From NCBI GenBank assembly GCA_023301465.1, contig JALZUQ010000055.1:1-53683 (forward strand): 53,683 nt of DNA, given 5' to 3'. Shown piece by piece: positions 1-53,683 of the stretch. The notes beneath the pieces were generated by a model, which was not told the DNA's origin, searched no databases, and was given only the letters and a program-made list of their open reading frames with translations. The position numbers and the translations under genes are program-made. Within the stretch, counting starts at the first letter, position 1; the number at the start of each line of letters is the position of its first letter. The stretch comes from Oligoflexales bacterium (GTDB taxonomy: Bacteria; Bdellovibrionota_B; Oligoflexia; Oligoflexales; JALZUQ01).

Positions 1-486
1 ATCACAGTTCTTTGTGGTCTTATAGGCCTATTGGTTTATCCGGAGCTCAAAGCAAAAGGCATTTGGTTTATAATGCGTGTTTTTCTGGAAGGTGCACCCG
101 GATATATTGCTTTGAGCATCATTGGATATGTATTTTTTTCTCATACCGTCAAAGAGCATTTCCGTATATTTCATGATGATTACATCCACAATGAAAACCT
201 TAAAGACCCGGTTTACCGGGCTAGACTCAAACGTGAGAGAGAAGAATTAGAACGTAAGTACCGAGCAGTGAGAGCAATACGTCTGCGTGAAGAACGCTCA
301 AGACAGCGAGAAGAAGAAAAGCAAGAAACAGAGGCAAGAAGGCGTCGCTACGTCATGGAAGAACGTATGAGAGCTTCAAGGCCTGAACCGCTAACAGTAA
401 GGCAACAAATTCTTAAATCACAGGAGGAAAAGAAAAACACGATTGGAGAGACAAATAACGATATTTTTGACGGAGCAGAACTATGA
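1..486 (+). CDS. Membrane protein of mobile element, 5' truncated by window edge
   Basis: The frame is open from base 1 to a TGA at 484-486, so the true start may lie left of the window; the first possible start codons inside are TTG at 31 and ATG at 73. Two hydrophobic segments (residues about 1-13 and 35-52 of the visible part) are followed by a long, highly charged Arg/Glu-rich cytoplasmic tail that should form a coiled coil. The stop overlaps the next start (ATGA), so the two are translationally coupled. Its place next to a replication-relaxation-like gene and a recombinase suggests a transfer or mobilisation role, but I recognise no family. Confidence 0.6.
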   Translation: MTVLCGLIGLLVYPELKAKGIWFIMRVFLEGAPGYIALSIIGYVFFSHTVKEHFRIFHDDYIHNENLKDPVYRARLKREREELERKYRAVRAIRLREERSRQREEEKQETEARRRRYVMEERMRASRPEPLTVRQQILKSQEEKKNTIGETNNDIFDGAEL

Positions 487-1400
487 GAAGAAAACGAAAA
501 CCAACGCGTAACACAAAAATTGCTGGCAAAAGAGATATGAAGATTCTTTTGTTTCTTTGGAAGTGGAAGATGGCCACTACCCACACGCTGGCTACTAGGT
601 ACTTTTACGATGTGTCGCCCGCAACCGCTTACAGACGCTTATACCGACTTGCAGAAGGTGGGTTTATTACGAGTCGCTGTGATGTATCTGGTAATAAATT
701 TATTTGGATTCTTGAGCAAAAAGGCTTTGATGTGGTCCGTCGGTATCTCCCGGCGACACTCCAAGAGGAAGGCTTTAAGTCAGAGCATGCTGGTCATGAT
801 CTTGTGGCGAGTGCGTTTCACCTTGGTGGGTTTCTTAAGAATGTGCCTGAGCAAGTGGAGTTATTTAGCGAGCAGCAGCTGAGAAGATACCGCCCGAAGG
901 ACTATCCTTTTTTTGTATGTCCGGGGATAGAGCACCGCCCTGATGGTTATACATGTGTGAGGGGTGACGATACTTACAAGGTCTTTGCCTTTGAGGTGGA
1001 GCTTAATGTCAAAGTCAAACGACGCTATAATACTCATTACTGGACTTACGGTAAAGAGGGCAGAGAGGCTCATGAAATCGACAGTGTGCTATGGCTGACA
1101 GCATCCAAGAAAGAAGCTGCTAGACTCAAAAAGATCGTCTTAAACTACAGTGCATCTGACAGCATCGTAAAACATCACAGCTTTTACACTCTAAGTGATT
1201 TTTTAAAGTACGGGTGGGATGCAAAAGAAGTTCTAGGTGAGTATGGCTCAAAATCAGTTAAAGAAAAAGTGTCCACTTTGCTTACAAACAAGGTGGTAAC
1301 AGAGTCAAATCATGTTTGCAGTCAGGTTTTACTGAATACCTCTAAAACACTACACAGATCAAAGACTTACCGCATGTATGAGTTTGGTGATTTTTGCTAA
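483..1400 (+). CDS. Replication-relaxation-like winged-helix protein
   Basis: A 305-residue soluble protein. Residues about 20-75 read as a winged helix-turn-helix (TLATRYFYDVSPATAYRRLY, then RLAEGGFI and a beta wing), followed by an alpha/beta region containing a PDG...FAFEVELN stretch that resembles a decayed PD-(D/E)xK fold. This architecture resembles the replication-relaxation (Replic_Relax) proteins of mobilisable elements; the family call is inference from the fold pattern. The start ATG at 483 overlaps the upstream stop. The gene sits in a mobile-element operon ahead of a small ORF and a serine recombinase and probably binds element DNA. Confidence 0.5.
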   Translation: MRRKRKPTRNTKIAGKRDMKILLFLWKWKMATTHTLATRYFYDVSPATAYRRLYRLAEGGFITSRCDVSGNKFIWILEQKGFDVVRRYLPATLQEEGFKSEHAGHDLVASAFHLGGFLKNVPEQVELFSEQQLRRYRPKDYPFFVCPGIEHRPDGYTCVRGDDTYKVFAFEVELNVKVKRRYNTHYWTYGKEGREAHEIDSVLWLTASKKEAARLKKIVLNYSASDSIVKHHSFYTLSDFLKYGWDAKEVLGEYGSKSVKEKVSTLLTNKVVTESNHVCSQVLLNTSKTLHRSKTYRMYEFGDFC

Positions 1401-1460
1401 CTGTATACCCCTTTTCCGTGACTTTTCGTTATGTATGTCTTTATGAAGGAGTGATCACCT

Positions 1461-1637
1461 ATGGTGAAATGGAATCCAGTACAAATTAAAACAAAAATAA
1501 ATAAAAATACAGATCATCAAAAAGTAATTGTGGAGCTAGTGAAAATTATCTATCATCTAGATCTCGCTACAAATACCTCAAGATCCATCAAAGAACCTTC
1601 TGAAAACCAATCAGTTTTGGAAGGGACAAGTGTATGA
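1461..1637 (+). CDS. Small 58-residue protein coupled to the recombinase
   Basis: An open frame of 58 codons starts at ATG 1461 behind a good ribosome binding site (AAGGAG at 1445-1450). Its stop overlaps the recombinase start as ATGA (1634-1637), a typical coupling arrangement. The product (MVKWNPVQIKTK...) is basic at the N-terminus and polar throughout, with no membrane segment or motif I recognise. It could be a recombination directionality factor or a leader peptide; both are guesses based only on position. Confidence 0.6.
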   Translation: MVKWNPVQIKTKINKNTDHQKVIVELVKIIYHLDLATNTSRSIKEPSENQSVLEGTSV

Positions 1638-3304
1638 AAAATAGTATCGCACTCTACATCAGAGTATCCACAGAAGAGCAAGCAGCTAGCCCAGAAGGCT
1701 CGTTAAAAAACCAAGCTGAAAGACTAAAAAATCAGGTGGAGATATCAAAACTTGGAGAAGTTTTTGAGGTTTACGTGGACCGAGCAAAGTCTGGGAAAGA
1801 CACGAAACGTCCAGCTTTACAAAGAATGCTTAGAGACATTAGAGATAAAAAGGTAGATCTGGTGATGGTGTCTGAGATTTCTAGGCTCTCAAGATCCGTC
1901 AAAGATTTCACACAAATATGGGAACTGATGAATAAAATGGGGTGCAAGTTTTTGTCTCTTCGAGAAAAATTTGACACCACAACCGCTGCCGGTGAGATGC
2001 TACTTATGAATATTGCCAGTTTTTCCCAGTTTGAAAGAAGGCAGGTTTCCGAGAGGGTTTCAGCTAACTTTTTAGCCAGAGCGAAACGTGGTTTGTTTAA
2101 CGGTGGGACGATTCCCCTTGGTTTCAAAAAGCACGGATCTAAAAATGGGAGGCTTGAAATTGTAGATTCTGAGGCTGAAATCGTTAAAATTTGTTTTGAA
2201 ACTTACCTGAAAAAAGAAACTTTACTGGGAACTGCCAAGGAGCTAAACCGCCTTAGTATTACCATGCCGAGGCGAAGGTCTGGGGCTGGTGGGAGTATAA
2301 GAGATGGAAGATTTACCAATAAAAATCTTCACAGTATTTTAAAAAACAGAGCTTACATAGGCATAAGGACCTATAAAGAAGACGGAGAATCTTTTGAGGT
2401 GCCTGCGGCTTGGCCTGCTATTGTAGATGAAAAAACTTTTTTAAAAACCCAGAACATCATGGATAGAAACCGAAAAACGAGGATTAAAATTCAAGCAAAA
2501 GGGAAAAGATATCCATACATTTTATCTTCTCTTGTAAAGTGTGGGTCTTGCGGGGATTCCCTCACTGGAAAGTCAGCACACGGTAAAACCAAAAAAATTG
2601 CGTACTACGAGCATAGCAATGCCATGAAAAGAGCCAGTAAGATTAAAAAGTGTGAGCCTTTCCGGGTACAGGCAAAAATACTTGAGCCCCTTGTGTGGAA
2701 AAAACTTGTAAAACTTATGACTGACCCTGAGTTTTCAAAGAAGATATTCGATAAGTACCAAGCAAAACATAAAGAAAGTCCTCTTAAATCTGAGATAAAA
2801 GCTTTGAAGACCCAGCTTAGTCAGCACGACCTGAAGATAAAGGCTTTAACAGAACACCTTTCTCATATACCCGCAGGTGTAGGAGCCACATCTTTTTACG
2901 AGCAGATCAGGGAGATACAAACAGCGAAAGAGACATCAAAAAACAGGCTCAGAGAATCAGAGTCTGGAGTCTCAGGGCTGAGTGAAACCTTGAAGTTTAA
3001 TGACTTTAAAAAATTTCTTAAAAAGCTCTCTAGTTTACTTGAGTCTGAAGTAAGCCCAGAGGTTAAAGCAAAGATTGCGAGGTTACTGCTGGCTAAGGTA
3101 GAAATTTTCTCAGACAGTGTTTTGATTTATTTTAATTTGGACACTTCTTTGTGTGAAACTCTTGAAAGTAGCCCGTTAACCAGTATTAAAAGATCCCCAC
3201 AAACCACCAACCTTCAACGTGTAGAAGCAAAAAACCCCCGTCCGAAAAAAAATTTGGACGAGGGTTCGTTTTGCTTGACATTTGGTGGGGACGGGGAGAC
3301 TTGA
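1634..3304 (+). CDS. Large serine recombinase (site-specific integrase)
   Basis: 556 residues. The N-terminal resolvase domain begins ALYIRVSTEEQA with the nucleophile at Ser12 and contains the SEISRLSRS and ASFSQFERR segments. A Recombinase domain follows at about 160-270, then a zinc ribbon (CGSCGDSL near 303, third Cys near 340) and a coiled coil (about 375-450). It would integrate and excise the element by serine-linked double-strand exchange. A GGAAGGGA ribosome binding site precedes ATG 1634. The last 20 or so codons run through a terminator and into the 3' end of tRNA-Leu on the other strand, so the C-terminus may have been formed by recombination at this junction. Confidence 0.9.
   Translation: MKNSIALYIRVSTEEQAASPEGSLKNQAERLKNQVEISKLGEVFEVYVDRAKSGKDTKRPALQRMLRDIRDKKVDLVMVSEISRLSRSVKDFTQIWELMNKMGCKFLSLREKFDTTTAAGEMLLMNIASFSQFERRQVSERVSANFLARAKRGLFNGGTIPLGFKKHGSKNGRLEIVDSEAEIVKICFETYLKKETLLGTAKELNRLSITMPRRRSGAGGSIRDGRFTNKNLHSILKNRAYIGIRTYKEDGESFEVPAAWPAIVDEKTFLKTQNIMDRNRKTRIKIQAKGKRYPYILSSLVKCGSCGDSLTGKSAHGKTKKIAYYEHSNAMKRASKIKKCEPFRVQAKILEPLVWKKLVKLMTDPEFSKKIFDKYQAKHKESPLKSEIKALKTQLSQHDLKIKALTEHLSHIPAGVGATSFYEQIREIQTAKETSKNRLRESESGVSGLSETLKFNDFKKFLKKLSSLLESEVSPEVKAKIARLLLAKVEIFSDSVLIYFNLDTSLCETLESSPLTSIKRSPQTTNLQRVEAKNPRPKKNLDEGSFCLTFGGDGET
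3233..3266 (-). terminator. Rho-independent terminator after tRNA-Leu
   Basis: The arms AACCCCCGTCC (3233-3243) and GGACGAGGGTT (3256-3266) pair, with one G-U wobble when read on the minus strand, around an A/T-rich loop, and a T run follows on the minus strand. It ends the tRNA-Leu transcript. A T-containing flank on the plus strand suggests it may also work on the recombinase message, although it lies inside the recombinase reading frame. Confidence 0.75.
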
Positions 3305-3367
3305 ACTCCCACGCGATTAAGCACTGGAATCTAAACCCAGCGTGTCTACCAATTCCACCACGTCCCC
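3283..3367 (-). tRNA. tRNA-Leu (anticodon UAG)
   Basis: On the minus strand the acceptor GGGGACG pairs with CGTCCCC, followed by discriminator A and an encoded CCA. The anticodon arm CTGGG/TCCAG encloses the loop TTTAGAT, giving anticodon UAG. A long variable arm is present, as expected for leucine tRNA. Its 3' end overlaps the last 22 bases of the converging serine recombinase gene and is the likely integration region of the element. Confidence 0.93.
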
Positions 3368-3387
3368 ATTGTGATCGGTTAAGAATC

Positions 3388-3416
3388 AATTTCTGCTGAA
3401 CTGCGTGGATTGTCAA
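3388..3416 (-). promoter_or_regulatory. Probable promoter of tRNA-Leu
   Basis: On the minus strand a perfect TTGACA -35 (3411-3416) is followed after 17 bases by a weaker -10, GAAATT (3388-3393), about 21 bases upstream of the tRNA 5' end. The perfect -35 and the spacing support the call; the -10 is poor. Confidence 0.45.
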
Positions 3417-3450
3417 GAGTAGAATGAAAATAGATGGATGTCTTAGGAAA

Positions 3451-4176
3451 TTAAGCAGATTTTGCTTTGATTTTGAACTTTGTGAGGCCTGCTTGGAGGG
3501 TGTCATTTGGTTTTAGTAGGTGCATGCCTTTGATTTTCTTGCCGTTAAGGAAAGTTCCGTTTGTTGAACCTTGGTCTTCGAAGAATATTTCTCCAGTGTC
3601 ATTTAATTTGATTTTTACATGTCGCCTTGAGATTTCTGGGTCTTGATCAAATTTTCCAAAACTAGACGCACGCCCGATGAAAATAATTTTTTGACGTAAG
3701 TCGAATTCATCATTTTTTCCATCATGGTATTGAATCGTAATATGGATAACGGACTCTCTTTGAGAGCGAAGTTCAGTTTCGATGAGTGTGTCTACCAGTG
3801 AACTTTTTGAGTTTGTTCCGTCACCGGGTTTCTTAAAAATAGTCGAAATATGACGGACTTTTGATTCTTCTTCGAGGACAAACTTAAATGTTGAAGCTCC
3901 GATTTTAATAACATCTTCTGGTTTTAATTTTGCTTTAATGATTCGTTCGCTATTAATAAAAGTTCCATTTGTGCTGTTCATGTCGAAAATATGATATTCG
4001 CCATCAATATTTTGGATTTGACAGTGTGTGGATGAGCATTCTCTATCATTGAGAACGATGTCACCTTTGTCTCTTCCGAATATAGTAGAGTCACGTCGCA
4101 GCTTAATGGATTCTGATGCTCCATCTTCTGTGATGTTTTGCAGGACGCCTCTAAGTTTTTGCTGTTTCTTTGTCAT
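3451..4176 (-). CDS. Double FHA-domain protein
   Basis: 241 residues with two forkhead-associated domains, which bind phosphothreonine peptides. FHA1 (about 28-100) has FGRDKGDIVLND, SSTHCQI and NSTNGTFIN. FHA2 (about 160-238) has IGRASSFGKFDQD, ISRRHVKI and GSTNGTFLNGKKI. All the signature Gly-Arg, Ser-x-x-His and Asn-Gly residues are present in both. There is no membrane segment or signal peptide, so it is cytoplasmic. It is divergent from the DUF1844 gene and is probably an adaptor in Ser/Thr kinase signalling; no kinase is visible in the window. Confidence 0.9.
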   Translation of the reverse strand: MTKKQQKLRGVLQNITEDGASESIKLRRDSTIFGRDKGDIVLNDRECSSTHCQIQNIDGEYHIFDMNSTNGTFINSERIIKAKLKPEDVIKIGASTFKFVLEEESKVRHISTIFKKPGDGTNSKSSLVDTLIETELRSQRESVIHITIQYHDGKNDEFDLRQKIIFIGRASSFGKFDQDPEISRRHVKIKLNDTGEIFFEDQGSTNGTFLNGKKIKGMHLLKPNDTLQAGLTKFKIKAKSA

Positions 4177-4324
4177 GAATGCAGCTTTTTGTAACCTCGT
4201 TATAAATTTTAGTGACGATATGATCTTGGCTTTGATATAAACTATTAAGCAGAATCATATACTTAGACAATATCGGGAATGTTGATGAGAATTTTAGTGA
4301 GTTTCCTGAAATGATTAAAATATT

Positions 4325-4338
4325 GTTTAATATTAAAC
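4325..4338. repeat. 14-bp perfect palindrome upstream of DUF1844 gene
   Basis: GTTTAATATTAAAC is a perfect palindrome 24 bases upstream of the DUF1844 start, in the divergent intergenic region. It is positioned like an operator; nothing shows what binds it. Confidence 0.3.
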
Positions 4339-4362
4339 CCTTAGCTATGGAAAATATATTTT

Positions 4363-4635
4363 ATGGATCAAGCAAATAATAGTGAAAATTCTCAGGTGGA
4401 TTTTTCAAAGTTGATTTTAGGGTTATCTTCGGCAGCACTTTACTACCTTGGTGAAACATCTGTTGATACAGAAAGCATTCCGGAGCCACAGCCTGAGTTG
4501 GCGCTTCAAAATATTGAGATTATAGAAATGCTTGCAAGAAAGACTAAGGGAAACTTAGAAGGCGATGAGCAGAAATTGATCAATCATATTATTCAAGATC
4601 TGCGTCAAAAATATGCTCATAAGCTTAATTCCTAA
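4363..4635 (+). CDS. DUF1844 family protein
   Basis: 90 residues. The pattern FSKLILGLSSAALYYLGE near residue 14, followed by NIEIIEMLARKTKGNLEGDE near residue 48, matches the DUF1844 family (normally FxxxxLSLxxxAxxxLGE ... IDxLxMLxxKTKGNL), which is widespread in delta-proteobacteria and related groups. The function is unknown. It is small, acidic and cytoplasmic or peripherally attached. It has its own leader divergent from the FHA gene and is followed by the tRNA-Gln promoter. Confidence 0.8.
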   Translation: MDQANNSENSQVDFSKLILGLSSAALYYLGETSVDTESIPEPQPELALQNIEIIEMLARKTKGNLEGDEQKLINHIIQDLRQKYAHKLNS

Positions 4636-4644
4636 AACACATGA

Positions 4645-4673
4645 TTGAATCTCGTGAATGGATAGCATATAAC
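4645..4673 (+). promoter_or_regulatory. Sigma-70 promoter of tRNA-Gln
   Basis: TTGAAT (4645-4650), a 17-base spacer and TATAAC (4668-4673) lie 12 bases before the tRNA 5' end, the normal geometry for a tRNA promoter. Confidence 0.7.
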
Positions 4674-4685
4674 TTTGTTTGTGAT

Positions 4686-4762
4686 AGGGACGTAGTCAAG
4701 TGGCTTAAGACACCAGATTTTGATTCTGGCATTCGCAGGTTCGAATCCTGCCGTCCCTGCCA
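4686..4762 (+). tRNA. tRNA-Gln (anticodon UUG)
   Basis: The acceptor AGGGACG pairs with CGTCCCT, followed by G and an encoded CCA. The anticodon arm CCAGA/TCTGG encloses TTTTGAT, giving anticodon UUG. The T arm GCAGG TTCGAAT CCTGC is canonical. A promoter precedes it and a terminator hairpin follows. Confidence 0.95.
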
Positions 4763-4769
4763 TATCGTT

Positions 4770-5314
4770 ACGTTAAGAAACGTGCCAGACGGCACGTTTT
4801 AGTAACAAGAGTCCTCTTCAGGAATGCATTTCCAAGGACTGTAGAAGGGTTCAAGCAACGTTAAGAAACATGCCAGACGGCACGTTTTAGTAACAAGAGT
4901 CCTCTTTAGAACAAACTCACGTCATAATTTAAGCATCTATAATCAAGAACAAACCCCAGTGAACTATTTTTAAAGTTTAAACAGCATAAATACGCATAGT
5001 CACCACGAAGCGACGCAACCAAGCTCATAGTCCGCAGGACTATTCGCGGAATGCATTTCCAAGGACTGTACAAGGGTTCAAGCAACGTAAAGAAACGTGC
5101 CAGACGGCAAGTTTTAGGAACAAAAGTCCTTTTTAGAACAAACTCACGTCATAATTTAAGCATCTATTAATCAAGTACAAACCCCAATGAACTATTTTTA
5201 AAGTTTAAATAGCATAAATACTCATAGTGACCACGAAGCGACGCAACTAAGCTCATAGTCTGCAGGGCTATTCGCGGAATGCATTTCCAAGTACTGTACG
5301 AGGGTGCAAGTGCC
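4770..5314. repeat. Three tandem repeat units downstream of tRNA-Gln
   Basis: Three head-to-tail copies begin with ACGTTAAGAAAC or a close variant: copy 1 at 4770-4857 (about 88 bp, lacking the centre), copy 2 at 4858-5084 (about 227 bp) and copy 3 at 5085 to about 5314. Copies 2 and 3 differ at roughly 20 positions by eye. Each carries the tRNA terminator hairpin at its start and a GGAATGCATTTCC-A-AGGACT palindromic segment near its end; copies 2 and 3 add AGTCC-GC-AGGACT or its variant. No long open frame is present. The tRNA body itself is not repeated. Confidence 0.85.
4778..4802 (+). terminator. Terminator of tRNA-Gln
   Basis: AAACGTGCC-AGAC-GGCACGTTT forms a perfect stem with a four-base loop and ends in a short T run, 16 bases after the tRNA. 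The same hairpin recurs, with one mismatch each, in the two following repeat copies (near 4867 and 5094). Confidence 0.75.
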
Positions 5315-5452
5315 GTAAAACACCTTCAAGACAAGCGAAAAACCTACCCACTAAAATCCCAAAAAAACATCAGAGCCACAAAAACATTTTAATGCTAAAC
5401 TCCAAGTCATAGAAACCAAAACCTCTATCAACCAACAAAAAAGGGGAAAAGC
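5315..5452 (+). promoter_or_regulatory. Leader region of prs
   Basis: This A/C-rich 138-base stretch separates the repeats from prs. It holds an extended -10-like TGCTAAACT (5393-5401) and an AAAGGGGAAA ribosome binding site before the prs start. The -35 is not clear, so the promoter call is tentative. Confidence 0.3.
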
Positions 5453-6400
5453 ATGGACATGGTAGTCATCTCAGGAAACTCAAACCCCGACCTCACAAAA
5501 AAAATGTGTAGCTTCTTAGATCTAAAAGTAGCGGACGCATTAGTTAGTCAATTCTCAGATGGTGAGACCAGAGTAAACATCAAAGATAATGTTAGAGGAA
5601 AAGATGTTTTTATTATCCAGTCTACATGCAACCCAGCAAACCAACACATTATGGAAGCAGCAATTCTCGCAGATGCGTGCAGGCGTGGATCAGCACAAAG
5701 AATTACATTAGTAGCTCCTTACTTTGGTTACGGAAGACAAGAACGCAAAGACGCACCGAGAACTCCTATTACTGCAAAACTAGTTGCAGATATAATAGAG
5801 ACTGCTGGCTTTGATAGAGTTTTAACAATGGAACTTCACACCGGTGCGATCCAAGGTTTTTTTAATATCCCTGTCGATCATTTATATTCAAAACCTGTCT
5901 TTGCGCCTTATTTAAATAAGATAGGTGTTGATAATCCAAAAGAAGATATCGTTGTGGTTTCTCCAGACGCTGGTGGTGTTGAAAGAGCGAGGGCGATTGC
6001 AAAGCTCTTTGAGTGTTCACTCGCAATTTGTGACAAAAGGCGTGATCGGCCTAATGAAAGTGCAGTTTTTAATATTATTGGAGAAGTGGCTGGTAAACAT
6101 TGTTTGATGGTGGATGATATTGTCGATACGGCTGGGTCTTTGACAAAGGCTTCAGGTGCACTGATGAGTGCTAGTGCAGCGAGTGTTTCAGCGGTGGTTA
6201 CTCATGGGGTTTTATCGGGAAAAGCTATTGATAATATTGAGTCCAGCTCACTTACAGAGCTGCTAATCACCGACTCAATCCCTCTTAGTGCTAGGGCAAA
6301 ACAGTGCTCAAAAATTAGGGTGGCTTCTGTAAGTGAGCTTTTGGCGAGGGCAATCCGTAGGATCCATAAGTCAGATTCCATTAGCTCGCTCTTTATTTAA
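5453..6400 (+). CDS. prs: Ribose-phosphate pyrophosphokinase (PRPP synthetase)
   Basis: 315 residues, the normal family length. It makes PRPP from ribose 5-phosphate and ATP for nucleotide, histidine and tryptophan synthesis. Visible signatures are the N-terminal SGNSNPDLTKKM, FSDGETRVNI, the DACRRGSAQRITLVAPYFGY(G)RQERKD active-site region, VVSPDAGGVERARAIA and the PRPP-binding loop VDDIVDTAGSLTKA near residue 220. The start at ATG 5453 follows a GGGGAAAA site; ATG 5459 is a possible alternative. It heads a translation/replication run with rplY, pth, rpsF, rplI and dnaB. Confidence 0.97.
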   Translation: MDMVVISGNSNPDLTKKMCSFLDLKVADALVSQFSDGETRVNIKDNVRGKDVFIIQSTCNPANQHIMEAAILADACRRGSAQRITLVAPYFGYGRQERKDAPRTPITAKLVADIIETAGFDRVLTMELHTGAIQGFFNIPVDHLYSKPVFAPYLNKIGVDNPKEDIVVVSPDAGGVERARAIAKLFECSLAICDKRRDRPNESAVFNIIGEVAGKHCLMVDDIVDTAGSLTKASGALMSASAASVSAVVTHGVLSGKAIDNIESSSLTELLITDSIPLSARAKQCSKIRVASVSELLARAIRRIHKSDSISSLFI

Positions 6401-6468
6401 TCATTGCAATTGCCCTTTATTTGGGATTATATGTGCATTCCATAACCGGTTGAGATGCGGAGAACGTG

Positions 6469-6750
6469 ATGTCTGAACAAATTATATTAGAAGCAAAAAT
6501 GCGTGAGAAAACTGGCAAAGGTTACGCTCGCAAACTACGAAACTGCGGTTGGTTGCCGGGTGTTATCGTTGAAAATGCTAAATCTATTTCTATCGAAATT
6601 AACCCACATGAACTTCCGAAGGTGATGCGTGCAGGAAAAGTTTGCACCTTAAACTTTGGTGACAAGACGACAAGTGTCCGTGTACAAGAAGTACAAGTTC
6701 ACCCAGCAAAGCGTACTCCACTTCATGTAGACTTTATTCCTACAAAGTAA
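6469..6750 (+). CDS. rplY: 50S ribosomal protein L25 (short form)
   Basis: 93 residues from ATG 6469, chosen because GCGGAGA lies at the proper distance; an in-frame GTG at 6466 is the alternative. The pattern EAKMREKTGKGYARKLR, LPGVIVENAKSISIEI and VHPAKRTPLHVDFIPT is that of the 5S rRNA-binding L25 domain. It lacks the C-terminal CTC/TL5 extension, as in gamma-proteobacterial L25. It lies between prs and pth, a very common order. Confidence 0.93.
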   Translation: MSEQIILEAKMREKTGKGYARKLRNCGWLPGVIVENAKSISIEINPHELPKVMRAGKVCTLNFGDKTTSVRVQEVQVHPAKRTPLHVDFIPTK

Positions 6751-6803
6751 ACCTTTGTTGTGTTGGAACGATTTCACATCATCATGATAAGTGAGTATTA
6801 GGC

Positions 6804-7346
6804 ATGAATTGGCTTATTGTAGGTTTGGGTAACCCTGAACCTAAATACGAAACAACCCGGCATAACGCTGGGTTTTTGCTTATTGATCAATTTGCAGATG
6901 AGCGGTCTGCCAGTTTTTCTTCTGGTAAATTCAAAAACCTTCAAACAAAAGCTTCTTTTGAGGGGCGAGACCTTATCCTTTCAAAACCACTGACTTTTAT
7001 GAACCTTAGTGGTGAGTCTGTTGCACCCACTGCAAAGTTTTTTAAGATTGCTCCTTCTCGCATCATTGCCCTCTATGATGATCTTGATATGGAGTTTGGT
7101 GCCGTAAAGAGAAAAAAGGGGGGTGGTCACGGTGGCCACAATGGGATTCGAGATATGATCAGGTGTCTTGGAACTGCTGATTTTCATAGGATAAAAGTTG
7201 GAATTGGCCGCCCAAGCGGCAAGCAATCTGTGAGTAGTTGGGTTCTTCAAAGTTTTTCAGATGAACAGTTGCTAGAACTTCAAAAGTCGGTATATGATGC
7301 GGTTTTGCTGCGTATGAAAGAGATTTTCAAGGCAAGTAAAACCTAA
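6804..7346 (+). CDS. pth: Peptidyl-tRNA hydrolase
   Basis: 180 residues. It frees stalled peptidyl-tRNAs by cleaving the ester bond between peptide and tRNA. Conserved parts are LIVGLGNPEPKYETTRHNAGF with catalytic His20 and Asn10, KPLTFMNLSGESV (Asn near 68), YDDLDMEFG (catalytic Asp near 93), KKGGGHGGHNGIRD and FHRIKVGIGRP. The length is slightly short but complete. It follows rplY with a gap of about 50 bases. Confidence 0.97.
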   Translation: MNWLIVGLGNPEPKYETTRHNAGFLLIDQFADERSASFSSGKFKNLQTKASFEGRDLILSKPLTFMNLSGESVAPTAKFFKIAPSRIIALYDDLDMEFGAVKRKKGGGHGGHNGIRDMIRCLGTADFHRIKVGIGRPSGKQSVSSWVLQSFSDEQLLELQKSVYDAVLLRMKEIFKASKT

Positions 7347-7403
7347 TATTTATTATCTCTTGCTGGTCTTATTAGATTGGCTAAAACTCGAAAGGGAACA
7401 CAC

Positions 7404-7781
7404 ATGTTTAGAGAGTACGAATTCACACTGATTGTTAAAGGCGAGATGCCAGACGGCGAACGTGCAGAAGTTTTCAAAAAGTACGAAGACATTCTTTGCC
7501 AAGACGGCGGCGAAATCATGAAGAAAGACGATTGGGGAGTAAAGAAACTAGCTTACTCTATCAAAGGTCAGTACCGTGGACATTATGCCATTCAAAACTT
7601 AACTTCTAAGCCTGATTTGGTTGCAGAAGCAGAACGTTTGATTCGAATCGACGAAAACGTATTGAGACACATGATGATCAAAGTCTCTAATGAAGTTCCA
7701 GATGTGGAAGCAAGAAAAGCAATATTGCATGCTCCACCAAGAGAAAAGAAAAGCGACGATCGTCCACCAAGATCAAATTAA
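7404..7781 (+). CDS. rpsF: 30S ribosomal protein S6
   Basis: 125 residues starting MFREYEFTLIVKGEMP. I chose ATG 7404 over the in-frame TTG 7377 because AAAGGGA lies just upstream. The sequence contains the usual WGVKKLAYSIKGQYRGHYAI core and the RIDENVLRHMMIKV strand, then a polar, charged C-terminal tail. S6 normally pairs with S18 in the 30S platform, but no rpsR lies between this gene and rplI; only 30 bases separate them. Confidence 0.95.
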   Translation: MFREYEFTLIVKGEMPDGERAEVFKKYEDILCQDGGEIMKKDDWGVKKLAYSIKGQYRGHYAIQNLTSKPDLVAEAERLIRIDENVLRHMMIKVSNEVPDVEARKAILHAPPREKKSDDRPPRSN

Positions 7782-7811
7782 TTAAAACAGGTTTTTGAAA
7801 GAGGGAACGTA

Positions 7812-8255
7812 ATGGAAGTTATATTAACACAAGATATTAAAAGCCTTGGCGAGTTCGGCAAAGTCGTTAACGTAAAAAACGGTTATGCACGTAACTATCT
7901 CGTACCTCAAGGTTTAGCGGTTTATGCAAACAAATCTAACAAGACTGCTCTTGATCGCCAATTAAAGGTTATCAACGCTAAAAGAGAAAAAGTAATCGCT
8001 GAAGCAAAACTAGTTGCTGCAAAGATCGAAAAGATTTCGGTGACTGTTGCAAAGCAAGTTGGCGAAGACGAAAAAATCTTTGGTTCAGTAACCACTGTAG
8101 AGCTACAGCAACTAGTTGCAGCTGAAGGCGTGGAAATCGACAAAAAAGACATTGTTATTCTTGAAGAGATCAAGAAGGTCGGTGTTTTCAATGCTGAAGT
8201 AAAATTACATTCGCAGGTATCTGCTAAGTTTAAGGTATGGGTAGTCGCTCAGTAA
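7812..8255 (+). CDS. rplI: 50S ribosomal protein L9
   Basis: 147 residues, the usual length. The N-terminal rRNA-binding domain MEVILTQDIKSLGEFGKVV NVKNGYARNYLVPQG is followed by the long connecting helix and the C-terminal domain (IFGSVTTVELQQ, EEIKKVGVFNAEVKLH). A GAGGGAAC site precedes the ATG. It is in an operon with rpsF and followed by dnaB, as in many bacteria, except that rpsR is missing from the set. Confidence 0.97.
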   Translation: MEVILTQDIKSLGEFGKVVNVKNGYARNYLVPQGLAVYANKSNKTALDRQLKVINAKREKVIAEAKLVAAKIEKISVTVAKQVGEDEKIFGSVTTVELQQLVAAEGVEIDKKDIVILEEIKKVGVFNAEVKLHSQVSAKFKVWVVAQ

Positions 8256-8316
8256 CCTGAGTTGCTTCATAAGAAACCTGAAACTAGTTTTATCATGAGG
8301 GGTGTAAATAAAGTTT

Positions 8317-9672
8317 ATGATACAGCCTCAAAAGCCATCATCATCTGATCCAATAGCGAAGCTCCCATTTGACGAGCAAGCTGAACGTGCGGTTCTAGGA
8401 GCTATCCTAAGAAACGGTGATCATATGATGATGGCTTCTGAGTTATTAGACTCTTCTTATTTTTTCAAAGAATCTCATCGTCATATTTTTTCATCACAAT
8501 TAGATCTCTACAAAAACAATGAAGGCATTGACGTGGTTACGGTGTCTTCGGCTCTGCAGTCCAATGTCAAAGCTCGTAACATAGGTCCTGCTTATCTTGT
8601 TGAACTTACTGAAAACTGCCCAGTAACTCAAAACATTGAGCATTATGCACAGATTGTCCGTAAGACTCACTTTTTAAGACGCATTATTCAATCCTCCCAC
8701 GACGCTATTGTGCGTGCTCAAAACCATCAAGAATCTGTTGAAGGCTTTATTGAATCTCTCGAAAAAGAGTTTCTAGAGATTTCAAATCAACACGACAAAG
8801 CGGGCTTAGTGAAAGCCGATGTTGTCATTGAAAGTACAATTGAGCAGATTCAAAAAAACATAGAGCACGAAGGTGAGGTCACTGGTGTTCCAACAGGCTT
8901 TATTGGAATTGATAATTTAATTGGTGGTTGGCAAAACTCAGACTTAACCATTGTTGCTGCACGTCCCGGTATGGGTAAAACAGCATTGATGCTTAACTTT
9001 ATGATGCACGCAGTCCATGCTGATAAGAAAGTAGCTTTTTTTACGCTAGAGATGTCAAAAGAACAGTTGATGTCTCGTGTATTATCTACCGAAGCGAGAG
9101 TGGATTCTATGCGTCTTCGTAGGGGAGATCTTAACGAAGAAGAGACTGACCGACTGATGGATTGTGCAAGAAAAATCTACGCAAAAAAAGACACCATCGG
9201 TATTGACGAGACTCCGGCACTTTCAATTTTGGAGCTTCGCTCAAGGTGTCGTCGCTACAAAAAAGAAAACGGCCTAGACTTAATCATTGTGGATTATCTT
9301 CAGTTGATGGTAGCTGGTGGTGCAAGGCGAGAGGCTTCTCGTGAGCGTGAGATCTCTGAGATATCCATGGGCCTTAAATCTCTTGCAAAAGAGCTTAACG
9401 TCCCTGTTATCACAGGTTCTCAGCTAAACCGTGGCCCAGATGCCAGACCTGATAAACGTCCTAAAATGAGTGATTTACGTGAATCAGGATCTATTGAGCA
9501 AGATGCCGATATGATCATGATGATTTATCGTGATGAAGTATACAATCCTAATTCTGAGCGAGCAGGGATTGCCGAAGTCATCGTAGGAAAAAACCGGCAC
9601 GGTTCCACTAAGACTATTGATCTTGCTTACCAACCTAATTTTGTTTCTTTCCATAATCTCATATCTGAATAG
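8317..9672 (+). CDS. dnaB: Replicative DNA helicase DnaB
   Basis: 451 residues. It unwinds DNA at the replication fork as a hexamer. The N-terminal domain (FDEQAERAVLGAIL, about 18-120) is joined by a linker to a RecA-like domain with Walker A ARPGMGKTA near 218, Walker B LIIVDYLQLM near 322, SQLNRGPDARPDKRP, and the SGSIEQDADMIMM and KNRHGSTKTIDL motifs. No intein is visible. The gene follows rplI after 61 bases and has a weak GAGGGG site. Confidence 0.97.
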   Translation: MIQPQKPSSSDPIAKLPFDEQAERAVLGAILRNGDHMMMASELLDSSYFFKESHRHIFSSQLDLYKNNEGIDVVTVSSALQSNVKARNIGPAYLVELTENCPVTQNIEHYAQIVRKTHFLRRIIQSSHDAIVRAQNHQESVEGFIESLEKEFLEISNQHDKAGLVKADVVIESTIEQIQKNIEHEGEVTGVPTGFIGIDNLIGGWQNSDLTIVAARPGMGKTALMLNFMMHAVHADKKVAFFTLEMSKEQLMSRVLSTEARVDSMRLRRGDLNEEETDRLMDCARKIYAKKDTIGIDETPALSILELRSRCRRYKKENGLDLIIVDYLQLMVAGGARREASREREISEISMGLKSLAKELNVPVITGSQLNRGPDARPDKRPKMSDLRESGSIEQDADMIMMIYRDEVYNPNSERAGIAEVIVGKNRHGSTKTIDLAYQPNFVSFHNLISE

Positions 9673-9709
9673 TTATCTTAGTTCAGTAAATCTGTTATTG
9701 GTTTTTTAA

Positions 9710-9949
9710 ATGAAAAAAATTATAGATATCTTTCTAACAATTTTAATTTATGTATGTGCTTTCTTTACACTGCTGTTTGGTTGGGTCTTTTATGAGAGAA
9801 ATAAACTTGATTATGTAGGTGGTAGACACTTTGATTCGGTAAATTCAGTAATATATGATGCTGGAGGTGTCCTTGTGTATGGTTTGATTTTTCTTGTATT
9901 TTTACTTGTTGGAATTGCCGTGTTCATAATAAAAAGATTTAGATCCTAG
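9710..9949 (+). CDS. Small membrane protein, unknown
   Basis: 79 residues with two clear transmembrane helices (about 5-27 and 52-73) separated by a polar loop (YERNKLDYVGGRHFDSVNSV). Short basic ends (MKK and KRFRS) would put both termini in the cytoplasm. The upstream 37 bases hold no strong ribosome binding site. I recognise no family. It begins an A/T-rich accessory stretch whose composition differs from the ribosomal genes before it. Confidence 0.55.
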   Translation: MKKIIDIFLTILIYVCAFFTLLFGWVFYERNKLDYVGGRHFDSVNSVIYDAGGVLVYGLIFLVFLLVGIAVFIIKRFRS

Positions 9950-10350
9950 TCTATTAATTACAGGAGATTTTTTTAATAGAATAATCACAATATATTACCT
10001 CTGATCGTGTACTCAAAGAATCCGGAGTTTTTTACTCATTTTTCTGGGGGAACAAAAAGATTTTTTTTGCTAAAATTTTATTTGTGATTGAGCGATTCTA
10101 AAATATACCGTCGTGAGCATTCTGTTGTCGAAATATCTAATCTTTCAAGCTGAGTGAATATGCTCTAAAATGCATTTCAGTCGGACACTTCTTGTAATAA
10201 AAGTTTTTGATGATATTCACAAAATATCTGATTCAATATAATCAGAAAAGAAGCTTGCAAGGTGCACTTATACTTATTTTAAAAGGACAGTATTTAAAAT
10301 AAAAACATGCTATATTATCTAAATATTACGAACTAAACGAAGAGGGCAGA
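9950..10350. other. A/T-rich intergenic region without a recognised gene
   Basis: About 400 bases, rich in A and T, with no open frame of coding character on either strand and no tRNA-like or terminator structure that I can defend. Its right end holds an extended -10 promoter element for the lipoprotein gene at 10351. Confidence 0.5.
10308..10316 (+). promoter_or_regulatory. Extended -10 element
   Basis: TGCTATATT fits the extended -10 pattern (TGnTAtAaT-like), 35 bases before ATG 10351. A convincing -35 is absent, as is usual for extended -10 promoters. Confidence 0.4.
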
Positions 10351-10725
10351 ATGTACAAATTTGTTATTATGATTATCGTTTTTAATTTTCTTAGCTGCAG
10401 AAGTGGTAATAACTCGGAAGTTAAAGAAATTGTTAAGTCGGATAGTGCTTTTAGGAATATTGAGCTCCAGCTTGTAGCACGAGAAGGCCTTATAAGTATG
10501 ATTTATAATTTAAAAAACAACAAAAGTAAAACCTATACCTCTAATGAAGACGATGTAATCTCTCACTTAAATTTAACTCATGATGCAGACATCGTAAAAA
10601 AATGGATGAATGAGTACCTGAAAAATGGGTATCAAGTTTGGTATACTGGGGAAGAATCAAAAAAGCATTCAAAATTATTAAATGACACCGTTCAGTATCT
10701 GAAAGAACATGGAGATGAAGAGTAG
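10351..10725 (+). CDS. Putative small lipoprotein
   Basis: 124 residues. The N-terminus MYKFVIMIIVFNFLSC ends in a lipobox (FLSC, Cys16), so the mature protein would be an acylated lipoprotein of about 109 residues. The rest is polar and rich in Lys, Asn and Glu, with no motif I recognise. AGAGGGCAG just before the ATG is a plausible ribosome binding site. It stands alone, with long gaps on both sides. Confidence 0.6.
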   Translation: MYKFVIMIIVFNFLSCRSGNNSEVKEIVKSDSAFRNIELQLVAREGLISMIYNLKNNKSKTYTSNEDDVISHLNLTHDADIVKKWMNEYLKNGYQVWYTGEESKKHSKLLNDTVQYLKEHGDEE

Positions 10726-10960
10726 TTTTTCGTATCGTCGCTAGGATTTTTTTCATCAAATAGTCTATTGATCGAAGCAAGTCGCCACAGAACTTTTCCT
10801 TCAATGAGATTTGTAAAAAGTAAAATAATTTTACTTAAGAATGAACTACAGTCTGGTCACTATGTTCTGCTTTTAAAAATCGAAACACTGGCCAGCCACC
10901 CCATGAAAAGTGGTGACATATGACCTAAATCTATAGAGTCATTGCCAGTCGGTTGCTTGG

Positions 10961-11013
10961 TTTTGTAAAAGGAGCTTGATATAAATTTTTTACTTTAAAC
11001 TCCTTTTACAAAA
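10961..11013. repeat. 14-bp perfect inverted repeat
   Basis: TTTTGTAAAAGGAG (10961-10974) and CTCCTTTTACAAAA (11000-11013) are exact inverted copies separated by 25 bases. It lies directly downstream of the hydrolase gene on the minus strand, so a terminator or an mRNA-end structure is possible, but the loop is long and no T run follows. A short mobile-element end is the other reading. Confidence 0.55.
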
Positions 11014-11022
11014 ATGATTCGG

Positions 11023-12417
11023 TTATTTGCGTAATTCTATCTCTAAGCGATCTCTACCTTGATTAAGCTGAGAATATTGTAAATTCATTTCAATTTTCTT
11101 ATTTTTTTCCACTTGAACTGCTAGTTTACCAGCATAAATATCAATAAAACTGAAATTATTGCTGCCGTGGTTAAAACGACGGTTTGGTTGAAAAACCATA
11201 TTTCTTAGCAAATTAACTTGTGAGTTGGTTTCAAAAGGAGCGACGACTCCATTAACAGAAGACCTCTCTGTTTGAGTGAAAACGTTTTTATAAGCTAGGC
11301 CTGTGTTTTGTTTTGAAAGTGCCGCATTACTTAACTTTACAAGTTTAGGATAGCCAATAAATATCTTTTTTGCCATCTGCAAATCAGGAACCACAACAAT
11401 ATGTCTCCTTGAATCACCGCTGGCACTTGCTTGGGTTGCTTCTACTATATTGGATTGATCTAAAGAAAAAGATCGAGCCTTTTGAGTAGGTTGAACCCAT
11501 TGACCACCATACGGATCTTGATTACTAATTTTTCTAAAGTGGGTCCATGCTTGTAACACTCTTGTCTCTCCTCTTACGTTAGATTTTTGAGAGTAAGAGT
11601 TTTCTGATGCAAAGAGAACACGTGCACGTGATTTTGGGTGCATCGTCACAGTTCTAACCATATGAGAGCGAAATCCTCCGACTCCGGGTTTTCCAAATTG
11701 AGCATAGACAGTGGCTAGATAGGTATGTTGACTCATATTATGAATATGCACTGTACCACCCTCGTAATTTGGTCTTTTTGCAAGAGCACTCCAAAAATGA
11801 TCTTTTGCTAAATTAAGCATGCTAGTTGCAGCAACATGATCAAGGGTTTTTGATTTTATGTTTTTAGTTGCTTCTTTTTCACTAAGCCAATGCCCACCAA
11901 TACCAGCAATCCCTCCATTGAATGATTTTTTAGTAGTATAGACATTAACCCACTTCAAAGTATTGCGGGGGAATGCATCGACACCTTTACTTTTACTAAC
12001 TGCATCTAAAGATAATGTGAGTGTTATTTTTGCTTTTTTTAATTTGGGTGGAACGAGCCTTACCGCAGTATCTGCACCGTAACTGTGACCAATGACCACA
12101 ATAGGGACATTCGGAAACATCTCGTTATATTTTTCAATATAATTAGCAACTGATGATTGCTGGTCCCATGTAAAGTAAGCGGTTCGAACTCCATACGGTT
12201 GAAGTTGACCTTTAAGATCTTTTTCTAAATCTTTTACAGCATTTACAAATAGTTTGTCTGATGCACCGCCAATGCAAACTACTAGCCCATTTTTTATGTA
12301 CTTTTGATGTTGGGCATTTAAATGAGAAGATAACAAAAATAAACTTACTAATAGGAGTTTAGCAAAAAAGCTTTTTTGCAGGGAACTGGTAAAATTTGAT
12401 GAAACACTTACTGTCAT
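11023..12417 (-). CDS. Secreted alpha/beta-hydrolase-like protein
   Basis: 464 residues. A Sec signal peptide (hydrophobic FAKLLLVSLFLLSS, probable cleavage after LNA near residue 35) is followed by a lipase-like core: a strand-turn GLVVCIGGAS, then VPIVVIGHSYGADTA, whose GHSYG is the nucleophile elbow (Ser near 112). Asp and His partners cannot be fixed by eye; Asp in LSLDAVS and His in GGHWLS or HNMSQHTYLA are candidates. The C-terminal half (about 300-464) has no recognisable domain. It is probably periplasmic or exported. It is a single gene ending beside a perfect inverted repeat. Confidence 0.65.
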   Translation of the reverse strand: MTVSVSSNFTSSLQKSFFAKLLLVSLFLLSSHLNAQHQKYIKNGLVVCIGGASDKLFVNAVKDLEKDLKGQLQPYGVRTAYFTWDQQSSVANYIEKYNEMFPNVPIVVIGHSYGADTAVRLVPPKLKKAKITLTLSLDAVSKSKGVDAFPRNTLKWVNVYTTKKSFNGGIAGIGGHWLSEKEATKNIKSKTLDHVAATSMLNLAKDHFWSALAKRPNYEGGTVHIHNMSQHTYLATVYAQFGKPGVGGFRSHMVRTVTMHPKSRARVLFASENSYSQKSNVRGETRVLQAWTHFRKISNQDPYGGQWVQPTQKARSFSLDQSNIVEATQASASGDSRRHIVVVPDLQMAKKIFIGYPKLVKLSNAALSKQNTGLAYKNVFTQTERSSVNGVVAPFETNSQVNLLRNMVFQPNRRFNHGSNNFSFIDIYAGKLAVQVEKNKKIEMNLQYSQLNQGRDRLEIELRK

Positions 12418-12904
12418 TACGATACGCCTTTTTATTGGTTCGTTTTACTAGCACTTAATTGAGATAAAAATCAATACAAAGAAACTTACATCGAACCCTT
12501 GGTGCCCTAGAGATAAGGGGGCTCAGATAGGCTTTTTATATTGTGTGTTATGGCTAAAATGTGCCCCTGCTTGAAGGCTGCGTCCTAGTCAGGAAGCTTA
12601 TCACGCTTTTCAAGCTGGTGTCGTTGCTGGACTATAGAAAATAAAGTCAATGATAATAGGATCCACTTAGCAGACAAATTGTGATTCGTTGGATTCGTTG
12701 ATTCGTTGGACGGAGACGCATTTCTAATGAAAAGTCATTCAATGACAGATTAATTAGTGCAGCTCCGTCCGACGAGACATCCTTGCTATATTCTTTTAAG
12801 AGCCCGTTATTCTATAATTTAAATATTAGTAAATTTTGTCAGCTGCCGACACCTTAGTAAAGAGTTAAGTTGTACTTTATCAATTGTAGGAGCTGATTAA
12901 ATCA
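12418..12904. other. Non-coding region with short repeats and stem-loops
   Basis: 487 bases without a convincing gene. Visible structure: GATTCGTTG-type short repeats at about 12683-12709; the inverted pair CGTTGGACGGAG (12704-12715) and CTCCGTCCGACG (12763-12774), imperfect by one base; and the pair GCTTGAA (12569-12575) and TTCAAGC (12609-12615) enclosing a further small CCTAGTCAGG hairpin. A small RNA or the remains of a mobile element are both possible. Confidence 0.4.
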
Positions 12905-13414
12905 ATGGAATCAGAGCTATTTAAAGTCGAAAAACACATTCGGATACTCCATGGTCAAAAAGTCATCTTAGATAGAAGTCTATCAGACCTCTATCAAGTT
13001 ACTACGAAAGCTCTCATTCAGGCCGTAAAACGCAATATAGAGCGATTTCCAGATGATTTTATGTTTCAACTGAGCTCAGAAGAACTTGAGAATTGGAGGT
13101 CACAAATTGTGACCTCCAATGATAAGGCGAAAATGAGTCTTAGGAGGCCCCCTTACGCCTTCACTGAGCATGGGGTGGCTATGCTCTCGAGTGTTTTGCG
13201 GAGCAAACGAGCCATTCAAGTTAATATAGAAATTATGAGAGCATTTTCAAATTTCAGAAGTATTTTAATGCATCATAAAGAGTTGTCTAAAAAGTTAGAA
13301 GAGCTTGAAAAGAAATACAACTATCAATTTAAGGTTGTCTTTGAAGCTATTCGTAACTTAATTACGGAGGAAAAAGCACAAACAAAACACCCAATAGGTT
13401 TTAAAAGGTCATAG
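12905..13414 (+). CDS. ORF6N-domain protein
   Basis: 169 residues. The region from about 8-95 (IRILHGQKVILDRSLSDLYQ, KRFP-like ERFPDDFMFQLSSEE, PYAFTEHGVAMLSSVLRS) matches the ORF6N domain found in phage antirepressors and in many free-standing chromosomal genes. A coiled-coil C-terminus (HHKELSKKLEELEKKY) probably mediates oligomerisation. It is probably DNA-binding. A TAGGAGC site precedes the start. Flanking gaps are non-coding and may be decayed mobile DNA, so it is likely horizontally acquired. Confidence 0.85.
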   Translation: MESELFKVEKHIRILHGQKVILDRSLSDLYQVTTKALIQAVKRNIERFPDDFMFQLSSEELENWRSQIVTSNDKAKMSLRRPPYAFTEHGVAMLSSVLRSKRAIQVNIEIMRAFSNFRSILMHHKELSKKLEELEKKYNYQFKVVFEAIRNLITEEKAQTKHPIGFKRS

Positions 13415-13747
13415 TTTTGAGAAAGATTGACGTAGCTGTACTCAAAACCAAGACCTCGCCCACTCTTACGAACACGCGTATCTCTACGAAAGAACATGAA
13501 ACTTTCTAATTATGCTTCCTTGGACTATGTGCTCGTCTTATAAGTGTTTTAGAGCAAGTTAAATTACTTAGGTAAATCATGTTTATTTCAACAAAAGATT
13601 TCTCTTCCCAACAGAAGCTAGAGCCGTCAAAGCACAAATTAGTTTATTGCTTGAAGCAAACTCAAAACGAAAACTCGATAGTGCTGAACTTGTTATTTGA
13701 GTCCGATCAATAAACTTAGATTTTTTTTGTTTTTAGCTAAAAAATTT
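13415..13747. other. Intergenic region, possible decayed coding remnant
   Basis: 333 bases. At about 13592-13700 on the plus strand a frame without a start reads LFPTEARAVKAQISLLLEAN and ends in a TGA, with protein-like composition; a different frame there has an ATG at 13579 giving 44 residues. Either may be the trace of a lost gene. No RNA gene or terminator is evident. Confidence 0.3.
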
Positions 13748-15049
13748 CTAAGGGTTATTCTTGTTTAGCGGAAATGTCATGCTATGTTTTTTAACATCGT
13801 CTACACGCGGGTTTAGCCATAAGTTATTGTCAATAATCATGCCTATTCTCGTGATTTTTTGAGAGACGGTAACAGAACCGAATTGATCGGGTTCAGTTGT
13901 TCCCATAAACACCACCATATTTCCATGAAACATAGTCGGTCGTAATATACTGGAGTGTGATGTGTCTGTAGACTGATTTATGGATTTAAAGAAGTCATTG
14001 TCGCCTGATTCGAAACTTGCTTTGCGGAGTAAGGTATCTATTTGTTGAAGTGAAAGCTCTGATATTCGTATTCCACCAAAGTTATGAATGCCTAACATTT
14101 GTTCTTGTGAGTGAGTGCTAGTTTCTAATCCAAGTTGAGTGTTGTTAGTGTTTCGTATGATTGTATGAGTGTTACTATTATGATTTGTTTTCAAGCCTAT
14201 CTCAAAAGCTACTTCTTCGACATTAATATTATTTTGATGGCCAGAATTAAAGTTAGGTAGCTCTGTTGATATAAATAAATTAAATCTTTGCTTCGTTTTT
14301 GTTCGTGCGTCGTCAAGATTTTCTTTTTTAGGTATAGGGTTTAGTTCAATTTGTAGGAAAATATGATTTTCTAATATCGTGTGGTTTGGTCCATCATCAG
14401 GAAGGTCGGCCACTGCGTCTGTAATCTGCATAGTGAAGTTTTGTAAGTCCGATTGACTAAAGTTCGCTTCATTTATGAGGTAGTTTTCTACCATAAATGT
14501 CTTTTGATTTTGAAGGAGGCCTCGAGCGTCTATATCATAGAATTGGTATTCGCCATGTGTGGAGTTTCCAACAAGAACTTGGCTCTTTAAAACAACTAAA
14601 CTTATTTCAGATGCTTGTTTGGTCTCTTTGGTGGGGATCTCTATCGTTTGTAAAATCCTACCTTCTATAAGGTTGAATGTTATAAGCTTTGTTGTTTTGT
14701 CTGTCTCACGAGTAAGCATAAAAGCACTGTCTTTGTAAAAAACTATACGCTTTAAAGTAGAGTTGTTTCTCTCTAGCTTTTGAAAAAACTCATTCAACTC
14801 AGCAATAGATGTAGGTGGGAAATTGATGGTGTTTTCTAACATCTCTTCACGTGACTGAATGCTCTCATTAAGAATGCGCTTCATAACCCCGTCTAAAAAA
14901 TAAGGGTTCGTTTCTGTTTCAGAGTCTGTTTCTGTTTCAGAGTCCGTCTCTAGCCGATCGTCAAATCCTCCATGGCAGGCGTAAACAGGCTCCATGCTAT
15001 ATGCGAAGACAAGATAGGTGATGATGAAGATGCTTGGTAGAGTTCTCAT
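13748..15049 (-). CDS. Secreted protein of unknown function
   Basis: 433 residues with an N-terminal Sec signal (MRTLPSIFIITYLVFAYS..VYA, cleavage before or at Cys25; VYAC could also be a poor lipobox). Directly after it is a duplicated acidic DSETET hexapeptide (two adjacent copies, encoded by an 18-base tandem duplication near 14909-14944). The rest is rich in Asn, Thr, Ser and beta-strand patterns (DSAFMLTRETDK, GEYQFYDIDARG) that could fold as a propeller-like extracellular domain. I recognise no family. It is a single gene with no partner nearby. Confidence 0.6.
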   Translation of the reverse strand: MRTLPSIFIITYLVFAYSMEPVYACHGGFDDRLETDSETETDSETETNPYFLDGVMKRILNESIQSREEMLENTINFPPTSIAELNEFFQKLERNNSTLKRIVFYKDSAFMLTRETDKTTKLITFNLIEGRILQTIEIPTKETKQASEISLVVLKSQVLVGNSTHGEYQFYDIDARGLLQNQKTFMVENYLINEANFSQSDLQNFTMQITDAVADLPDDGPNHTILENHIFLQIELNPIPKKENLDDARTKTKQRFNLFISTELPNFNSGHQNNINVEEVAFEIGLKTNHNSNTHTIIRNTNNTQLGLETSTHSQEQMLGIHNFGGIRISELSLQQIDTLLRKASFESGDNDFFKSINQSTDTSHSSILRPTMFHGNMVVFMGTTEPDQFGSVTVSQKITRIGMIIDNNLWLNPRVDDVKKHSMTFPLNKNNP

Positions 15050-15199
15050 TGGTGTAAAGCCTTGTGGTTCTGGAGGTTGAAGCTATATAAGAGGGGGCAA
15101 GCTAGCACAGTATTTCAGAGTGTTCAATTATTGATCGTGAAAAGCATTGAGCTCTTTAGGGGAGGGAAGCTATACTTTTTATAGCGTTTTAAATACAGA

Positions 15200-15236
15200 A
15201 AAACCCCGCTGAACCACAAGTTCAGTCGGGGTTTTG
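15200..15236 (-). terminator. Terminator of the Fis-type gene
   Basis: AAAACCCCG-CTGAAC-cacaa-GTTCAG-t-CGGGGTTTT forms a long stem with one bulge. A T-rich tail follows on the minus strand, 19 bases after the regulator's stop. The sequence is nearly symmetric, so it may also shield the 13748 gene from readthrough. Confidence 0.8.
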
Positions 15237-15254
15237 TCTAATGTTGTGTATAGC

Positions 15255-15614
15255 TTACGAGTGTAATCCGTACATTTTCATTTTTTTACGTAAAGTGTTT
15301 CTGTTGATACCCAAGATGCGTGCAGCATGTACTTGGTTTCCGCCAGTACGCTTCAAGATTTGACCAAGAAGTGGTTTTTCAACTTTCTTGATGATCAGTT
15401 CGTGAAGGTTTTCTGGGTAGAATGTACCAATTTGATCAAGAAATCTTGATATTTTTGACTCAACAACAGCTTCTAGAGAATAAGCGTCAAGTTGCGTTGC
15501 TAACTCAAGATCCTCTATTTTCTCAGCACCCTTGATCGAGCTCGTCGGGTCTGTGATAGTTGGTGTTGGAGTTGGTCCTAAATTTGCGTTCGTATGATTC
15601 ACAGTTGTTTCCAC
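15255..15614 (-). CDS. Fis-family DNA-binding protein
   Basis: 119 residues from GTG 15614, which has a GGAGAGG site 8 bases upstream; the frame is open to 15698 but without a better start. The C-terminal 45 residues (ILKRTGGNQVHAARILGINRNTLRKKMKMYG) form the Fis-type helix-turn-helix seen in Fis and at the end of NtrC-type activators. The N-terminal half is Thr/Pro-rich and then acidic. No AAA+ domain is present, so it is a free-standing Fis-like protein, probably a nucleoid or global regulator. It is divergent from grpE. Confidence 0.8.
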   Translation of the reverse strand: METTVNHTNANLGPTPTPTITDPTSSIKGAEKIEDLELATQLDAYSLEAVVESKISRFLDQIGTFYPENLHELIIKKVEKPLLGQILKRTGGNQVHAARILGINRNTLRKKMKMYGLHS

Positions 15615-15688
15615 TAAAGTATCCTCTCCATGCCTCAGTTCTTGTTCAATAATTTGCCCTGTAAAGGGGCTCGTTCCTACTGATTGGA

Positions 15689-15717
15689 TAAGTAGCAAGA
15701 GTATAAAAGGCTGTCAA
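15689..15717 (-). promoter_or_regulatory. Possible promoter of the Fis-type gene
   Basis: On the minus strand a perfect TTGACA (15712-15717) is followed after 17 bases by TACTTA (15689-15694) preceded by TG. The -35 is ideal and the -10 is poor. It lies 75 bases upstream of the chosen GTG start. Confidence 0.35.
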
Positions 15718-15829
15718 CAGCTGGGTTTTTTTTTTGAAAGGTCTTGAAATAATATAGCTTTTTAGGGTATCTGAGGTACCTAAGGACTGCTGAGTTTTTA
15801 GATACTTGTACAATTTGAGAGGAAATCCC

Positions 15830-16387
15830 ATGGAAATGGACCAAGAACAAGAAAAAGGCAAGATCTTAGACCTCGATGGAAATCAGGTTGAAGACGGTGT
15901 TTCTGAAGAAAATACGAACGAAAACTTGGCCGCTGAGCTGACCTCAGAAGAACTTTTAGAACAGCAAGTGAAAGACCAAGAAGAAAAATTTCTTCGATTA
16001 GTCGCGGAAATGGACAACCTTCGCAAGCGTCACGAAAAACAATTAAGCGACATGCAAAAGTTTGCTGTGGAAAAAGTGATGAAAGAAGTACTTCCGGTTC
16101 TCGATAGTTTTGAGCAAGCACTTGGAACAACTGATAGTGCCGAGTCAGAGTTTCATAAAGGTATGTTTTTAGTAAGAGAGCAACTTTTGCAATGTTTACA
16201 AAGAAACGGTTTGCAGCAAATGGAGAGTATTGGAAAACCTTTTGATCCAAACTTTCATCAGGCTATTAAGACAACTTCTGTTGAAGATAGTGATGAAGAA
16301 GTTGTTTTGACTGAGTTTCAAAAAGGCTACACCCTAAGTGGCAGGTTGATTCGTGCTGCTATGGTGGAAGTTTCATCAGGCAGTTGA
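15830..16387 (+). CDS. grpE: Nucleotide exchange factor GrpE
   Basis: 185 residues from ATG 15830, placed by a GAGAGGAAA site; an in-frame TTG at 15806 is less likely. An acidic N-terminus leads into the long dimerisation helix (LLEQQVKDQEEKFLRLVAEM, then DNLRKRHEKQ) and the C-terminal beta domain (GKPFDPNFHQAI, GYTLSGRLIRAAMVEV). It releases ADP from DnaK. dnaK and dnaJ are not adjacent, which is less common; the gene stands alone, with a terminator behind it and lon next. A CTTGAAA box at 15743-15749 resembles a heat-shock -35, but no matching -10 is clear. Confidence 0.95.
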   Translation: MEMDQEQEKGKILDLDGNQVEDGVSEENTNENLAAELTSEELLEQQVKDQEEKFLRLVAEMDNLRKRHEKQLSDMQKFAVEKVMKEVLPVLDSFEQALGTTDSAESEFHKGMFLVREQLLQCLQRNGLQQMESIGKPFDPNFHQAIKTTSVEDSDEEVVLTEFQKGYTLSGRLIRAAMVEVSSGS

Positions 16388-16409
16388 TGATTTGTGTTTT
16401 GCGAGCAAG

Positions 16410-16447
16410 AGAGTCACGTCATCCGTAAAGATGAAGTGACTCTTTTT
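16410..16447 (+). terminator. Terminator of grpE
   Basis: AGAGTCACGTCATC-cgtaaa-GATGAAGTGACTCT forms a stem with one internal mismatch and ends in TTTTT, 23 bases after the grpE stop. Confidence 0.85.
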
Positions 16448-16468
16448 AGTACCTAGCGTTTAAAAAAT

Positions 16469-16482
16469 AACCTGAACAGGTT
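16469..16482. repeat. Palindrome upstream of lon
   Basis: AACCTG-AA-CAGGTT is a perfect inverted repeat about 150 bases before the lon extended -10. It may be an operator or an accident; it does not match the CIRCE element. Confidence 0.25.
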
Positions 16483-16620
16483 ACGTCTAAGGCAACCTTC
16501 ACCAATTACGTAAGGCCGCAACTTGAAATGCTAAACTGTGATTTTCCCGGTTTTTTAACAATGAAATTCTGTTATTTTTTTCAAAATTAATTTATTTGCT
16601 CACACTGTCTAGCTCCTCCT

Positions 16621-16629
16621 TGCTATAAT
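16621..16629 (+). promoter_or_regulatory. Extended -10 promoter of lon
   Basis: TGCTATAAT is a perfect extended -10 element, 54 bases before the lon start. No good -35 lies at 17 bases, which this promoter class tolerates. Confidence 0.55.
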
Positions 16630-16682
16630 TAAAGAACAGCAACAACCCAATTCATTAGTTCTCAAATTCAGGAGTGCCATAT

Positions 16683-19103
16683 ATGTCTGATGTGACCGAG
16701 CAAAATCAGAACCTTCCAACAACGCTACCTTTGTTACCTTTGAAGGACATCGTGGTTTTCCCCCACATGATTGTGCCTGTTTTTATCAATGAAGAATTGT
16801 GTATCAATGCCGTTCAAAACGCATTACAAAATGATCGAAGAATCTTCTTATCAGCCTTCCATATGTCTGGAATGATAGAAGATGGCCTTGAAAGTTCCAC
16901 GGAGCCACCGTTTGATGTGTATGATATTGGAACTATTTGTTCTGTTATGCGTACCAGAAAACTTCCAGACGGAAGGATGAAGGTTCTTGTTCAGGGGATT
17001 GAAAAAGCAACGGTTAAAACACTCGCAGAATCTTCACCTTTCCCAATGGTTGAGCTTCAAGAGGTTGAAATTCCAGAACTAACAGAAGACCTGACGCCAG
17101 AGGTTGAAGCAAGTATTCGCCTTGTACGTGAAAGCCTTGAAAAAGTCGTCGGTCTTGGAAAAGTATTGTCACCAGATATATTAATGATTCTTGAAGACGT
17201 TAGTGACCCTGCAAAATTGTCTGATCTTGTCGCTGCAAACTTAGGTCTTAAAGTTCAAGAGGCTCAAAGCATTCTTGCAATTCATAATCCGTTGGAACGA
17301 TTAAAGAAAGTTCATTATTACTTATCAAAAGAGCTAGAAGTCTATCAAATGCAAATGAAGATCCAGTCTCAAGCAAAAGAAGAGATTAATCGTTTGCAAA
17401 GAGAGCACTATCTACGTGAGCAAATTAGAGCCATACGTAGTGAACTAGGTGATTCTGAAAAAGATGATGTAGAACAATTTTGGAAAAGCCTCGAATCTAT
17501 TGATATGCCTGAGCAACCTTTGAAAGAAATTTCTAGACAGATCAAACGTTTGGAGAGAATGCATCAAGATTCAAGTGAGGCAAACCTAACAAGAACTCAT
17601 ATTGAAACTGTGCTAGCACTGCCATGGGGAAAGCATACAGATGACAACCTTGATGTTCAAAATGTTGCCGATACTTTAGAAGAAGACCATTACGGTCTAG
17701 ATAAAGTAAAAGATAGAATTCTAGAGTACCTTGCGGTTAAGCGTTTAAATAAAAATGCTAAAAGTCCCATCATCTGTTTCGTAGGACCTCCGGGAGTGGG
17801 TAAAACTTCTTTAGGTAGATCCATTGCAAAAGCAATGGGGCGAAAGTTTGAGAGAATTTCGTTTGGTGGTGTTCGTGATGAAGCAGATATCCGTGGCCAT
17901 CGTAAAACTTATGTAGGTGCATTTCCAGGCAGAATTATCAGTGCCATTAAAAAAACAGGAACCTCTAATCCTCTTATCATGCTCGATGAGTTAGATAAAT
18001 TGAGTTCAGATTTTAGGGGCGACCCAGCTTCAGCTCTTTTAGAGGTGCTTGATCCTGAGCAAAATAAAAGTTTTGTAGACCATTACCTTGGTGTGGAGTT
18101 CGACTTATCGAAAGTTATGTTTATCGCGAATGCAAATAACCTTGCAACAATACCGGGGCCTCTATTGGACCGACTAGAAGTCATTGAAATATCTGGTTAC
18201 TCAGAAGAAGAAAAGCTAGCGATTGCAGAAAAGTACCTAATTCCTAAACAGTTAAAAGAAAAAGGCTTAGGCGTTGAAAACTTTCACTTTTCTAAAGACT
18301 CTATTTCTACTTTGATCAACGACTATACTCGTGAAAGTGGGCTTCGTGGTTTAGAAAAGCAAATTGCTTCAGTGTGTAGAAAAATCGCAAGACACGTTGC
18401 AGTAGATACGCTTCCTGTAGATCGTCAAGTTCTGAATTCAGAAACAGTGCGTGATCATCTTGGTGCAAGAAAGTTTGAAAGAGAATTCTCATTTGCTGAA
18501 CCTCTCCCAGGTGTTGCATTTGGTTTGGCTTACACCAACTATGGTGGTGAGGTACTTACGGTAGAAGTAAATTTGATTCCTTCAAAAACAGGTGGTTTGA
18601 CCTTAACAGGGAGGCTAGGAGAAGTGATGAAGGAGTCTGCTCAAGCAGCTCTTAGCTATATTCGTTCTCAAGCAAATACGCTTGGAATTGATCCAGCTAT
18701 TTTAACGAGAAACGAACTACATATTCATGTGCCAGCAGGGGCAATGCCTAAAGATGGACCTTCTGCAGGAACTGCGTTGGCAACGGCAATCTTATCTGCT
18801 CTTTTAAACCAAAAGACAAAACGTGCTGTAGCGATGACGGGTGAAATCACTATTCATGGTAAAGTATTAGCAATTGGTGGTCTTCGTGAAAAAGCATTGG
18901 CTGCACGTAGAGAAGGAATTCCAAAGATCCTTATTCCAAAAAGAAACGAACCAGATTGGAAAGATCTTCCTCAGTACTTAAAGGATTCTCTAGAAGTGCA
19001 GTTTGTAAGCGACTACCATGAAGTGCTGAGTGAGTTATTTGATATCCCTCAAATCACGCTTATAGAGCAGCCGTCAATTTTCACACATAATATTGCGAGT
19101 TAA
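16683..19103 (+). CDS. lon: ATP-dependent protease Lon
   Basis: 806 residues from ATG 16683, chosen because GGAG lies 8 bases upstream; GTG 16674 overlaps that site. The order is the N-terminal LON substrate-binding domain (LPLLPLKDIVVFPHMIVPVF), a coiled-coil helical region, the AAA+ domain (Walker A GPPGVGKTS near 367, Walker B LIMLDELDK) and the serine protease domain (PKDGPSAGTALA with catalytic Ser near 694; the partner Lys lies in GLREKALAA near 736). It degrades damaged and short-lived regulatory proteins in the cytoplasm. It is followed at once by a small membrane-protein gene. Confidence 0.98.
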   Translation: MSDVTEQNQNLPTTLPLLPLKDIVVFPHMIVPVFINEELCINAVQNALQNDRRIFLSAFHMSGMIEDGLESSTEPPFDVYDIGTICSVMRTRKLPDGRMKVLVQGIEKATVKTLAESSPFPMVELQEVEIPELTEDLTPEVEASIRLVRESLEKVVGLGKVLSPDILMILEDVSDPAKLSDLVAANLGLKVQEAQSILAIHNPLERLKKVHYYLSKELEVYQMQMKIQSQAKEEINRLQREHYLREQIRAIRSELGDSEKDDVEQFWKSLESIDMPEQPLKEISRQIKRLERMHQDSSEANLTRTHIETVLALPWGKHTDDNLDVQNVADTLEEDHYGLDKVKDRILEYLAVKRLNKNAKSPIICFVGPPGVGKTSLGRSIAKAMGRKFERISFGGVRDEADIRGHRKTYVGAFPGRIISAIKKTGTSNPLIMLDELDKLSSDFRGDPASALLEVLDPEQNKSFVDHYLGVEFDLSKVMFIANANNLATIPGPLLDRLEVIEISGYSEEEKLAIAEKYLIPKQLKEKGLGVENFHFSKDSISTLINDYTRESGLRGLEKQIASVCRKIARHVAVDTLPVDRQVLNSETVRDHLGARKFEREFSFAEPLPGVAFGLAYTNYGGEVLTVEVNLIPSKTGGLTLTGRLGEVMKESAQAALSYIRSQANTLGIDPAILTRNELHIHVPAGAMPKDGPSAGTALATAILSALLNQKTKRAVAMTGEITIHGKVLAIGGLREKALAARREGIPKILIPKRNEPDWKDLPQYLKDSLEVQFVSDYHEVLSELFDIPQITLIEQPSIFTHNIAS

Positions 19104-19366
19104 TGATGTCAGGTGGATTAGTGCTCATTCTTAAGTTTTTATTGGCAGGTGTTATCTGGTTCTACATCTTCTCGTTGATGGTGAGTGGAAAGAATGTGCT
19201 GACGCATGTGCAGGTGATGAAAAACAAGAACCCGGCGATCCAGAAAATTGAGGGCCGTGTAGAGTCTAAAATTGCAAAAATCAAAGAAAAATTAGGGGTT
19301 TCTACTCCCCCTGAACCGCCTGTTAAAATGCCAAATGTCACGAAAAAGAAGACTAAGAAATTCTAG
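19103..19366 (+). CDS. Small membrane-anchored basic protein
   Basis: 87 residues starting within the lon stop codon (ATG 19103, or ATG 19106), so it is coupled to lon. One transmembrane helix (about 7-27) is followed by a cytoplasmic amphipathic, Lys-rich part (KIEGRVESKIAKIKEKLG) and a Pro/Lys tail ending KKKTKKF. I recognise no family. The coupling to lon could mean a membrane-linked role in proteolysis, but that rests only on position. Confidence 0.6.
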   Translation: MMSGGLVLILKFLLAGVIWFYIFSLMVSGKNVLTHVQVMKNKNPAIQKIEGRVESKIAKIKEKLGVSTPPEPPVKMPNVTKKKTKKF

Positions 19367-19394
19367 AACTTTATAAATTGCCTAAATAATGTAT

Positions 19395-19428
19395 AACTCC
19401 AGAGTCAGCCAAACTTTGGAGTTTTTTT
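19395..19428 (+). terminator. Terminator-like hairpin covering the def ribosome binding site
   Basis: AACTCCA (19395-19401) pairs with TGGAGTT (19417-19423), and a T run continues to base 19428, directly before the def ATG at 19429. The GGAG inside the 3' arm (19418-19421) is also the only Shine-Dalgarno sequence available to def, 7 bases from its start. It may be an intrinsic terminator, a translation-blocking hairpin, or both. Confidence 0.55.
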
Positions 19429-19968
19429 ATGGCAGTACTAGAAGTTGTAGAGTTTCCAGCAAAGGTTCTCGAAACAAAATCACCAGAAGTCACCGTATTC
19501 GACGATGAACTACGTCAGTTTGTAAGCGATATGCACGAGACCATGGATGATGCAAATGGTATTGGGCTAGCCGCAAACCAGGTTGATCAATTACGTCGTA
19601 TCTTTGTGATCCATATACCTCTTGACCAAGAACGCTACGATGAAAAAGATGAGCCTAAGCAGCCTTGGCACAATAAGCGTTACACATTTATTAATCCAGT
19701 GATCACTAAAAAAGCTGGAAAGATTAGTTGGCAAGAAGGTTGTTTAAGTTTTCCAGAAATATTTGATTTTGTAAATCGAAGTGCTGAAGTGTGGGTAGAC
19801 GCATTTGATGAAAACGGCGAAAAGTTTTCGGTGCATGCAACGGGGCTTTTCTCTGTTTGTATTCAGCATGAGTTGGATCATATTGATGGGATTGTCTTTA
19901 TTAACAGAATGTCACGCCTTAAATCATCACTGATCAAAAAGAAAATTGCACGTAAGGGTCAAATGTAA
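19429..19968 (+). CDS. def: Peptide deformylase
   Basis: 179 residues. It removes the formyl group from nascent N-terminal methionine. The three metal-site motifs are present: GIGLAANQV (motif 1, with Asn where Pro is usual), EGCLSFPE (Cys ligand) and QHELDHIDG (two His ligands and catalytic Glu). An insertion of about ten residues (DQERYDEKDEPKQPWHNKRY) precedes the FINP strand. The stop overlaps the rpe start by one base. Its ribosome binding site lies within a hairpin. fmt, the usual partner, is not in the window. Confidence 0.96.
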   Translation: MAVLEVVEFPAKVLETKSPEVTVFDDELRQFVSDMHETMDDANGIGLAANQVDQLRRIFVIHIPLDQERYDEKDEPKQPWHNKRYTFINPVITKKAGKISWQEGCLSFPEIFDFVNRSAEVWVDAFDENGEKFSVHATGLFSVCIQHELDHIDGIVFINRMSRLKSSLIKKKIARKGQM

Positions 19969-20603
19969 TGACAATTATTGCTCCTTCATTATTAAGTGCT
20001 TCACCTATGCATATGGCAAGAGATATTGAGGCGGTAGAAAAAGCCGGAGCTGATTGGCATCATGTGGATGTGATGGATGGGCATTTCGTTCCAAACCTTA
20101 CTTATGGACCGCCTTTTATTAAATCATTAAAGCAAACAGCAAGTGTTCCACTGGATGTTCATATTATGGTTTCAAATCCTGATGAAACAGCGAAGCGTTT
20201 TTTAGATGCAGGTGCAGACTATTTAACATTTCATATTGAGGCTGCAAAAAACCCAGAAACAATCATATCCGAAATCAAATCAGCAGGTGCAAAGGCGGGT
20301 ATATCTCTTAACCCAGATACGCCTGTTGCAGATATCTTGCCATTTTTAGGTTCTTTGGATCTTGTTTTAGTTATGTCTGTGTATCCGGGTTTTGGTGGGC
20401 AAAAATTTATTCCAAACGCTATAGAAAAAGTAAAAAAAATAAGAGAAGTCTCGGGTGACTCTTTGATGATATCTGTAGACGGAGGCGTAAACGACTTAAC
20501 AGCAAAGCAAGTAAGAAATGTTGGTGCGAATGTCTTGGTGGCTGGAAGCTATGTTTACGGTAACAGTAATATGAAAACAGCGATAGAGTCGCTAAGAGGT
20601 TAA
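19968..20603 (+). CDS. rpe: Ribulose-phosphate 3-epimerase
   Basis: 211 residues, a TIM barrel of the usual length. It interconverts ribulose 5-phosphate and xylulose 5-phosphate in the pentose phosphate pathway. Signatures: APSLLSASPMHMARDIEAVE, HHVDVMDGHFVPNLTYGP (metal His/Asp), DVHIMVSNP, FHIEAA, VMSVYPGFGGQKFIP and ISVDGGVN. The start overlaps the def stop, so translation is coupled. Confidence 0.97.
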   Translation: MTIIAPSLLSASPMHMARDIEAVEKAGADWHHVDVMDGHFVPNLTYGPPFIKSLKQTASVPLDVHIMVSNPDETAKRFLDAGADYLTFHIEAAKNPETIISEIKSAGAKAGISLNPDTPVADILPFLGSLDLVLVMSVYPGFGGQKFIPNAIEKVKKIREVSGDSLMISVDGGVNDLTAKQVRNVGANVLVAGSYVYGNSNMKTAIESLRG

Positions 20604-20606
20604 TCA

Positions 20607-22148
20607 ATGTCAGGTGTTTTTCGTTTAGGTGTAGACTCTTTTTGTTCTCGCTCTTTGTCCAAAGTTATTTTGGGTAAAAAACCATATGAAGTAGAAGGTG
20701 CAACCTATAAAAAAATAGCAAAACTTCGCGAAGAAGTGGAGCGTATTGCAGAAGAAAGCAAATCTGTTTACGGTGTGAATACTGGATTTGGTTATTTGTC
20801 TGATGTTCAAATTTCTCCCTCAGATATAAAGACTCTTCAAGTAAATTTTTTACGATCACATGCTTGTGGTGTCGGTGATCCTATTCGGCCTAGTGTTGTA
20901 AAGGGTATGATGCTTACAAAAGCTCATCAGTTTTTGATGGGTCACTCTGGAGTAAGTGTTGAGCTTGTGGATCATATTCTTAAATTTATTGAACTTGATT
21001 TAATCCCTTATACACCTCGTCAAGGTAGCGTAGGGGCAAGTGGTGATCTTGCTCCTTTATCTCACATTGGGTTGACTTTGATAGGGGAAGGAGCTTTTTT
21101 ACAAGACGGAAAAAAAGTAAATGCAAAAGAAGTATTGGATCAACATGGGATTAAGCCAATAAGCCTAAGAGCTAAAGAGGGCTTGTCTCTTGCAAATGGC
21201 ACTCACTATATGGCTGTCTCAGCGGCCTTGCTGTTAGAGCAGTGCCGAAAGTTAATTCAAGCTTCTGAAGTCGTGGCAGCTCTTTCCTTGGATGCTTTCA
21301 GGGGTTCTATGGCTGCTTTTGATGAAAGAGTTCATATTGCCAGAAATCAAACAGGTCAAATGAAGACTGCAGCAAATATTAGAAAAATTTTTGCAAGCGG
21401 CCCTGATGAGATCATGGATTCACATAAAAACTGCGGTAAAATTCAAGACCCTTATAGTTATCGTTGTTTTGCTCAGGTAGCAGGATCAGCGAGAGACGCA
21501 CTGCGTTTTTGTGAAGATGTCATTAATCGTGAATTAAATAGTGCTACAGACAATCCGTTAATGTTTGAGAATATGGATTTTATCAGTGGAGGAAACTTTC
21601 ACGGTCAACCTATTGCGATGGCTTTAGATTTTCTTGCAATTGCAATGGCAGAGATAGGGAACATTTCTGAGAGAAGAATTGAAAAACTAACCATTCCGCA
21701 CTTAAGTGGTTTACCTGCGTTTCTTGTAAAGAAAAATGAGGGTTTAAACTCAGGGTTTATGATTGCCCATTATACGGCTTCATCATTAGTGGCAGATAAT
21801 AAACTTCATGCACAGCCTGCTTCTGTCGATTCTATTCCCACAAGTGCGAATAAAGAAGATCATGTTTCAATGGGGCCCAACTCAGTCCATCAGCTAGAAC
21901 GACTTTTAGCAAATCTCAAAAATATTCTGTCTATTGAGGCTTTGGCTGCATGCCAAGGAATAGACTTACTGGCTCCGCTTAAACCTAATCCAGCACTACA
22001 AAGTGCCTATACTATGGTAAGAGAGATTTCTGCGACTCTAGAAGATGACCGCTCTCTCTCAGAAGAGATTGAGGAACTAGGGCGTCATATACAAGAGGGA
22101 CGTCTCGTGGATGCACTGACTATGGTGGATTTAGGGGATGAATTCTAA
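20607..22148 (+). CDS. hutH: Histidine ammonia-lyase
   Basis: 513 residues. It converts histidine to urocanate. The Ala-Ser-Gly triad that forms the MIO cofactor is in GSVGASGDLAPLSHIG (about 145-147). VYGVNTGFGYLSDV, the Ser-His pair in LRSHACGVGDP that favours histidine over aromatic substrates, NGTHYM and TSANKEDHVSMGP also match HutH. An AGAGG site lies ahead of ATG 20607, three bases after rpe. No hutU, hutI or hutG is nearby, so it is either a partial pathway or has its partners elsewhere. Confidence 0.9.
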   Translation: MSGVFRLGVDSFCSRSLSKVILGKKPYEVEGATYKKIAKLREEVERIAEESKSVYGVNTGFGYLSDVQISPSDIKTLQVNFLRSHACGVGDPIRPSVVKGMMLTKAHQFLMGHSGVSVELVDHILKFIELDLIPYTPRQGSVGASGDLAPLSHIGLTLIGEGAFLQDGKKVNAKEVLDQHGIKPISLRAKEGLSLANGTHYMAVSAALLLEQCRKLIQASEVVAALSLDAFRGSMAAFDERVHIARNQTGQMKTAANIRKIFASGPDEIMDSHKNCGKIQDPYSYRCFAQVAGSARDALRFCEDVINRELNSATDNPLMFENMDFISGGNFHGQPIAMALDFLAIAMAEIGNISERRIEKLTIPHLSGLPAFLVKKNEGLNSGFMIAHYTASSLVADNKLHAQPASVDSIPTSANKEDHVSMGPNSVHQLERLLANLKNILSIEALAACQGIDLLAPLKPNPALQSAYTMVREISATLEDDRSLSEEIEELGRHIQEGRLVDALTMVDLGDEF

Positions 22149-22172
22149 GGAAGAATCTTTTAGAATAAATAT

Positions 22173-22547
22173 ATGAAATACTTCTTCATTTTTAGTTCGT
22201 TATTTTGTTTGCAACTTGCTCCAAGTGCGGGTACTCAAAGTTTTATAGGTGTTCAAGTCACAAAGGTGAACTGTGATCTACAAGTTTGTATACTTACCTT
22301 GAAATCCGATCATCAGAAACTATCCATTGCAATTAAAAGTAAGGACTTATCTTTTAAAGTTGGTGAGACTTTATGGGTTAATAATTTAAAGTTTATGAAC
22401 CATAGCACAGGTGTCTTAGCTGCTTTAAATTTACGTTTACCTAATAGTAAAATGGTTTTTCCATTGATTGCAGTTTCAAAGCAAAAGATTCAAGCAAAGT
22501 CTTTTCTTCGCCAGCATCACCCTTCATCTGATTATCTATTATTTTGA
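22173..22547 (+). CDS. Small exported protein, unknown
   Basis: 124 residues with a Sec signal (MKYFFIFSSLFCLQLAPSAG, cleavage near residue 20). The mature part is a beta-rich domain with a Cys pair (VNCDLQVC) that could form a disulfide in the periplasm. I recognise no family. It follows hutH closely and its stop overlaps the TTG start of the rhomboid gene, so it belongs to that transcript. Confidence 0.6.
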   Translation: MKYFFIFSSLFCLQLAPSAGTQSFIGVQVTKVNCDLQVCILTLKSDHQKLSIAIKSKDLSFKVGETLWVNNLKFMNHSTGVLAALNLRLPNSKMVFPLIAVSKQKIQAKSFLRQHHPSSDYLLF

Positions 22548-23662
22548 GTAGGACCGATCACGAATTTGGAACAAGGTTTCCACCTCAAGGGCAACCAACA
22601 GGTTTGAGGTACTTTCTTGGTACCGTTTCTGGTTGGATTATTATCATTAATACGATTGTTTTTTTGGCTATGACGATCATGAGTTGCTTTGATCCTGATA
22701 CATGGAAGCTTAACTTTGGTTGGGATGTTCTGTTTTTTCCGAGAGAGTGGGTCATCGTTTACTCTGGTGCAATGTCTATTTCACATATTGTAGAAGGTGA
22801 GTGGTGGCGTTTTTTTACGCCTATGTTTATTCACATTGGATTAATTCATTTTGTCTTTAACACCTTAGGTGTTTATTACATTGGTTATCAGCTTGAGAAG
22901 GTTGTGGGCAAAACAGGCTTTGTTCTTATTTATTTGGTGTCGGGCGTGTTTGGTACCATCGTTAGTGCTAACTTCAATTTAAAGTATAGTGCAGGTGCGT
23001 CAGGGGCTATTTTTGGACTGTTAGGCTTAGGTCTCTACCTAGAAGTTATCTTGCGAAAGCACCTTAAGATGCTTACGGGTGATGCTGTAAGAGTTCGTGG
23101 TGTTTTTGGTTCGATGATTGTTATCAACTTCTTACTTGGTTTCTTTGTTCCTGTGATTGATAACGCAGCTCACTTTGGTGGGTGGGTTGGTGGAATCTTG
23201 ATGTCATATGGGTTTTATAAGTATTTCGGAACAAAGTTTAACCCTCCCGTTAAGAAGACAGCCTTGTTGGTTTTTTTATTGCTATTTATTTTAAGTTTTG
23301 CAGGGATATATAGAGCTTCACAAAAAGAGATTGCTTTAAAGAGATTTGGAAACACGTCACAAGAGCTTGTGCAAGGCATGATTGAAAACGGACTCGACAT
23401 GGATCAAGCAAGGTTTGTGTATTACTACACAGAAAAAATGAAAAATATCGATCCTATGGATAATGAAGTTTGGTTTTTAAGGGGGCAGCTGTTTTCTTTA
23501 GATTTAGATTTTGAGCGTGCTATTCAAGAGTTTAGGGTTGTTGTAAGAGATCCAAAGTACCGTGAAAAAATCGAAAGTTTCATCTCAAAACTTGATGGAA
23601 AGAACCTTGAAAGCTGGAAGCTTAAACAGTTTATTGGTTTATATCCTTCAGGTGTTGAATAA
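22544..23662 (+). CDS. Rhomboid family intramembrane serine protease
   Basis: 372 residues with about six transmembrane helices in the first 250. The catalytic dyad is visible: Ser in AGASGAIFGLLG (near 155) and His in NAAHFGGWVGG (near 210); the oxyanion region HIGLIHFVFNTLGVYYIG also fits. The C-terminal 110 residues are cytoplasmic or periplasmic and helical, with a TPR-like MDNEVWFLRGQLFSLDLDFERAIQEF segment. The start is TTG 22544, overlapping the previous stop (TTGA), with no clear ribosome binding site. Its 3' end overlaps the converging aroE by 32 bases. Confidence 0.9.
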   Translation: MSRTDHEFGTRFPPQGQPTGLRYFLGTVSGWIIIINTIVFLAMTIMSCFDPDTWKLNFGWDVLFFPREWVIVYSGAMSISHIVEGEWWRFFTPMFIHIGLIHFVFNTLGVYYIGYQLEKVVGKTGFVLIYLVSGVFGTIVSANFNLKYSAGASGAIFGLLGLGLYLEVILRKHLKMLTGDAVRVRGVFGSMIVINFLLGFFVPVIDNAAHFGGWVGGILMSYGFYKYFGTKFNPPVKKTALLVFLLLFILSFAGIYRASQKEIALKRFGNTSQELVQGMIENGLDMDQARFVYYYTEKMKNIDPMDNEVWFLRGQLFSLDLDFERAIQEFRVVVRDPKYREKIESFISKLDGKNLESWKLKQFIGLYPSGVE

Positions 23663-24470
23663 TTGTCTGTGTTTCAAGTGTTTTTTTCCACCAAAGTCGT
23701 TGTGATTCTCTGGCTTGTTCTATAAGTAAAGTTAACCCATCTATACATTGCATTTGCTGAGTAAGTAGCTCAAATATTTTTGTGCGTTTGCTTCCATAGT
23801 TTGAGTCTATAAAAACTGCATTTTTAAACGTTGAGAGTGAAGAAAAATATTGCTCTAGTGGTGTAAATGGTTCATTAGAGCTTGTTGCGTGTAAAATTAC
23901 AGATGGTTTTTCTTTGTCTAAATCAGAAAGTTCACGACCTTGATCCATGATTAAATTTGATACGCCCTCTAAGTCTTGAATTTTTTTTCTGGTAATGCAA
24001 GTGATGTCCAAATGTGGGTGATGATCACGCATGAATTTCATAATAGAATACGCGAATCCACCTCCACCGAAGACAATGAGCTGTTTTAGTTCTTGAGTAG
24101 AGATAGAATAGTTATCAAGTACTTTTATAAATCCGATACAGTCAGTATTGGTGGTTTGTTGGTTTCCAAAAATAGTATTCACAGGAACTTCAGATCCAAG
24201 TTTTTTGGCGGTTAACCACTTGTATGGTTTGGTGATATTAAGACCTTTCATACCTAAGGTACGACGGTCTTCCATAAATTCATCAAATTCATGGGGAGGA
24301 ACATCTAGAAGTTTATATATTCCATGAATGCCAAGAGAATCCATTACGAATTGATGAATATGGGGAGAAAGCGAGTATGATATTTGGTGTCCGAGCAAAC
24401 CGTACTGGGGCAAAGAGTCTTGAAAGACGTCTTTCCAGTAGTGATTTGTGGTGACAGACTCTTTTTTCAT
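23631..24470 (-). CDS. aroE: Shikimate dehydrogenase
   Basis: 279 residues from ATG 24470 (AGGA just upstream; TTG 24473 is adjacent). It reduces 3-dehydroshikimate with NADPH in aromatic amino-acid synthesis. YGLLGHQISYSLSPHIHQF is the substrate-binding Ser motif, GLNITKPYKW holds the catalytic Lys near 80, NTDCIGF the catalytic Asp, and IVFGGGGFAYSIM the nucleotide fold. Several positions depart from consensus (HQISYSLSP instead of GxPxxHSLSP, NTDCIGF instead of NTDGxGF), so it is a divergent AroE. It ends inside the rhomboid gene. Confidence 0.82.
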   Translation of the reverse strand: MKKESVTTNHYWKDVFQDSLPQYGLLGHQISYSLSPHIHQFVMDSLGIHGIYKLLDVPPHEFDEFMEDRRTLGMKGLNITKPYKWLTAKKLGSEVPVNTIFGNQQTTNTDCIGFIKVLDNYSISTQELKQLIVFGGGGFAYSIMKFMRDHHPHLDITCITRKKIQDLEGVSNLIMDQGRELSDLDKEKPSVILHATSSNEPFTPLEQYFSSLSTFKNAVFIDSNYGSKRTKIFELLTQQMQCIDGLTLLIEQARESQRLWWKKTLETQTIIQHLKDINQ

Positions 24471-24555
24471 CAAATCCTGCAGTGAATTTCATAAGAAGAC
24501 TAACACGACCATAGGGTAATGTTGAAAGTAAAAGCGATTCAATGTAGAAAATACC

Positions 24556-25509
24556 ATGTTATTTAAAATGAAATTTCAAGAATTACGCAAATCTAAGGCT
24601 GTTGAAAAAACAATCGTCATGGGGAATTTTGACGGTTTCCATAAAGGTCATATGCATTTGATTTCTACTGCGAAATCTCAAGCGGATAAATTTGGTCACT
24701 CTCTTAACTTAGTTACTTTTAACCCTCACCCTCACCAGTATTTTTCTAGGCTTGATCATGGTTTGCTTTGCACTCATGAAATGAAACAAAACCTAGCTAA
24801 GGAAGTAGGCTTTGACGGGATCTATGTCATTGAGTTTGATGAAACCCTGGCGTCTATGGAGCCGGTAGAGTTTGTAAAAAATTTAAAAGAAGCAATTCAA
24901 CCATCCTCAATTTTTGTAGGAAACAACTTTTTTTATGGCAAAGCCCGGAGGGGAAGCACTCTCACTTTGAGAGAGGATGCCGCTAAGTATGATATGAAAG
25001 TTGCTGTAGTAGATCTTGAGGTTTCTGACCATGATTCAATTTCAAGCTCTTTGATAAGAGGTCTTTTAGTTAAAGGCGAATTTGATCGAGCAAGTAAGCT
25101 TCTTGGAAGAGAGTTCGTGTATTTGGCAAAGTGTGAAAAAGGCAAGGCGATTGGCCGAGAGATGGGTTTTCCAACCATGAACCTGCAAAACGATCATCAG
25201 CTTATGCCTGAAAATGGGGTTTATGCTGGCAGGGTCATTCTTAATCCTCAAGGTTTTTTTGCAGATGTTATTTCACAAAAAAAATATAAAGCAGTCATTA
25301 ATATCGGCCATAGGCCTTCATTTAACTTTTCGCCGAAACCCATCATAGAAGCTCATGTTTTTGATGGTTCATTTGAGTCTGTTCAACAATATGGTCAAGC
25401 TATTGGGGTTGTTTTCAAGAAAAAAATAAGAGAAGAAATTAAATTTTCATCAAGAGAAGAGCTTATGGCTCAAATTCAAATTGATATCAAAGAAGCTTCT
25501 TATGTCTAG
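24556..25509 (+). CDS. ribF: Bifunctional riboflavin kinase / FAD synthetase
   Basis: 317 residues. The N-terminal FAD synthetase half has MGNFDGFHKGHMHLI (nucleotidyltransferase HxGH-like motif near 23-32) and NNFFYGKARRGS. The riboflavin kinase half has GREMGFPTMNL near 203, NGVYAGRV and VINIGHRPSF. It makes FMN and FAD from riboflavin. ATG 24556 or 24568 could start; neither has a strong ribosome binding site. The 3' end overlaps the next start. Confidence 0.95.
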   Translation: MLFKMKFQELRKSKAVEKTIVMGNFDGFHKGHMHLISTAKSQADKFGHSLNLVTFNPHPHQYFSRLDHGLLCTHEMKQNLAKEVGFDGIYVIEFDETLASMEPVEFVKNLKEAIQPSSIFVGNNFFYGKARRGSTLTLREDAAKYDMKVAVVDLEVSDHDSISSSLIRGLLVKGEFDRASKLLGREFVYLAKCEKGKAIGREMGFPTMNLQNDHQLMPENGVYAGRVILNPQGFFADVISQKKYKAVINIGHRPSFNFSPKPIIEAHVFDGSFESVQQYGQAIGVVFKKKIREEIKFSSREELMAQIQIDIKEASYV

Positions 25510-26503
25510 TAGAAGCAGTAGTCATAAAGACTATAAACTGAGTCAAATTCACACTCACGGGGTGAGCTTTTTAAACTCCACCACCACTAGTGGAATGATT
25601 TATGGTTTTCAAGACTCTTTGATGAATTTCTTCTTTGAAGAAAAAATTTCAAAAGTGAGAGCCGCTGGCCAAGAAGTAAAACGTTTGAGTGATACTAAGG
25701 TCACATTGGATGACTTAAAGCAACAGATCATAGGTGTGGATTTATTTGGATCGTCTGATGTTTTTGCGATTTCTAGTTTAGATAGCTACAAAAACAAAAA
25801 GCAAATTGTAGAGTGGTACAATCAAGAACAACCTAGTAACTTAATTTTAAAGTGTGTCTTAAAGTCTGTGAATAAGTTATTTGAGACTCTTTCAAAATCA
25901 CCTCAAAGCATCTTTTGTCCGAAGTCTTTTGCTGTGGATACCTGGGTTGGCTTTGTTTTAAAATATTATGCATTAAATATGAGCTCTGATGGCGTACAAA
26001 AGATCATAGAGGCCTCAGGTGAGGACACGTTAAAATCTGTACAAATTGCCAGAGACCTAAAGCTTCTTTCTGATGCATATGGTTCAGGCTCCAAAGAAAA
26101 GTGGGAAGTTTACCTGAGTGAAAAACATGGCGGTAAGTTGTTTGATATTGAATCATTATTGTTTCATGAGAAGTGGTCTGAGCTTCTTGACTTATTAGAG
26201 CATTTGCTTGCATCAGGAGTGTCTGAGTTGGTGGTACTCTCTGTATTTGCACGGCATTTTCGCAAGATGATTTCACTAAAGGGTGGAAGTAATCAAGATA
26301 TCCGTTTTCTGCCTCCTTCTGTACAGCGTCAACATGAGAACTTTGCAAAAAAATACTCAGCAGATGTTTTTGCAAAGGGGTTGGTAATATGTCAAAATAT
26401 AGACAATAAGTTCAAGAAATCTAAGAGGGATGGCATTGTCTGTTTTATTGAATTGCTTTCTATTTATCGTCGTCATGGTGCCGGCGACACTTCTAGGGTC
26501 TAA
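25502..26503 (+). CDS. holA: DNA polymerase III delta subunit-like protein
   Basis: 333 residues from ATG 25502, which overlaps the ribF stop by 8 bases. The layout matches HolA, the clamp-loader wrench: an N-terminal region with IYGFQDSLMNFFFEEKI, then VTLDDLKQQIIGVDLFGSSDVFAIS (HolA: LFxxxRxVxI), a helical middle with FAVDTWVGFVLKYYA, and the C-terminal collar helices (SELLDLLEHLLASGVSELVVLSVFARHFRKM and later QNIDNKFKKS). Sequence identity to HolA is low and no P-loop is present, as expected. ribF-holA adjacency is not standard. Confidence 0.65.
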   Translation: MSSRSSSHKDYKLSQIHTHGVSFLNSTTTSGMIYGFQDSLMNFFFEEKISKVRAAGQEVKRLSDTKVTLDDLKQQIIGVDLFGSSDVFAISSLDSYKNKKQIVEWYNQEQPSNLILKCVLKSVNKLFETLSKSPQSIFCPKSFAVDTWVGFVLKYYALNMSSDGVQKIIEASGEDTLKSVQIARDLKLLSDAYGSGSKEKWEVYLSEKHGGKLFDIESLLFHEKWSELLDLLEHLLASGVSELVVLSVFARHFRKMISLKGGSNQDIRFLPPSVQRQHENFAKKYSADVFAKGLVICQNIDNKFKKSKRDGIVCFIELLSIYRRHGAGDTSRV

Positions 26504-27359
26504 GCATAGGCTCATTAAAAGATCATTAGTGGATATCCCTGTTTATCAGGTAGGTGCTACTCATAACGGCGACTCCTATGTTGTTGGAGATCAATATTAT
26601 TTTGTGAGTGGTGAGAAACCAAAAAAATATAAAATTCCAAATAAACTTAAAGAAGATAAAAAGTGTTTTATACCTTTGGTGGATAAGTATCTAGTGTGCT
26701 TTGAAACCCATATATTGCTAGTGGGGTTAACGAAGAAACAAAGTATCACAAAATTCAATCTTAAGAAAATTGGACTCAACCCAGCAAAAAGTAAATATTC
26801 TTTTTTAAAACGAGGAAAGACAATCATTTTGTCGAACTTAGAGCACATTGCTGCAATACATTTGACTTCTAAGTCTATTAAGCTAATAAAAAAATTAGAG
26901 AATAATAAACATAAGCATATTACGACTTCAAACAGTCACCTTTGGTTTGCTGGCAATTATAGAGTCCACTCATACAATCCCACAAATCAAAGTGAGGCGA
27001 TGTTTTTTAAGAGCCCATGTGAAATTTCGAAGCTTGCAGTCTGGGATAAACAGCCTGTTGTAGTTTGTGCGAACACGGTGATTTTTTTAGATAAAGATGG
27101 TAAAAGCTCTCATAAAGTTAGCTTGAACGGTTCTGCTTTTATTAAAGATGCAATGTTCTCAAAAAATAAACACGTTTATTTAACGAGTGAAAATCAAATG
27201 TATGTGTATGATTTAGAGGCTAAAAATAAAGAAAATTTCCCTCTCTCTTCTTTAGACTATCAGTCATTAAGTTGGTTTGGCGAGGGTGACATTGCGGTGT
27301 GGCTTGGTGATCACATAGATTTTTTTGAGTCGAATTCTTTTGTTGTTAGTTTAAAGTGA
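26430..27359 (+). CDS. Exported beta-propeller-like protein, unknown
   Basis: 309 residues. The N-terminus MALSVLLNCFLFIVVMVPATLLG is a signal peptide or anchor. The rest shows repeating beta patterns with aromatic-Gly turns (GDQYYFVSGEKP, DKYLVCFETHILLV, KNKHVYLTSENQMYVYDLE, SWFGEGDIAVWLGDHIDFFE) that suggest a WD40/PQQ-like propeller. It overlaps holA by 74 bases from ATG 26430; ATG 26475 would shorten the overlap to 29 bases and truncate the signal. It lies just before the lytic transglycosylase gene and may act with it in the periplasm. Confidence 0.55.
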   Translation: MALSVLLNCFLFIVVMVPATLLGSKHRLIKRSLVDIPVYQVGATHNGDSYVVGDQYYFVSGEKPKKYKIPNKLKEDKKCFIPLVDKYLVCFETHILLVGLTKKQSITKFNLKKIGLNPAKSKYSFLKRGKTIILSNLEHIAAIHLTSKSIKLIKKLENNKHKHITTSNSHLWFAGNYRVHSYNPTNQSEAMFFKSPCEISKLAVWDKQPVVVCANTVIFLDKDGKSSHKVSLNGSAFIKDAMFSKNKHVYLTSENQMYVYDLEAKNKENFPLSSLDYQSLSWFGEGDIAVWLGDHIDFFESNSFVVSLK

Positions 27360-27369
27360 GTTAGGTTTT

Positions 27370-29646
27370 ATGAAGCATCAAGTTTTTTTATGTCTGTGTT
27401 GTGTGTCTTTTTTTATTGCTTGTGTGACAACATTGCCAAAGCTTGAGCAAATCCCTGTATCGAAAAATGCAATAGAGTCTACAAAAGAGATATGTGGAGA
27501 AAAATGTAATTTTTATCAAAAAGCTTTCACGCAATATCAAAATGATGATGAATCTGCTGCTCATGTAAAAGATTTAATTTATTTTGCTTATGGCGAGGCA
27601 ATGAATGAGCAACAAAATTATCAACAAGCTCTACTTCAGTTTAAGGCGGCGTATCAACTAGCTGATGATCATAAAAATGTGCGTGATGTTTATTTTGAGC
27701 ATATTTTAAAAACATCGAAACAACCTGATGTTCAAGTAAACCTCTCAGAGTTTGAAGGTGTGTTGAGCTCAAAACACTATAAAAAACTAGAAAAACAGAT
27801 ATCAACATCGGTTGTAAAAGAAGAAAAAATCAAAACAACAGATCAAAACTACGTCAGTTTTAATAGTTTAAATAAAGATCGTTTTTATGAGACCTCTATT
27901 AAGAAAAACTGCAAACGCAAGGTTCGTTTTTCAGACATCGAGCTTATTGTAAAAGAAGTTGAGAGATCACATAAAAAATACGTTGAAGCACGTCTTCTGG
28001 ATTGTCGTCATGAACACTCTAAGGCTAGCAAAGCGTATAAGAAGTTTATGAAGTCTGCGTCAAGCACTAGGGATTTGAGGACCTTGGGTTTTATAGCTGC
28101 ACTTCATTTTGCAAAAATGCAACGTCGAATTGGAAGGCGTAATCAAGCTGCCACCACTTATAAAACGTTAATGAGCTTTGTCTATAAAGGATTAAACCCA
28201 AGCATGTTTCAGTCTAGGTGGGACATGGAAAAAAAGATAATGAACAACGCACTTTGGGCTGGCAGGTATCAAGTTGTGGCAAGAAATCTGGCTTCTGCAG
28301 AGCAATTTACAAAGTACGCTATTAGTGCCGTAAAAAAGAACTTGCGATTGTACAAAGGAAGTAAGGTTCAACGAGCTTTAGCAGAGTTTTTAGTTGAGGG
28401 TTATCATATCTTGGCTTTTAGAATTGAGGTTGAACGTAAAAACTATGCTTCTGCCATCCAGTATGCTGAACTTGCTGTAAAAGAAAAAAGAGTTACCAAT
28501 AAGTGGAACGCAAGAAATGCTTGGTTACATGGTTTTTACTATCATTTAAATAAAAACCCAAAACGAGCTCTTCAAATATGGCGGGATCAAAGCGTTGTGA
28601 TTTCAAGAAGTCCTGTCTATCACAAAAAACTTCTTTTTTGGCAAGGTAAGCTAGCATATAAGCTCGGTTATTTAGATAAAGCAAAGAAGTTTCAAGCAGA
28701 GCTGAACAAAGAGTTCCCATTAAGCTTTTACAGTATGGTAGACGCAAAAAACCGGCGTTTTCGTTTCTCAGATTCTCATTTTATTCAAAGCCTTGGAGAG
28801 TTGATAAATAAAAAAGACTCGAAAGAGAAAACACTTGAAGCGAGTATTGTTGATTATAGGTCAAGTGATTCAGATTTTTTAGTTCATGATATCCGGGCTC
28901 AATATGGAAATATTCAAGGTGCATCACAAAAATTAATGGCGTCTGTTTTAAAAGATTTTCGTTACCATGTTAGAGATAACTATAAGGTTTCAAAAAACCC
29001 AGAGCCTTTTATTTATATCGCAAGGCTTATGAGCAAAAACAACGTTGCCGATCAATCTATTTATATTTCAAGTGTTCTTTCACGTACGCATGAAGACTTT
29101 TGGCAAAATTATCCGAAACAACTTTTTGTTTATTTTCCGAGGCCATTTATTGATAAGTATAAGAAACACTCGAGAAACATAGATGTTCAAACTCTTTTGG
29201 CAATCTCACACCAAGAGTCAAGGTTCTCTCCTTGGGTAGAGTCGGCAGCAAACGCTATTGGTTTGATGCAAGTCATTGTACCAACAGCAAAACGTTATCT
29301 AAAAAGAGGTCAGTCATATCAAAAAATTTCAGAGTTACTTCGTGAGCCAGATACAAATATCAAAGTAGGCTCTGCCTATATTCGAGAATTAAAAGCTCGT
29401 TTTCGAGGAAACCTAATGGCAACAGTTGGATCATATAACGCTGGTGAATTAATGATGATTAAGTGGATGAAAAGGCGAGCTCATAAAGATCATTTAACTC
29501 AGTTGGAGCTAGTTCCTTTTGGAGAAACACAAGGTTACATTAGGAAGGTTCTGAGGAATTATCTGGCTTATAAAGTCCTATATGAGAAGCCCGTTACTTC
29601 TAAAAAACTATCTTATAGATTAAATTTTGAGCATCCCAAGATTTAA
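27370..29646 (+). CDS. slt: Lipoprotein soluble lytic murein transglycosylase
   Basis: 758 residues. The lipoprotein signal MKHQVFLCLCCVSFFIAC ends in a lipobox (FIAC, Cys18). The long helical superhelix (TPR-like, about 60-560) is typical of Slt70-type enzymes. The catalytic goose-lysozyme-like domain is at the C-terminus: ISHQESRFSPWVESAANAIG with catalytic Glu near 616, LMQVIVPTAKR, DPxTNI-like EPDTNIKVGSAYI, and SYNAGE. It cleaves peptidoglycan, leaving 1,6-anhydro ends. Lipid anchoring is unusual for Slt70 itself but known among MltC/MltE-type relatives. Confidence 0.93.
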   Translation: MKHQVFLCLCCVSFFIACVTTLPKLEQIPVSKNAIESTKEICGEKCNFYQKAFTQYQNDDESAAHVKDLIYFAYGEAMNEQQNYQQALLQFKAAYQLADDHKNVRDVYFEHILKTSKQPDVQVNLSEFEGVLSSKHYKKLEKQISTSVVKEEKIKTTDQNYVSFNSLNKDRFYETSIKKNCKRKVRFSDIELIVKEVERSHKKYVEARLLDCRHEHSKASKAYKKFMKSASSTRDLRTLGFIAALHFAKMQRRIGRRNQAATTYKTLMSFVYKGLNPSMFQSRWDMEKKIMNNALWAGRYQVVARNLASAEQFTKYAISAVKKNLRLYKGSKVQRALAEFLVEGYHILAFRIEVERKNYASAIQYAELAVKEKRVTNKWNARNAWLHGFYYHLNKNPKRALQIWRDQSVVISRSPVYHKKLLFWQGKLAYKLGYLDKAKKFQAELNKEFPLSFYSMVDAKNRRFRFSDSHFIQSLGELINKKDSKEKTLEASIVDYRSSDSDFLVHDIRAQYGNIQGASQKLMASVLKDFRYHVRDNYKVSKNPEPFIYIARLMSKNNVADQSIYISSVLSRTHEDFWQNYPKQLFVYFPRPFIDKYKKHSRNIDVQTLLAISHQESRFSPWVESAANAIGLMQVIVPTAKRYLKRGQSYQKISELLREPDTNIKVGSAYIRELKARFRGNLMATVGSYNAGELMMIKWMKRRAHKDHLTQLELVPFGETQGYIRKVLRNYLAYKVLYEKPVTSKKLSYRLNFEHPKI

Positions 29647-29759
29647 ACACTCTTTTAACTTTTAAACTTCATTGAATATAGTAGGATATAGCTGCTGAAT
29701 AAAGAGGCTTGGCCATATTGTGATGATATGGGATGAGTGTTGATCATGAGGAGTTATGG

Positions 29760-29915
29760 ATGAACGTATCAACTGAAAAACTACCAGAACATTCCCGTCG
29801 TGAAGCTATTGGCTGGCTTTCGATTTTAATGTTTATGTTCTTGTACCCACTCATGTTTTTTGCGTGTGTGTTTTTTCCAATTTGGATGGGATGGACGGGT
29901 TGGACAGCGTCTTAA
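29760..29915 (+). CDS. Small membrane protein upstream of ctaB
   Basis: 51 residues from ATG 29760, chosen because GAGGAG lies 6 bases upstream; the frame also has ATG 29733. The protein has a short polar N-terminus (MNVSTEKLPEHSRREAIGW) and one or two hydrophobic segments ending WMGWTGWTAS. It overlaps the start of ctaB. By position it may be an assembly or accessory peptide for the cytochrome oxidase branch; I recognise no family. Confidence 0.55.
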   Translation: MNVSTEKLPEHSRREAIGWLSILMFMFLYPLMFFACVFFPIWMGWTGWTAS

Positions 29916-30805
29916 ATCAAACGGACTTATCCTCACAAAGTGCTTGGAAAAGTTTTTATAAACTAACCAAACCAACAATTGCAATGTTGGTTGTAGTGAC
30001 TGCTGCACCTTCAATGCTAATTGCTTCTACTGAGCTACCATCATTTACCCTAATGATTGCAACGCTCTTTGGAACATTGTTGGTTGCGGGATCTGCTGGT
30101 GCGTTTAATCAAATCGTTGATATCGATATTGATCGTAAGATGGCACGTACTCAAAAGCGTCCTCTTCCTTTAGGTAGTTTATCACTAGAAAAAGCAACAA
30201 TTTACGCAGCGTTGATTGGTGTCTTAGGGTTTTGTTTACTTTACTTTTTGGCAAACCCACTGACAGCTTGGATTAGTTTGTCTTCTCATTTATTTTATGT
30301 CTTTGTTTATACGTCGTTTCTAAAAAAACGAACGGTGCAAAATATTGTTATCGGTGGAGCAGCGGGAGCTGTAGGGCCTTTAATCGGTTGGGCTGCTGTT
30401 GCAAATAACTTGAGTTCTTTGCCGTGGTTGTTCTTTTTATTGATCTTTCTTTGGACGCCTCCTCATTTTTGGGCTTTAGCGATTAAGTATAAAGATGATT
30501 ATGCCAAGGCAAATATTCCAATGTTGCCATGTGTGAAAGGGGTAGAAAATACTCGTTTTCAAATTCTGATGTATTCTGCTCTTTTGGTGGTTCTACATGG
30601 TGTCTTCTTCGCTTACTCCAGTATTAGTTTTATTTGTAGTCTTACAATGATGGTTTTTGGGCTAGTGTTTTTGTTTTATGCTGGTGTTCTATATATTCGT
30701 AAAACAAACAAAGATGCCATGAAGCTTTTTATTTACTCTTGTTTTTATATGCTGTTAGTTTTTGCTGTTTTGTTAATTGATCAAATTGTCCTTAAAATTA
30801 TTTGA
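29891..30805 (+). CDS. ctaB: Protoheme IX farnesyltransferase (heme O synthase)
   Basis: About 304 residues from ATG 29891 (the frame is open to 29864). A multi-pass membrane prenyltransferase that farnesylates heme B for cytochrome oxidase. The motifs NQIVDIDIDRKMARTQKRPLP (Asp-rich prenyl-diphosphate site), YTSFLKKRTVQNIVIGGAAG, WTPPHFWALAI and YAKANIPMLP are those of CtaB/CyoE. The start overlaps the small membrane-protein gene and the stop overlaps the next start (TGATG), making a coupled run. Confidence 0.95.
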   Translation: MDGLDSVLNQTDLSSQSAWKSFYKLTKPTIAMLVVVTAAPSMLIASTELPSFTLMIATLFGTLLVAGSAGAFNQIVDIDIDRKMARTQKRPLPLGSLSLEKATIYAALIGVLGFCLLYFLANPLTAWISLSSHLFYVFVYTSFLKKRTVQNIVIGGAAGAVGPLIGWAAVANNLSSLPWLFFLLIFLWTPPHFWALAIKYKDDYAKANIPMLPCVKGVENTRFQILMYSALLVVLHGVFFAYSSISFICSLTMMVFGLVFLFYAGVLYIRKTNKDAMKLFIYSCFYMLLVFAVLLIDQIVLKII

Positions 30806-31731
30806 TGAAGTCTTTTTATTTGGCAGTCGCTGCCAAAAGTTTTCAAAAAAACGATAGTTTAATGAATTACCTTCAGTCCTCTCTTAAGAAGATTCCTTTC
30901 AATATCAAAGTTAAAGCTATAACGAACCTTTCTGAAGCAAAGGATGCACAAGCTATTCTTTTGGGTAAGCAGTTGTTGGGTCAAGACGAGCTTAAGTTTT
31001 TGAAGTCTTTGAAAGTGGTTTCAAAATATGGTGTTGGCTTAGATAATGTTTCTTTAGAACCCCTTGCCGAGAATTCCGTAGATCTTTTATTTGCTCCGGG
31101 AGTGAACGCCTCTTATGTTGCTGAACACGCTCTAGGCCTGACACTAAGCTTGTTGCGTGGGATTACACATAACCACCATAAACTCAATCAAGGGGTCTGG
31201 CATAAAAACGGTGGTTCTTCTTTGTTTCGTAAGAAGGTTTTTATCATTGGGCTCGGTGCTGTTGGTCTTGAAGTAGCTAGGTTATTTGCGGGTTTTGATT
31301 GTGAGCTTGGTTACCATGATATTAGAAATAGAGAAGATGAAGCACTAAAGGCTGGTTGCAAGAATTTTAGTCTGCATGATGGTCTAAAGTGGTGTGATAT
31401 TGCCACGCTTCATGTTTCTAAAAACCCTAGTAGTTTAAAGATGATATCAAGTTTAGAGTTGAGTTTTCTGAAAGATAAAGTACTCATTAACACCTCGCGT
31501 GGCGGGGTTATTCACCAAGAAGCTTTATTGACGCAGCTGAAGTCTTCAAATCTACGAGCAGCTTTGGACGTATTTGAATCTGAGCCCTTAATTTCAGACC
31601 ATGAGTTCATGGGGTTAGAGAACATTGTTTTAACGCCTCATACTGCTGCAAATAGCGTTGAGAGCCAGTGGGCGATGGGGGTGGCATCGGTGGACTTGCT
31701 TTGTGAGTGGTTCCAAGGTAATCAGCTATAA
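30805..31731 (+). CDS. D-isomer-specific 2-hydroxyacid dehydrogenase
   Basis: 308 residues from ATG 30805, one base inside the ctaB stop. SKYGVGLDNVSL matches the substrate loop of phosphoglycerate dehydrogenases. FIIGLGAVGLEVARLF is the NAD-binding GxGxxG. The catalytic Arg (LINTSRGGVIHQEAL), Glu (ALDVFESEPL) and His (LTPHTAANS) are all present. It lacks the C-terminal ACT domain of SerA, so the substrate is not certain: 3-phosphoglycerate or another 2-hydroxyacid. It is embedded between heme O and quinone prenylation genes. Confidence 0.85.
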   Translation: MKSFYLAVAAKSFQKNDSLMNYLQSSLKKIPFNIKVKAITNLSEAKDAQAILLGKQLLGQDELKFLKSLKVVSKYGVGLDNVSLEPLAENSVDLLFAPGVNASYVAEHALGLTLSLLRGITHNHHKLNQGVWHKNGGSSLFRKKVFIIGLGAVGLEVARLFAGFDCELGYHDIRNREDEALKAGCKNFSLHDGLKWCDIATLHVSKNPSSLKMISSLELSFLKDKVLINTSRGGVIHQEALLTQLKSSNLRAALDVFESEPLISDHEFMGLENIVLTPHTAANSVESQWAMGVASVDLLCEWFQGNQL

Positions 31732-31732
31732 T

Positions 31733-32605
31733 ATGAGTACTTTTGCTACAAGTTCATCCGCATTTTTTAAAGATATCAAAATATCTCACGCTATCTTTGC
31801 CATGCCATTTGCTTTGTCCTTGTTCGTTTTGCCGGAGATAACTTGGAGCTTTCAGCAGTTCTTATGGATTGTATTTTGCGTATTTTGTGCAAGAAGCTTT
31901 GCAATGGGTGTGAACCGTTATTTGGACAGAGATATTGACGCTCTCAACCAAAGAACCTCAAAAAGAAAACTTGCAGACAACTTAAATTTCATTAATGCCT
32001 ATAAGCTCTATATTCTTTTATTCGGATCTTTGTTTATTGTGAGCTCCTTTTGCCTTAGCACCCTTTGTGGCATCTTGAGTATTCCTGTCTTGTTGTTTCT
32101 TGGGTTTTACTCACAGTTAAAACGATTTTTCCATGGAACGCATTTTTATTTAGGTATTTGTTTAGGGTTGTCCCCAATGGCAGTATCTGTTGCGGTTACT
32201 GGAAGTATCAATGTTGAGTCTATGCTCATTGCTGGAGTAGTTGCTTTTTGGGTAGCTGGGTTTGATATTTTTTATAGTTTGCAAGATAGGGTTTTTGACG
32301 TGAAACATAACCTAAAAAGCATACCAGCTTTGTTAGGTTCAAAAAAATCTATCCTTGTTGCTTCTCTGAGTTTTTTAATAAGTTTATCTCTATTGGTTTG
32401 CTTTGGGATTTACCGTGAAAGTGGGTATGTTTATTTCCTTCATGTCTTGTTAGTGGCTTGCATTTTTATAGGTGAAATATATCTGGTCTTAAGAAGCATA
32501 AAAGGAAAACCACTCGTGTCTTTAGCAGGTATTTTCTTTTATTTTAATATGTGGGTAGGGTTGATTTTCATCAGTGGGTTATATTTAGACGGAGCTCTAA
32601 GATGA
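31733..32605 (+). CDS. UbiA-type prenyltransferase (probable menaquinone step)
   Basis: 290 residues from ATG 31733, one base after the previous stop. It is multi-pass, with the two Asp-rich motifs of the family: NRYLDRDIDALNQRT and YSLQDRVFDVKH. UbiA prenylates 4-hydroxybenzoate; in bacteria that use the futalosine route the relative MqnP prenylates the dihydroxynaphthoate precursor. Because mqnC is in this window and a UbiX-like gene follows with overlap (ATGA), I favour the MqnP role. That assignment is inference; the prenyltransferase identity is clear. Confidence 0.88.
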   Translation: MSTFATSSSAFFKDIKISHAIFAMPFALSLFVLPEITWSFQQFLWIVFCVFCARSFAMGVNRYLDRDIDALNQRTSKRKLADNLNFINAYKLYILLFGSLFIVSSFCLSTLCGILSIPVLLFLGFYSQLKRFFHGTHFYLGICLGLSPMAVSVAVTGSINVESMLIAGVVAFWVAGFDIFYSLQDRVFDVKHNLKSIPALLGSKKSILVASLSFLISLSLLVCFGIYRESGYVYFLHVLLVACIFIGEIYLVLRSIKGKPLVSLAGIFFYFNMWVGLIFISGLYLDGALR

Positions 32606-33201
32606 AGATAGCTATTGGAATTACAGGTGCATCCGGAAGCATTTATGCAGATAAACTCATTTCTGCATTAGAGCCAAAAGTTGACAGAATATACATCATG
32701 CTTACAAAAGCTGGGTCACAGGTTTGTGCTCACGAACTTGCATCTACTCCTGAGTCACTTTTATATAAAATCGTTACTGGTAAAGCTTCCTTAGATAAAA
32801 ATTCCAAAATTAAAGTTTTTTCTCCTGATAATCTATTTGCTCCTATTGCATCTGGAAGCTCAGCTCCAGACCGTATGGTTGTGGTCCCATGCTCAATGGG
32901 GACGCTCTCAAGGATTGCCCACGGAAACTCGGGAAATCTCATCGAGAGGTCCGCTGACGTCATGATGAAGCAAAGAAAGCCATTGATTTTAGTGCCAAGA
33001 GAAACACCCCTTAATAGTATTCACCTAGAGAACATGCTAAAACTATCAAGAAATCAAGTAGTTATACTCCCACCGGTGCCCGGGTTTTACCACCAACCAA
33101 CTTCAATGGAAGATTTAGTGGATTTTGTTACTGGTAAAATCCTTGACTCTTTAGAGATTGAACATAAGTTATATCCTAGATGGAATGAAAAAAGCATCTA
33201 A
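32602..33201 (+). CDS. ubiX: UbiX-like flavin prenyltransferase
   Basis: 199 residues from ATG 32602, overlapping the UbiA-like stop by four bases. IAIGITGASGSIYADKLI is the FMN-binding start. IASGSSAPDRMVVVPCSMGTLSRIAHG, LIERSADVMMKQRKPLILVPRETPLN and ILPPVPGFYHQPTS are family hallmarks. It makes prenylated FMN for a UbiD-type decarboxylase; in the futalosine menaquinone route the pair is often called MqnL/MqnM. No UbiD-like gene is in the window. Confidence 0.93.
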   Translation: MKIAIGITGASGSIYADKLISALEPKVDRIYIMLTKAGSQVCAHELASTPESLLYKIVTGKASLDKNSKIKVFSPDNLFAPIASGSSAPDRMVVVPCSMGTLSRIAHGNSGNLIERSADVMMKQRKPLILVPRETPLNSIHLENMLKLSRNQVVILPPVPGFYHQPTSMEDLVDFVTGKILDSLEIEHKLYPRWNEKSI

Positions 33202-33241
33202 GCTAAAATAGAAAAGTAACTCAAAGAAAAGAGACGAGATC

Positions 33242-33661
33242 ATGGAAGTACTTCAAGGCGTAAGATTCACAGAAAAAGCAGATGGAAGCTGGGAAGCTGT
33301 TCACGAAGCATCTGGCAAAGTTTCTCATGGTCTCAGCGAAGCTGAAGCAACCGATAGTATGAAAGCTCTTCTTGAGATGAATGATCAAGGGCAGTTCACG
33401 GAGCCTTTAACCAGCGATCAATTCACTGGTTTACAACATGATATTGCTTTGTTCTTAGAAGGGCATGTCTCCAAGCAGCTTGCAATTCACAGTGGCTTTG
33501 CAAGGCTTGAGTCTTTTGAGAGTGGTGTTGCTTTTATTAAATTAGGTGGCGGTTGCAGTGGTTGTCCGTCTTCTGCGATTACTTTGATTAATGGCGTAAA
33601 GAATGAGCTTCAGGAGAAGTTTGGTGAAGACGTTGTTGCGGATGTTGCTCCTAGTATTTGA
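33242..33661 (+). CDS. NifU C-terminal-domain iron-sulfur scaffold protein
   Basis: 139 residues. The C-terminal half is the NifU domain: SGFARLESFESGVAFIKLGGGCSGCPSSAITL with the cluster-binding CxxC. The N-terminal 60 residues are a small alpha/beta part (FTEKADGSWEAVHEASGKVS) of unknown role. It would carry or transfer an Fe-S cluster. GAGACGAGATC before the ATG is a weak ribosome binding site. It follows the quinone genes by 40 bases and is ended by a terminator at 33776. Confidence 0.88.
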   Translation: MEVLQGVRFTEKADGSWEAVHEASGKVSHGLSEAEATDSMKALLEMNDQGQFTEPLTSDQFTGLQHDIALFLEGHVSKQLAIHSGFARLESFESGVAFIKLGGGCSGCPSSAITLINGVKNELQEKFGEDVVADVAPSI

Positions 33662-33775
33662 ATAAAATGTCAAAACATCGAAGATGAGTCAGATAATTAT
33701 TTTTAGATTTACCTGACTTAGTGAAAAACATTGTAAGTTTTGGGTTTTTTGAGCTTAAAAATGAGAAATTATTAA

Positions 33776-33805
33776 AACGCCAGGTGCAGACTTGGTGTTT
33801 TTTTT
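33776..33805 (+). terminator. Terminator after the NifU-like gene
   Basis: AACGCCAGG (33776-33784) pairs with CTTGGTGTT (33791-33799), with two G-U pairs, and is followed by a run of T. It lies 115 bases after the stop. Confidence 0.65.
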
Positions 33806-33989
33806 ATTTTGAGGGGGGAAAACAAATCTGATTTTAGTGTCATGATCAATAGGTGAAGCCATTGTTTTGAAGGTGTTTCGAGTATAGGTCAAAAGCAAAA
33901 AACAAAATAGTATGCTGTCTGGGTTTATTTAGGTTCTGATGACTAATAGACTACTATCAATTAGTGAGTGACGTTATTTGCTATATATT

Positions 33990-34017
33990 AAAGCCTCGCT
34001 ATATTAGCGAGGCTTTT
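33990..34017. terminator. Symmetric terminator hairpin
   Basis: AAAGCCTCGCTA-tat-TAGCGAGGCTTT is a perfect stem with a T-rich plus-strand tail. It sits between the NifU-like gene and the decayed dehydratase fragment and could act on transcripts from either side. Confidence 0.75.
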
Positions 34018-34045
34018 CTTATTGATGAGACTGAGGAAATGGTGC

Positions 34046-34405
34046 TTATGAATGTTTAAGCCGTTTACCTTCTTTTTTAATATTTTGATAGCCAGTCTTT
34101 CGCAGTCCATCAACGATATTTTCTTTGTGCTTAACATCTGTTGTTTCAATATCGCAAAAACAGTCTACTTCGTAGTAATCACTAGATGAGAAAGTTCGGT
34201 TATGTTCTAGTCCACCCACTAGCAATATCTGTTAGCGTCAAAGTACACGCAAATTCACCTGTCAAACTACTGTCATAATGAGCCACGCAGTCTATCTCAT
34301 CGTGGTCCAGCTCCGTTGGAGTCACTCCCAAGACTCGAATGGGGATCGATTCGGGTTAGCTAATGAGTTTGCTTTGTCAGGAATGGTGAAAGCCCCTAAG
34401 TTCTC
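34046..34405 (-). pseudogene. Decayed second copy of the threonine dehydratase 3' end
   Basis: Bases 34046-34209 match 35333-35496 of the intact gene almost base for base. They keep the reading frame for about 53 codons to a stop, with eight or so amino-acid changes (for example ETTDVKHKENIVDGLRKTGY here against ETTDAKHKESIVDGLRKAGY). A second block, near 34356-34405, matches 35549-35597 (TTTGTCAGGAATGGTGA). The roughly 150 bases between the two blocks are unrelated and replace about 55 bases of the intact gene. No start or catalytic domain remains. It lies 225 to 390 bases upstream of the pilin gene. Confidence 0.85.
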
Positions 34406-34434
34406 AAGCTATTAAGCCCTAAAGAAATTGAGTT

Positions 34435-35085
34435 ATGTCTCCGATATATTCCTATATGATGATTTATTATAAGCAAAATCAGAAAGGCCTCAGTTTAATT
34501 GAGTTAATGGTCGTACTTGCTATTATAGGAATAATAGCAGCAATCGCTATTCCACGTTTTCAACTTTTTCAAGCGAAAGCTAGGCAATCTGAGGCAAAAA
34601 ATAATCTAAGTCATTTATTTACCTTAGAGCATTCATTTTACGGTGATAATGATGAATATGCAATGACTCCTCCTGTTGGTTACGGAATAACGAGTGGTAC
34701 AGGCGGCGACACAACTAATTGTAATCAGGATAATTTGATTGGGTTTAAATTAACTGACTGCAACAAAGTAAGGTATACTTACTTTGTTGCAGCTAGGGAT
34801 CCAAGCAGTTCAGGTTTTTCTACACCTGATCTGTTGTCTAACTACCTCCACTTTCGTGCAAATGCTATCAGTGGTTCAGACACTGCTCTTTCATGGCTAA
34901 CTGTCACTTTAGATCAGATTCGACATAACACCCACCCGTTGACTTCTGATAACTCAGGAAACAAAGTCTTTCCAGGTTGTTCCTTTGCAGATCATTGGGT
35001 GATGAATGATGATAAGAAATTAGAGAACTTAAGGGTGCTCGTAGGCTTAAGTTTTTTTGGCTCAGCAACTAGTAATTGTTTCTAG
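34435..35085 (+). CDS. Type IV pilin-like protein
   Basis: 216 residues. The leader ends QNQKG and is followed by LSLIELMVVLAIIGIIAAIAIPRF, the classical class III signal with cleavage after Gly18 and Glu5 of the mature protein (Leu instead of Phe at mature position 1). The helix continues into QAKARQSEAKNNLSHLFTLE, and the globular part has Cys pairs (NCNQDNLIGFKLTDCNK, FPGCS..SNCF) that may form a disulfide loop. ATG 34435 or the ATG pair at 34456/34459 could start; no good ribosome binding site is seen. No assembly genes are nearby, so it is an orphan major or minor pilin. Confidence 0.88.
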   Translation: MSPIYSYMMIYYKQNQKGLSLIELMVVLAIIGIIAAIAIPRFQLFQAKARQSEAKNNLSHLFTLEHSFYGDNDEYAMTPPVGYGITSGTGGDTTNCNQDNLIGFKLTDCNKVRYTYFVAARDPSSSGFSTPDLLSNYLHFRANAISGSDTALSWLTVTLDQIRHNTHPLTSDNSGNKVFPGCSFADHWVMNDDKKLENLRVLVGLSFFGSATSNCF

Positions 35086-35332
35086 GGTAGTTAAAGTTTA
35101 GTTGAAGCAATATCAACAAAATCGTTACTACAATACCGTGATATGTTTTTTGTATTCTTTCGACGAATTTACTTGAAAACTATAAAATAAGAATGAAATA
35201 AAAATATATGAGTTTAACATTTTAGATAACGAAGTCTTTTTTTTAAATATAATCAAAATCAACTTGAAAGCTGGCTGTATTGTCTTGTTTGCAATGAAAG
35301 AAAATAATCTAGAGGGTTATATAATGTTTTCG

Positions 35333-36583
35333 CTATGAATGTTTAAACCGTTTACCTTTTTCTTTGATGTTTTGATAGCCAGCTTTTCGCAGTCCATCAA
35401 CGATACTTTCTTTGTGCTTAGCATCCGTTGTTTCAATATCGCAAAAACAGTCTACTTCGTAGTAATCACTAGATGAGAAAGCTCGGTTATGTTCAATATC
35501 CAAAATATTTCCACCTAAGCTACCAATAGTTGTCAAAAGGTTTGCCAGTGAATTTGGTTTGTCAGGAATGGTGACAGCAACTCTTAGGTGTCTTCCGGTT
35601 TGTAAAAGTCCTCGACTGATAATTTTATCCACCAAATTAATATCAACATTACCACCAGAGATAATACTGACGACATTTTTATATGGGTGTTTATTGCCTT
35701 GGAAGTAATTTTTCATGGCAGCAACACTTGCGGCCCCAGCACCCTCTGCAAGGATGGTGTCTTTTTCTAGAAGCTCAAAGATAGTGAGTGCGATATCATT
35801 TTCTGTGACAAGTACAATCTCATCGACGAACTTTTTGATATAGCGGTCAGAAATTTCTTGATGCTGTTTAACGGCAATGCCGTCAGCAATAGTAGGTTTG
35901 ATAATTTGATGAACTTGACTAGCTTCAGGGTGGTTTTCCTCTACAAAACTATTGAAAACATTAGGGTAGTAGCGTGTTTGAACGCCTATAATTTTAGCTT
36001 TACTGCCAATTTGCTTGAGGTATGCAGACACACCGCTGATAAGACCGCCACCACCAATTGGCACAAAGACAATATCACACGTATCGAGTTGTTGTTTTAG
36101 TTCAAGCCCTACACTAGCTTGACCCATGATGACATCTCGGTTTGCAAATGCATGAACTAGATAAGCATTATGTTCTTTTGCAAACTCTTCCGCAGAGATA
36201 AACGCATCATCAAATGTCATGCCACCAAGCCGGACATTCGCTCCAAATTTTTTGGTGGAATTCACTTTTTTAAGAGGAGTGGCACTTGGCATAAAAATAG
36301 TAGCAGGGAGCCCTTTTGCTTGGCATATTCTGGCAACACCTTGTGCGTGGTTACCAGCACTTGCGGCGGTAATCGAAATGTTTTCTTTTATTGGTAGAAT
36401 AGCAGAAGCTGCTCCTCTGATCTTAAAGGACCCTGTAAAATTCAGGTTTTCTAGTTTAAGGAAAACGTTTCTTCCAATAAGTTCTGAGTAATGCATAGAC
36501 TGATAAAGGGGAGTTTTATAAATATATGGTTTTATTATTTGATAACGTTCTTCAACTTCTTTTGTTGAGATAAAATCACTCAT
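35333..36583 (-). CDS. ilvA: Threonine dehydratase (threonine ammonia-lyase) with ACT domain
   Basis: 416 residues. A PLP enzyme that deaminates threonine to 2-oxobutyrate. TGSFKIRGA carries the PLP lysine (Lys54), SAGNHAQGVA the substrate loop and PIGGGGLISG the phosphate-binding glycine loop. The C-terminal 90 residues (LRVAVTIPDKPNSLANLLTTIGSLGGNILDI) are a single ACT domain, as in the roughly 400-residue TdcB/IlvA type rather than the 510-residue IlvA with two. AGAGGAG lies upstream of the start, 12 bases after the HAMP gene stop. 2-Oxobutyrate can feed isoleucine synthesis or propionyl-CoA, which fits the nearby mcm. Confidence 0.93.
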   Translation of the reverse strand: MSDFISTKEVEERYQIIKPYIYKTPLYQSMHYSELIGRNVFLKLENLNFTGSFKIRGAASAILPIKENISITAASAGNHAQGVARICQAKGLPATIFMPSATPLKKVNSTKKFGANVRLGGMTFDDAFISAEEFAKEHNAYLVHAFANRDVIMGQASVGLELKQQLDTCDIVFVPIGGGGLISGVSAYLKQIGSKAKIIGVQTRYYPNVFNSFVEENHPEASQVHQIIKPTIADGIAVKQHQEISDRYIKKFVDEIVLVTENDIALTIFELLEKDTILAEGAGAASVAAMKNYFQGNKHPYKNVVSIISGGNVDINLVDKIISRGLLQTGRHLRVAVTIPDKPNSLANLLTTIGSLGGNILDIEHNRAFSSSDYYEVDCFCDIETTDAKHKESIVDGLRKAGYQNIKEKGKRFKHS

Positions 36584-36595
36584 ATCGTGCTCCTC

Positions 36596-37837
36596 TTATG
36601 CAACCCCGTCCACTTCTATTTCAATATCATCTATTTGGCGTTTAATTTCAATCATAGAGATGCTAGCTGGTGTTTTCTTGATATCTAATCCAGTGGTTTT
36701 TTTAAGGTGACGATAGGTAGATAAGTTGCATAACACAGGGTTTTTTGAATTGACTAATGTGTAACTTGAAAAAATCATACGGTTGATTTTTTCAAGAGGG
36801 ATTTTTGATTTCGAAACATCTGCAGCAGCAAGTGATTGCCTAGTATTATTAGTTTGAACGAGGGAGAAATCCTTGTCATCATCTTCTATAAATATAGGTG
36901 TGAGGTGGTTGATAATCTCAAAATATTCTCTTGCAAAATCAATATGAATAAATGAAAGACTGCAAAGGCTTTCTTCAACAATTTCTTCGTGTTTATCAAA
37001 TGTAGTTCTGATCACTTCATTGATGGTAGAAGATATAAATCTATTGTTGCCTTCAAATATTTCATCCATTTTATCTTCGATAGATTGAGAAAGTTCAATG
37101 ATGCCTTCGCAGGCAGAGCCAGACATGTTTTTAGGTGTCATACTCCAGATAATATAATTATTCTCGTCGATCCATTTCATGCCCCAAACCAGTAAATCGT
37201 TTTGAGCAATGAGGGGGTTTAAAACGTACCCATTCAAAAATCTTCTCTCGTTGAGCCGTTTTGTTTCGATGTGTTGTACGATCATTTTTTGAGCTTGCTT
37301 GCTACGGTTGTCTTCAACAATAGAGTCAATATAACCTTGCAGGTTTTTGCCGAAATTGTTCGTTAGGACATGAATAGCTGTTAATTCATCATGGCCTTCT
37401 AGTTTTTGCCTGTGGTTAAAATCACCCTCTGAAAAAGCAGCTATTTGATTCATTGTTTTTCGTATTCTTGTATTTAAGTTTTCAATAAAAACGATGGTTG
37501 CACTCATGAAGGCAGTTAAAATTAATGAGATGACTAATAGCCAGCGAGTGTTGGTTTCGTTGTGAATTGTAATGAGTTCGTTATTTGTGAGGTTGTTTTT
37601 TTCTGGTTCGAAAAGTTGAAAATAATTTGTTTTGATAGAAAGCTCAGACTCAAAATCTGAAAGATTTTCATATGTTTGTAGATCAATTGGGTTTTGATTT
37701 AAGATCTTGTTGAGTTTTTTTCTGTTTTTTTCGCTATAGTCCCACTGCATGCCAATGATCAAGACTGAGAAAGTCAGGCATATTGCTAGCGTCATTAGGA
37801 ATTTAATGCGAATTCCGGTCATATAAAAAACATCCAT
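36596..37837 (-). CDS. HAMP-domain membrane protein with possible inactive PP2C-like domain
   Basis: 413 residues. TM1 at about 10-29, a periplasmic part of about 70 residues and TM2 (WLLVISLILTAFMSATIVFI, about 99-118) lead into a HAMP domain (NTRIRKTMNQIAAFSEGDF to about 175). The remaining 235 residues have no kinase, GGDEF or methyl-accepting signature. Their pattern (LLVWGMKWIDENNYIIWSMTPKNMSG, then SLSFIHIDFAREYFEIINHLTP, then NRMIFSSYTLVNSKN) resembles a SpoIIE-type phosphatase without the metal-binding aspartates; this is a reading by eye. It probably forms a transcript with the dehydratase gene. Confidence 0.6.
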   Translation of the reverse strand: MDVFYMTGIRIKFLMTLAICLTFSVLIIGMQWDYSEKNRKKLNKILNQNPIDLQTYENLSDFESELSIKTNYFQLFEPEKNNLTNNELITIHNETNTRWLLVISLILTAFMSATIVFIENLNTRIRKTMNQIAAFSEGDFNHRQKLEGHDELTAIHVLTNNFGKNLQGYIDSIVEDNRSKQAQKMIVQHIETKRLNERRFLNGYVLNPLIAQNDLLVWGMKWIDENNYIIWSMTPKNMSGSACEGIIELSQSIEDKMDEIFEGNNRFISSTINEVIRTTFDKHEEIVEESLCSLSFIHIDFAREYFEIINHLTPIFIEDDDKDFSLVQTNNTRQSLAAADVSKSKIPLEKINRMIFSSYTLVNSKNPVLCNLSTYRHLKKTTGLDIKKTPASISMIEIKRQIDDIEIEVDGVA

Positions 37838-37907
37838 TTTTTCTTATTTATCGGTAAATGGCGAAAACCCTAGAGTTGTATGGAATTTGTTAAACAAGAG
37901 CCCGCTT

Positions 37908-38279
37908 TTAAGAGTCTGTATTTTCTAGCTTTTCTTGCCATTTTGAGCGTTTATAAAATTTTCCACGAAACTCTCTTTGATTGGGGTTTTCAATAAGAAA
38001 ACCTGCTCCTAGGTGATTGTCGTTCCACTCAATGTGGCAGCCTTCCATGAACTGGAGGCTTTTCTTATCTATAATAACTTTTGTGTCGTTGGTGAGTGAC
38101 CATTGTTTATCTTGTTTCTCTACAAAATCATCAAAGCATAAACCATATGAGAAACCATCACAATGCTTGCCTTCAACGTATAATCTAACAGCAGAGAATT
38201 TCTTATAATCACTTGTTTGGCGTAAGTCAGAAATTTTATCTAATGCATTTTCTGAAAATTCAAATGGATGTTGATTCAT
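37908..38279 (-). CDS. HesB/IscA-like protein lacking the C-terminal Cys pair
   Basis: 123 residues with the A-type carrier fold: FSENALDKISDL, LYVEGKHCDGFSYGLCFDD (first conserved Cys at 40), DTKVIIDKKSLQFMEG and LGAGFLIENPN. The usual CGCG motif after ENPN is replaced by QREFRGKFYKR, so two of the three cluster ligands are absent. It overlaps meaB by 20 bases at the end of the mcm operon. It may bind something other than an Fe-S cluster, or be a helper of the B12 enzyme; both are inference. Confidence 0.8.
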   Translation of the reverse strand: MNQHPFEFSENALDKISDLRQTSDYKKFSAVRLYVEGKHCDGFSYGLCFDDFVEKQDKQWSLTNDTKVIIDKKSLQFMEGCHIEWNDNHLGAGFLIENPNQREFRGKFYKRSKWQEKLENTDS

Positions 38280-39216
38280 CTTTTAATATTCCTTTAATCA
38301 TTTTTTTGATTTTAAGTGGTAGATGATCATTGGAATCATCCAAGTCTTTTTTGTTGTAACGGTTTTCAAAGAGTTGTCTTAGTTGATGATCTACTTCAAA
38401 TTGAAACCAATTTTCTAATTGTTTTTTTCTGGTTATTTTAAGCTCACCAGACTCAAATTTCGTTTTAAATCCAATTTCTAATATATTTAATAGCTTTTCT
38501 ACAGAAGATTGATTTTCAGAACTAGTTAAAAGAAGTTTAGTGTTTTTCTCCATAATGTGAAAAACCTGTTTTAACTGTCTTAGGGTTTTCTCTGCTGAAG
38601 TTTTTAGATCGCCATCATGTTTATTTATAGCAACGATATCTGGTAGTTCTAGTACACCCTTTTTTAATCCCTGTAGTTGATCGCCGCTTGCTGGTAAATA
38701 AAGGAGTAAGAACATGTCACAAATAGAGTGAACAAGAAATTCAGATTGCCCCACACCAACGGTTTCAATAAAAATCCACTCATAGCCAGCAGCTTCACAA
38801 ACCCGAATAGACTCTCTTGTAGCTCTGTGAATGCCCCCAAACTGTAGCCTGCTTGGCGATGGTCTTACATAGACATCTGGGTGGCTCGCAATGTCTATCA
38901 TGCGAGTTTTGTCTGCTAGTATACTTCCTCCAGAAACCGGAGAACTTGGATCAACAGCGAGTACTGCGACTTTTTGCTGGTTTGTAGTAATGAGCTTGCA
39001 CAGTTGATTTAGCATAGTAGACTTACCAACACCGGGAGGTCCGCTTACACCGACGCGTTTGCTGTGCATAACCTGTGGAAGATAATTAAAAACCTCAGAA
39101 ATAAACTCTTCGTTCCGTTGCTTTTTTTCTAGCTCGGTAATGAATCTAGCAATATAGCTTTTTTTACCTTCACAAATTTGTTTGGCAGTTTCTTTTACGT
39201 CTTTAAGGTGGTTCAT
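38260..39216 (-). CDS. meaB: Methylmalonyl-CoA mutase GTPase chaperone MeaB/ArgK
   Basis: 318 residues. A SIMIBI G protein that loads and protects the B12 cofactor of the mutase. P-loop GVSGPPGVGKSTM near 58, AVDPSSPVSGGSILADKTRM, FIETVGVGQSE (switch) and VAINKHDGD (NKxD-like specificity motif, with His at the third position). It overlaps the mutase stop by one base and the HesB-like start by 20, so the three genes are one operon. Confidence 0.95.
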   Translation of the reverse strand: MNHLKDVKETAKQICEGKKSYIARFITELEKKQRNEEFISEVFNYLPQVMHSKRVGVSGPPGVGKSTMLNQLCKLITTNQQKVAVLAVDPSSPVSGGSILADKTRMIDIASHPDVYVRPSPSRLQFGGIHRATRESIRVCEAAGYEWIFIETVGVGQSEFLVHSICDMFLLLYLPASGDQLQGLKKGVLELPDIVAINKHDGDLKTSAEKTLRQLKQVFHIMEKNTKLLLTSSENQSSVEKLLNILEIGFKTKFESGELKITRKKQLENWFQFEVDHQLRQLFENRYNKKDLDDSNDHLPLKIKKMIKGILKDESTSI

Positions 39217-41351
39217 TATTTATCCAAATAAAACTGCATTACTTTTTGAGCACATTCAGTTACTGGTGTGCCGGGTCCAAAGATTTCGGCAACGCCCATA
39301 TCTTTTAGTTTTTGATAGTCTGCAGGTGGGATGATCCCCCCTACTATAATATCTATATGTTCACTGTTTTCTTTTTTGAGAGCAGCTAAAACCTTTGGAA
39401 CAAGAGACATGTGGCCAGCGGCTTGAGAAGAAATCCCAATAAAATGGACATCGTTATCAATCGCTTGTCTGGCGACCTCTTCAGGAGTTTGAAAAAGTGC
39501 CCCAAGATCTACGTCAAACCCTACATCTGCAAACCCAGAAGCAATTACTTTTGCTCCACGGTCATGACCATCTTGGCCAATTTTCGCTACCAATATCCTG
39601 GGTGGTCTTCCTGCTTTTTCAGAAAATTTTTGGACAAGATTCTTTAGTTCAGACATTTTATCGCCACCGTCAACTTTATTGTGTGTATTCATGTAAACAG
39701 ATCTTGAGATGCTGAAGTTTTCTCTGTGTCTACCGAAAATATTTTCGAGAGCTAAGGAAACCTCACCGATGGTTGCTCTTTCTTTGATTGCGTTAACAGC
39801 AAGTGAAAGAAGGTTGCCGTTTTTGTTTTTTGCAGCAGACTCTAGTGCTAAAAGAGATTGGTTTACTTTTTCTTGGTTTCGGTTTTGTTTGGTTTTTTTG
39901 AGTTTTTTTATTTGCTCGTCACGAACAGCAACATTATCGATCTCACGAACTTCGATTGGTTTTTGATCTTTTACAATGTGCTTATTAACACCAACAATTG
40001 TTTCTTTGTTGCTGTCTATTCTTGCTTGTTTTCGAGTAGCTGCTGCTTCAATTTTACTTTGAGGGAAGCCATTTTCTATGGCCTTTGTCATGCCTCCCAT
40101 TTCATTGACTTCTTTGATGATTTCGCGAGCTTGCTTAACCATATCTAAAGTCATGCTTTCCATGAAGTAGCTTCCGCCAAATGGGTCGACGCTGTAAGTG
40201 ATATCTGTTTCTTCTTCAAGGATGATCTGAGTATTGCGGGCAATTCTTGCTGAAAGCTCTGTTGGTAGTCCAACAGCTTCATCAAAAGAGTTTGTGTGTA
40301 AAGATTGCGTTCCACCAAGAACGGCAGCCATTGCTTCAACAGTGGTTCTGACAATATTATTGTAGGGGTCCTGTTCAGTTAGGGTGTACCCAGATGTTTG
40401 GCAATGAGTTCTCAACATGGAAGACTTTGGGTTTTTAGGTTTGAATTCATTGATTAACTCAGCCCAAAGAGTTCGTGCAGCTCTGAGCTTAGCAACCTCT
40501 TGAAGAAAGTTCATACCAATACAAAAGAAAAAAGAAAGTCTCGGTGCAAATGCATCAATATCCAAGCCTTTTTCGAGTGCTGTTTTTACGTATTCATACC
40601 CGTCTGCAAGGGTGAAGGCTAATTCTAGTATGGGACTCGCACCTGCTTCTTGCATGTGATAACCGCTAATACTAATACTATTAAATCTTGGCATCTCAGT
40701 TGCTGTGTATTCAATAATGTCAGAAATAATTTTCATAGATGGAGTAGGTGGGTAGATATAGGTGTTTCTGACCATATACTCTTTCAGGATATCGTTTTGA
40801 ATGGTGCCTGAAAGCTTTTCTTTAGAAACCCCCGATTCTTCAGCGGCAACAATATAAGCTGCTAAGATAGGGAGTACTGCTCCATTCATGGTCATAGAAA
40901 CACTCACGGAGTCCAAAGGTATGTCTTGAAATAACACCTTCATGTCATCCACGCTGTCAATCGCAACACCTGCTTTACCAACATCACCTTCTACGCGAGG
41001 ATGATCAGAGTCATACCCTCGGTGTGTTGCTAAATCAAAAGCAATGGAGAGACCTTTTTGGCCAGCTGCCAATGCTTTTTTATAAAACTTATTAGATTCT
41101 TCAGCAGTGGAAAACCCAGCATACTGGCGAATCGTCCACGGCCTATAAGTGTACATGGTACTTCTAGGGCCTCTCGTAAAAGGAGCTTTTCCGGGAATAG
41201 ACTGCTCATAGTTTCGAGATTGTAGATCATCATGAGTGTACAACGGTTGGTATTCAATACCGTCTTCTCCCTCTTTCTTGAGAGAGTCCAGAGGTTTTCC
41301 TTTAAGGTCTGTAGTTGCTTGCTCGGACCATTTTTTCTTTAATTCATCCAT
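39216..41351 (-). CDS. mcmA: Methylmalonyl-CoA mutase, catalytic chain with B12 domain
   Basis: 711 residues. It interconverts methylmalonyl-CoA and succinyl-CoA. The TIM-barrel part has [13 protein letters not shown] (active-site Tyr), [19 protein letters not shown] and [13 protein letters not shown] (active-site His). The C-terminal cobalamin domain has [13 protein letters not shown] (the cobalt-binding His of DxHxxG near 594) and the GGIIPPADY strand. Length and motifs match the large-chain or homomeric enzyme; no small subunit gene is next to it. meaB and a HesB-like gene follow in the operon. Confidence 0.97.
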
Positions 41352-41478
41352 GCCAAGAAACTAGCAAATAATGAATCATGATTCTATGGGTGAAAGACTC
41401 AGTCAAAAATCACCCAAAACGAGAAACTTTTCTGAGTCATAACATGCTGTAATTTATGAATTTAATAATAAAAATTGT

Positions 41479-41493
41479 GGTTTTTATAAAACC
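41479..41493. repeat. Palindrome upstream of the cyclic-nucleotide-domain regulator
   Basis: GGTTTT-TAT-AAAACC is a perfect inverted repeat 57 bases before the regulator start in the mcm divergent region. Its place suits an operator, perhaps autoregulatory. It is A/T-rich, so chance is possible. Confidence 0.3.
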
Positions 41494-41549
41494 TTTAAAG
41501 CCAGGACCCCAATTTAGCGATTTAGATAAAGAGATTAGAGGAGTTCGTA

Positions 41550-42626
41550 ATGGCTAAGATCATATCATTTCAATCTATGAAGTCTGACCTTGATTTCAAA
41601 ACCGAGAAGGTAGACTTTTCAAAAGACTCGGTTTTGTTTCAAGAAGGAGACACCGGTGGAGACCTTTTCTTTTTAAAGAAGGGTTTGATTGAAATTTATC
41701 AAATAAGAGATGAAGAGGAAATTATTCTAGCCCAGATTGGTCCGGGTGAGGTGATTGGCTCATTGACATTTTTAACAGATGAGAAACGATTTGCAAGTGC
41801 ACGTGCTCTTACAGATATCGAGACAGAAGTAGTGTATCAAAAAAATGTAAGTGGATTGATTAAGTCAATTCCTCCTTGGTTAGAAACGGTTATTAAAGAT
41901 TTTGTGCTTCGTATTCAACATATGAATAGAAAGTATAGAGATGCCAGGAAACTAATTAGTAAATATGACGCTCAAAAACGTTCAAGATTAAACTTATCAA
42001 AACAAGTAGCGAATGGAGTCAATGTCATGGCGTATATGATGCCATCCACAAATGATTCAAATCCTCCTGACAAAATTGAGCTAAGTTTTTTATGTGCTAG
42101 GTTAGCAAAAATTATTGGTCAAAAAGAACAAAATATCATGCAGATTTTAAAAGTTTTTGAGCAAGTCGATTTGATCAAGGTTGAAAGAAAAGGAGCTCAA
42201 AAACTGATATCTGAAAATGATTTGCTGAGTTTGCAGAATTATGTTGAATACATTAATCAAACGAATATTTTGTATCAAAGATCTAATAATCAGCTTTTAA
42301 ATTCTGATGACCACAGGGTGTTACTAGGTATTTCAAAAATTGCAAAATTTTTGAATTATGATCCGTACACTAGAGTTGAAATGTCACTTGACCGTTTAGA
42401 GGATTGTTTTAACAAGGTTCAAGTGGGATCAATTAATTGGCCTACTGTTTTTAAGGCGGAAAAGCTTTTAGTAGTAGAAATAGACAAAAGCGAGAAAACG
42501 AAAATCATCAAGTTTAAACCCATAGAAGTCGCAAGGTTTATTCAATACGACATTGCACGTCAGCGGTTTGAAAACTCCAATATAGAATTAGAAGAAGCTC
42601 AGATTCAATCTTTGCTAGCATATTAA
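41550..42626 (+). CDS. Crp/Fnr-like protein with cyclic-nucleotide-binding domain
   Basis: 358 residues. The N-terminal cNMP-binding domain (about 20-120) has VLFQEGDTGGDLFFLKKGLIEIY and GPGEVIGSLTFLTDEKRFASARALTD. A helical part (VLRIQHMNRKYRDARKLIS) precedes a winged-helix-like region (ELSFLCARLAKIIGQKEQNIMQILKVFEQVDLIKVERKG). A second such region at about 250-340 makes it longer than Crp. GAGGAG is just upstream. It is divergent from mcm and converges on mqnC with only 5 bases between. Confidence 0.82.
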   Translation: MAKIISFQSMKSDLDFKTEKVDFSKDSVLFQEGDTGGDLFFLKKGLIEIYQIRDEEEIILAQIGPGEVIGSLTFLTDEKRFASARALTDIETEVVYQKNVSGLIKSIPPWLETVIKDFVLRIQHMNRKYRDARKLISKYDAQKRSRLNLSKQVANGVNVMAYMMPSTNDSNPPDKIELSFLCARLAKIIGQKEQNIMQILKVFEQVDLIKVERKGAQKLISENDLLSLQNYVEYINQTNILYQRSNNQLLNSDDHRVLLGISKIAKFLNYDPYTRVEMSLDRLEDCFNKVQVGSINWPTVFKAEKLLVVEIDKSEKTKIIKFKPIEVARFIQYDIARQRFENSNIELEEAQIQSLLAY

Positions 42627-42631
42627 AGTTC

Positions 42632-43684
42632 TTATTGAACTCTTAACGGTGCTCTCTTGATGGGTGTTACTCCAATTTTTTGAGCCTGCTCAAGAATTTC
42701 TTCAAAGTTTTTGTTGATGGTAGCTCCTGCTTTTTCTGTTACTTCATCCTCTGTGGGTAAATCAAAATCATTAGCACCGTAGTGAAGCCCTTCAAGCCCT
42801 TTTTCATTTTGAGTGAGAACAGAAGTCCTGATAGTTTTAAAGTTATCAAGGAAAATACGGCAAATACCCAGCCATCGTAAATATTCAGTTGCATGAATTT
42901 CTTTGCCGCCAAGCTCAGTATTATAAGGTTTGTAAGTCCATAAGAGAAAGCTCGGAAGTTTTCTGGGAGTAGAGTCTTGAAAATCCCTTAGTTTTTCTAA
43001 GTGATTTAATCTTTCTTCAAGTGTTTCATCAAACCCGATAACCATGGTGGCCGTAGATCCAATTTTAGCATCCAAGATTGCACGTTGTGCATCATAATAA
43101 TCATCTACTTTAAATTTTCCGGGACTGTGTCTCATGCGAAAAGCATCGTCAAGAATTTCTGCACCACCACCGGTGACCCATTTAGAGCCTTGCTCTCTCA
43201 AAATCTTTGCACCTTCTTCGTAGCTTAGCTTGGAGAGTTTGCAAGAAAACATAAACTCGGCAACCGTCATTCCATAAAATTCCATGCTGTTGCCATACTT
43301 CTCACGAATTTGTTGGAAGAGGGTGGCGTAATCTTGAATCTTAAGCTTTGGGTGAAAGCCTCCGTTGAAACTGACAAGTTGACCGCCAATCTCTAAAAAC
43401 TGGTCAATTCGGTCGCAGATTTGATTGAAGGTTAGTAAGTATGTGCCTTCTTGGTGTGGGAGTCTATAAAAAGCACAGTAGTCGCATTTAGCCACACAAA
43501 TATTCGTGTAATTAATGATTCCCATAATAAGGTAAGTAGCTGAATCTTCAGGGTGAAACCGCTTCTTGGTGATGCTTGCAAGAGAGCTTATCTCAGGGAG
43601 GCTGGCATTTTCATAAGCCCACCTCACATCATCACGGCTAAGTCGTTGATTGGACGCTACTTTTTCTTTAATGATTTCTAGCAT
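42632..43684 (-). CDS. mqnC: Cyclic dehypoxanthinyl futalosine synthase
   Basis: 350 residues from ATG 43684; the frame is open further upstream but overlaps the rplS leader. A radical SAM enzyme of the futalosine menaquinone pathway. The cluster motif is CVAKCDYCAFYRLP (CxxxCxxC, near 62). Other family segments are YLIMGIINYTNIC, QLVSFNGGFHPKLKI, GAEILDDAFR, STATMVIGFDETLEERLNHL and the C-terminal LHYGANDFDLPTEDEVTEKAG. SRDDVRWAYENA near the start is also typical. It is divergent from rplS. Confidence 0.93.
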   Translation of the reverse strand: MLEIIKEKVASNQRLSRDDVRWAYENASLPEISSLASITKKRFHPEDSATYLIMGIINYTNICVAKCDYCAFYRLPHQEGTYLLTFNQICDRIDQFLEIGGQLVSFNGGFHPKLKIQDYATLFQQIREKYGNSMEFYGMTVAEFMFSCKLSKLSYEEGAKILREQGSKWVTGGGAEILDDAFRMRHSPGKFKVDDYYDAQRAILDAKIGSTATMVIGFDETLEERLNHLEKLRDFQDSTPRKLPSFLLWTYKPYNTELGGKEIHATEYLRWLGICRIFLDNFKTIRTSVLTQNEKGLEGLHYGANDFDLPTEDEVTEKAGATINKNFEEILEQAQKIGVTPIKRAPLRVQ

Positions 43685-43794
43685 GATGTCTGTACCCTGC
43701 AATGGACAAATGGTTGCTCTCTTCTTAAAAGTTGTATACAACGTATTCTTACGTGGGTAAACTCGCCCGTCAGAAGATTTGTAGGAAACGTACC

Positions 43795-44190
43795 ATGAGA
43801 TCACCATTAATTGAAAAGTTTGAAGCAAAACAACTAAAAGATACCAAAGCACTACCAGAGTTTAGACCTGGTGATACGGTAAAGGTTCATTATAAAATTC
43901 GTGAAGGAAGCGGCGAAAAAGCAAAGTTTCGTATTCAGGTATTCCAAGGTGTTGTTCTTCGCCGTAAACGTGGAAAGATTGATGGTACTTTTACAGTACG
44001 TAAGATCTCTGCAGGTAACGTTGGTGTTGAGCGTGTATTTCCATTTTGCTCACCTTACATTGATAAAATCGACGTGATTGCTTCAGGTATCGTAAGAAGA
44101 TCAAGACTATACTACTTACGTGAGCTATCAGGTAAAGCAGCACGTATTAAGAGTAAATTTGTAGGTCAATCTAAATCTAAGGACGCATAG
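43795..44190 (+). CDS. rplS: 50S ribosomal protein L19
   Basis: 131 residues from ATG 43795, placed by TAGGAAAC; the frame is open to 43732. Conserved parts: [63 protein letters not shown] and [19 protein letters not shown]. rpsP, rimM and trmD, usual neighbours, are absent here. It converges on yraN, with overlapping ends, and its terminator lies inside yraN. Confidence 0.96.
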
Positions 44191-44546
44191 TTCTGGTCTA
44201 GACCAAACCTTTTTAATTTGAGCCCCGTTGCAGTTGGAAATACAATGACCAACTCGCAAGCAAGACGGGGCTCTTTTTTTGCGTAAAGGTAAGTATAAAA
44301 TTTGAGCCCTCGTCGAATAGCTCTCCACTTCTTATATGGAATGAGTTCTTGAACCTCATCGAAGCATTCTCGAAATTTTTTACGGTATTTCACCTCAAAA
44401 GCAACCAGCTGATCCCCACGGCTTCCAATGATATCTATTTCAAAGCCTATGTGTCTAAAGTTTTTTGCACAAATAGACCAGCCTCTTTGCTTAAGGAGAG
44501 AAGCGACGAGGTTTTCATATTGTTTAGCTACTGCTTTTTGGTACAT
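44166..44546 (-). CDS. yraN: YraN / UPF0102 family nuclease-like protein
   Basis: 126 residues. [22 protein letters not shown] followed by [24 protein letters not shown] is the PD-(D/E)xK-type core of UPF0102 (E-x-D-I-I and E-V-K residues present). The family is common beside rplS and rnhB in proteobacteria, as here. The biochemical role is not established. The 3' end overlaps rplS by 25 bases on the other strand. Confidence 0.9.
44220..44280 (+). terminator. Terminator of rplS, inside yraN on the other strand
   Basis: GAGCCCCGT (44220-44228) pairs with ACGGGGCTC (44265-44273), followed by seven T. Between them a second stem, GTTGG with CCAAC, is possible. It lies 30 bases after the rplS stop and entirely within the yraN coding sequence on the minus strand. 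Confidence 0.8.
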
Positions 44547-44617
44547 GGAGATAACTTAGAGAAACATGGGTGATTCCTTAAGTGACTACAGCTGTTTTTA
44601 AACTGCAAAGAAAATAA

Positions 44618-44649
44618 AAAAAGACCCAACAGATACGTTGGGTCTTTTT
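44618..44649 (-). terminator. Terminator of rpmI-rplT
   Basis: AAAAAGACCCAAC-agatac-GTTGGGTCTTTTT is a perfect stem with T runs on both strands, 20 bases after the rplT stop. It also lies behind the yraN start on the other side. Confidence 0.85.
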
Positions 44650-44669
44650 GATGAGTCTTGAAAAGGGAC

Positions 44670-45023
44670 TTAAGCGTGCTTTTTAGCAATCGCTACTAGT
44701 TCAGCAAAAGCAGTTTTTTGTGTGATAGCAAGATCAGATAATGCTCTTCTATCAAGTTCGATATTTGCTTTTTTCATGCCGTTCATAAATTGAGAGTACT
44801 TCAGGCCGTGCTCTCTTGTTGCGGCATTAATGCGAGTAATCCAGAGCTTACGGAAAGTACGTTTCTTAACTCGTCTATCTCTGTATGCAAATACTAATGC
44901 ACGTCTTACTACGTGGATAGCTGTTTTGAATCGGCTGTTTCTTGATCCTCTAAAACCTTTTGCTAGTCCTAGAATCTTTTTTCGTCGGTGACGGGCTTTA
45001 AACCCTCGTTTGGCTCTCGACAT
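44670..45023 (-). CDS. rplT: 50S ribosomal protein L20
   Basis: 117 residues, normal length. [68 protein letters not shown] and the C-terminal RRALSDLAI are conserved. It follows rpmI by 45 bases in the usual order. infC, normally first in this operon, is not present. Confidence 0.97.
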
Positions 45024-45068
45024 TTCTTCGTTTCCTTGATCTTCGTGTGTAAATTAAAAAAATAATCG

Positions 45069-45269
45069 TTATAAATTATTTGGTAAACATCTCGTAACAA
45101 GTGACATGTCACACTTTGCAACATAGTCTGTCTTCTTTAGTTTGTTTTTGCGTGAACGCTTTTTCTTGGTCAGAATGTGTCTTTTGTTAGACTGACCTCT
45201 TTTGAATTTGCCGGAAGCTGTTTTTTTGAATCGCTTTGCTGCGGCTCTTTTTGTTTTTATCTTAGGCAC
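45069..45269 (-). CDS. rpmI: 50S ribosomal protein L35
   Basis: 66 residues from GTG 45269, which has GAGGG 8 bases upstream. [37 protein letters not shown] is the standard L35 start and core. Upstream of rplT in the conserved order; divergent from the RNase Y-like gene. Confidence 0.96.
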
Positions 45270-45397
45270 TTTTAACCCTCTTTCAACGCTAAATTGATCT
45301 AGAGATCTATCATGATGAAGTCACCAATCCAAGCAAAATCTGGCTTGGCTAGCCTCTGTAACCGGTGTAGCATGATCCCGCAAGATAGAAAACGTGC

Positions 45398-45418
45398 TAT
45401 CCTAATAATTGTAGGATA
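45398..45418. repeat. 7-bp inverted repeat in the rpmI/rny divergent region
   Basis: TATCCTA-ATAATTG-TAGGATA is a perfect inverted repeat about 33 bases before the RNase Y-like start. It is placed as an operator or a leader hairpin for that gene. Confidence 0.35.
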
Positions 45419-45450
45419 TATATACATAATATGCACATATAAGAGGCGAA

Positions 45451-47019
45451 ATGTCGATTTACATGGTAGCTGCAGCGGCAGCATTAATTTTTGGTTTACT
45501 TTGTATCTGGTTGTTTAATAAAATCAGGTGCTTACAAGTGGTTTCAGAAGCAAAGCAGCAAAAGCAGTCTATGATGAATGCTGCAAAAAAACACGCGGCT
45601 TCAAGAGTTGAAATGGAAAAAATACGAGCAGATCGTAGTCTTCTTCTAGAAAAAGACGACCTTGAGAGTGAGGTTGAAGACCGTCAAGCTGCAGCAGAAA
45701 ACTCTCAGCAGGACTTCCAGCTTCAAGAAAAGTACGAAAAAGAGCACCAAGAACGTATCAATAAGCTTGTACGAAAAAACAACGAGCTCGAAGCAAAAAG
45801 CAAAACAGCAATTGATCGTTCAAAAGCAGCAGAAGGTAGTTATAAAGACATTTCTTCTCAATACACAAAAAAGTTAGCAGAGCTTTCTGGTTTAGAGCTA
45901 GCCAGTGTCAAAGAAAACCTTACTGAAAAAATCATCGAAGACCGAAGTCACGCTATTGTTAAGACAAACAAGATTAGAAACGATGAACTTGAAAAAAACT
46001 CCAAGAAAATTGCAAAACGTTTTATTTCAAAAACCTTAGCAAGATACAAACCCAACTTCTATTGGCCAAAAGCGGTAAATCAAGTTCCTATTGCAAGTCG
46101 TGATTTTTATGACAGCCTCTTTGAAAACCCTGTTTTAGAACAAATTAAAGATATTACAGAGTCCGGGGCTGAGCTGAGTGAAATTAATGAAAACTATTCA
46201 AATCAGACTCTTTATTTAAAGCTTAGTGGTGGAATGGGAATCAAAAAAGAAGCCGCAAGACTTGCCCTGACAAAACAGTTTAAACAAAAGCAAATAGATA
46301 TCAAAAAATTTGAAGAGCTTTATCATATTGAGTTTGCCCGTTTAAACGAAGTTGCATTAAAGATGGGGCGTAAAGCGGTCATTGATTTAAAGATCAAGGG
46401 TATTCACCCAGAGCTTCAAAGAATGGTGGGGCATTTAAATTGGCGAACGAGTTATCGCCAGAACCAGTATCTGCACACATTTGAAGTAGCGAAGTTAGCT
46501 GGAATGCTCGCTGAAGAAATTGGAGAAGATCCTGAAGCAGCAAAACGTTGTGGCCTGCTCCATGATATCGGTAAGTCTATTGATTACCGTATAGATGGTG
46601 GTCATGCGGTTATAAGTGGTGATTACGCAGATCGTTTTGGCGAAGATCAAGTGATTTGCGATACAGTGATGTCTCATCACAATGAGTTGGTGATTGAGAC
46701 TCCGATGGCATTTGTTTTAAAGACTGCGGATACTTGGTCAGGTGCAAGACCAGGTGCAAGGGTAAACCTTGAAGAGGGTTACCAAATTCGCCTTAGTGGT
46801 ATCAATGAGTCTGTGCGTGAGTTTAAAGGCACAGGTAAGATCGAAATTATGCATGGTGGGCGAGAGGTTCACGTCGATGTGGATCATCGTAAGGTCAAAG
46901 AGGCTGATCTTGATAAGTTGGCAAAAGATATTGCTCGTAAAATAGAGGAGAACGTTGCTTTTCCGGGGCAAATCAAAGTACTATTAAACCGAAGATACGA
47001 ATCAACGGCAGTAGCCTGA
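45451..47019 (+). CDS. rny: RNase Y-like protein without recognisable KH motif
   Basis: 522 residues. One N-terminal membrane anchor (about 3-24), a long charged coiled coil (25-190), then an unusual middle, and an HD domain (QYLHTFEVAKLAGML, RCGLLHDIGKSIDYRI with the metal His-Asp near 371, TVMSHHNELV, ADTWSGARPGAR) and the RNase Y C-terminus (YPGQIKV-like FPGQIKVLLNRR). The KH region that normally carries IIGREGRNIRALE is replaced by unrelated sequence (about 195-290, LARYKPNFYWPK ... LYLKLSGGMGIKKEAARL). It should be a membrane-bound endoribonuclease with altered RNA recognition. Confidence 0.88.
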   Translation: MSIYMVAAAAALIFGLLCIWLFNKIRCLQVVSEAKQQKQSMMNAAKKHAASRVEMEKIRADRSLLLEKDDLESEVEDRQAAAENSQQDFQLQEKYEKEHQERINKLVRKNNELEAKSKTAIDRSKAAEGSYKDISSQYTKKLAELSGLELASVKENLTEKIIEDRSHAIVKTNKIRNDELEKNSKKIAKRFISKTLARYKPNFYWPKAVNQVPIASRDFYDSLFENPVLEQIKDITESGAELSEINENYSNQTLYLKLSGGMGIKKEAARLALTKQFKQKQIDIKKFEELYHIEFARLNEVALKMGRKAVIDLKIKGIHPELQRMVGHLNWRTSYRQNQYLHTFEVAKLAGMLAEEIGEDPEAAKRCGLLHDIGKSIDYRIDGGHAVISGDYADRFGEDQVICDTVMSHHNELVIETPMAFVLKTADTWSGARPGARVNLEEGYQIRLSGINESVREFKGTGKIEIMHGGREVHVDVDHRKVKEADLDKLAKDIARKIEENVAFPGQIKVLLNRRYESTAVA

Positions 47020-47037
47020 TTTTTAGGGGTGTGAACG

Positions 47038-47646
47038 ATGAAAATAGAAAGCTTAGTTGAAAAAGTAAATATTTTTTTAAAGTTAAAGCGTCATGAGTCT
47101 GCAGAAAAGTTGATTCGCTTTCATCTCAGTCAAACCCATACACCTGAGCTTTTAAATCTACTCGGAGTGGTTTTCTTAGATGCTTCTGATCATGAAAATG
47201 CTTTGGATTTATTTCAACAGGCTATTACCAAAGACGAAAAATTCCAAGAAGCCCGAGTTAATTTAGCGATTACTTTATGTGATGTGGGTCGCTACCAAGA
47301 AGCACAAGAAGTATTGAGTAGTGGAAGTAGAGTCGGCTTCCTCAATAACAAGTTATCTGATGCACATCTTGCAACGGGTATGTCTTATCAGCATAATGAT
47401 CAGTTTGCAGAGGCAGTTCTCGAATTTAAAAAAGCACTACAACTTAATCCAGCAAACCATACGGCAAGATTGGCTATCTCTAGGATTTACTATCAAAGAG
47501 AGCAGTGGAATCATTGTTCCATAGAGTTGGAGTCACTCATTAAAGCTGGCGAAGATACCCAAGAAGTCAGAAGGCTCCTCGGTCTTAGTTATCAAAATCT
47601 TGGAAGAATAGACGATGCAAATGCAATGCAGGTTCTAGCAAATTAA
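47038..47646 (+). CDS. TPR repeat protein
   Basis: 202 residues with at least four tetratricopeptide units (for example LLNLLGVVFLDASDHENALDLFQQAI, ARVNLAITLCDVGRYQEAQEVL, ATGMSYQHNDQFAEAVLEFKKALQLNP, RRLLGLSYQNLGRIDDANAM). No signal peptide or membrane segment, so it is a cytoplasmic scaffold or adaptor. It starts 18 bases after the RNase Y-like stop with GGGGTG upstream, so the two are co-transcribed and may work together. Confidence 0.85.
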   Translation: MKIESLVEKVNIFLKLKRHESAEKLIRFHLSQTHTPELLNLLGVVFLDASDHENALDLFQQAITKDEKFQEARVNLAITLCDVGRYQEAQEVLSSGSRVGFLNNKLSDAHLATGMSYQHNDQFAEAVLEFKKALQLNPANHTARLAISRIYYQREQWNHCSIELESLIKAGEDTQEVRRLLGLSYQNLGRIDDANAMQVLAN

Positions 47647-47651
47647 CTAAC

Positions 47652-48389
47652 TTATGAATCTCGGTGAACCTTGTATACACTGGCTTGTGCAGTTGGCATA
47701 ACAATGATGTCATCAATGTTCACATGCTTAGGACGATCCATGCAAAATAAAACACACTCAGCAATATCATCGCCTGTAAGTGGGTCCATTCCAGAATATA
47801 CTTGATCAGCTTTTTCTTGATCTCCAAGCCTCACAACAGAAAACTCAGTTTCGACAAGACCCGGGCTGACACTGCAGACGCGAATTGAGCTGCCGTTTAC
47901 TTCTAGGCGAATGGCTTGAGTGATGGCTTTAATCATGTGCTTGGTGCCAGCGTAAACTCCGCCTCCAGCATATGAGAAGTGTCCAGCAATAGAGCCAATA
48001 TTGATAATTTGCCCGGAGCTTTGTTCAAGTAAGTCAGGAAGGATTTTACGTGTCATCCTAAGAACGCCCATGACATTGGTATCAATAACGCGTTCCCAGT
48101 CTTTGGTGTCACCAGCATGAATGGGTTCAACGCCTAATGCAATTCCTGCATTATTTATAAGTACATCAATGTTGGGGGAGACTTTTTTTGTGTTTGAAAG
48201 AAATTGGTTTACAGACTCTTCGTTGCAAACGTCTAGCGAAAACCCATGAAAGTTTGGGTGTTTTATATCATTTAGCTTTTCTATTCTTCTGGCCCCACCA
48301 ATGACAGTGTGGCCTTTCTCAAGTAGTAGTTTGCTAGTAGATAATCCTATGCCAGCAGATGCTCCAGTGATAACAACTGTTTGTGACAT
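47652..48389 (-). CDS. Short-chain dehydrogenase/reductase
   Basis: 245 residues, a classical SDR. VVITGASAGIGLSTSKLL is the NAD(P)-binding TGxxxGIG, LINNAGIALG the NNAG motif, INIGSIAGHFS the catalytic Ser and VYAGTKHMIKAIT the catalytic Tyr and Lys. The sequence IRVCSVSPGLVETEF fits the PG motif. It resembles the YdfG/3-hydroxy acid dehydrogenase group, but the substrate is not determined. It converges on the TPR gene with 5 bases between, and follows the R3H protein gene. Confidence 0.92.
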   Translation of the reverse strand: MSQTVVITGASAGIGLSTSKLLLEKGHTVIGGARRIEKLNDIKHPNFHGFSLDVCNEESVNQFLSNTKKVSPNIDVLINNAGIALGVEPIHAGDTKDWERVIDTNVMGVLRMTRKILPDLLEQSSGQIINIGSIAGHFSYAGGGVYAGTKHMIKAITQAIRLEVNGSSIRVCSVSPGLVETEFSVVRLGDQEKADQVYSGMDPLTGDDIAECVLFCMDRPKHVNIDDIIVMPTAQASVYKVHRDS

Positions 48390-48395
48390 AGGGTG

Positions 48396-49145
48396 CTATG
48401 CTTCGTCTTCAAAATCATCTTCAGGTACTGGTTTTTCTCTTGTGAGAACAACTCTGCGGTCAGTGTCGTCTCCTCTTGAATAAGAAAAGAACCCTGAGCC
48501 TTTTACGGCTTCATGCTGGAGTCTGCGGTGAAAACTGTTAGAAGCTTCGAGGTCAATCTCACGAAGGTTGCCGTTCGCTTTAAGGGCTCTAATGCCGTTC
48601 TCTACCGTTGCAGCTGCTTTTGCTTCTTCTGGTGTTTTGTTGTTTTTGCCTTTGCGAAAGTTTCCGCCTTTGCTGCTGCCTTGTCTGTTATTGGGTCTGC
48701 CGCCACGACCACCATGGTCTCTATCGCCTCCGCGACCTCCACGGTCACGTCCGCCTCTATCGCCTCTGTCTTTTCGTTCTCTAGGGCCAGAATCACTATG
48801 AGAAGAAGGGTCGGCTTTAGGTCGAAGTACCCACTGAGCAAAATCATTTGCAAGTGAAGACGCTTCTGTATTTTGTTCTAAAAGAAGTGGTTCCATCATT
48901 GCGGCAATTTCTTTGCCTTCTGTGCCTAAGTCCAAAGTGATTTGGTAAAGGTGGCGACCCATTTTTCCAATTTGAGATATAGCCGCTTTATCTTCAGAGG
49001 ATGTTGCTGTTAAGTCATCCGTTGCCTCTTTAACAAGGCTATTTAGATCTTTTGAAGTGTCGATCTCTATAGCGTCTGTGATTTTATTAAATGCTTGAAG
49101 GCAATCAAACATGGTCCGGTCTTTTTGGAAGTCAGAGTTGCTCAC
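48396..49145 (-). CDS. RGG-repeat and R3H-like RNA-binding protein
   Basis: 249 residues from GTG 49145 (shared base with the rhodanese stop; ATG 49112 is an alternative). A helical N-terminal part (1-110) is followed by a disordered Arg/Gly/Asp stretch (about 118-165, RGDRGGRDRGGRGG and DHGGRGGRP) like an RGG box. The C-terminal NSFHRRLQHEAVKGSGFFSY and DTDRRVVLTREK fit an R3H domain, which binds single-stranded nucleic acid. An acidic tail ends it. A bacterial RGG-plus-R3H arrangement is uncommon. Confidence 0.7.
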   Translation of the reverse strand: MSNSDFQKDRTMFDCLQAFNKITDAIEIDTSKDLNSLVKEATDDLTATSSEDKAAISQIGKMGRHLYQITLDLGTEGKEIAAMMEPLLLEQNTEASSLANDFAQWVLRPKADPSSHSDSGPRERKDRGDRGGRDRGGRGGDRDHGGRGGRPNNRQGSSKGGNFRKGKNNKTPEEAKAAATVENGIRALKANGNLREIDLEASNSFHRRLQHEAVKGSGFFSYSRGDDTDRRVVLTREKPVPEDDFEDEA

Positions 49146-49477
49146 TATTTAGGCCTTTCAGATGATGGGTTTGATAAAATGTATCGTTTGTATCCTTCGT
49201 AGCCACCAGCAAGACTAACAAGCTTGCTGTCGGTCCACTCACATGCGATGGCACCAGCTTTTAGGCTTCGACGTCCACTGCGACAATAGAAAACAATGAT
49301 CTTTGCTTTGGGGATTTCACAGCATGTCTCAGGAAATTGAGAAAGTGGGATGAGTTTTGCGTCAGGGATAATACCTGAGGCAGTTTCATCTGGTTCACGT
49401 ACATCAACGAGAATAGCTCCATCATCAATATATTGCTGGAGTTCGTTTACCTCTATTTCAGGTATGTTTTCTTGCAT
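49145..49477 (-). CDS. Single-domain rhodanese
   Basis: 110 residues. ILVDVREPDETASGIIPDAKLIPLSQF and the active-site loop VFYCRSGRRSLKAG, with Cys near 71, then LAGGYEGYK. The family transfers sulfane sulfur. Cytoplasmic, no signal peptide. Its stop shares a base with the R3H protein start, so the two are one transcript. Confidence 0.93.
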   Translation of the reverse strand: MQENIPEIEVNELQQYIDDGAILVDVREPDETASGIIPDAKLIPLSQFPETCCEIPKAKIIVFYCRSGRRSLKAGAIACEWTDSKLVSLAGGYEGYKRYILSNPSSERPK

Positions 49478-49552
49478 TTTTTGCTTCGCTTTGAATATGG
49501 TTAAAAAAAATAAAAATTTAAATTAATAATATTATAATAAGTGCTTCTCGCC

Positions 49553-49882
49553 TTATTTAAATGTCTTAAAAAACCTATTTGCTAAATTCAATACTCTCGA
49601 CCCTGCCTGAGACAGTTGAGTCGCTTCTGTCCAGTCTTCTCCCGGGTTTTTGAGGAGATATGCAGAAAGCTCATGTTCGCCTTCGTAGCTGTCTATCACT
49701 TCTTTGATGGCTGATTGAAAGCCACTTGATTGAATATCTTCAGAGTCAATTTTTTTTGCGGCACTTTTAAGTGCGTCCACAGCTTCGTGTTCTTTTTGCC
49801 CTTCTAATAATACGGCAAACTTGTAGATACTATCAACTAGATCTTTAACACTTTGTTTTGGTTGTCGTTTAATGATGCTCAT
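49553..49882 (-). CDS. Small helical protein, unknown
   Basis: 109 residues, mostly helical and charged (VKDLVDSIYKFAVLLEGQKEHEAVDALKSAAKKI), without Cys, signal peptide or membrane segment. I recognise no family. It lies on the same strand as the rhodanese gene, separated by 75 A/T-rich bases that contain a TATAAT-like element in the minus direction. Confidence 0.6.
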   Translation of the reverse strand: MSIIKRQPKQSVKDLVDSIYKFAVLLEGQKEHEAVDALKSAAKKIDSEDIQSSGFQSAIKEVIDSYEGEHELSAYLLKNPGEDWTEATQLSQAGSRVLNLANRFFKTFK

Positions 49883-50038
49883 GGACTTTAGAAGCTACTT
49901 TCTTCTGCGATAAATTGCTAGCCCCAATTCCATAAATAGATAGATTTTATGTTTATAATTTGAACAACTTAACAAAATTATGCATCATTGCGATTCTCAT
50001 GTTGACTAAGCAATTGTATGCCGGTAGTTATGTAATTC

Positions 50039-50052
50039 GCGATTTAAATCGC
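50039..50052. repeat. 14-bp perfect palindrome before tRNA-Lys
   Basis: GCGATTTAAATCGC is a perfect palindrome ending 5 bases before the tRNA 5' end, near the expected transcription start. It may be a regulatory site or simply part of the precursor leader. Confidence 0.4.
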
Positions 50053-50057
50053 AGGTG

Positions 50058-50133
50058 GGGCCGTTAGCTCAGTTGGTAGAGCAGTACACTTTTAATGTAC
50101 GGGTCGCTGGTTCGAGCCCAGCACGGCTCACCA
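50058..50133 (+). tRNA. tRNA-Lys (anticodon UUU)
   Basis: The acceptor GGGCCGT pairs with ACGGCTC, followed by A and an encoded CCA. The anticodon arm GTACA/TGTAC encloses CTTTTAA, giving UUU. D and T arms are canonical. A TTGACT box at 50002-50007 may be its -35. Confidence 0.95.
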
Positions 50134-50145
50134 TTTTTTTTCTGG

Positions 50146-50223
<78 letters not shown>

Positions 50224-50279
50224 TGAAAAAACCAAAGCTACTTTCTGATTATCCCTTTCAAAATAGCTAAAATCAAAAC

Positions 50280-50957
50280 CTAGAAGTCTCCTAGGATTTT
50301 TTTGAAATTTGGTTTTACCAAGTTTTCAATTTTATCTAATACGATTTCTTGATGTTCTGGGCCCGAAATTAAGCCCCAAGCTCGTTCGTCTTGGGTTACT
50401 TGGAAATCTGAATCATAAATTTTGCTGTAACGCTTTAAGTAAGTATGAATATTTTTTTTGAGTTCAAGCAGTTCTTTTTTTTGTAGTCTGGGCAAGATGT
50501 TACTTAAAAAATCAAATCCAAACTCACCGTGACTTTTTTCGTCTTTGCATATTATTTCTAGAGCTTTTTTTGCTTGTGAAACGGTGCAATCTTCTAACAT
50601 TTTTTTGAAAAGTGGATGTCCTAAACACTCTCCAATACAAAAAAAATCGGCAACAAAAGTTGCAGCACGAAAAAGAAGAGGTGCTTGAGGAGCGTGATTT
50701 ATTTGTAAGCTTTTTGGGTTGATGTTTGGTGGTGGAGGGTTGCCATGACAAGCAAGTTCATAAACCTGATTGCTGAGATCACTGTGAGATATTTCTTCCC
50801 TGGTAACTTTTTCTGTTTTCTAGATGATGTCTGGGCTTAACCCTAGTTGAATGCTCCAGTGTAAAAGTTCGGCACTAATGGCTGCGGAGCAGTATTCGGC
50901 AATAACTCGATTCTTCCATTGTTTTTGTACGTTTTTGGTTGGGCTAATCATTCCCAT
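50280..50957 (-). pseudogene. Ferritin-like diiron protein gene interrupted by an amber codon
   Basis: On the minus strand a single frame runs from ATG 50957 (MGMISPTKN) to a stop at 50280, 225 codons, broken once by TAG at 50820-50822. Both sides look like one protein: AEYCSAAISAELLHW before the stop, and EEISHS, IGECLGHPLF and DEKSHGEFGF after it. Two ExxH motifs and two extra Glu in helices are what a diiron ferritin-like four-helix bundle needs. No usable start lies between the TAG and ATG 50600, which would lose the first ExxH. It is either a nonsense pseudogene or a readthrough gene. Confidence 0.7.
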
Positions 50958-51113
50958 ATCATATCTTAACGATAGCGTATTGGTCCATTCCAAATTAAAA
51001 ACTTTTCAATTTATGGCTCTTTATTCTTTAGCTTAAGTTTAAAATAGAGATTTAGCGTAATATGATATTCTTAATACGCAATGAGTTTTTTGATTCTGAA
51101 AAATCTTAAATAA

Positions 51114-51398
51114 TTAAATCTCAGAGTCGATTTCTGGTGGTGCTGGATTGAAAAGAACCTCAGGAACAACTTCTGGTGGTAGTGGTGTTGGTGGCAAGGG
51201 ATTACTTGAAACGAATGAGCATTCTTTTAGGCGTTCATCAAAGTCTCCGCCTTGGTTTTGGCATTCTTTTTTAAGTTTTTCTGTAGACTGAATATCATCA
51301 ACAGTTTCTTCGGCAAGTGAACATCCAAATAGATTAAGGCTTAATGCAGCTGTTCCAATAAGCACAAATGGTTTTCTAGGTGTCTTCTTCAAAAACAT
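51114..51398 (-). CDS. Small lipoprotein
   Basis: 94 residues from ATG 51398 (the frame also has a TTG at 51413). Basic FLKKTPRKP, a hydrophobic stretch FVLIGTAALSLNLF and lipobox LFGC (Cys at about 26). The mature part is acidic with a Cys pair (CQNQGGDFDERLKEC) and a proline-rich tail (SNPLPPTPLPPEVVPEV). I recognise no family. AAGGAA lies unusually close to the ATG, so the exact start is open. Confidence 0.65.
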   Translation of the reverse strand: MFLKKTPRKPFVLIGTAALSLNLFGCSLAEETVDDIQSTEKLKKECQNQGGDFDERLKECSFVSSNPLPPTPLPPEVVPEVLFNPAPPEIDSEI

Positions 51399-51846
51399 TT
51401 CCTTCAATAACAATGAATGATAGGGGGTTTATCGGATTTTTTTTTGAATAAATAAAATTAATTCTATTATTTGAGTGATTTCATTGGTTTAAATAAACTT
51501 AAAAAACCGAATTAAGTCATATCAGAAAAAACAGTCCCTACAAATGCATATACTGTAAAATTAATTCGACTAAGTTTCTCTCTATAAAAATAATGTAAGT
51601 AGTTTCTTTAAGCATGTGTTGAATGGGATGGAGCAGGTTTTTCTGTTCGTGAGATAAGAAACTGTTAGAGCTCGTTTTTAAATAAAGCATTTTGCTGCTT
51701 GGTGTTTCATTGAAGATGAAATTTTTTATAGTCTTGTGCAGACCTGAGCAAAGAGCAGTTTCCTAAATAAAGACTTAAATGTCGATTGAATGATCTTTGA
51801 ATACCGGTTATACATGTATGATTGAATATCAAGGCGGTCGTGGTTT
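51399..51846. other. A/T-rich intergenic region upstream of prfB
   Basis: About 430 bases with no coding frame and no RNA gene that I can support. It should contain the promoters of the lipoprotein gene (minus) and prfB (plus). An AAGGCGG ribosome binding site for prfB is at about 51831-51837. Confidence 0.45.
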
Positions 51847-52948
51847 ATGCAAATAGATGAAATATTAGTACAAAAAAAAGAATTAAATCAACGAGCAGAT
51901 CAAGTGCGGAGGTTTCTTTGACTTAGAAGCAAAGAAGCTAAGATTAGATGATATTAACCAGCAAATTGCAAACTCTCCAAACTTTTGGGAGCAGAGTAAC
52001 TCCGCTGAAATCCTAAAAGAAAAAAAGCAAATAGAAGATGTTATTGGCGAATCCAAGCAGTTAGTAACCTTTCTTGAAGATTTAGATGCAGCGTTAGAGT
52101 TGGCTTCAGAAGGTGAAGCAGAATATGTAGAAGAGGCAGCGTCTACAGCAAAGAGTATTAAAGAGCTTATAGATAAGCTTGAAATAAAGAGTTTGTTGTC
52201 AGGAGAGTTAGACGCAAACAATGCGATTTTAACGATTAATGCAGGTGCAGGTGGTACAGAGTCTTGTGATTGGGCATCAATGGTCTCGAGAATGTTTGTA
52301 AGATTTTTCGAAAAGCAAAGCTGGAAGTCTAGCATTGTTGATACACTTGTTGGTGATGAAGCTGGTATCAAGAGTGTGACAATTGAAGTCGAAGGTGACT
52401 TTGTTTACGGAATGCTTAAAGGTGAAAACGGAGTCCATCGTTTGGTTCGAGTTAGCCCGTTTGACTCGAACGCTAGAAGACATACTTCTTTTTGTTCTGT
52501 TTCGGTGACTCCAGTGATTGATGACTCCATTGAAATAGAAATCAATCCTGCTGATCTTAAGGTTGATACATATAGAGCAAGTGGAGCAGGTGGCCAACAC
52601 GTAAACAAGACAGATTCTGCGATTCGTATTACTCACCAACCCACAGGTGTCGTTGTCCAATGTCAAAATCAACGATCACAACACCAGAACCGTGACAAAG
52701 CGATGCAGATGCTTCGTTCAAAGCTTTATGAAATTGAAATAAACAAACGCAATGAGGCCAAACAGGCCAATGAAGATTCAAAGTCAGAAATCTCATTTGG
52801 TCATCAAATACGCAGTTATATTTTGCATCCGTACAAGATGGTTAAAGATCACCGCACCTCTATAGATGATCATGACCCAGACAAGGTGCTAGACGGTGGG
52901 TTAGACAAGTTTATCTTAGAAAATCTCATCAAAAACAAAGCTCCTTAA
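51847..52948 (+). CDS. prfB: Peptide chain release factor 2, with programmed +1 frameshift
   Basis: The zero frame starts at ATG 51847 and meets TGA at 51919-51921 after 24 codons. A +1 shift at CTT-TGA-C continues to 52948, giving 366 residues, the normal RF2 length. The shift site CGGAGG-TTT-CTT-TGA-C has the internal Shine-Dalgarno GGAGG three bases before CTT, as in the classical prfB site. RF2 motifs follow: GGTESCDWASM, RVSPFDSNARRHTSF and GAGGQHVNKTDSAIR with the catalytic GGQ. RF2 reads UGA and UAA, so low RF2 favours the shift: autoregulation. Confidence 0.96.
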
Positions 52949-52966
52949 CGAACTGACTCAAAAACT

Positions 52967-52995
52967 TTGACACCGCTCCTTTGTCATCTTAAAAT
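52967..52995 (+). promoter_or_regulatory. Strong sigma-70 promoter after prfB
   Basis: TTGACA (52967-52972), a 17-base spacer and TAAAAT (52990-52995) are close to consensus. It drives the small frameshifted gene and the lipoprotein gene that follow. Confidence 0.7.
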
Positions 52996-53055
52996 ATGAG
53001 TATAAATAATCTTTTTCTCATACAAGCACTCCAAAAAAGAATCAAGGGAGCACAC

Positions 53056-53242
53056 ATGGATTCCGGCAAGATTATGGACATACATTACAAACCTTGATAG
53101 TGAAATTAGGGTTTATAAAAGAAACTTTAACCCTAAAGTGGTACCGCATATTCATATTGCTCCCCATATGATAAAAGTAATAGATGCAAGTAGGTTGAAT
53201 TATCATGGTGAAAAGGTTTCAGTTGAGAAGCTTTCAGCATAG
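53056..53242 (+). CDS. Small gene with an apparent +1 frameshift
   Basis: An AAGGGAG site precedes ATG 53056, but that frame stops after 13 codons at TGA-TAG (53095-53100). The +1 frame carries on with protein-like sequence (DSEIRVYKRNFNPKVVPHIH, then IDASRLNYHGEKVSVEKLSA) to TAG at 53240-53242. Reading CCT and then skipping one T joins the two into about 61 residues. A single extra G after the ATG would explain it equally well, since the +1 frame is open from right behind it (IPARLWTYITNLDSEI). Mutation, sequencing error or programmed shifting cannot be told apart here. No family recognised. Confidence 0.45.
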
Positions 53243-53273
53243 TTTTTTTAGATTTTTTTATAGAGGGGTTGTC

Positions 53274-53683
53274 ATGAAAATTTTACCATTATTGTTGTTT
53301 ATGTTTGGTTGTACTCATATGGGGTCACAACAAGCTCAAAAAGATATTTATAGTTTGCAGGCAAGAGTATTGCACTTAGAGCAATCTGCAAAATTAAAAA
53401 GAACAACAGGCATTTCTGGCGGAGCGGGTGTTGCCGATATGAATGCTACAGTTCAAACAATGGAGCAAACTTTGAGTCGTTTGCGTGGTGAAGTGGATAC
53501 TTTAAAGGCTGGGGGCAGTGCTAATCTTGATAGTTCTGGAGGTGAAGTTGCTACTGGTGACTTGGATGGTATTGAGCGTAGGTTGTCTGTGTTAGAAAAA
53601 AGCCAAAAATTGATACTTTCACAATTAACGTTATTGGGTAAAAAGGGTATTTCAAGTTCAAGTTCAAGTTCAAGTTCAAGTTC
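53274..53683 (+). CDS. Lipoprotein with coiled coil and serine repeat, 3' truncated by window edge
   Basis: 136 codons are visible, open to the window end. MKILPLLLFMFGC is a lipoprotein signal (FGC, Cys13). A coiled coil (QAQKDIYSLQARVLHLEQSA), a Gly-rich linker and a second coiled coil (GDLDGIERRLSVLEKSQKL) follow, then a run of serines encoded by TTCAAG repeats. The order resembles YbgF/CpoB-type proteins, whose TPR part would lie beyond the edge; this is inference. GAGGGG lies 5 bases before the ATG. Confidence 0.75.
   Translation, partial: MKILPLLLFMFGCTHMGSQQAQKDIYSLQARVLHLEQSAKLKRTTGISGGAGVADMNATVQTMEQTLSRLRGEVDTLKAGGSANLDSSGGEVATGDLDGIERRLSVLEKSQKLILSQLTLLGKKGISSSSSSSSSS
53651..53683 (+). 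repeat. TTCAAG hexanucleotide microsatellite
   Basis: At least 5.5 perfect copies of TTCAAG run to the window edge, inside the lipoprotein gene, and encode alternating TCA and AGT serine codons. Copy-number change would lengthen or shorten the serine tract without changing frame. Confidence 0.9.

Follow-up and report, generated by a model that had tools for sequence, protein, structure and literature searches.

Among terminators whose ends have been mapped, those of Zymomonas mobilis average a stem of about 11 bp and a loop of 4 nt, according to the available part of the source (PMC7566282). Terminators can also be combined with a ribosome-binding site (RBS). In the repC attenuator of pT181, a Staphylococcus aureus plasmid, an AGGAG within the terminator's 3' half was proposed early on to serve as the repC RBS, and reporter experiments point to control of transcription as well as translation, as recounted in the accessible excerpts of one article (PMC5435934). 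In the vmlR leader of Bacillus subtilis, termination and hiding of the Shine-Dalgarno sequence (SD) act on one gene, as far as the accessible portion of the report describes it (PMC9226507).

A hairpin directly ahead of def, encoding peptide deformylase, was analyzed here in the window, i.e. the whole stretch of 53,683 nt (contig JALZUQ010000055.1 of an Oligoflexales bacterium). Positions 19395-19431 of the window read AACTCCAGAGT CAGCCAA ACTTTGGAGTT TTTTTATG, and the features of the locus are as follows.

16674..19103, + strand: lon (endopeptidase La), which opens the upstream unit (TIGR00763, 1.5e-271, above cut-off)
19103..19366, + strand: ORF87, a small ORF call of 87 aa with one hydrophobic stretch
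19360..19372, + strand: strand able to pair weakly with the hairpin 5' arm in nascent RNA, including the ORF87 stop codon (19364-19366)
19392..19397, + strand: TATAAC, a possible but weak -10 with no good -35, overlapping the beginning of the 5' arm
19395..19405, + strand: 5' arm of the terminator hairpin, AACTCCAGAGT
19406..19412, + strand: 7-nt loop, CAGCCAA
19413..19423, + strand: 3' arm of the terminator hairpin, ACTTTGGAGTT, holding the def SD
19418..19421, + strand: GGAG, sole def SD, inside the stem and 7 nt from the ATG
19422..19428, + strand: T run ending at the def start codon, its first two T within the stem
19429..19968, + strand: def, peptide deformylase (PF01327, 9e-48; TIGR00079, 8.3e-45)
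19968..20603, + strand: rpe, overlapping the def stop (ORF and profile matches)
20607..22148, + strand: hutH, 3 nt past rpe (ORF and NCBIfam match)

The hairpin (19395-19423) has a stem of 11 bp that begins 28 nt past the ORF87 stop; TTTTT extends past the stem, for seven T in total, and the def ATG (19429-19431) lies directly 3' of the T run. It sits between two tightly packed gene groups: on one side, the ORF87 ATG overlaps the lon stop (TAATG, 19101-19105), and on the other, def, rpe and hutH are separated by gaps of at most 3 nt. In the initial annotation lon was taken to adjoin the hairpin; lon is indeed upstream, but ORF87, for which Pfam and NCBIfam searches gave no match, intervenes. 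The def start codon is plausible, with an N-terminus (MAVLxV) common to relatives such as G001, the sole other genome of the same family compared, in which def is 69% identical and the aligned start is also ATG.

By itself, the hairpin folds at -12.9 kcal/mol, and the 61-nt fold reaches -17.7 kcal/mol (z -3.41; matched by 1 of 200 shuffles). When 19367-19436 was subjected to 3000 dinucleotide shuffles, a terminator-like site of any kind arose in six, and one equal to the hairpin in stability, with a T run, in none; because no shuffle matches its stability, the hairpin is beyond chance. It shows what characterizes an intrinsic terminator, namely a stable stem-loop, a T run right after the stem and a location past the end of a transcription unit. 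The terminator-shaped hairpin with a T run ending at the def start, as originally described, is thus confirmed by sequence, folding and shuffles.

Its strength is ordinary for the genome, since it ranks 36th by energy among 61 intergenic terminator-like entries in a 447-kb sample (the window plus 393.5 kb from the same genome), a list in which a two-way hairpin is counted once per strand. SD-like strings are also common in terminator arms, as 14 of the 61 entries, corresponding to 11 distinct hairpins with three listed on both strands, carry GGAG, GAGG or AGGA in the last 12 stem nt. A terminator abutting a start codon is rare. A second scan with other thresholds placed 51 of 80 sites in intergenic DNA and 21 no more than 400 nt from the start codon of an ORF on the same strand; five sites lie within 25 nt of an ORF start, and def alone has its first possible start after the stem, the ORF at the other four being able to begin ahead of the stem end. 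Moreover, the def SD is the least accessible among 150 sampled genes with an SD (0.0001; median 0.37), in a ranking that is approximate, the start codons of the sampled genes having been chosen by rule. A genome-wide search for GGAGTTTTTTTATG with at most one mismatch returned 15 places, as many as the reversed control; of the 8 places read, one besides def is exact but precedes no long frame, and only the one at def is a terminator that directly adjoins the start of a gene.

One of these other four sites within 25 nt of an ORF start is L079, whose SD is the second least accessible of the 150. On its minus strand, at ~1345-1391, a terminator of -13.6 kcal/mol has a T run leading straight into TTGGAG ahead of a TTG start, and the sole SD of L079 comes after the T run. 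It may be another instance of a terminator lying tight against the start of a gene.

What the hairpin does to def is expected to depend on where the RNA begins. For RNA starting at 19100-19385, all four bases of the SD have an unpaired probability of 0.00, so the folding model predicts a fully paired def SD in RNA begun upstream. Only one GGAG occurs in 19380-19430, at 19418 and wholly within the 3' arm, which bears out the early remark that the only def SD is locked in the stem. RNAs starting at 19400-19410 lack the beginning of the 5' arm; for them the SD unpaired probability is 0.02-0.52 per base, a partial release. Peptide deformylase is usually essential, and a single def match was found in this genome (G000); some def RNA should therefore offer a usable SD.

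The hairpin most likely marks an ordinary operon boundary. It would be the intrinsic terminator of the lon-ORF87 unit, with its 3' arm and T run doubling as the ribosome-binding region of def. Polymerase arriving from lon would mostly halt in the T run, about at the def start codon, and read-through RNA would have the def SD buried and would probably be poorly translated. def-rpe-hutH would be transcribed mainly from a start of its own within the 5' arm, at ~19399-19407, in which case the terminator could not form and the SD would be partly freed. Actual termination at the hairpin is highly probable; the start of a def RNA inside it is put forward tentatively. The whole reading, a lon-ORF87 terminator compressed against def together with a separate def start inside the hairpin, is likewise given just under an even chance. 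The initial annotation had foreseen that lon transcripts would either stop at the hairpin or have def translation blocked. Of this, the pairing of the SD in the long RNA is supported by the folding model, while termination and poor translation are what we infer.

The promoter that such a start would need was sought with a model built on 28 regions upstream of tRNAs, which is sharp (TTGAC, 17 nt, TA). No convincing def promoter was found by this model in 19330-19428, where the top site scores 4.0 bits, a value equalled by 40% of 3000 random 99-mers. TATAAC (19392-19397), a fair -10 that comes out as the top one in 2 of the 28 tRNA upstream regions as well, scores 0.37 bits when paired with its best -35. 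The model neither supports nor excludes a def promoter, because it barely separates upstream regions of protein genes from coding DNA (medians of 3.14 for 45 divergent upstream regions vs 3.12 for 233 coding stretches; 90th percentiles of 8.2 for protein-gene upstream regions vs 6.2 for coding). Motif discovery in the upstream regions of protein genes yielded no sharp motif. A promoter shared with G001 was considered and rejected: among 2000 shuffles, 24% equal the best local match between the gaps, GCCTAAATAA--TGTAT, when whole gaps are compared, and 10% when only the last 70 nt are used. For its 5' portion by itself the figure is 1.9%, but this part was picked afterwards and is not relied on.

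Since no convincing promoter was detected and the promoter model cannot decide, leaky read-through remains a serious rival, although a somewhat unlikely one. It would make the hairpin a leaky terminator only, with no switch and no start inside it; def would be expressed from read-through or from a promoter upstream, such as one within ORF87, and only weakly, to an extent that termination and SD pairing would determine. The middling strength of the hairpin and the empty promoter scan of the gap are consistent with this, as is the position of the strongest nearby promoter-like site, TTGGCA-17-CATCTT (19142-19170, 9.69 bits), inside ORF87, a start from which would yield RNA carrying the entire hairpin. 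However, this site lies in coding DNA and is simply the best of a 929-nt scan. Every RNA of this kind would have its def SD fully paired, which is awkward for a single-copy housekeeping gene, and the ORF87 ribosome, which leaves the RNA at 19366 with 28 nt still to go before the stem, would not open it.

Comparison with relatives bears on both the operon boundary and its overlap with the def RBS. In G001, lon and def are 197 nt apart, which leaves no room for ORF87; a terminator of -18.4 kcal/mol lies 28 nt past lon and ~140 nt ahead of def, no such hairpin is present at def, and the def SD (GGAG) has an access of 0.50. Because the G001 terminator follows lon and its def SD is free, the transcription boundary between lon and def is kept in G001, whereas the SD lock and the overlap are not. 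The proposed uncoupling of def-rpe-hutH from lon is therefore supported as a boundary, by the terminator shape in the window and by the G001 terminator.

Across the order, 37 of 43 genomes entered the upstream counts; G004 and G011 were left out for having no def match, and G028, G029, G040 and G042 for partial, split or weak def matches. G003, with a gap below 30 nt, was further omitted from the count of terminators in the gap. A terminator-like site, by loose criteria, precedes def in 15 of 36 genomes vs 7.95 expected from mononucleotide shuffles, and none of the 36 except the window has one ending within 20 nt of def. A locked SD is not a general trait of def in the order, as SD access spans 0.00 to 1.00 over the 37 genomes. 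By eye, the def gaps of order relatives do not align with the hairpin, and many order genomes have small ORFs ahead of def that contain a hydrophobic stretch. A sequence search with ORF87 gave hits in 3 of 42 other genomes at E ≤0.001, beside def in G020 only.

Other elements were noticed ahead of def in these relatives. In the 200 nt ahead of def, 23 of 37 order genomes have a TATGCTA with no more than one mismatch (7 exact; 9.2 expected from mononucleotide shuffles), a post hoc count of a motif spotted by eye; examples are found at 1462-1468 in L013 and L017 and at 1426-1432 in L012, and the motif is missing upstream of def in G000 and G001. It is not taken for a general promoter, lying upstream of an ORF at 0 of 7 sites in G008, 0 of 1 in G015 and 3 of 33 in G000 (200-kb samples). 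In L013, L017 and L019, a different hairpin (CCTGTG..CACAGG, ~1466-1490), without a T run, covers part of the GGAG just ahead of def, with an SD access of 0.25-0.26. In L012, a large terminator-like hairpin (1410-1469, -26.9 kcal/mol) ahead of def contains TATGCTA, so a promoter nested within a terminator is possible there.

Regulation by the hairpin is a further alternative. A regulated attenuator, in which a dual switch on transcription and translation would be opened by alternative pairing, a protein or an antisense RNA, is improbable. It can draw on the same geometry in the pT181 repC attenuator, as presented in the accessible excerpts (PMC5435934), and on the ability of 19360-19372 to pair with the 5' arm in nascent RNA made as far as 19411, with a mean probability of 0.73 that is reached by 2.7% of 300 mononucleotide shuffles. 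By fold energy, however, no alternative antiterminator predicted to compete with the terminator was found: over 19285-19432, the terminator fold has -23.8 kcal/mol, and the best fold that leaves the 3' arm unpaired reaches -14.5 kcal/mol, ~9 kcal/mol worse. In addition, no Rfam family matched in 15000-25000 at the gathering score, the hairpin is absent at def in G001, and SD access varies over its full range among the 37 order genomes. No evidence of switching was found at the def hairpin, and the suggestion of control by structure, made alongside that of uncoupling, is not supported by these results. Very unlikely, too, is a pT181-like dual switch in which the hairpin would stop transcription and hide the SD while translation of ORF87, with its stop codon in the competing strand, tipped the balance; if true, the amount of deformylase made would follow how strongly the Lon protease unit is expressed. 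That the hairpin is a chance inverted repeat without function is hardly credible: no other order genome of 36 has a terminator-like site this close to def, but none of the dinucleotide shuffles reached its stability with a T run, and G001, too, has a terminator at this boundary.

If the reading of an operon boundary with a def start inside the hairpin holds, a single stretch would serve both to end one operon and to receive ribosomes for the following one. Programs that predict genes and operons from sequence only may then join lon to def, and may give def a ribosome site that is unusable in the long RNA. By itself, the def hairpin shows no new mechanism. A search of the open-access literature with narrow terms found no def gene with such a hairpin, and the geometry of an SD within a terminator is already known from pT181 repC, as far as the available excerpts go.

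Altogether, the def hairpin resembles intrinsic terminators between in-line genes in having an 11-bp stem, a loop and a T run past the last stop codon. It differs from the usual ones in that its T run ends at the next start codon and its 3' arm carries the sole SD of that gene. As in pT181 repC, the SD (here GGAG) lies in the terminator arm. In contrast to the def locus, where the competing pairing is weak and the spacing of the SD to the start codon is 7 nt, pT181 has a strong alternative antiterminator and an RBS 12 nt from the start, in the part of the literature at hand; pT181 also has an antisense RNA. In the vmlR leader, again as described in the accessible portion of that report, the tasks are split over two hairpins with an antibiotic-responsive upstream ORF, whereas at def a single hairpin, beside which no sensor was seen, would hold both.
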